NCBI GenBank assembly: GCA_019243595.1
Contig: JAFAUA010000090.1
Location: 1 to 27,212, forward strand
Source: Acidimicrobiia bacterium
GTDB taxonomy: Bacteria; Actinomycetota; Acidimicrobiia; Acidimicrobiales; AC-14
Reading direction: 5' to 3'
Length of the DNA: 27,212 nt
Shown here one piece after another: positions 1 through 27,212 of this stretch. Made by a program: the position numbers and the translations under genes. Numbering within the stretch: the stretch's first letter is position 1; every line of letters starts with the position of its first letter. The notes under the pieces are model-generated. The model saw only the letters and a program-made list of their open reading frames with translations, was not told the DNA's origin and ran no database searches.

Positions 1-579
1 CCCATCGACGAGGCCCACCCGTTGCAGCCGCAGTCCCCGTACTCGGCGTCGAAGATCGGTGCCGACATGATGGCGCTGAGCCACTACAACGCCTTCGAGC
101 TACCGGTCGCCATCGTGCGGCCGTTCAACACCTACGGGCCGCGCCAGTCGACGCGGGCGGTGATCCCGACGATCCTCGCCCAGCTGATCGGCGGGGTCGA
201 CAAGCTGCATCTGGGTTCGACGGCGCCGACGCGTGACTTCAACTACGTCGAGGACACGGCGTCCGGCTTCATGGCCGTCGCCGCGTCCGATCAGGCCCTC
301 GGCAACGTCACCAACGTCGGCTCCGGGCGTGAGATCTCCATCGGTGACCTGGTGAAGCTGCTGATCTCGATCACCGGCCGCGAAGTCGAGGTCGTCACCG
401 ACGACGAGCGCCTCCGCCCCAAGGGCAGCGAGGTCGAGCGCCTTCTGTGCGACAACACCAGAGCGCGCGAGTGGGCCGGCTGGAAGCCCGAGGTCTCACT
501 CGAGGAAGGCCTGAAGCGCACAGCCGACTGGGTGTCGGAGAACCTTTCTTCGCTCCGCGTGCGCGGCTATCACGTGTGA
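1..579 (+). CDS. NAD-dependent nucleotide-sugar 4,6-dehydratase/epimerase, LegB-like (5' truncated)
   Basis: This is the C-terminal 192 residues of an extended short-chain dehydrogenase acting on a nucleotide sugar; the Rossmann NAD-binding half lies before the window. The reading frame is open from base 1. Visible signatures are the catalytic YxxxK (YSASK), RPFNTYGPRQ in the substrate-binding region, and TRDFNYVEDTA. The combination SPYSASKIGAD plus RPFNTYGPRQSTRAVIP resembles LegB-type dehydratases of legionaminic acid-like sugar synthesis more than dTDP-glucose dehydratases, but an epimerase or GDP-mannose dehydratase role cannot be excluded from this half. The TGA stop overlaps the GTG of the next gene (GTGA), so the two are probably co-translated. 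The family call is firm; the exact substrate is inference. Confidence 0.88.
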   Translation, partial: PIDEAHPLQPQSPYSASKIGADMMALSHYNAFELPVAIVRPFNTYGPRQSTRAVIPTILAQLIGGVDKLHLGSTAPTRDFNYVEDTASGFMAVAASDQALGNVTNVGSGREISIGDLVKLLISITGREVEVVTDDERLRPKGSEVERLLCDNTRAREWAGWKPEVSLEEGLKRTADWVSENLSSLRVRGYHV

Positions 580-1031
580 CCTACTGGGCGCGCGAGGAGC
601 TCGAGCAGGCGTTCGAGACCTACCAGCGCGTGGCGGCGGACGCAGGGCGCACCGGCGACTGGGCGTCATGGGCCGATCTCTTCACCGAGGACGCCGAGTA
701 CGTCGAGCACCTCTACGGCACCATGCGCGGGCGAGAGGCCATCCGTGCGTGGATCAGCGAGACCATGTCCACCTATCCGGGCAATGCCATGCCCGCCTTT
801 CCGATCGGCTGGTCGGTCATCGACGAGGACAAGGGCTGGGTGATCTGCCAGGTCTGGAACCGGATGGAAGACCCCGGCGACGGCAGCATCCACCAGGCCT
901 ACAACGTCACGATCCTGAAGTACGCCGGCGACGGCCGCTGGTCCTACGAAGAGGACATCTACAACCCCGCCCACTTCGCGTCGATGATCAAAGCCTGGGA
1001 ACAACGCAAGACCGAGCTCGCCCGTCCCTGA
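576..1031 (+). CDS. SnoaL-like / NTF2-fold protein
   Basis: A 151-residue protein with the look of an NTF2-like SnoaL domain. An N-terminal helix is followed by WASWADLFTEDAEYVEH, a GREAIRAWI segment, and a strand-rich second half (WVICQVWNRMEDPGDGS, YNVTILKYAGDGRWSYEEDIYNP). Such domains are small cone-shaped barrels that serve as isomerases, hydrolases or polyketide cyclases or simply bind ligands; nothing here fixes the reaction. The GTG start at 576 is chosen because it overlaps the upstream stop as GTGA and begins just before the domain. A longer in-frame extension exists but lies inside the dehydratase gene. Its TGA directly abuts the convergent stop of the next gene, with no spacer. 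Confidence 0.85.
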   Translation: MTYWAREELEQAFETYQRVAADAGRTGDWASWADLFTEDAEYVEHLYGTMRGREAIRAWISETMSTYPGNAMPAFPIGWSVIDEDKGWVICQVWNRMEDPGDGSIHQAYNVTILKYAGDGRWSYEEDIYNPAHFASMIKAWEQRKTELARP

Positions 1032-1319
1032 TTACGCGTCGGCGAGGACTTCGAGAATGCGTAGCTCGTCACGCTCAACGCCGCTGTCCTGCTGTGTGGG
1101 AGCGTTCTCCTCTACCGAACGGCGAAATCGCTCCGCCTGCTGCAGGGTTTCGAACACGATGTAGGTGAGGTTCGTCCCCGGCCCGTCGAGATCGCGTGCC
1201 CAGAAACCCCGAACGAATCCCGGCGCGCCCTTCACGCCGTCGACGATCCGTGGGAGCGCCGCCCGTTGTTGGTCCGCCATCGCGGGGTCGAGCCGCCATC
1301 TTCCTGCCACGGCGAACAT
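1032..1319 (-). CDS. Small antibiotic biosynthesis monooxygenase (ABM)-like protein
   Basis: A 95-residue protein that reads as a single dimeric alpha/beta-barrel (ABM/ferredoxin-like) domain: MFAVAGRWRLDP strand, a helix through QQRAALPRIVDGV, the typical GAPGFVRGFWARD turn and strand, then NLTYIVFETLQQAERF followed by a C-terminal strand LRILEVLA. Members include quinol monooxygenases, heme-degrading enzymes and many proteins of unknown role. The ATG at 1319 is chosen because it starts exactly at the first strand and lies two bases after the stop of the upstream gene, so both should share one mRNA. The enzymatic function is unknown. Its expression is probably controlled by the divergent TetR gene. 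Confidence 0.82.
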   Translation of the reverse strand: MFAVAGRWRLDPAMADQQRAALPRIVDGVKGAPGFVRGFWARDLDGPGTNLTYIVFETLQQAERFRRSVEENAPTQQDSGVERDELRILEVLADA

Positions 1320-1321
1320 CG

Positions 1322-1615
1322 CTAAGCCAGCCAGACGTCGATGACCGAGATGGGCGATCGCTCGGGCTCGGGCGGGAGATCGCCACCGAAAAGGTTTCCA
1401 AGGAGCGCGTGCACGACCGGGTGAAGACGGTCTTCGGCAAAGCGGTCCCAATCGTCCTCGGAGTCCCAGACGTCGATGTAGCGGAGCCCGCCTTCGGGCC
1501 GCTCGACGGCAATGTGGGCGATCAGACCCTTGGGGGGGTCCTCGCCGAGCCCATCCTTGATGCGTCGGTAGAACGCGGCGTCGATCGGGACGTCCTGAGT
1601 GAATGCATACGCCAT
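1322..1615 (-). CDS. Conserved hypothetical protein, probable dimeric alpha/beta-barrel
   Basis: A 97-residue protein starting MAYAFTQDVPID. The pattern of an N-terminal strand, a helix (AAFYRRIKDGLG), a strand (GLIAHIAVERPEGGLRYIDVW) and the acidic-aromatic DSEDDWDRFAEDRLHP suggests the same dimeric barrel fold as its downstream neighbour, and I recall similar conserved hypotheticals in actinobacteria. The ATG at 1615 is preceded by GGAG with an eight-base spacer. It is the first gene of a two-gene operon (two bases to the next start) and is divergent from the TetR gene across 44 bases. No catalytic residues are recognisable. A role in handling or sensing a small hydrophobic compound is only inference from the regulator next door. 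Confidence 0.8.
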   Translation of the reverse strand: MAYAFTQDVPIDAAFYRRIKDGLGEDPPKGLIAHIAVERPEGGLRYIDVWDSEDDWDRFAEDRLHPVVHALLGNLFGGDLPPEPERSPISVIDVWLA

Positions 1616-1632
1616 GGGAAACGCTCCAGTAC

Positions 1633-1661
1633 TTGATCCGAACCTGCTTCGGATGAATAAT
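1633..1661 (+). promoter_or_regulatory. Candidate promoter of the tetR gene
   Basis: TTGATC (1633-1638), a 17-base spacer, and AATAAT (1656-1661) resemble a sigma-70/SigA promoter. A transcript would begin near 1668-1669, at the GTG of the tetR frame, which suggests a leaderless mRNA starting with that GTG rather than the ATG at 1660 that lies inside the -10 box. Confidence 0.5.
1636..1654. promoter_or_regulatory. Candidate TetR operator (19-bp perfect inverted repeat)
   Basis: ATCCGAA-N5-TTCGGAT, two perfect 7-base arms around CCTGC, fills the centre of the 44-base gap between the divergent ABM-like operon and the tetR gene. Size, symmetry and position match TetR-family operators, so autoregulation and control of the operon are likely. 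It lies between the proposed -35 (1633-1638) and -10 (1656-1661) of tetR, where bound repressor would block polymerase. The binding itself is inferred. Confidence 0.7.
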
Positions 1662-2328
1662 GGACACCGTGCCCAAGAAAGTCAAGAGGCGGCGCTACGA
1701 CGCCTCCGGTCGGCGAGCGACCTCGGCGGCAACGCGTCAGCGGATCCTCGATGCGGCGCGTGACCTCATTCTCGACAACGGATACCGGGCGACCACGGTC
1801 GCGGCGATCGCCTCGAGCTCGGACGTGAACGTCGATACCGTCTACGAGCTCGTCGGGCGCAAGCACATGATCGTGCGGGAGCTCATCGAGCAGGCCATCT
1901 CCGGGACCGACCGCGCCGTTGAAGCGAAGGACCGGGACTACGTCCAGGCAATTCGCGCCGAGCCCGACCCCGCCGCCAAGTTGGCCATCTACGCGGGCGC
2001 CGTGACGCGCATCCAAGCGCGTCTCGCCCCGTTGTTCGGCGCGCTTCGGGACGCGGCCTCAACGGAGCCCGAAGCCCGGAAGGTCTGGCAGGAGATCAGC
2101 GAACGTCGCGCCGCCAACATGCGAGCGTTCGTCGATGACGTGCGAGCCACAGGTGGTCTGCGCCCCGGCTTGTCGGCTGCCGACGCAGCCGACACGGTCT
2201 GGGTGACCAACAGCGCCGAGGTCTACACGTTGCTCACCGGTGAGCGAGGGTGGACCCCGAAGCGCTACGAGCGCTGGCTCGCGGATACGTGGTCGTGGCT
2301 CCTCTTGGGCCGCGCAGGGGCCACCTGA
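1660..2328 (+). CDS. TetR/AcrR family transcriptional regulator
   Basis: A 222-residue (or 219 from GTG 1669) one-component repressor. A basic N-terminus leads to the TetR DNA-binding domain: TRQRILDAARDLILDNGYRATTVAAIA (helices 1-2), then the helix-turn-helix around SSSDVNVDTVYELVGRKHMIVREL (about residues 52-75). The all-alpha ligand-binding and dimerisation domain follows to the end. Typical family length is about 190-220. The ATG at 1660 overlaps a plausible -10 box, so the GTG at 1669 (MPKKVKRRRY...) may be the real start. It is divergent from two small barrel proteins with a perfect inverted repeat between them, so it probably represses them and itself; the inducer is unknown. Confidence 0.92.
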   Translation: MDTVPKKVKRRRYDASGRRATSAATRQRILDAARDLILDNGYRATTVAAIASSSDVNVDTVYELVGRKHMIVRELIEQAISGTDRAVEAKDRDYVQAIRAEPDPAAKLAIYAGAVTRIQARLAPLFGALRDAASTEPEARKVWQEISERRAANMRAFVDDVRATGGLRPGLSAADAADTVWVTNSAEVYTLLTGERGWTPKRYERWLADTWSWLLLGRAGAT

Positions 2329-2335
2329 GCCCAGG

Positions 2336-2349
2336 CCGCGCTAGCGCGG
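2336..2349. terminator. 14-bp palindrome at the tetR/dioxygenase convergent stops
   Basis: CCGCGCTAGCGCGG is a perfect palindrome centred on the TAG stop of the dioxygenase gene, 12 bases after the tetR stop. It could form a short GC-rich hairpin in either transcript, but no T-tract follows, so a terminator role is tentative. Confidence 0.3.
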
Positions 2350-3300
2350 GCGGTCGCCGATGATCGTGATGCGCTCCATCACACGGCGGTTGGGGAAGTA
2401 GTCGCTGGCCGCGTAGTGCTGGGTCGAGCGGTTGTCCCAGAACGCCACGTCGCCGGGCTGCCAGCGCCAGCGACACTGGTACTCGGGGAAGGTGGCGGTG
2501 CGGCACAGCAGGTCGAGCAGCTCGGCACCCTCGTCGGGGTCGAGCCCGACGATGTGCTGCGTGAAGGCGCGGTTGACGTAGATCGTCTTGCGACCGGTCT
2601 CGGGATGCGTCCGCACGACGGGGTGCTCGGCTGGCGGGAAGTCGCGACGCAGTTCGTCGCGCGTGGCCGCGTCCATGGCGAGGCCGAAGGTCGTGATCCA
2701 GTCGTGCACGGCGCTGAGCCCGTCGATGCGGGCCTTCGTGTCGGCGCCGAGCCCGTCGTAGGCCGCGCCCATGTCGGCCCAGAGCGTGTCGCCCCCGACC
2801 GCGGGCACCTCGACAGCCCGCAGCACCGAGCCGAGCGACGGCTGCTCCCGCCAGGTGACATCGCTGTGCCAGACGTTCTCGTAACCGCCGAGGTTGGGGC
2901 CCTTCTCGAAACGGACGACCTGGGGACGCTCCTCGGGCTGGTCGACGGTGACGCGGATGAACGGATGGGTCTCGAGCGGCCCCCACCGCCCCGCGAACGC
3001 CGTGTGTTGGTCACCGGTGATGTCCTGTCCGCGGAAGAAGATGACCTTCCACTCCAGCAGGGCCCGGTTCAGCTCACCGAAGAGCTCGTCGTCGAGGGGC
3101 TCCGCGAGCGAGACGCCGTCAATGACGGCGCCGATGGTTGGGGCAAGTGGCTCGACCGCGAAGCGGGTGTAGGGCTCATCAGCCCAACCCTCGGGCACCC
3201 GGGCCTCGACGCGGGGCCCAGCCAGGTAGTCGGAGAACAGCCGGTTCGGATCGGTGAGCGTCACGCGCAGAGTCTGCCGCTCGCAGCGCCGCCGTGCCAT
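2341..3300 (-). CDS. TauD/TfdA-family Fe(II)/2-oxoglutarate-dependent dioxygenase
   Basis: A 319-residue member of the TauD/TfdA group, enzymes that use Fe(II), O2 and 2-oxoglutarate to hydroxylate a small substrate such as taurine, an alkyl sulfate or an aromatic acid. The iron triad is visible as His145-x-Asp147 (WHSDVTW) and His295 (STQHYA), with Arg306 and Arg310 (RRVMERITI) placed to bind 2-oxoglutarate. N-terminal signatures WKVIFFRGQDIT and later TFGLAMDAATRDEL and NRAFTQHIVGL fit the family. Length is slightly above the usual 280-300. Its start may be ATG 3300 or GTG 3264; the first dozen residues are basic and not clearly conserved. It lies 25 bases after the protease gene on the same strand. 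The substrate cannot be named. Confidence 0.9.
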   Translation of the reverse strand: MARRRCERQTLRVTLTDPNRLFSDYLAGPRVEARVPEGWADEPYTRFAVEPLAPTIGAVIDGVSLAEPLDDELFGELNRALLEWKVIFFRGQDITGDQHTAFAGRWGPLETHPFIRVTVDQPEERPQVVRFEKGPNLGGYENVWHSDVTWREQPSLGSVLRAVEVPAVGGDTLWADMGAAYDGLGADTKARIDGLSAVHDWITTFGLAMDAATRDELRRDFPPAEHPVVRTHPETGRKTIYVNRAFTQHIVGLDPDEGAELLDLLCRTATFPEYQCRWRWQPGDVAFWDNRSTQHYAASDYFPNRRVMERITIIGDRPR

Positions 3301-3325
3301 CGCTGAGCCCCGACAGGGCGCAGGG

Positions 3326-4171
3326 CTAGAGCGGCAGGCCGGCCTTGAAGGGTTGGGTGCCGTTCGCGAGCTGCACGCCGGCGAGGGCCGGTACGTGGGA
3401 GTGCAGGTAGTCGAGCTCCAGGCCCAGTGAGCCGACGCCGTTGGCGCCCGCCAGCGGGAGCAGCTGCACCGTGCTCAGCACGCCGAAGGCCTGGCCGTTG
3501 CTGTTGAGGAAGCCGCTGCCCGAGTCGCCGGGGATGCCCGGCGTCACGGTGTACACCGTCTGGTTCCAGCCGCCGCTGTCGGAGCCGAGGCTCAGACCGG
3601 TCTTCGGGCTCAGCTGCGGGATCGGCCGCAGCGACGAGTTGCCGTACGTGTAGACCTGCCCGAGGAAGCTCGTACCGCCGGCGAGCCCGGAGGGACCGCC
3701 CCAGTGCGGCACCGACGGATTGACGTTGCCGACGTCGGCCGAGTCGAGCTGCACCAGTGCAAGGTCGTTGTACTGGCAGGCGTTGGCGTCCTTCTCACCC
3801 TGGGACTGCATGGTGGCCCACGAGTTGTAGACCATCGTGCCCGGCTTGCTCGCCCCTTCGACGTTGACCTGGGTGCCGACCGGCAGCGTGGTCGACGTGC
3901 AGCCGTTGGTCGCCGTATTGCCTCCGGTGCCCGAGCAGTGGGCGGCCTGGCCGATGTAGACGTTGGTCGAGTCGAAGTAGATGAAGTTCGCCGTGCACTG
4001 CGAGCCCTGCGTCGTGGTCTGCACGCCGGGATGAATACCGGCCGTGGCGGCGGGCGCCCACGCCGGCGTCGGCGTGCCTGCACTGTGGGCGGGAGCGAGG
4101 CCGGCCACGCCCGCAAAGGCCACCAACAGCACGCCGATGAGTACGGCTAGCGATAGACCCTCCCGACGCAT
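3326..4171 (-). CDS. Secreted trypsin-like serine protease
   Basis: A 281-residue exported protein. Residues 1-31 are a signal peptide (basic MRREG, hydrophobic LSLAVLIGVLLVAFAGVAGL, cleavage near AHSA). The chymotrypsin-fold triad is visible: His78 in AAHC, Asp136 in YNDLALVQLD, and Ser217 in GIPGDSGSG. Cysteines 59, 79, 91 and 132 could form two disulfides. There is no membrane anchor or wall-binding domain after the catalytic part. The ATG at 4171 is chosen over TTG 4180 and GTG 4174 because a -10 box lies seven bases before it, pointing to a leaderless mRNA. It occupies the place after ftsW where murG usually sits in dcw clusters; a link to cell wall biology is unproven. Confidence 0.88.
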   Translation of the reverse strand: MRREGLSLAVLIGVLLVAFAGVAGLAPAHSAGTPTPAWAPAATAGIHPGVQTTTQGSQCTANFIYFDSTNVYIGQAAHCSGTGGNTATNGCTSTTLPVGTQVNVEGASKPGTMVYNSWATMQSQGEKDANACQYNDLALVQLDSADVGNVNPSVPHWGGPSGLAGGTSFLGQVYTYGNSSLRPIPQLSPKTGLSLGSDSGGWNQTVYTVTPGIPGDSGSGFLNSNGQAFGVLSTVQLLPLAGANGVGSLGLELDYLHSHVPALAGVQLANGTQPFKAGLPL

Positions 4172-4178
4172 CACGCCC

Positions 4179-4207
4179 AAGGTACCCGGACCGCCGCCCT
4201 AAGTGAA
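4179..4207 (-). promoter_or_regulatory. Candidate promoter of the secreted protease gene
   Basis: Read on the minus strand, TTCACT (4207-4202), a 17-base spacer and TACCTT (4184-4179) form a SigA-like promoter. The -10 box ends seven bases before the ATG at 4171, giving a leaderless transcript. It lies just after the ftsW stop, so the protease need not depend on dcw transcription. Confidence 0.5.
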
Positions 4208-4224
4208 CGGCACCCGAAGGGGAT

Positions 4225-5394
4225 TTATCGGGTTTGTCGAGCGATATTCAGCAGGATCCCGGCCGCGCCCATCGTGATGACGAGCGAGGAGCCGCCGAAG
4301 GAGATGAACGGCAGCGGGACGCCGGTGACCGGCAGCACGCCGATGACGGCGCCGATGTTGATCAACGCCTGGCCGACGACCCAGGCCGTGATCCCGGCCG
4401 CCAGGAGGGCGCCGAAGCGGTCGGGCGCCTTGAGGGCGGTGCGCACGCCGAAGACCGCGAAAGCGACAAAGAGGCCGATAACCAACAGCGTGCCGATGAG
4501 CCCGAGCTCCTCGCCGATGATGGCGAAGATGAAGTCGGTGTAGGCGTTGGGCAGGAAGCCCCACTTGGCGCGGCTGGCACCGAGGCCGAGCCCCGTCCAG
4601 TGCCCGCTGGCCAGCCCGACGAGCGACTGCACGATCTGATAGCCGGTGTTGCCGGCGTCCTTCCACGGGTGCAGGAACGTGAACAGCCTGGCCCGGCGGT
4701 AGCTCTCAACGAGACCGAGCAGGAGGGCGCCACCAGCAGCCACGCCCAGCACTCCGCCGAGCGTGCGCAGCTCGACGCCGCCGACGAACAGCAGCGAGAG
4801 AACGATGCAGCTGAGGACGAGCGTCGTGCCCATGTCGGGCTGGGCCATGACGAGCACGGCCGCGAAGCCGGCCACCAGCAGCACCGGTCGCAGGGCGCGC
4901 CGCACGTCGCCCTTGGACCCCCGCCGAGCGAGCAGGTCGGCGGTGAACAGCAGTATGGCGAGCTTGGCGAACTCCGACGGCTGGATGCGGAACTGACCGG
5001 TGCCGATCCAGCGCGACGAGCCGCGTACCGAGACGCCGAGCCCGGGCACCAGCACGACCAGCAGCAAGCCGAGGGCGACGAACACGAGGGGGACGGCGGG
5101 TTTCTGCCAGCGGCGGTAGTCGACGCGCAGGGCGATCAGCAGGGCGATGCCACCGATGAACATCCACATGGCCTGGCGCTGGAACACGACCCACGAGCTG
5201 CCGAAGTCGCGCAGCGCCTGGACCGAGGATGCCGACAGCACCATGACCAGACCGACGACGACGAGCGCGCTGATGTCCATGGCGAGGAGCACGAACAGCG
5301 GCGTCGACCGCGACTGCGAGCGGGCGCCTGGCTTGCGGGCGTGTGACGACGCCGGGCGGCCGCGCGCCCGGACCCGCTCAGCTACGGCCGGCAC
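4225..5394 (-). CDS. ftsW: Septal peptidoglycan glycosyltransferase FtsW (SEDS family)
   Basis: A 389-residue SEDS protein with about ten membrane segments; it polymerises lipid II into septal glycan together with its cognate class B PBP (FtsI). Signatures are SSRWIGTGQFRIQPSEFAK (residues 126-144), AQPDMGTTLVL, YRRARLFTFLHPW, the loop WGFLPNAYTDFIFAIIGEE with the catalytic Asp287, and the C-terminal GVPLPFISFGGSS. The cytoplasmic N-terminus (about 35 residues) is basic and polar. The start is GTG 5394: it is preceded by a strong GGGGGAGG with a six-base spacer and overlaps murD by 17 bases. The frame stays open further upstream inside murD, but that part is not FtsW-like. The dcw cluster ends after this gene. 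Confidence 0.96.
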   Translation of the reverse strand: MPAVAERVRARGRPASSHARKPGARSQSRSTPLFVLLAMDISALVVVGLVMVLSASSVQALRDFGSSWVVFQRQAMWMFIGGIALLIALRVDYRRWQKPAVPLVFVALGLLLVVLVPGLGVSVRGSSRWIGTGQFRIQPSEFAKLAILLFTADLLARRGSKGDVRRALRPVLLVAGFAAVLVMAQPDMGTTLVLSCIVLSLLFVGGVELRTLGGVLGVAAGGALLLGLVESYRRARLFTFLHPWKDAGNTGYQIVQSLVGLASGHWTGLGLGASRAKWGFLPNAYTDFIFAIIGEELGLIGTLLVIGLFVAFAVFGVRTALKAPDRFGALLAAGITAWVVGQALINIGAVIGVLPVTGVPLPFISFGGSSLVITMGAAGILLNIARQTR

Positions 5395-6724
5395 GGGCGT
5401 CCTCCCCCAACAGCTCTCCCACTGCACGCGCGAAGTCGTCGCCCCGCTCGGCGTAGGAGCCGTACCAGTCGAACGAAGCGCACCCCGGTGACAGCAGCAC
5501 GGCGTCGCCGGGCTCCGCGTAGGCGGCGGCGGCGCGCACGGCGTCGTCCATCGACGCGGCAACGGTCACCGGCCGTACGTCTGCGAACGCCTGCTGGACC
5601 TCGGGCGCGGCGTCGCCGATGGCGACAACAGCACGTACGCGGTCGGCGGCCTGGGCGAGCGCCGAGAGGTCGAGTCCCTTGTTGCGGCCGCCCGCCACCA
5701 GCACGACCGAATCGAACCCGCGCAACGCCGCGAGCGCGGCGTGGGGGTTGGTGGCCTTGCTGTCGTCGTACCACTGCACCCCACCAGCGTCGCCTACCAG
5801 GGCCACCCGGTGGGGGGATCCCCTCCACTCGCGCAGCGCGGCGCGCACGCCGTCGAGGCTGGCGCCCGCTGCGAGCGCGGCCGCCGAAGCTGCCAACGCG
5901 TTCTCCAGGTCGTGCGGCAGCGATCGGTGCAGTGCTGCAACGTCGACGATCTCGGTGCCGTCGGGCGTGCGCAGCACGTCGCCGTCGACCCGATAGTCCG
6001 CGTCTCGCAGGCCGAAGCGCACCACGCGGCTGGGCGCCGTCGCCGCCCATCGCTGGACGGTGGCGTCGTCGGCGTTGACGACCGCGGTGTCGTCGTCCTG
6101 CTGGTTGGCCCAGATGCGAGCCTTGGCCCGCGCGTAGTCCTCCATGTCTCGGTGCCAGTCGAGATGGTCGGGTGCCAGGTTGAGCCACACCGCCACGGCA
6201 GGACGGAACCGCTCGGTCAGCTCGAGCTGGAACGACGACACCTCGACGACGAGCAGCTCCGCCGGTCCGTCAGCTGCTTCGGCGAGTGGCACGCCGATGT
6301 TGCCGGCGGCGACGGCGGTGATGCCCGACGCCACGAGCATGTCGGTCACCAGCCCGGTGACGGTGGTCTTGCCGTTGGTGCCCGTGACGGCGACCAGCGG
6401 CCGGTTCGCCCAGCGCGAGGCCAGCTCGACGTCGCCGACGAGCGACACGCCCCGGTCCCGCGCCACGGCGAACACCGGATGCCGGGGCGGCACGCCGGGG
6501 CTCGGCACCACCAGGTCGGCGCCGTGGACGAGGGCGGCAAGCGCCGACGCGTCGGGCTTGGTGACGACCTCAACGCCGAGCTGCTCGAGCTCGGCCCGGC
6601 GGGCCCGCACCGCGTCGCTGGGATGGTCGTCGACCGCGACCACGTCGTAGCCCCGCTGGCGGAGCGCACGGGCGACCGCCGCCCCACTGATACCGAGGCC
6701 GACGACGAGCGCGCTATCCGCCAC
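5378..6724 (-). CDS. murD: UDP-N-acetylmuramoylalanine--D-glutamate ligase MurD
   Basis: A 448-residue cytoplasmic Mur ligase that adds D-Glu to UDP-MurNAc-L-Ala using ATP. The N-terminal Rossmann-like domain starts ALVVGLGISGAAVARAL. The ATPase P-loop is VAVTGTNGKTTV with Lys119, followed by VEVSSFQLE and the LNLAPDHLDWH segment of the central domain. The C-terminal domain carries DDSKATNPHAALAAL, VLVAGGRNKGLDLS and VLLSPGCASFDWYGSYAERGDDF, all standard for MurD. Length is normal. The GTG start at 6724 overlaps the mraY stop by 11 bases, and the 3' end overlaps ftsW, so it is tightly embedded in the operon. Confidence 0.97.
   Translation of the reverse strand: MADSALVVGLGISGAAVARALRQRGYDVVAVDDHPSDAVRARRAELEQLGVEVVTKPDASALAALVHGADLVVPSPGVPPRHPVFAVARDRGVSLVGDVELASRWANRPLVAVTGTNGKTTVTGLVTDMLVASGITAVAAGNIGVPLAEAADGPAELLVVEVSSFQLELTERFRPAVAVWLNLAPDHLDWHRDMEDYARAKARIWANQQDDDTAVVNADDATVQRWAATAPSRVVRFGLRDADYRVDGDVLRTPDGTEIVDVAALHRSLPHDLENALAASAAALAAGASLDGVRAALREWRGSPHRVALVGDAGGVQWYDDSKATNPHAALAALRGFDSVVLVAGGRNKGLDLSALAQAADRVRAVVAIGDAAPEVQQAFADVRPVTVAASMDDAVRAAAAYAEPGDAVLLSPGCASFDWYGSYAERGDDFARAVGELLGEDARAGRS
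5401..5408 (-). promoter_or_regulatory. Ribosome binding site that sets the ftsW start
   Basis: GGGGGAGG on the minus strand lies inside the 3' end of murD, six bases before GTG 5394. It is the strongest Shine-Dalgarno match in the dcw operon and decides between this GTG and longer in-frame options. Confidence 0.75.
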
Positions 6725-7760
6725 CAGTGAGCTTTCTTCCGACGGGTGAAGCGAGGAAGTCTGCGTAGAAGGCGCCCATGGCCAGCGCCGTCGAGAGCCC
6801 GGCCAGGATCCAGAAGCGGACGATCACCGTCGTCTCCGGCCACCCCATGAGCTCGAAGTGGTGATGGATCGGCGCCATGCGGAACACCCGCCGATGGAAG
6901 AGCCGAAAGGCGAGGACCTGGACGAGGACGGACATCGTCTCGATCACGAACACACCGCCGACGATCGGAAGGAGGAGTTGGGTGTTGGTCGTGAGCGCGA
7001 GCGCGGCAAGGCCGGCCCCGATCGCCTGGGAGCCCACGTCACCCATGAAGATGCGCGCCGGCGCCGCGTTCCACCACAGGAAGCCGGCCGCCGCCGCGGC
7101 CATCGATGAGGCAACCACCGCCAGATCGAGCGCCGGACCCACGTGGTAGAGGCCGATATGGCGGAACTCCCAGAAGCCGATGAACACGAAGGCGGCAAAG
7201 GCGAACACCGACGAGCCTGCGGCCAGGCCGTCGAGCCCGTCGGTGAGATTCACGGCGTTGGCGGCGCCGACGACCACAACCACAGCCCAGACGATGTACA
7301 CGGCGTTGGGCAGCGAGATGAGCGTCGGCCGGGCGAATGAGAGGTGGGTGTTGACCTTCGCCCAGTAGACGGCGAGGAAGGCGAAGGCGATCGCGACGAC
7401 CACCTGGAGCACGAACTTGGTCCGGGCGTTCAGGCCGAGGCTGCGCTGCCGCGACACCTTGATCCAGTCGTCGAGGAGCCCGACGCCGCCAATGCCCACG
7501 ATGGCGAACAGCACGAGGGCGGCGGCCGACGTGAAGACGGCGCCGCTGCCGAGGTGGCCGACGACGTAGCCGGCCACGGCCGCACCGACCAGCGCGATGC
7601 CGCCCATCGTCGGCGTCCCGGCCTTGATGAAGTGACCCTGGGGCCCGTCCTCGCGGATCTGCTGGCCGATGCCCCGCGTCTGGAAGTACCGGATCACGAT
7701 CGGCGTGAAGCCCAGCGCCAGCAGCAGGGCGACGGCGCTCGCCATGAGCAGCGCTACCAC
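6714..7760 (-). CDS. mraY: Phospho-N-acetylmuramoyl-pentapeptide transferase MraY
   Basis: A 348-residue integral membrane enzyme with about ten transmembrane helices; it moves phospho-MurNAc-pentapeptide from UDP to undecaprenyl phosphate to give lipid I. Diagnostic motifs are FIKAGTPTMGG (44-54), LLDDWIK with Asp97/Asp98, NLTDGLDGLA with Asp174/Asp177, FMGDVGSQAIG with Asp241, and the HHH loop IHHHFELMGWPE (298-309). The GTG at 7760 is preferred to ATG 7745 because GGGAG (7771-7767) precedes it by six bases; it overlaps the murF stop by seven bases. Length and order after murF are typical. Confidence 0.97.
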   Translation of the reverse strand: MVALLMASAVALLLALGFTPIVIRYFQTRGIGQQIREDGPQGHFIKAGTPTMGGIALVGAAVAGYVVGHLGSGAVFTSAAALVLFAIVGIGGVGLLDDWIKVSRQRSLGLNARTKFVLQVVVAIAFAFLAVYWAKVNTHLSFARPTLISLPNAVYIVWAVVVVVGAANAVNLTDGLDGLAAGSSVFAFAAFVFIGFWEFRHIGLYHVGPALDLAVVASSMAAAAAGFLWWNAAPARIFMGDVGSQAIGAGLAALALTTNTQLLLPIVGGVFVIETMSVLVQVLAFRLFHRRVFRMAPIHHHFELMGWPETTVIVRFWILAGLSTALAMGAFYADFLASPVGRKLTGGG

Positions 7761-9070
7761 TCGGTGCTCCCGGCCAGCCGGGCCGCGAGGCGTTCCAGTC
7801 CGGCCGCTCTGCTCGCCTTGACGAGCACCGCGTCCCCATCACCGAGGCCCTCGAGCAGGGGCAGCGCTTGCTCGATGGACTCGACGTTCTCGGCGGCGCC
7901 GTACTCGGGCGCGGCGACGGCGATCAGGCGGATACGAAGCTGGTCGGCGCGAGCGGTCACGTCGCGATGTTCCTCGTCGGACCTGGCGCCGAGCTCGAGC
8001 ATCGGCCCGACGACCGCGATCCTGCGCTTGGCGGGCGCGGCCCGTAGTGCGTCCAGCGCCGCCATCATCGACGCCGGGTTGGCGTTGTAGGCGTCGTTGA
8101 TGAGCCGGGCGCCACTCGGCAGACGGGTGACCTCCATTCGCCACGGCGAGAGCGGAGCGGACTGCAGCCGGTCGACGACCCGGTCGAACGAGACACCGAC
8201 GACGAGCGCCGCCGCGGCAGCCGCCGCCGCATTCAAGGCCTGATGGCTCCCCCGTGCGTGGAGGCGCACGTCGTCGCTCCCCCACGGTGACTCGAGCCGG
8301 AACGAAGGCTGCAGCTCCTCGTCGACGACCACTCCGGTCGCGCGGACCTCGCCGTCCTCGATTCCGAACGTCAGCACACGGGCGTCGGTGCGCGACGCCA
8401 TGAGCATCACCCGCTCGTCGTTGGCGTTGAGCACGGCCGTACCAGCGCTCGGAAGAGCGCCAATTAGCTCCCCTTTCGCCTGGGCCACGCCGTCGAGGTC
8501 ACCGAACATCTCGGTGTGGGCGCTCGCCACGATGGTGACGATTCCGATGTCGGGCCGGGCCAGCTCGCACAGCCATGCGATGTGGCCGTGGCCGCGCGCG
8601 CCCATCTCGAGCACCGCCGCCCGGGTGCCGTCGTCGGCGTTCACCAGGGTGAGCGGCACGCCGAGCTCGTTGTTGAACGACCGTTCGCTGACCGCTGTCG
8701 GCAACTCGGCGCGCAGGACCGCGCCGAGCATGTCCTTCGTCGACGTCTTGCCGGCGGATCCGGTGATGCCGACAACGGGACCGGCCAGCTGGCGGCGCGC
8801 CCAGGCGCCGAGCGCAGCGAGTGCCGCGCTCGTGTCGGCCACGGCGACCGCGGTGCCGTCGCCGGGCTCCCGAGTCGTGAGGTAGGCCGCCGCGCTCGCG
8901 TCGAGAGCGGCGCCGATGAAGTCGTGGCCGTCCCGCTCAGCAACGACCGGCACGAACAGGGCGCCGGGCCGAAGCACCCGTGAGTCGATGCCCGCGCCGT
9001 CGACGGTGACGTCCGGACCGTGCAGCGTGCCCGCAGTGATCTCCGCCACCTGGCTGGCGAGGAGCTTCAT
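7754..9070 (-). CDS. murF: UDP-MurNAc-tripeptide--D-Ala-D-Ala ligase MurF
   Basis: A 438-residue Mur ligase that attaches D-Ala-D-Ala to the UDP-MurNAc tripeptide. The N-terminal uridine-binding domain (VTVDGAGIDSRVLRPGALFVP) precedes the P-loop VGITGSAGKTSTKDML with Lys108; the serine-alanine variant GSAGKT is the MurF form. Further signs are ERSFNNELGVPLTL, VLEMGARGHGHI, the LINDAYNANPASMMAAL block and VVGPMLELG. The ATG at 9070 forms an ATGA overlap with the murE stop and follows GGAG by six bases, so it is preferred to the GTG at 9082. Its stop overlaps the mraY start. Typical length is 430-480. Confidence 0.97.
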   Translation of the reverse strand: MKLLASQVAEITAGTLHGPDVTVDGAGIDSRVLRPGALFVPVVAERDGHDFIGAALDASAAAYLTTREPGDGTAVAVADTSAALAALGAWARRQLAGPVVGITGSAGKTSTKDMLGAVLRAELPTAVSERSFNNELGVPLTLVNADDGTRAAVLEMGARGHGHIAWLCELARPDIGIVTIVASAHTEMFGDLDGVAQAKGELIGALPSAGTAVLNANDERVMLMASRTDARVLTFGIEDGEVRATGVVVDEELQPSFRLESPWGSDDVRLHARGSHQALNAAAAAAAALVVGVSFDRVVDRLQSAPLSPWRMEVTRLPSGARLINDAYNANPASMMAALDALRAAPAKRRIAVVGPMLELGARSDEEHRDVTARADQLRIRLIAVAAPEYGAAENVESIEQALPLLEGLGDGDAVLVKASRAAGLERLAARLAGSTEW

Positions 9071-10473
9071 CGCCCGCTCCACCCAAGCCGCTCGAGCTCC
9101 TGGCGCGCCACTTCGCGGTCATCGAAGGGGACGGCGTGGTCGGCGAACTGCTGCGTGGTCTCGTGACCCTTGCCGGCAATCACGACGACGTCGCCGGCGG
9201 CCGCCCGCGTCAACGCACGAGCGATCGCCGCCCGGCGGTCGGGCTCGATGTGCAGCACGCCGGTCGGATGGGCGCCGGCCCGGACAGCGTCGATGATCGA
9301 CCCCGGGTCCTCCGAGCGCGGGTTGTCCGACGTCAGCACCGCTTCGTCGGCCAGTCGGGTTGCGACCTCTCCCATCGCCGGCCGCTTGTCGCGATCGCGA
9401 TCGCCGCCTGCACCGAACACGACCACCACCCTGCCCTGCACGGTCTCCCCCACCGCACGCAGCAAGTGCTCGAGCCCGTCGGGCGTGTGGGCGTAGTCGA
9501 CGATGACGGCGAAGGGCTGACCGGCGTCCACGACCTCGTAGCGCCCCGGCGCTGCGGCCGCAGTCGAGAGCCCGCGGGCCACGTCGGACGAACCGACGCC
9601 CAGTTCGTGGGCGGCGGTCGCAGCCGCCAGTGCGTTGGCGACGTTGACCTGCCCGCCGAATCCGAGGCGCACGTCGGCACCCCGCCAGCGGAACGACGAC
9701 GCCGTCGCACCGACGCGGAGATCCTCGGCGTCACGGAGCGAGTACGGCACCATCGGCACCGGCGCCGCTTCGTAGAGCAGGCGTCCGTGGGGATCGTCAA
9801 CGTTGACGACGCCCACACCGGCACGCACCGGGTCGAACAGCCGGGCCTTGGCCGCGAAGTACTCCTCCATCGTCTCGTGAAAGTCGAGGTGGTCCTGGCT
9901 GAGGTTGGTGAAGACGGCGACCGAGAACCACACGGCATCGACGCGGTGGAGGGCGAGGGCGTGGGACGACACCTCCATCGCCACCGATTTGGCCCCGTCG
10001 TCACGAAAGGACGCCAGCCGGGCCTGCAGCTCGGGCGCCTCGGGCGTGGTGCGCTCACCAGTCAGCGTGCCGATCACACCGCTCTGCCATCCAGCCGCCT
10101 CGAAGATGGCGGCCAGCAGGTGGACGGTGGTCGTCTTGCCGTTGGTGCCGGTGACGCCGACGACCTTCAACTGTCGCGACGGCCGGCCGAAGAAGGCGTC
10201 GGCGACAGGCGCCATCGCCACCCGGGCTTCGGGCACGACGACCTGGGTCACCTCGAGCGGCAGGACCTGCTCGTCGAGCAGGGCGACGGCGCCGTCAGCC
10301 ACCGCCCCCGCCGCGAACGCGTGGCCGTCGGCGCGCGCCCCGCGAACGCAGCAGAACAGCGAGCCGGGCACCACGGTCCGAGAGTCATGGGTGACGGCGG
10401 CCACGTCGGTGCTGGCGGGGTCGCCCCGCACATCCAGCACCTCGACGCCGCCGAGCAGCTGGTCGAGCAGCAA
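9067..10473 (-). CDS. murE: UDP-MurNAc-L-Ala-D-Glu--meso-diaminopimelate ligase MurE
   Basis: A 468-residue Mur ligase adding the third stem-peptide residue. The N-terminal domain has VTHDSRTVVPGSLFCCVRG; the P-loop is VVGVTGTNGKTTTVHLL with Lys113; then AMEVSSHALALHRVD, FTNLSQDHLDFHETMEEYF, VDYAHTPDGLEHLLRAV and AGKGHE. The DNPR motif (383-386, inside SDNPRSEDP) is the signature of meso-diaminopimelate-adding enzymes, so the wall is predicted to be DAP type. The start is uncertain: TTG 10473 lies seven bases after the ftsI stop, has AAGG upstream and begins where the family aligns. The frame is open further upstream inside ftsI, but that part is arginine-rich shadow sequence. Confidence 0.95.
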   Translation of the reverse strand: MLLDQLLGGVEVLDVRGDPASTDVAAVTHDSRTVVPGSLFCCVRGARADGHAFAAGAVADGAVALLDEQVLPLEVTQVVVPEARVAMAPVADAFFGRPSRQLKVVGVTGTNGKTTTVHLLAAIFEAAGWQSGVIGTLTGERTTPEAPELQARLASFRDDGAKSVAMEVSSHALALHRVDAVWFSVAVFTNLSQDHLDFHETMEEYFAAKARLFDPVRAGVGVVNVDDPHGRLLYEAAPVPMVPYSLRDAEDLRVGATASSFRWRGADVRLGFGGQVNVANALAAATAAHELGVGSSDVARGLSTAAAAPGRYEVVDAGQPFAVIVDYAHTPDGLEHLLRAVGETVQGRVVVVFGAGGDRDRDKRPAMGEVATRLADEAVLTSDNPRSEDPGSIIDAVRAGAHPTGVLHIEPDRRAAIARALTRAAAGDVVVIAGKGHETTQQFADHAVPFDDREVARQELERLGWSGR

Positions 10474-10480
10474 GGAAGCC

Positions 10481-12442
10481 TTACCGTTTCGGCGTCGGAG
10501 ACGGCTTGATCGTAGTGGGGACCGTCGTGACAGCCGCAGGCGAGGCGGGTGGGCTAGGGGCCGTGGGAGCGGGCTGTCCAGGCCTCGGGGTGACGGGCGC
10601 CACTGCTCCGCCGCCGGCATCACGGTCGGCCGCGGCGGCGGTCGGAGACAACTGTGGCACCGCCACGGTGGTCGCCGCCGACGGCGGGGGGATCTCGAAC
10701 CGGCGCAGGCCGTAGCGGGCGAGTTCGGCGAAGGCAGGAGCCGACACGAGGCCGCCGTAGATCGGCGTGGGCTCGTCGAGCACGACGATCGCCGACAGCT
10801 GCGGGTTCTCGGCGGGGACGAATCCGGCGAAGGTGGCGATGTACGCGCCCTCCTTGTAGCCCTTGCCGCCGTCAGCGACCTTGCGGGCGGTACCGGTCTT
10901 GCCCGCGACGGTGTAGCCGTCGATGTGAGCGGCCTTACCTGTGCCGCGCGCCACGACCTGGGTGAGCATGGCCGTGATCTGCTCGGCGGTCTTCTTCGAC
11001 ACCACCCGCCGAGGCGCCGGCGTCGGCGCGCCGCTCACCAACCGAGGTGCGACGTACATGCCGCCGTTGGCGATCGTGTTGTACACCTCGAGCATCTGCA
11101 GGGGCGTGACGGCGACGCCCTGGCCGATGGGCACGGTGGCGATCGACGCGCCCGACCAGTTCTTGGGGTCGAGCAGAAGTCCGGCCGACTCGCCGGGGAA
11201 ATGGAGGGCGGTCTTCACACCCAGTCCGTAGGCCCGGAGGTACTGGTCGATGCGCGTCTTGCCGAGGCGCTGGGCGATCATGTCGGTGCCGACGTTGGAC
11301 GAGTTGGCGACGATGTCGGTGATCGTCCACGACCCGGTGGGGTGGTTCTCGTCGTCGTGGATATTGGCGGTGCCGATCGTGATGTGGTCGGGCACCGTGA
11401 TCGTGTCGGCGGGCTGCACGATCCCCTCTTCGAGAGCGCCCGAGATCGTGACCGCCTTGTTGACCGACCCGGGTTCGTACACGGTCGTCACCGCGTTGTT
11501 CGACGGGCTCGGCACGGGCGGGCCACCGTTCTGACCGGCGCTCAGGCTGGCCATGGCGAGGATGTCACCCGTGCGCGGGTCGGTGACGATGGCGACCCCG
11601 CCCCTGGCGTTGGACGCCACGATCTGCTGGGCCAGCGCCCGCTCGGTCTCGTACTGCATCGACCGGTCGACGGTGAGCGTGAGGTCGCGACCCCGCGCCG
11701 ACTTCTTGATCTCTTTCAGACCAGTCGCGATCTGCTTGCCCGACGGGTCGTGCTCGAGGACCTCCTCGCCAGGGCGGCCCTGCAACTGATTCTCGTATTT
11801 GAGCTCGAGCCCGGACAGACCCTGGTTGTCCAGCCCGACCTGGCCGATGACCGACGCCGCCAGGTCGCCGGACGGCTCGAAACGCTTCGGTTCCTCGAGG
11901 AGGTTGATGCCCTCGATCTTCAGCGAGGCGACCTTGTCGGCGGTCGGATCGTCGACCTTCCGGGCCAGGTACACGAAGCCGCCCGGCGACCGCAGCTTGT
12001 CGATGAGCGCGTTCTCGTCCATGTGCAGCACGGGGGCGAGGGCGTGGGCGTCGGCGACGGGATCGCGGATCAGTTGCGGGTTGGCCCACACCGTGCGCTG
12101 GCGGATCGTCATCGCCAGTTCGACATGGTTGCGGTCGAAGATCGATCCGCGTTCGGCGGGGATGGTCACCGTGCTCAGGCGCTGGGCCGCGCCGAAGGTC
12201 GCGTACTTGGCCGACGAGAGTCCCTGCACGAACACGAGACGGACGACGACTGCGCTGAAGGCGAGCGCCATCACGACCACGAGGAGGCCGATGCGGCGGC
12301 GAAGGCGCGCCGCCGAGAATGCCTGGCCGCGATCGACGACGCGGGTGTGGGGTGATCGTTGCGGGCGGCGCGAACGGGGATGGGGGTGCCCGGTCCGCCG
12401 CCGCGTGTCGCTCGGCCGCCGGGGACGGACGGTGGTGGTCAC
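10481..12442 (-). CDS. ftsI: Peptidoglycan D,D-transpeptidase FtsI (class B PBP)
   Basis: A 653-residue divisome transpeptidase that cross-links septal wall and pairs with FtsW. A basic cytoplasmic tail (1-50) precedes one membrane anchor (about 51-72). The PBP dimerisation domain begins with ERGSIFDRNHVELA. The catalytic domain has the active-site serine in EPGSVNK (Ser326, Lys329), the SxN motif SSN (381-383) and KTGTA (Lys515). There is no PASTA domain; instead the last 65 residues are a Pro/Ala/Thr-rich tail ending SPTPKR. The start is GTG 12442, which overlaps the ftsL stop as GTGA. An open frame continues upstream into ftsL and rsmH but encodes no membrane or PBP sequence. Confidence 0.96.
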   Translation of the reverse strand: MTTTVRPRRPSDTRRRTGHPHPRSRRPQRSPHTRVVDRGQAFSAARLRRRIGLLVVVMALAFSAVVVRLVFVQGLSSAKYATFGAAQRLSTVTIPAERGSIFDRNHVELAMTIRQRTVWANPQLIRDPVADAHALAPVLHMDENALIDKLRSPGGFVYLARKVDDPTADKVASLKIEGINLLEEPKRFEPSGDLAASVIGQVGLDNQGLSGLELKYENQLQGRPGEEVLEHDPSGKQIATGLKEIKKSARGRDLTLTVDRSMQYETERALAQQIVASNARGGVAIVTDPRTGDILAMASLSAGQNGGPPVPSPSNNAVTTVYEPGSVNKAVTISGALEEGIVQPADTITVPDHITIGTANIHDDENHPTGSWTITDIVANSSNVGTDMIAQRLGKTRIDQYLRAYGLGVKTALHFPGESAGLLLDPKNWSGASIATVPIGQGVAVTPLQMLEVYNTIANGGMYVAPRLVSGAPTPAPRRVVSKKTAEQITAMLTQVVARGTGKAAHIDGYTVAGKTGTARKVADGGKGYKEGAYIATFAGFVPAENPQLSAIVVLDEPTPIYGGLVSAPAFAELARYGLRRFEIPPPSAATTVAVPQLSPTAAAADRDAGGGAVAPVTPRPGQPAPTAPSPPASPAAVTTVPTTIKPSPTPKR

Positions 12443-13020
12443 CGGTGCTGCGCTGGGGGTGCCGTCGTCGGCGTCGTGAGCTTGGAGGCCGCCGTCTTGG
12501 CGGGAACTGCGGTCGTCGCCGTTGTCTTGGCCACGGACGGCTTGGCGGCGACGGGCGTGGGCTTGAGCACGACAGGCTTGGCGGCGACGGTCGTCGGCGT
12601 GACCTCGGGCGCCGGAACCGGGGCGCCGGTCGGCCCGTCGGGCGAGAGGTAGTGGACCGTCACCGGCGGCACCATGCCGAGCTTCTGGGCGGCATCGACG
12701 ACGCGCTCGGGCGATTCCAGCTCCGCGACCTGAAGCCGCAGCTGCTGCTGCTTCACCGAGGCGGCATCGGCCCTGCTTTGCAGATGCTGGATGGCGAGCT
12801 CGTTCTGGGTGAGCACCACGTGGAAGGCGACAACGCCGAACAGGGCGGCGGCGATGGCGACGCCCGTGAGCACGACCACCCGCCGGGCCCGGCGCTGGCG
12901 CGCCCGCTCGGTGATGTAGCCCTGAGGGACGACCTGCAGGTGCCGCCGCTCGGCGGGCGCCGGGGTGACGTCGGGGCGGAGGCTGCGATCGGGCCGCGCG
13001 GGTGCGAGGCGAGTCGCCAT
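12439..13020 (-). CDS. ftsL: Cell division protein FtsL-like, with long extracytoplasmic tail
   Basis: A 193-residue bitopic protein between rsmH and ftsI, the standard ftsL position. The cytoplasmic N-terminus (about 1-50) is Arg/Pro rich and is followed by one membrane segment (VVVLTGVAIAAALFGVVAFHVVL). A short heptad-like stretch comes next (QNELAIQHLQSRADAASVKQQQLRLQVAELESPERVVDAAQKLGM), the coiled coil by which FtsL pairs with FtsB/DivIC. After about residue 125 comes a low-complexity tail of Pro/Thr/Ala/Lys repeats to the C-terminus, longer than in most FtsL proteins. ATG 13020 shares its A with the rsmH stop (TGATG), and the stop overlaps ftsI, so all three are translationally coupled. 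The identification rests on topology and position. Confidence 0.88.
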   Translation of the reverse strand: MATRLAPARPDRSLRPDVTPAPAERRHLQVVPQGYITERARQRRARRVVVLTGVAIAAALFGVVAFHVVLTQNELAIQHLQSRADAASVKQQQLRLQVAELESPERVVDAAQKLGMVPPVTVHYLSPDGPTGAPVPAPEVTPTTVAAKPVVLKPTPVAAKPSVAKTTATTAVPAKTAASKLTTPTTAPPAQHR

Positions 13021-13967
13021 CAGGCGGCGTCCACCGCGTCGAGCTTCTCGACGGCGCGCAGACGGGCGCTCTCGGCCCGCGGGTTGGAAGCCGTCTCGGC
13101 AGCCGACGGCTTGCGGGCGCCTCGCCGCAGGAGCCGGACCTTCGGCGTGGCGCCGCACACGCACGGCAAGCCCGGCGGGCAGACGCAGCCACCGGTCTCC
13201 GCCTCGCGGAAACGATCCTTGACGATGCGATCCTCTCCCGAGTGGTAGGCCAGCACGGCGCAACGGCCGCCCGGAACCAGGACGTCGATCGCCTGGTCCA
13301 GCGCCGGACCGAGAACATCGAGCTCGTTGTTCACTTCGATGCGCAGGGCCTGGAACGTGCGCTTGGCCGGATGGCCGCCGCGCCGGCGGGCGGGAGCGGG
13401 GATGGCGTCGCGGATGACGTCGACGAGTTCGGAGGTCGAGTTCAACGGACGCGTGGCGACGATGGCGTTGGCGATGCGACCGGCGAAGCGTTCGTCGCCG
13501 TAGTCGTGGAGCACTTGAGTGAGGCGGGCGGCGGGATAGGTGTTGACGACGTCGGCGGCGGTGAGCGATTGGCTGCGATCCATGCGCATGTCGAGCGGCG
13601 CGTCCTGGCTGTAGCTGAAGCCCCGGTCGGCGTGGTCGACCTGGGGCGAGCTGACGCCGACATCGAAGAGCACCGCCGTCACGTTCTGCTCTCCCCCCTC
13701 GTTCACCATCGCCTTCAGCCGGTCGAATCGGGCTCGGCGCAGGGTGACCCTGTTCCCGAAGCCCGCGAGCGTGACGTGTGCTGCAACCAGGGCCTCCTCG
13801 TCGCGATCCAGTCCGAGGAGGCGATGTTGGGGAAGAGCCTCGAGGAGCGCCCGAGCGTGCCCGCCGCCGCCAACGGTGGCGTCGACGATCAAGCCGGGGG
13901 GCACGGGCCGAAACAGTTCGACGATCTCGTCGAGCATCACCGGCCGGTGCTCGTACCCCTCGCTCAC
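13020..13967 (-). CDS. rsmH: 16S rRNA (cytosine-1402-N4)-methyltransferase RsmH (MraW)
   Basis: A 315-residue SAM-dependent methyltransferase that modifies C1402 in the ribosomal decoding centre. It opens YEHRPVMLDEIVELFRP and has the SAM-binding loop DATVGGGGHARALLE (29-43), GLDRDEEAL, FDVGVSSPQVDHADRGFSY, RRGGHPAKRTFQALRIEVNNEL and AYHSGEDRIVKDRFRE, all family hallmarks. The start is GTG 13967. Unusually, this GTG lies inside one arm of a 24-position inverted repeat and overlaps the stop of a short upstream frame. The 189-base gap from mraZ is much longer than any other junction in this operon, so initiation is probably controlled. Confidence 0.96.
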   Translation of the reverse strand: MSEGYEHRPVMLDEIVELFRPVPPGLIVDATVGGGGHARALLEALPQHRLLGLDRDEEALVAAHVTLAGFGNRVTLRRARFDRLKAMVNEGGEQNVTAVLFDVGVSSPQVDHADRGFSYSQDAPLDMRMDRSQSLTAADVVNTYPAARLTQVLHDYGDERFAGRIANAIVATRPLNSTSELVDVIRDAIPAPARRRGGHPAKRTFQALRIEVNNELDVLGPALDQAIDVLVPGGRCAVLAYHSGEDRIVKDRFREAETGGCVCPPGLPCVCGATPKVRLLRRGARKPSAAETASNPRAESARLRAVEKLDAVDAA

Positions 13968-14079
13968 CCCCAGCCCCCCGACCGAGCCGGAACCGTCGGG
14001 ATGTCTCCCCGATCGATGTGATGGAAGCGGGCGGAGTAGGGGCCTTCCACCATGGCGGTCGGGGGGCTGGGCGTGAGCG
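13961..14079 (-). promoter_or_regulatory. Long inverted repeat enclosing the rsmH start
   Basis: Arms 13961-13984 and 14056-14079 are complementary at 23 of 24 positions: 16 bp and 7 bp around one mismatch at 13968/14072. In the mRNA the 3' arm holds the G-rich region before rsmH and its GTG (13967-13965), so the ribosome binding region would be closed by a very GC-rich stem. The 71-base loop contains ATG 14053 and a smaller hairpin. The structure is read directly; the regulatory role is inferred. Confidence 0.65.
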
Positions 14080-14092
14080 GGGAGCCGTTCAT
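13964..14092 (-). CDS. Candidate 42-codon leader ORF before rsmH
   Basis: A short frame from ATG 14092 (or ATG 14053, 29 codons) ends with TGA overlapping the rsmH GTG as GTGA. The C-terminal part, MVEGPYSARFHHIDRGDIPT, looks protein-like rather than random. It runs through both arms of the inverted repeat that contains the rsmH start, so a ribosome translating it would open the stem and terminate on that start. The ribosome binding site is weak (GCAGGG before ATG 14092). I recognise no family; it may be a regulatory leader peptide, a small protein, or chance. Confidence 0.4.
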   Translation of the reverse strand: MNGSPLTPSPPTAMVEGPYSARFHHIDRGDIPTVPARSGGWG

Positions 14093-14156
14093 CGGGCCCT
14101 GCTCATCTGGTGCTCTCGTCGCTCGTGCCGCGTCCTCCTCTCGAAGCTCGTTCGTT

Positions 14157-14597
14157 TCAGCTCGGCGCCGAGGCGCCGTCTCCTGCGGCGAGGCGCTGCT
14201 CGCCAACTTCCTTCGTCCGCTGCCAGTTGGCGGCGTCCCAGATCTCGATGTGGTCGTAGAGGCCGACGACGACGACGTCGCGCTCGAGGCCGGCGAAGTC
14301 ACGCAGGGCCTGGGAGATCGCAACCCGTCCCTGCTTGTCGGGGCTGGCCTCCATGGCGCCGGCGAAGAAGGCGCGCTGCACGTCGCGTTCGCCGCGCCGT
14401 GCTCGATCTCTGATCTCAGTTGCCTTCACGTCGAACTCCTCGGGGCGCCAGAGGGCGAGGCACCCGTCCTCTTCAGTGGTGACGTACGCCTGGTCGCCCA
14501 GGTGCTCCCGAAAGCGTGCTGGGAGGATGAAGCGGCCCTTGGCGTCGAGCGCGTGCTGATACTCGCCGAGGAACGGCGCTCGCCTCCCGTCCACCAC
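14157..14597 (-). CDS. mraZ: Transcriptional regulator MraZ
   Basis: A 146-residue protein with two SpoVT/AbrB-like repeats. The first is FLGEYQHALDAKGRFILPARFR (residues 9-30) and the second contains PDKQGRVAISQALRDFAGL (86-104); both hold the D-x-K/Q-G-R signature. MraZ forms ring oligomers, binds repeats before its own gene and controls dcw transcription. Family members normally start MFLG, but here the codon before FLG is CCG. The nearest in-frame starts are GTG 14597 and GTG 14594, adding eight or seven residues. A GGGAGG at 14588-14583 sits after those GTGs, at the distance expected for a start near the usual position, which is odd. A promoter lies about 60 bases upstream. Confidence 0.92.
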   Translation of the reverse strand: MVDGRRAPFLGEYQHALDAKGRFILPARFREHLGDQAYVTTEEDGCLALWRPEEFDVKATEIRDRARRGERDVQRAFFAGAMEASPDKQGRVAISQALRDFAGLERDVVVVGLYDHIEIWDAANWQRTKEVGEQRLAAGDGASAPS

Positions 14598-14658
14598 TTC
14601 ACGACCACCAACCCGTCCATGGCACGCCCGGCCCCTCCCTGCTGCACCACTTCGCACC

Positions 14659-14687
14659 ACCCTACGCCCCAACACTCCACTCGTCAA
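14659..14687 (-). promoter_or_regulatory. Candidate dcw operon promoter (mraZ)
   Basis: On the minus strand TTGACG (14687-14682), a 17-base spacer and TAGGGT (14664-14659) match a SigA-type promoter well. Transcription would start near 14652, leaving a leader of about 55 bases before mraZ. It is the best promoter seen before the run of overlapping dcw genes and lies in the 129-base gap shared with divergent murT. Confidence 0.65.
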
Positions 14688-14726
14688 CCCCGCCACTCCA
14701 GGCGGCCTCCACGCGAGACTGCGGGC

Positions 14727-15968
14727 GTGCCCCAGTCCGCCCTCCCCGTCCGGACCCGGTTCGCGACCGGCGCCGGGCTGGCCGTCGCCGGGCTGTCCCG
14801 GCGGCTCGGGGCCGGCGAGGGGTCGGTCATCGGAGGCCGGGTCGTGCTGGCGGTGGACCCCGGTGCCCTGGAGCGGTTGGCGGCGGGGCGGACGATTGCC
14901 CTGGTCTCGGGAACCAACGGCAAGACGACGACGACCCGGATGCTGGCGGCCGCCATGGAGACCCAGGGCGGCGTGGTGACCAACTCGACGGGGGCCAACC
15001 TGCTGAGCGGGCTGGTGACGACGCTCGCCCGTGGCGCCGCCGAGGCGCCCGCCGTCCTCGAAGCCGACGAGGGCCTGCTGCCCAAGGCCGTCGCCGAGCT
15101 CCATCCGACCGTGGTGCTCCTGCTCAACCTCAGCCGCGACCAGCTCGACCGCATCGGCGAGGTGCGGATCCACGCCCAGCGCTGGCGGGCTGCGCTCGAG
15201 TCGAGCCCGTCGACAACCGTGGTCGCCAACGCCGACGACCCGCTGGTGGTCTGGGCCGCCGGCCTCGCCCGTCAGGTCACGTGGGTCGGCACCGGCCAGC
15301 GGTGGCGGCTCGACGCGTACTCCTGTCCGAACTGCGGCGAGAAGATCGAGTGGACGGACGAGGGCACGTGGGCGTGTACGAACTGCTCACTGGCACGCCC
15401 GGTCCCCCAGCTGACTCTCGACGGAGAGGACGTGGTTCTGGCCGACGGCCGCCGGCTGCGTCTCGACCTCAAGCTGCCCGGGTGGCCGAATCGGGCGAAC
15501 GCGGTGATGGCCGCCGCCGGGGCCGAGGTGTTGGGCGTCGACGTCGTGGACGGCCTGCGCGGCGTCGGCACCGTGAGCCACGTCGCCGGCCGCTACCAGG
15601 TCGTGTCGGTCGGCGGTGCACGCGTGCGTCTGCTGCTGGCCAAGAACCCGGCCGGGTGGGCCGAAGCGCTCGAGCTCATCCGCCCCGCGCCGATGCCCGT
15701 CGTCGTCGGGATCAACGCCCGCATCCCCGACGGCCGCGATCCCTCGTGGCTGTGGGACGTGCCGTTCGAGCGCTTGCGGGGCCGGCTGGTGATCGCGACT
15801 GGTGACCGCGGCCGGGACCTCGCCGTGCGCCTTCGCTACGCGGGGGTCGAGCACCGCTTCGTCGAGGGCTACGCCGCAGCCGTGCGCGCCACCGGCGCCG
15901 ACGACATCGACCTGGCCGCCAACTACACGTCGTTCCAGGACGCCCGGCGGGAGCTGGCGCGTGCCTGA
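14727..15968 (+). CDS. murT: Lipid II isoglutaminyl synthase, MurT subunit
   Basis: A 413-residue Mur-ligase-like subunit. With GatD it converts the alpha-carboxyl of D-Glu in lipid II to the amide (D-iso-Gln) using ATP and ammonia. It has the Mur P-loop VSGTNGKTTTTRML (Lys66), NSTGANLLSGL, LNLSRDQLDRIGE, a four-cysteine zinc ribbon inserted in the middle domain (Cys200, 203, 217, 220), and a C-terminal DUF1727 domain with INARIPDGRDPSWLWDVPFE, whose aspartates include the residue proposed to complete the GatD active site. The GTG at 14727 starts at the family's usual N-terminus. The stop overlaps the gatD start by eight bases. The gene is divergent from mraZ. Confidence 0.95.
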   Translation: MPQSALPVRTRFATGAGLAVAGLSRRLGAGEGSVIGGRVVLAVDPGALERLAAGRTIALVSGTNGKTTTTRMLAAAMETQGGVVTNSTGANLLSGLVTTLARGAAEAPAVLEADEGLLPKAVAELHPTVVLLLNLSRDQLDRIGEVRIHAQRWRAALESSPSTTVVANADDPLVVWAAGLARQVTWVGTGQRWRLDAYSCPNCGEKIEWTDEGTWACTNCSLARPVPQLTLDGEDVVLADGRRLRLDLKLPGWPNRANAVMAAAGAEVLGVDVVDGLRGVGTVSHVAGRYQVVSVGGARVRLLLAKNPAGWAEALELIRPAPMPVVVGINARIPDGRDPSWLWDVPFERLRGRLVIATGDRGRDLAVRLRYAGVEHRFVEGYAAAVRATGADDIDLAANYTSFQDARRELARA

Positions 15969-16695
15969 GAGCACGTTGACGATCGCGCTGCTCTATCCGG
16001 AGCTGCTCGGCACCTACGGCGACGGCGGCAACGCGACCGTTCTCGCCGAGCGACTGCGGTGGCGCGGGGTCGACGCCGACGTGCTCACGCTGGGCGCCGG
16101 GGACACCGTGCCCACGTCCTGCGACATCTACTTGATGGGTGGCGGCGAGGACGGTCCCCAGGCCCTGGCCGCGCGCGAGCTCAGCGAAAGCGGTGCTCTC
16201 CATACCGCTGTCGACAACGGCGCCGTCGTCTTCGGGACGTGCGCCGGCATCCAGGTGCTGGGCCACGAGTTCGCCAACCCGGACGGGTCATCGCACCCGG
16301 GCCTCGGCCTGCTCGACGTGCGCACGGTCCGCGGTACCGGCCGCCGCGCCATCGGCGAACTGTTGGCGGAGCCGATGGTCGACGGCCTGCCAACGCTGAC
16401 CGGCTTCGAGAACCACGGCGCCGTCACCCACCTCGGTCCGGGCGTGAAGCCGCTGGGCCGCGTCGTGCACGGCGTTGGCAACGGCGGTGGCGACGGAAGC
16501 GAGGGCGCCGTCTCCGGCCACATCCTCGCCACCTATATGCACGGCCCCGCCCTTGCCCGCAACCCAGCGCTCGCCGACCTGCTGCTGTCCTGGGTCGTCG
16601 GCGATATGAAGCCGCTGGACGACAGCGAGGTGGACGAGCTGAGAGCTGAACGTTTGCGCTTCGTCAAGCGAGGCCGCTGGCGCCGCAACCGCTGA
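15961..16695 (+). CDS. gatD: Lipid II isoglutaminyl synthase, glutamine amidotransferase subunit GatD
   Basis: A 244-residue class I (triad) glutamine amidotransferase that releases ammonia from glutamine for MurT. The nucleophile is Cys94 in VFGTCAGIQVLGHEF and the catalytic histidine is His194 in ATYMHGPALARNP. LYPELLGTYGDGGN near the N-terminus and GFENHGAVTHLG are characteristic of GatD rather than cobyric acid synthase. The C-terminus is basic (RGRWRRNR). The start is GTG 15961 inside the murT end, so the two subunits are translationally coupled. It converges on the lipoate-ligase-like gene, with an inverted repeat in between. Confidence 0.95.
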   Translation: MPESTLTIALLYPELLGTYGDGGNATVLAERLRWRGVDADVLTLGAGDTVPTSCDIYLMGGGEDGPQALAARELSESGALHTAVDNGAVVFGTCAGIQVLGHEFANPDGSSHPGLGLLDVRTVRGTGRRAIGELLAEPMVDGLPTLTGFENHGAVTHLGPGVKPLGRVVHGVGNGGGDGSEGAVSGHILATYMHGPALARNPALADLLLSWVVGDMKPLDDSEVDELRAERLRFVKRGRWRRNR

Positions 16696-16700
16696 CCGCC

Positions 16701-16779
16701 CCAAAACCTCTCCGAGTCCTCGGACGTGTTCCATCCGTGCCCGTTTGAGCGCGCTCAGAGAGACTTGGAGAGGTTTTGG
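16701..16779. terminator. 18-bp inverted repeat between gatD and lipoate-ligase-like gene
   Basis: Arms 16701-16718 and 16762-16779 match at 17 of 18 positions (first 13 perfect, CCAAAACCTCTCC), separated by 43 bases. Between them are a 12-base palindrome TGAGCGCGCTCA (16746-16757) and the small stem TCCGAG-TC-CTCGGA (16711-16724). The right arm is coding (LSKSL end of the ligase-like gene). A bidirectional terminator for convergent genes is plausible, but there is no T-tract after the stem. Confidence 0.45.
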
Positions 16780-17374
16780 AGGATCGCTTCTTCGAGAGTC
16801 GCGCTGTCGACGGGGAGGGCGGCGGCCAAGGGTTCGATGCCCGTCCGTGCGTCGTCGTCGAGGTCGAGGAGGCGCGCAATCTCGTCCGGGTCCCACTTCA
16901 GCAGCGCCGCGCACTGGAAGAGGGCGCCCGCTCGTGTTCGCCTTTGTGACATGCCGACGACCTTGCGGCCGTCGACGGTGACCTCGCCGGCACCGATCCC
17001 GGCGAAGCAGACCTCCCGGCACCACGGGGTGCAGACCATCGGGCCGTTGTGCCACGACGAGTCGATATCGAGGGCCGCCAGCGCGTCGACCCACGCCTGA
17101 CCCAACCAGTGGAACGAGCGGCCGACGTCGTCGTCCCACAGGGGATCGTCGTGGGGCAGCAGCACGTCGACCCACAGCGCCTCACCGGGCCGCACCAGCA
17201 CCGCCCCTCCCCCGCTGCGACGGCGGACGACCGGGATGCCGCGCTCGGCAACGGCGGGCTGGGTGCTGCCGAGGACGAGCGCCGGCGATGTCACCTCCAC
17301 GACCCGTGCCGTGCGCGTGATCGTCTCCGGCACCGGCCGGCCGTGGACCTCGGCCGCCGTGCCCCGGACGTGCT

Positions 17375-17884
<510 letters not shown>

Positions 17885-17962
17885 GGGCCTACTCCCCGAC
17901 CCCCCGTGCTGGTGGCACGCTCACGGCTCGCAGGGTAACAAAAGCGAGCGCCAATTCTGCGT

Positions 17963-18220
17963 TCAACGAGCGACCTTCGGGTACTCCCGACACCAGCGGA
18001 GATAGGTGAGGACGTCGGCTGGTTCGGGCTGGCGCGACGGGTCCCCGTACTGCGTCTGCAAGCGGAACCGGAGGTACTCGGCGTCGGGTGCCGGGACCGG
18101 CGGCCACCGACGCCACCACGCGGGACGGGCCAGCCGCAGGATCTGCCCGAGCGCGGTCGCCCATAGGGCCGGACGAGCGAGCACGGCCACGAACACGCGC
18201 CCCCACCATCGAGCGCTCAC
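17963..18220 (-). CDS. Conserved hypothetical protein (85 aa)
   Basis: A small Trp/Arg-rich protein beginning with a GTG that overlaps the ROK kinase stop as GTGA. Residues 1-39 are hydrophobic and basic (WWGRVFVAVLARPALWATALGQILRLARPAWWRR), suggesting membrane association. The second half has the conserved-looking EYLRFRLQTQYGD and DVLTYLRWCREYPKVAR. Similar short proteins occur in actinobacteria as I recall, without known function. Translational coupling to the sugar kinase suggests shared expression only. The frame is open upstream inside the kinase gene, but that part is arginine-rich shadow sequence. Confidence 0.75.
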   Translation of the reverse strand: MSARWWGRVFVAVLARPALWATALGQILRLARPAWWRRWPPVPAPDAEYLRFRLQTQYGDPSRQPEPADVLTYLRWCREYPKVAR

Positions 18221-19083
18221 GCGTGGACCTCGTGCAGGCCTTGCCAGCCAACGGCACCGGCGCCGATCAGCGGTCCCGACGATCCCAGACCGACGGGCAC
18301 GATCCGCGCCCCGTGGGCGAAGTCGATGCGGGCCCGGGCTTCGAGCTCGGCTTGAGCCGCAACAAAGAAGGGGTCGCCGAAGCCGAGAGCCACCGACCCA
18401 CCGACGACGGCCAGGCGCAGGTCCAGCAGGTCGACGACCGACGCGACCGCGCGCCCGACCAGTGTCCCCGTCCAGGCGATGGTCGCGGCGTCGGCCTCGG
18501 CCGCCGGGCGACCGGTGACGGCGGCGATCGCCGGTCCCGACGCCTCGGCCTCGAGGCAGCCTCGGCCGCCGCACGCGCAGTCCCGGCCGTCGGGCTCGAC
18601 GATGACGTGGCCGATGTGGCCGGCGTTGCCGGACTCGCCGTCGAGCAGCCGGCCGTTGAGCACGATCCCGCCGCCGACGCCGGTCGACACGACCATGGCG
18701 ATGAAGTTGTCGACGCCCGCCGCCGCACCTCGCCAGCCCTCACCCAGCGCCAGCGCTTTGGCGTCGTTGTCGACGAACGTCGGTAGCCCGGTCGCATCGG
18801 CCAGGCGCCGCCGCAACGGGAAGCCCCGCCACCCCGGGATGTTCAGCGGCGACACCTCTTCACCGCCACCCGACATGGGTCCGCCGCAGCCCACGCCGCA
18901 CACCGAGACATCGCCGTTCCCACCGACCGAATCCACGACCGCCAGGAGTACGGAGAACAGCGTTTCGGCGTCGGCGTCCCGAGGCGTCGGGCTCGCGGCC
19001 GACGCCACCAGCTCGCCCTCAGCGGACACCAAGCCGGCCGCCATCTTGGTGCCGCCGACGTCGACGGCGAGGGCTAGGTCCAC
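18217..19083 (-). CDS. ROK family sugar kinase (glucokinase-like)
   Basis: A 288-residue ROK protein. The N-terminal phosphate-binding loop is AVDVGGTK (6-13); VDNDAKALALGE carries the probable catalytic Asp107; GGGIVLNGRLLDGESGNAGHIGHV leads to the zinc motif CACGGRGCLE (Cys169, 171, 176, with His159). There is no N-terminal helix-turn-helix, so it is a kinase, not a ROK repressor. Glucose is the usual substrate in this group, but N-acetyl sugars are possible. The GTG at 19083 starts directly at the first strand and lacks a ribosome binding site; a TACTGT box eight bases upstream suggests a leaderless mRNA. Divergent from the MoxR gene. Confidence 0.9.
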   Translation of the reverse strand: MDLALAVDVGGTKMAAGLVSAEGELVASAASPTPRDADAETLFSVLLAVVDSVGGNGDVSVCGVGCGGPMSGGGEEVSPLNIPGWRGFPLRRRLADATGLPTFVDNDAKALALGEGWRGAAAGVDNFIAMVVSTGVGGGIVLNGRLLDGESGNAGHIGHVIVEPDGRDCACGGRGCLEAEASGPAIAAVTGRPAAEADAATIAWTGTLVGRAVASVVDLLDLRLAVVGGSVALGFGDPFFVAAQAELEARARIDFAHGARIVPVGLGSSGPLIGAGAVGWQGLHEVHA

Positions 19084-19091
19084 AGGGGTGG

Positions 19092-19101
19092 ACAGTAGGC
19101 T
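19092..19101. promoter_or_regulatory. Shared symmetric -10 element, ROK kinase / MoxR
   Basis: In the 24-base gap the minus strand reads TACTGT (19097-19092) and the plus strand TAGGCT (19096-19101), two TAnnnT boxes sharing the same TA. They end eight bases before the ROK GTG and six bases before the MoxR GTG. No clear -35 is visible on either side. Suggests one bidirectional, leaderless promoter. Confidence 0.45.
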
Positions 19102-19107
19102 TCGCCA

Positions 19108-20088
19108 GTGGCCAGACAGCGTGTTGGCGCGCGTACCGTGCAGTCGTTCGCGCAGAAGTTCGATGCCATCGTCAACAACATCGAAGAGGTCATCCAGGGC
19201 AAGGACGAGCCCATCCGCCTCGCGCTCGTCTGCCTGATCGCCGAGGGCCACCTCCTCATCGAGGACGTGCCGGGCGTCGGCAAGACGAGCCTGGCCAAGG
19301 CCCTGGCCGCGAGCATCGACGCCACCTGGCACCGCATCCAGTTCACGCCCGACCTCCTGCCGTCGGACGTCACCGGCGTGACCGTGTGGAACCGGGGCAC
19401 CGGCACCTTCGAGTTCCGGGCCGGTGGCATCTTCGCCAACGTCGTCCTCGGCGACGAGATCAACCGGGCCTCGCCCAAGACGCAGTCCGCCCTCCTCGAG
19501 GCGATGGAGGAGCGCCAGGTCACGGTCGACACCACGACCTATCGGCTGGAGTCCCCGTTCATGGTCATCGCCACGCAGAACCCCATCGAGCACGAGGGCA
19601 CCTATCCGCTCCCCGAGAGTCAGCTCGACCGCTTCCTCATGCGCATCCGCATGGGCTATCCCGCCCGCACGGCGGAGATCGCCATCCTCGACACCCACGG
19701 GGGCGCAGTGGCCGCCGTCGACGAGCTTGCGCCCGTGGCGTCGGCCGCCGACGTGCGGGCGATGATCGCCCTCGCCCAGTCCGTGCACGTGGCGCCCAGC
19801 CTCAAGGGCTACATCGTCGACCTGGCCGAAGCCACGCGACGCCACCGCGACCTGGCGATCGGCGTCTCGCCGCGCGCCGCCCTCGGGCTCCAGCGCGCCG
19901 CCCGGTCAAGAGCGGCGGCCCTCGGCCGCGAGTACGTCGTGCCCGACGACCTGAAGGAGCTCGCCTTCCCGGTTCTCGAGCACCGGCTCGCCCTCACCCC
20001 TGAAGCACAGATGCGCGGCGTCGCGCGAGGCGACGTCCTGGCCGACGCCGTCGGCAGCGTGAAGGTGCCCACGGGCCGCTCGGGGTGA
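19108..20088 (+). CDS. MoxR-family AAA+ ATPase
   Basis: A 326-residue AAA+ ATPase of the MoxR group, thought to act as a chaperone maturing partner proteins. Walker A is EDVPGVGKTSLAKAL (Lys59), Walker B VVLGDEINRASPK (Asp116-Glu117), and sensor 1 lies in MVIATQNPIEHEGTYPLPESQLDRF. The C-terminal lid domain has SPRAALGLQRAARSRAAALGREYV. Its stop overlaps the DUF58 gene start (GTGA); the MoxR-DUF58-transglutaminase arrangement is a classic conserved set. The GTG at 19108 has no ribosome binding site but sits six bases after TAGGCT, so the transcript is probably leaderless. Not a transcription factor despite frequent mis-annotation. Confidence 0.94.
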   Translation: MARQRVGARTVQSFAQKFDAIVNNIEEVIQGKDEPIRLALVCLIAEGHLLIEDVPGVGKTSLAKALAASIDATWHRIQFTPDLLPSDVTGVTVWNRGTGTFEFRAGGIFANVVLGDEINRASPKTQSALLEAMEERQVTVDTTTYRLESPFMVIATQNPIEHEGTYPLPESQLDRFLMRIRMGYPARTAEIAILDTHGGAVAAVDELAPVASAADVRAMIALAQSVHVAPSLKGYIVDLAEATRRHRDLAIGVSPRAALGLQRAARSRAAALGREYVVPDDLKELAFPVLEHRLALTPEAQMRGVARGDVLADAVGSVKVPTGRSG

Positions 20089-21299
20089 TCACCGGCCGCG
20101 GCTGGACGCTGCTCATCGGCGCCGCCGTGCTGTGGGTCGCCGGCCGGGCGTTGGGCGCCGTCGACCTCTACGTCCTCGGCACCGGGGCTGCAGCCCTGGT
20201 CGGCCTCGCCATCCTGCTCGCCCGCCTCCCCGGACCGCGCCTCGACGTTCGCCGCGAGCTCCATCCCCCACGCGTGTATGCCGGGACCGAAAGCCGGGTC
20301 GAGCTGATCGTCCGCAACGCAGGCAGCCGGCGCACGCCCGTCTTCGGGTTGCGCGATCCGTTCGACGGCGGGCGACGGCAGGCGAAGTTCCTCGTGTCGC
20401 CCCTCTCGCCCGCCGAATCCGCACGCGCCGCATACCGGCTCCCCACCGAACGCCGGGGCATCTTCACGCTCGGCCCCCTGGAGGCCAGCGTCAGCGACCC
20501 CTTCGGCCTGGCGTCCCGCACCCTCCGGGTGGCGCCGGCCAGCGAGCTGACCGTCTACCCACGTGTCGACTCGATCGCGCCCCTCCCCCATACCCGTGGT
20601 GACGACCCCCTGAGCGGCGCCGATCACCCGACGGGCGTGGCGCTGTCGGGCGAAGACTTCTACGCGCTGCGTGCGTACGAAGTCGGCGATGACCTCCGAC
20701 GGGTGCACTGGCCATCGACGGCCCGACTCGACGAGCTGATGATCCGCCAGAACGAGATGCCGTGGCAGGCGCGCGTCACCGTGCTGCTGGACGTGCGCCG
20801 GCATGCACACAGCGGCGAGTCGCTCGAGCTCGCGGTGTCCGCGGCGGCGAGCGTCGTCGCCGCCTGCTGGCAACGCGGCTCGCTCGTCCGCCTCGTGACC
20901 ACCGACGGCGTCGACTCCGGCTACGGGTCCCAGCACGCCCATGTCGAGGCGATCATGGAGACGCTCGCCAGTGTCGGACTCACACGCGACGACCGCCTCT
21001 CGGCCGTCCTCGGCAGCCTCACCCGCCCGGGCAATGCCGGCGGGCTGGTCGCCCTGTTCACGGCCGAAGCGCCCGACAGCGATGTCCAGAACATCGCCCG
21101 TCTCCAGTTCCGCTTCGCCTCGCTCACCGTCGTGCTGTTCGATCGCAGCGCCTATGACCCGAACGCGCCGGCGGACCGCAAGCGCGCACCGGCGGTGTCG
21201 GCCGGTCTCGTGCGCGTCGACGGAGGACAGCCGTTCGCAACCGCCTGGAACCAGGCGTTCAGTGGCCGCACGACAGCCGGCGCCCGGAGCTTCGGCTGA
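20085..21299 (+). CDS. DUF58 domain-containing membrane protein
   Basis: A 404-residue protein with two N-terminal membrane helices (about 6-23 and 28-48) and a long cytoplasmic part. The DUF58 signature LRAYEVGDDLRRVHWPSTAR lies at 195-214, after a beta-rich region and RRGIFTLGPLEASVSDPFGL (124-142). A vWA-like fold follows (RVTVLLDVRRH, then GGLVALFTA). DUF58 proteins are almost always encoded beside MoxR ATPases and are their likely client or partner. It overlaps moxR by four bases and the transglutaminase gene by one (TGATG), so the three are made together. Biochemical function is unknown. Confidence 0.9.
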   Translation: MITGRGWTLLIGAAVLWVAGRALGAVDLYVLGTGAAALVGLAILLARLPGPRLDVRRELHPPRVYAGTESRVELIVRNAGSRRTPVFGLRDPFDGGRRQAKFLVSPLSPAESARAAYRLPTERRGIFTLGPLEASVSDPFGLASRTLRVAPASELTVYPRVDSIAPLPHTRGDDPLSGADHPTGVALSGEDFYALRAYEVGDDLRRVHWPSTARLDELMIRQNEMPWQARVTVLLDVRRHAHSGESLELAVSAAASVVAACWQRGSLVRLVTTDGVDSGYGSQHAHVEAIMETLASVGLTRDDRLSAVLGSLTRPGNAGGLVALFTAEAPDSDVQNIARLQFRFASLTVVLFDRSAYDPNAPADRKRAPAVSAGLVRVDGGQPFATAWNQAFSGRTTAGARSFG

Positions 21300-23626
21300 T
21301 GACCGCCGTCGTCGACGAGCGACCGGCGGGCCACCCGCCCGAGGCCCCCACCGCCGCGCCTCCCCCGCCGCTGCCCGAACGCCGCTCCTCGCTGCTCGAG
21401 GCGGGTGCCGAGGTCGCGGTCATCCTGCTCACCGCGGCCGCCGCCCTCTCGCTGCTGCGACTGTTCACAAACGGTTCCTTCCTCGACCGCGTCCTGCTCG
21501 CCGTGGTGCTGTCACATGCGTTGGCGTGGGTCTGCCGGCGCCTCGGTCTCAGTGTCGGGGCGGCGACGTTCCTTTCGGCGATCGGCCTGCTCCTGTTCGT
21601 CGCCTATGCAATCGAACCGCAGACGCTCAGCGGTGGCCTCCCCCTGGCCAAGACGTGGCATGCCGTCTCGACCGACCTGAACGACGCCCTCACCCGTTTC
21701 AACACCGCCGTTCCGCCGACACCGGTGACGCGCGGGTTCGTGCTGGCGTGTGCTCTTGCCGCGTGGGTGTGCGCCTTCCTCGCCGACACAGCCGCCTTCC
21801 GACTGGCGGCCACGGTCGAGACGGTGATCCCGTCGTTCACCATCTTCCTGTTCGGCTCGGTGCTGGCCTACAACCGCAACCGCCTCGTGCTGTCGGCGCT
21901 GTACCTGGCGAGCGTCCTGCTGTTCATGCTGCTGATCAGCGTGGCCCGGAGTGAGGAGAGCGCCAACTGGCTCGCCGGCCGGAAGGGTCCGGGCAGCAAG
22001 GCGCTCCTGGTGCGGGGAATCGGCATCGGCGCGCTCGCAGTCGTTGTCGCCGCCTCACTCGGCCCGGACCTCCCAGGCGCGGGCAACGCGCCGGTGTTCA
22101 ATTGGCGGGCCAAGGACAACGGTCCCAACTCACGGACGACGATCAGTCCCCTCGTGGATATCCGGGCCCGCCTCGTCGACCAGTCCGACAACGAGCTGTT
22201 CACCGTGCAGAGCTCGACGCCCGCCTACTGGCGCATCACCGCCCTCGACAAGTTCGACGGCAAGATCTGGTCCTCGGTCGGCACGTACAAGCCGGCCGGC
22301 GGAGGCCTCCCGAGCGGCGTGCGCAGCCGGGCGCCGACCAACGCCGTCAGCCAGCGCTTCGCGATCAGCGGCCTGTCGTCGATCTGGCTGCCCGCTGCCT
22401 ACCGGCCCACCCGTCTCGACGGGATCAAGAAGGTCCGCTACGACCCCGAGTCGTCGAGCCTGCTCACCGACGCGGACACGTCGAACGGCCTCGCGTACCG
22501 CGTCGAGTCGGCGCTCCCCCAACTGACCCCGACCGATCTGTCGACGGCACCGCCGGTGCTTCCCCAGGCGATCATCGAGAAGTACCTGGCCTTGCCCGAC
22601 GGCTTCCCGAGCTCGGTGGTGCAGCTCGCGCAACGGATCACGGCGGGGGCGACAACGCCGTACGCCAAGGCGAAGGCCCTGCAGGACTACCTCCGCAACA
22701 ACTTTCGCTACGACCTCAACATCCCGCCCGGCCACAGCGACGACGCCCTGCAGCGCTTCCTGTTCATCACCAAGCGCGGCTACTGCGAGCAGTTCGCCGG
22801 CTCCTACGCGGCGATGGCCCGGGCCATCAATCTCCCCAGCCGCGTCGCCGTCGGCTTCACGCCCGGCCAACAGGTGGCGGCGGACTCGTTCCGCGTGCTC
22901 GACCGCCACGCCCACGCGTGGCCCGAGGTGTACCTGAGCGGATACGGGTGGGTCGCCTTCGAGCCGACGCCCGGCCGCGGCGCACCGGACGAGCAGGGCT
23001 ACACCGGCGTCACGCCGATGGCGCCGGAGGGCTTCTCGCCGCCACCCGCAGCCGCCACGCCGCAGACCCCGACGACGACCGGGGCTAGCGCCGGCACGAC
23101 CCCCAACCCGCGCACGGCCACGACCAATCCACCGGCCGCCAAGGCGTCGCACAAGCGGCCCGGATGGGAAACCGCACTCCTGATCCTCGGCGCCATCGCG
23201 GTCCTGCTCGGCGGCGCAGCGGCGAGCGGCATCACTCGCCGAAGACGCGCCTTCGCCGGCCGTCGCGCCAGGGCCGCCACGGCCGAGGCCCGGGCCCTGG
23301 TGGCCTGGGAAGAAGCCGAGGAAGCGCTCACCTTCGCCGGCTACCCGCGCCGCCGCGCCGAGACGCCCGCCGAGTACGCCCGCCGCGTCCCGACCCCGGC
23401 TGCCGTCAGCCCCGCCCCGATGGCCGTCCTGGCCGAGACAACCGCGGCGGCCGCCTATTCAGAGGACGGCGTCCGCCCCGAGGATGCAGCGGCGGCCTCC
23501 CAGGCCGCCGACGAAGTCCGAAACCAACTGGCCTCCCGCGCCACGCGCCAAGAGCGGCTGCGATGGGCACTGGGAATGAAGACCGTCCACGAGCCGGGCC
23601 AGCCGAAGATCCGCTCCCTCGGCTGA
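21299..23626 (+). CDS. Membrane-anchored transglutaminase-like protein (TgpA type)
   Basis: A 775-residue protein. A Pro-rich cytoplasmic start (1-30) is followed by a multi-helix membrane domain of the DUF3488 type (about 34-262), then an extracytoplasmic region with a transglutaminase-like core. The catalytic Cys496 is in RGYCEQFAGSYAAMARA, the histidine is His539 in RHAHAWPEVY, and the acidic residue is at FEPTPG (Glu555, where Asp is often found). A Pro/Thr/Ala linker (about 575-620) leads to one more membrane helix (about 624-645) and a cytoplasmic DUF4129-like tail with FAGYPRRRAETPAEYARRV. Homologues act as periplasmic cysteine proteases or cross-linkers; the activity here is unknown. 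Expression is coupled to DUF58 and MoxR. Confidence 0.92.
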   Translation: MTAVVDERPAGHPPEAPTAAPPPPLPERRSSLLEAGAEVAVILLTAAAALSLLRLFTNGSFLDRVLLAVVLSHALAWVCRRLGLSVGAATFLSAIGLLLFVAYAIEPQTLSGGLPLAKTWHAVSTDLNDALTRFNTAVPPTPVTRGFVLACALAAWVCAFLADTAAFRLAATVETVIPSFTIFLFGSVLAYNRNRLVLSALYLASVLLFMLLISVARSEESANWLAGRKGPGSKALLVRGIGIGALAVVVAASLGPDLPGAGNAPVFNWRAKDNGPNSRTTISPLVDIRARLVDQSDNELFTVQSSTPAYWRITALDKFDGKIWSSVGTYKPAGGGLPSGVRSRAPTNAVSQRFAISGLSSIWLPAAYRPTRLDGIKKVRYDPESSSLLTDADTSNGLAYRVESALPQLTPTDLSTAPPVLPQAIIEKYLALPDGFPSSVVQLAQRITAGATTPYAKAKALQDYLRNNFRYDLNIPPGHSDDALQRFLFITKRGYCEQFAGSYAAMARAINLPSRVAVGFTPGQQVAADSFRVLDRHAHAWPEVYLSGYGWVAFEPTPGRGAPDEQGYTGVTPMAPEGFSPPPAAATPQTPTTTGASAGTTPNPRTATTNPPAAKASHKRPGWETALLILGAIAVLLGGAAASGITRRRRAFAGRRARAATAEARALVAWEEAEEALTFAGYPRRRAETPAEYARRVPTPAAVSPAPMAVLAETTAAAAYSEDGVRPEDAAAASQAADEVRNQLASRATRQERLRWALGMKTVHEPGQPKIRSLG

Positions 23627-23629
23627 GGG

Positions 23630-24004
23630 CTATTCCTCGCGCTTGAAACGGCGGCGCAGGCGGTTACCGGCGTCGCCGAAGTATTCGCGGAGGTGGCCGG
23701 CGCGCATGGACTCGGTCATCTGCTGCCAGCCGGCCCGGCCGAGCTTGCGCAGGTTGCGCTCGAAGAGGAAGGCGCAAACGAGCATGACGAGGAAACCGAT
23801 GAAGCCGATGAGCAGCGACGTAGCAAACGTTGCGATCATCAGCGCGAGCCCGGCGACGAAGCCGAAGGCCGACCACTTCAGATTGCGGCCGGCGTGCTTG
23901 TAGAGGGTGGTCGAGCCGATCTCTCCTGCGAGCGCGGGGTCGTGCTCGTAGAACTGCTGCTCGATCTCCTGGAGGATCCGTTGTTCGTCCTCAGATAGCG
24001 GCAC
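23630..24004 (-). CDS. DUF3040 membrane protein
   Basis: A 124-residue protein with the DUF3040 opening MPLSEDEQRILQEIEQQF, a conserved start in actinobacterial members. A hairpin of two hydrophobic segments follows (about 47-81, FGFVAGLALMIATFATS and IGFIGFLVMLVCAFLF), then a basic C-terminus (RLRRRFKREE). Function is unknown. In mycobacteria such a gene lies just upstream of mraZ; here it is about 9 kb from mraZ, on the far side of the MoxR block. GTG 24004 follows GAGG with a five-base spacer. It converges on the transglutaminase gene with three bases between the stops. Confidence 0.88.
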   Translation of the reverse strand: MPLSEDEQRILQEIEQQFYEHDPALAGEIGSTTLYKHAGRNLKWSAFGFVAGLALMIATFATSLLIGFIGFLVMLVCAFLFERNLRKLGRAGWQQMTESMRAGHLREYFGDAGNRLRRRFKREE

Positions 24005-24087
24005 TATTGCCTCGCCACCTCAGTAGCTCGTTGGGGGGCCCCTCCGAATCCATCTTCGCGCAGGCTACCGATGCCAACAACGCGAGA

Positions 24088-24106
24088 AGCCGGCGAATGC
24101 CCGGCT
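24088..24106 (-). terminator. Weak hairpin at the dinB stop
   Basis: AGCCGG and CCGGCT (24088-24093 and 24101-24106) pair around a 7-base loop directly at the dinB stop codon. The transcript then reads TCTCGCGTTGTT, only mildly U-rich. It may slow or end transcription before the DUF3040 gene; weak evidence. Confidence 0.3.
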
Positions 24107-25362
24107 CACCGCTGTTTGTCGTGGCCCGGCCCCCACTGCTGGTCACCACGCCGCTTCAGTCGCAGCCCCCGATCCCCGACGAGCGCCGCCGGCCCGACGG
24201 CGTCGGGCCCGAAACGGCGGCGAACCTCGTCGACGGCCCTCGTGGCCTCGTCTCGTAACGGCACTGCGTCGTCGAGGGACAGCTGCTGGGCCTGCTTCTG
24301 GCCGAGGTTCGACACGCTCACGCCCAGCAAGCGGACGCCCGGCGACACGTCGACCTGGTCGAGCAGCTCGTGGGCCACGGCGTTGATCGCGGAGCCGGTG
24401 TCCACGGGCTCGGAAAGCGTGCGAGACCGTGTGATCAGCTGGAAGTCCGCGAACTTCACTTTCACGGTCACTGTGCGCCCGGCCAGGCCGAGCTCGCGGA
24501 GGCGAGAGCCCACCGATTCGCCCATGCGCACCGCCTCCCGCCGAAGGACGTCGAGCTCGTAGTGGTCGTGGGGATAGGTCTCCTCGTGGCCGATCGACTT
24601 GGCCGCCCGATCGGGCTCGACCGCCCGCTCGTCCCGGGCCCACGCCAGCGCGTGCAGGTGACGGCCCTGGGCGTCGCCGAGGGCGTGCACCACAGTCGCC
24701 TCAGGGAGGGCGGCCAGATCGCCGACCGACCGGACGCCGAAGCGCTGGAGGCGCTTCAATGTGGCCGGCCCGACGCCCCAGAGCGCTTGCACCGGATGGG
24801 GGTGCAGGAACGCCAGCTCGTCCCCCGGCGCCACGACCCGGACGCCGGCGCCGGGGCGGACACCCTCCTTGGTCACTTTCGGCTTGGCCGCCTCAGACGC
24901 CAGCTTGGCGATGAGCTTGCTGGTGGCGGCGCCGACCGACGCCGTCAGCCGGAGCTCGTCGCCGATGCGCGTGCGGATCGCGGCCGCGACGTCCTCGGCC
25001 GGGCCCAGGAGGCGGCGCGCACCGCCGACGTCGAGGAATGCCTCGTCCAGGGCGATGCCCTCGACCAGGGGCGTGAACGACAGGAGGATCTCGTGGAGCC
25101 GGCGGCTGTACTCGCTGTAGCGGTCGAACCGCCCAGGCAGGAAGACCGCCTTGGGACACAGCCGGCGGGCCCGCACCGACGGCATCGCCGAGTGCACCCC
25201 GAACACCCGCGCCTCATAGGAGCAGGCGGCAACCACACCCCGGTTGCCGGTGCCCCCGACGATGACGGGCTTTCCGGCGAGGCTCGGGTCCTCGAGGATC
25301 TCAACGGCCGCGTAGAAGGCATCCATGTCGACGTGGAGGATCGACGGCTCGGGGCGCGGCAC
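24106..25362 (-). CDS. dinB: DNA polymerase IV (Y-family)
   Basis: A 418-residue translesion polymerase. The palm motif ILHVDMDAFYAAVE holds metal ligand Asp12 and the steric-gate Tyr17. SYEARVFGVHSAMP is the fingers/nucleotide loop, and GIALDEAFLDVGGA supplies Asp106 and Glu107. TASVGAATSKLIAKLASEAAKP and the helix-hairpin-helix thumb (LWGVGPATLKRLQRFGV) follow, then the little-finger domain. The sequence QQLSLDD near the C-terminus looks like a beta-clamp binding motif. Length is somewhat longer than the E. coli enzyme (351). The GTG start at 25362 gives a short lead before the first strand. No SOS box was recognised upstream, so damage induction is not indicated. Confidence 0.95.
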   Translation of the reverse strand: MPRPEPSILHVDMDAFYAAVEILEDPSLAGKPVIVGGTGNRGVVAACSYEARVFGVHSAMPSVRARRLCPKAVFLPGRFDRYSEYSRRLHEILLSFTPLVEGIALDEAFLDVGGARRLLGPAEDVAAAIRTRIGDELRLTASVGAATSKLIAKLASEAAKPKVTKEGVRPGAGVRVVAPGDELAFLHPHPVQALWGVGPATLKRLQRFGVRSVGDLAALPEATVVHALGDAQGRHLHALAWARDERAVEPDRAAKSIGHEETYPHDHYELDVLRREAVRMGESVGSRLRELGLAGRTVTVKVKFADFQLITRSRTLSEPVDTGSAINAVAHELLDQVDVSPGVRLLGVSVSNLGQKQAQQLSLDDAVPLRDEATRAVDEVRRRFGPDAVGPAALVGDRGLRLKRRGDQQWGPGHDKQR

Positions 25363-25391
25363 GGACGCGAGTGTGCCAGCATGGTCGGCGG

Positions 25392-25865
25392 ATGCACCGC
25401 AACGTGCGGGCAGTGGTGGAGGCGGGCAAGGCCCTCGGCCTCGACATCCATCCGCGCGACTTTCCGGATGGCACGCGCTCGGCCGCCGATGCGGCGATGG
25501 CGATCGGCGTCGACCTCGGCCAGATCGTCAAGTCGCTGGTCTTCGCCGTCGACGGCGAGGCCGTCGTCGCCCTGGTCAGCGGCGACAACCTCCTTGACGA
25601 GGACAAGCTGGCGGACTGCGCCGGCGGCGACCGGGCATGGCGGGAGGACGCCGACACCGTGCGCGAGGCGACCGGGTATCCGGTCGGCGGCGTGCCGCCA
25701 TTCGGGCACCGCGAGCCGCTGCGAATCTTCATCGACGAGGACCTCCTCGAGTACGAGGAGCTCTGGGCGGCGGCCGGCACGCCGCACACCAACTTCTCGG
25801 TGACACCCCACGAACTGGTGCGGGCGACAGGCGGGGTCGTCTGCGACCTCGCCCGCCACCGCTAG
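25392..25865 (+). CDS. YbaK/EbsC-family aminoacyl-tRNA deacylase
   Basis: A 157-residue YbaK-fold protein. The conserved lysine is Lys47 in GQIVKSLVFAVDGEAVVALVSGDN, a hallmark of trans-editing deacylases that clear mischarged tRNA (for example Cys- or Ala-tRNA(Pro)). GYPVGGVPPFGHREPLRIFID and GTPHTNFSVTPHELVRAT complete the family pattern. ATG 25392 is chosen because the conserved region starts soon after; GTG 25371 is an alternative. It is divergent from dinB across 29 bases. Its TAG stop shares the tetranucleotide CTAG with the stop of the convergent glycosyltransferase. The exact tRNA substrate is unknown. Confidence 0.9.
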   Translation: MHRNVRAVVEAGKALGLDIHPRDFPDGTRSAADAAMAIGVDLGQIVKSLVFAVDGEAVVALVSGDNLLDEDKLADCAGGDRAWREDADTVREATGYPVGGVPPFGHREPLRIFIDEDLLEYEELWAAAGTPHTNFSVTPHELVRATGGVVCDLARHR

Positions 25866-26599
25866 GGCGTCCCCGCCTTCCGCTTTCGCGGCAGCCGGTC
25901 GCGGATCCCCCACCACGTCACGAGGCCCATGGCCTCCACGACGATCGCCGACGACATCTTCGACGTGCCGCGCACGCGATCGACGAACTTGATCGGGATC
26001 TCGATGACGCGGCCGCCAGCATTGGCGACGAAGTACGTCATCTCCACCTGGAAGCCGTAGCCCTCGGCGCGCACGGCGTCGATGTCGATGCGGTCGAGCA
26101 TCTCGCCGCGATAGGCGCGGTACCCGGCGGTCAGGTCACGGACGTCGAGGCGAAGCATGGCCGACGAATACCGGTTGCCGTACTTGGACAACGCCCGGCG
26201 ATGCCACGGCCAGTGCGGGATCTGTCCGCCGGGCACGTACCGCGAGCCGATCACCAGGTCGGCGCCCTCGTCGACACCCTTCAGAAGTCGCGGCAAGTCG
26301 GCCGGGTCATGGGAGAAGTCGCTGTCCATCTCGACGAGCACGTCGAAGCCGCGCTCCCGCCCCCATTTGAAGCCGTCCCGGTAGGCGCTGCCGAGGCCCG
26401 ACTTCTGCGGGCGGCTGAGGATGTCGACGGCGCCCACCTCGGCGGCCATGGCCCGAGCGATCCCCGCCGTGCCGTCAGGGCTCGAGTCGTCGACGACGAG
26501 GATGGCGGCGGCGGGGACGGCGGCGCGGACCCGGCGCAGCACCTCGGCGATGTTCTCCGCCTCGTTGTAAGTGGGGAGCACGATGAGTGGCCGGAGCAC
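25862..26599 (-). CDS. Family 2 glycosyltransferase, polyprenol-phosphate mannosyltransferase-like
   Basis: A 245-residue GT2 enzyme resembling dolichol/polyprenol monophosphomannose synthases (Ppm1 catalytic domain, DPM1), which transfer mannose from GDP-mannose to a lipid phosphate at the inner membrane face. Motifs are IVLPTYNEAENI, LVVDDSSPDGT (Asp37/38), the metal-binding DxD in VEMDSDFSHDP (92-94), and VIGSRYVPGG. EIPIKFVDRVRGTSKMS is the typical C-terminal acceptor-site segment. There is no transmembrane extension, unlike fused forms. Glucose rather than mannose cannot be excluded. The GTG at 26599 lies six bases after a TAGAGT box and lacks a ribosome binding site, suggesting a leaderless mRNA. 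Confidence 0.9.
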   Translation of the reverse strand: MLRPLIVLPTYNEAENIAEVLRRVRAAVPAAAILVVDDSSPDGTAGIARAMAAEVGAVDILSRPQKSGLGSAYRDGFKWGRERGFDVLVEMDSDFSHDPADLPRLLKGVDEGADLVIGSRYVPGGQIPHWPWHRRALSKYGNRYSSAMLRLDVRDLTAGYRAYRGEMLDRIDIDAVRAEGYGFQVEMTYFVANAGGRVIEIPIKFVDRVRGTSKMSSAIVVEAMGLVTWWGIRDRLPRKRKAGTP

Positions 26600-26605
26600 C
26601 GGGGA

Positions 26606-26615
26606 ACTCTACGAT
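26606..26615. promoter_or_regulatory. Shared symmetric -10 element, GT2 / small membrane protein
   Basis: The minus strand reads TAGAGT (26611-26606) and the plus strand TACGAT (26610-26615), sharing one TA, in a 24-base gap. They end six bases before the GT2 GTG and eight before the membrane-protein GTG, the same geometry as at 19092-19101. No -35 boxes are obvious. Confidence 0.45.
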
Positions 26616-26623
26616 CCTTCCTC

Positions 26624-26944
26624 GTGGCCGAGGACATGCCCGGCGAATTGCCGCTGTCGACAGGACCGTCGGCGCTGCCGTCTCGAACGGCGCGCCTGCT
26701 GGCCTTCGCCGCCATTCTCGTCGCCGGGATTTGCGGGGGGCTGATCGGCTTCGCCGTCGTCAAGACGTCGTGTCATGGCGCGTGTGCGACTCCTGAGGGC
26801 ACGGGCTCGGTCATCGGTGCGGTGTTCGCCGCCGGTGGCGTCGCCGTCGTTGCCGTACTGGTCCTGCGGGCCATGGGTGAGTGGAAGCGCATCCAGGAGG
26901 AGCGCGAAGCCGAGGCGTCGCGAGGCGAGAGCGCAGAGCCCTAG
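26624..26944 (+). CDS. Small two-helix membrane protein
   Basis: A 106-residue protein of unknown function with a short Ser/Pro-rich N-terminus. Two membrane segments follow (ARLLAFAAILVAGICGGLIGFAVV and VIGAVFAAGGVAVVAVLVLRAM), separated by a loop with two cysteines (TSCHGACATPEGTG) that may form a disulfide outside the cell, and an acidic cytoplasmic tail. I do not recognise a family. The GTG at 26624 is chosen because it follows a -10-like TACGAT by eight bases and gives a compact protein; the frame is open upstream across other genes. Its TAG shares CTAG with the convergent antiporter stop. Confidence 0.72.
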   Translation: MAEDMPGELPLSTGPSALPSRTARLLAFAAILVAGICGGLIGFAVVKTSCHGACATPEGTGSVIGAVFAAGGVAVVAVLVLRAMGEWKRIQEEREAEASRGESAEP

Positions 26945-27212
26945 CGCGCGCCTAGGTAGAAGCTGGTGATAGCCAGGATGGCGTACACCGCCATCAGCTG
27001 CGCGCCTTCGAGCCAGTTGGTGATGCCGTCGTAACAGACGAACGCCACGACGATGACCCCCAGCCCGATGGCGCTGACGTCGAACGGGGTGAAGTCCAGA
27101 TGCAGGTGGTGGCCGAACGCCAGCCCTGCGAACACGAGCAGTGGCGCGACGACCAGGGCGACCTGGGTCGATGAGCCGATGGCAATGGCGACCGCGAGGT
27201 CGCTCTTGTCGC
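26941..27212 (-). CDS. Ca2+/H+ antiporter, CaCA superfamily (C-terminal part)
   Basis: About 89 C-terminal residues of a membrane cation/proton exchanger; the rest lies beyond the window. The visible DLAVAIAIGSSTQVALVVAP is the second conserved alpha-repeat of VCX1/CAX/ChaA-type exchangers. FTPFDVSAIGLGVIVVAF and YDGITNWLEGAQLMAVYAILAI match the last two helices of that family, and the protein ends ITSFYLGAR. It probably exports Ca2+ (or another cation) from the cytoplasm in exchange for protons. The frame is open to the window edge. The stop overlaps the small membrane protein stop at CTAG. Confidence 0.88.
   Translation of the reverse strand, partial: DKSDLAVAIAIGSSTQVALVVAPLLVFAGLAFGHHLHLDFTPFDVSAIGLGVIVVAFVCYDGITNWLEGAQLMAVYAILAITSFYLGAR

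Follow-up and report, generated by a model that had tools for sequence, protein, structure and literature searches.

The gap between mraZ and rsmH in the window (the whole 27,212-nt stretch of Acidimicrobiia DNA analysed here) carries a conserved structured leader RNA at 13955..14083 on the minus strand, and the inverted repeat that had drawn attention to this site is its outer stem, designated P1. The element, delimited by its covariance-model match, covariation and fold, is an rsmH leader of the mraW kind, for which no previous description was found in the literature; as the search covered open-access sources only, that absence is weak evidence. The stem over the rsmH start, together with a hairpin tip resembling the ribosomal target of the encoded enzyme, suggests that the enzyme may limit its own production. 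Downstream lies rsmH (mraW; 13020..13967, minus strand; TIGR00006, 306.8 bits, cut-off 154.3), the gene for the 16S rRNA m4C1402 methyltransferase, and upstream lies mraZ (14157..14609 as scanned, minus strand; TIGR00242, 105.3 bits, cut-off 98.35), with 73 nt between the end of its stop codon and P1. Both are part of a division/cell-wall gene cluster in which murE, murF, mraY, murD and ftsW, each above a curated cut-off, and an ftsI-like gene, below curated cut-offs, occupy the rsmH strand. The divergent genes adjoining mraZ (window 14052-16695, plus strand) are murT-like and gatD-like, with scores under the curated cut-offs of the lipid II isoglutaminyl synthase models. The source assembly is 81% complete.

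Several features given in the preliminary description can be read directly in the sequence: the arms 13961-13984 and 14056-14079 are complementary at 23 of 24 positions, the rsmH GTG (13967-13965, minus strand) is inside the 3' arm of the repeat, and a 42-codon frame from ATG 14092 is open across the structure, its TGA overlapping the rsmH GTG (the same frame was also found in the ORF list, from an earlier TTG). That description did not recognise the repeat as one helix of three in a structured RNA whose most conserved part lies between the arms. A repeat search extended the arms to 27 nt (13958-13984 and 14056-14082, 93% complementary), and the fold of 14083-13955 reached -86.6 kcal/mol (z = -6.13; equalled by none of 200 dinucleotide shuffles), compared with z = -2.73 and 2 of 200 shuffles as good for the wider stretch 14160-13940. 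P1 has 28 pairs between a 5' arm at 14054..14083 and a 3' arm at 13957..13987, both on the minus strand and both identified from the repeat and covariation, with the fold as additional evidence for the 3' arm, in which are found a G-rich stretch and, at model offset -13, the GTG start codon. The P2 hairpin (14020..14051, minus strand), also identified from covariation and with its coordinates taken from the sequence, is an 8-bp stem of 14051-14044 with 14027-14020 and, in the window, a 16-nt loop containing CCCCUACUCCGCCCG; the loop core ACUCCGCCC, at 14029..14037 on the same strand, was defined by loop conservation and by comparison with 16S rRNA, and its C matching 16S C1402 is at 14031. The P3 hairpin (13993..14016, minus strand), with 10 pairs and a GAGAMA-type loop, was recognised by covariation, and its coordinates come from the fold. 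The window-type element is thus branched; P3 is absent in several Acidimicrobiia families, and there the element is unbranched, consisting of P1 and P2. A further P2 subtype, with an inserted piece (the CUUCUGCCCCA region) 5' of the ACUCCGCCC core, was seen at five loci (L043, L050, L053, L160 and L182).

Covariation of the stem in relatives is strong. In alignment A1, a 50-sequence seed aligned with MAFFT and not fitted to a structure, two-sided changes occurred in 30 of the 34 predicted pairs. Alignment A2, obtained through the covariance model R1 and holding the 99 copies that passed among 100 chosen sources with matches, showed two-sided changes in 45 of 46 pairs (27/28 in P1 and 8/8 in P2), counts that lean towards the model because A2 was fitted to it. 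Pairing was retained in 91.3% of the A2 cells, against 74.7% after shuffling and 33.5–46.8% after sliding, and the covariation score was 0.518, against 0.216 shuffled and 0.08–0.14 slid; in the 49 A2 rows from outside the seed, 89.7% of cells pair. The element was assigned to the minus strand because R1 scores the window locus (L001) at 116.3 bits on that strand, far above the 34.8 bits of its plus-strand mirror; the match itself (E 4.8e-26 in its own genome) arises by construction, L001 being in the A1 seed. A strong G+C-rich hairpin of this sort might also be an intrinsic terminator or a chance palindrome, an explanation to which we attach practically no weight: the class-wide covariation refutes chance, no terminator-like sites were found in 13700-14760, and no U-run follows the stem.

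The P2 loop is the best conserved part of the element, and its conservation has to be read in the light of how the seed was assembled. The A1 sequences were chosen by a pattern containing CTCCGCC, so that the CTCCGCC columns look invariant in A1; the pattern matched 63 of 134 loci, of which 57 were left after removal of near-duplicates and 50 entered A1 (left out were L043, L050, L053, L127, L128, L160 and L182). Among the 49 non-seed rows of A2, 34 have exactly CTCCGCC, some of these rows having matched the pattern and been left out as near-duplicates or structural outliers. In 40 class loci used as a less biased check, nevertheless found by models from CTCCGCC-pattern seeds, the P2 core reads ACTCCGCCCGCT in 36, differs from it only at the first or last letter in three more, and is ACTTCGCCCGCC in one. 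Three letters of the core are invariant across A2, namely the U and the two Cs flanking the G (97/97 letters, with 2 gaps). Loop variants do occur (CUCCACC, CUUCGCC and CUCCGCA), and some copies are without the loop; A+T-richer copies at L085, L150 and L156 have a CUCCAC loop, so the conserved G is not absolute. Family f65, likewise located with such models and having genomes of about 1 Mb and regions of 32–35% G+C, keeps the loop as ACTCCGCCC in 12/12 loci (L273–L284), the P2 core reading ACTCCGCCCA in 12/12. The G+C-rich loop of these small, AT-rich genomes, together with an AUG paired in P1, makes them a good natural test of which bases are important.

Searches of Rfam 15 gave no credible match for the element, riboswitch families included, and the sub-threshold rows were only of miRNA, snoRNA and viral type. 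This bears on a possible small-ligand riboswitch, with a pocket formed by the P2 and P3 loops for a compound such as S-adenosylmethionine, the cosubstrate of RsmH. Both loops are conserved and the start codon is buried in half of the copies, as such a switch would have it; the lack of an Rfam riboswitch match and the loss of P3 from whole families in which the P2 loop is unchanged, which argues against a shared pocket, make it improbable. A loop–loop pairing between P2 (CUCC) and P3 (GGAG) was dropped on the same distribution of P3. Base pairing between the P2 loop and the G-tract near the rsmH ribosome-binding site was likewise set aside on inspection, since it would not need the loop's invariant G and U.

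The element is widespread in the class. R1 matched 197 of 296 Acidimicrobiia genomes and R2, a model without P3, matched 151 of 296 (both at E<=1e-6), giving a union of 242/296 when the two 296-genome draws are taken as the same. Over 346 sampled Actinomycetota genomes R2, which misses many R1 finds, matched 13, all of them Acidimicrobiia. The pattern CCCC-N0-3-ACTCCGCCCGCTT was present in 57 of 148 class genomes, in 57/57 places inside the element, and its reversed control in none. The next gene was rsmH in all 59 copies found by model only and read (40/40 and 19/19); the rsmH neighbourhood of the 99 A2 copies is by construction, because these were fetched through rsmH. An rsmH match was obtained in 114 genomes, and the upstream DNA of 110 was examined (all except G013, G018, G040 and G071). 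RsmH identity to the relatives was 61–69%, and 83% for G001; the mraZ–rsmH gap of these relatives held the same element in most loci first read. Two further genomes belong to the same genus as the source: G001 has the element (locus L002) and G002 is without an rsmH match. Among 30 loci classed as divergent or element-less, ten have an mraZ–rsmH gap of less than 56 nt and no R1 match, several others retain a long stem tipped by a related loop, at L111 no element is visible in a gap of 151 nt, and L117, L170, L178 and L195 were not delimitable. At three loci (G057:C10, G073:C209 and G050:C135) the rsmH match came in two pieces within one long open frame, the joint being at about query residues 81–97, which suggests a putative in-frame insertion within RsmH. 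Overall, we consider it probable that the element is a class-wide, cis-acting leader RNA for translational control of rsmH in the Acidimicrobiia.

How the start codon sits in the element was assessed in the 132 of 139 copies in which rsmH was placed, with starts assigned by position. In 66 of these, the window included, an in-frame ATG (57) or GTG (9) is at model offset -13, paired in P1, and the three pairs at this codon form in 278 of 297 cells; between this codon and the conserved RsmH N-terminus, 47 of the 66 copies are free of further in-frame starts and 19 are not. The other 66 have no in-frame ATG or GTG at -13, and their candidate starts are elsewhere, mostly downstream and up to about 180 nt away. 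Simple occlusion is therefore not the whole story in that half, where the element must act otherwise or via an upstream frame. At L012 and L013 rsmH begins downstream of the stem; the -13 ATG there starts a very short ORF, with a TGA that overlaps the ATG of rsmH, and this may be a coupled upstream ORF. The scattered starts also have a place in a different account, in which P1 is chiefly an RNA-processing site whose 28-bp stem would be cut by RNase III or act as a decay barrier separating mraZ from rsmH mRNA, with the loop as a guide for a protein or the RNase. The length and near-perfection of P1, its position between two genes of one cluster and the half of the copies whose start codon is not at the fixed P1 position are in keeping with this; the near-invariant loop and the fixed placing of the start codon in 66/132 copies are left unexplained by it, and we consider it unlikely.

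The preliminary description had proposed that the stem blocks rsmH until it is opened by a ribosome that translates the leader ORF and then re-initiates at rsmH. A stem over the start is supported, by its covariation in relatives and by the start codon paired in 66/132 copies; the peptide and the re-initiation are not. In the window the proposal draws on the open 42-codon frame ending on GTGA (13964..14092, minus strand), which we judge to be a by-product of the RNA, since the frame is not conserved. Among the 117 of 139 copies with an exact CTCCGCC and a placed rsmH, the frame encoding PYSARF coincides with that of rsmH in 62, the remaining copies being divided 32 and 23 between the two alternatives, and in 50 copies it enters rsmH in frame with no stop. 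In 19 copies the first stop of this frame falls no more than 8 nt from the start-codon position, and in 8 of them it overlaps the rsmH start codon; this is no excess, the corresponding counts for the two other frames being 25 and 15 of the 117; no sign of selection on the PYSARF frame or its stop was thus seen in these copies. Single-base length changes occur within the element, and close before ATG 14092 there is only a weak AGGG, a stronger AGGAGG being about 45 nt off. The apparent conservation of the peptide is attributable to the conserved RNA loop beneath it. Related genomes thus break the leader frame freely while keeping complementary, covarying arms, and we regard translation of the leader as a switch for rsmH as highly improbable. 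A leader-peptide attenuator was likewise rejected, a conserved frame with a stop adjoining the gene start not having been found. In erm-type attenuators a leader peptide controls an rRNA methyltransferase gene; as in those systems, a stem here covers the start codon of such a gene, and unlike them the element is without a conserved leader peptide.

On the model that we favour, a closed P1 would keep ribosomes off the rsmH start and, by coupling, might also reduce expression of the division/cell-wall genes further downstream, while a trans-acting factor reading the P2 loop would set how often P1 is closed. The candidate for this factor is RsmH: when not engaged with newly made 30S subunits, the enzyme would bind the loop and so repress translation of its own mRNA. 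RsmH is proposed on account of the likeness between the loop ACUCCGCCC(G) and the enzyme's target in 16S rRNA, ACACCGCCC(G), around C1402; autogenous control via substrate mimicry is our leading reading, as yet unproven and held tentatively, at less than even odds. Autogenous translational control by rRNA mimicry has precedents in the rRNA methyltransferases ErmC and KsgA and in ribosomal proteins, as with the S15 leaders. The present case shares with them a leader before the gene of an rRNA-binding enzyme and a sequence resembling the rRNA target of that enzyme, and differs in the RNA and the enzyme (RsmH), for which binding and feedback are predicted.

The loop ACUCCGCCCG agrees with 16S ACACCGCCCG at 9 of 10 positions, with the RsmH-methylated C in register. 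16S rRNA was sought in 13 genomes (G000 included), four of which matched, with full-length sequences from G008, G011 and G012; in these three relatives ACTCCGCCCG reached 9/10 at C1402 only, once per 16S. No 23S window equalled the 9/10 of the 10-mer in the three 23S loci (one short) taken from G011 and G012. The significance of the likeness depends on where the core borders are drawn, because the number of shuffled cores as good at the C1402-covering window varies among the six cores tried, from 13 of 3000 (0.4%) for the 10-mer through 88 for the 9-mer, 116 for the 11-mer, 221 for the 13-mer and 297 for the 14-mer to 320 (11%) for the 8-mer. The 9-mer was equalled in 23S at two of the three loci and the 11-mer at one, and loop queries of 15 and 18 nt do not select the 16S decoding site. 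Counting against mimicry, the position of A1398 is always U in the element (97/97 letters). Mimicry was not found beyond the Acidimicrobiia, CCGCCC occurring before rsmH in 6 of 57 non-class loci where 7.6 were expected, and the Actinomycetes loop CUUCCCC has its best rRNA matches elsewhere than at the RsmH site. The human RsmH homologue METTL15 is reported to bind h44 RNA at about 1–2 uM with no sequence preference (PMC10828496), which also counts against recognition of the loop by RsmH.

The closest known counterpart is the mraW RNA (RF01746), which also lies directly upstream of rsmH/mraW in Actinomycetota and also has a long G+C-rich stem whose tip is conserved and C-rich. Set beside the unbranched long hairpin of the mraW RNA, the window-type element is branched and the P3-less families are not. 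The two differ in the loop, ACUUCCCC in the mraW RNA and ACUCCGCCC in the Acidimicrobiia element, and in P3, which the mraW RNA is without and the window element has; the covariance models do not match either way, save for one weak R2 match. RF01746 reached its gathering score (50 bits) nowhere in the window, at none of seven Acidimicrobiia loci and at 7 of the 13 Actinomycetes loci scanned, and it gave no row at E<=10 for window 13900-14200 or for 20 Acidimicrobiia loci, 19 of which have the element. Conversely, R2 on 18 Actinomycetes loci gave one rsmH-leader match, at the Amycolatopsis mraW site (L078 2849-2937, E 3.4e-4); given this weak cross-match and the shared C-rich tip, the two RNAs may be distant homologues. 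The sequence CUUCCCC was found within 300 nt before rsmH in 18 of 57 non-Acidimicrobiia loci, with 0.64 expected in mononucleotide shuffles, and these 18 are exactly the Actinomycetes loci searched with R2 (L055, L058, L059, L065, L066, L071, L072, L078, L081, L086, L093, L095, L096, L098, L101, L105, L107 and L110); of 13 that were folded, 12 placed it at the tip of a hairpin, the exception, L059, being a stretch cut short. Since CUUCCCC is present in 18/18 of these Actinomycetes loci and RF01746 matches in 7/13, the mraW RNA family probably extends beyond what its Rfam model captures.

These observations give substance to another interpretation, in which the P2 loop is read by some other RNA-binding factor and the 16S likeness is due to chance. 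The element and the mraW RNA would then have branched from a single ancient rsmH leader, their C-rich loops (ACUCCGCCC and ACUUCCCC) being related. The frequency of CUUCCCC before rsmH, its place at hairpin tips and the Amycolatopsis match speak for such a common origin, whereas the reciprocal search with RF01746 failed in the 20 Acidimicrobiia loci, R2 matched just the one of 18 Actinomycetes leaders, and we know of no candidate for such a factor. We take this to be a serious possibility, somewhat short of an even chance. As to the mraW RNA itself, the motif is listed for Actinomycetales (Weinberg et al. 2010, PMC2864571), is assigned to an mRNA leader in C. glutamicum (PMC4046766), is reported as transcribed in Corynebacterium diphtheriae, where it is noted to lie upstream of the mraW transcription start (PMC5784534), and was in 2017 still said to be of unknown function (PMC5640933). 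The reported C. diphtheriae position disfavours a plain leader role there.

In its fullest form the autogenous model would have RsmH recognise in its own mRNA a hairpin that copies the 16S decoding site (ACUCCGCCC standing in for ACACCGCCC), hold P1 closed over the start codon and perhaps methylate the equivalent of C1402; unmodified 30S subunits would compete for RsmH and free the mRNA, so that ribosome assembly would set expression, and in other Actinomycetota the mraW RNA would represent this circuit too, its loop having drifted. This complete scheme is possible, though we consider it doubtful. The present work adds a class-wide structured RNA, unmatched in searches of Rfam 15, at the locus of the orphan mraW motif described in 2010, and provides a testable loop and a concrete candidate regulator in RsmH. 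If the circuit is true, the state of 30S assembly would be linked to the division/cell-wall gene cluster, with rsmH at the head of the operon.
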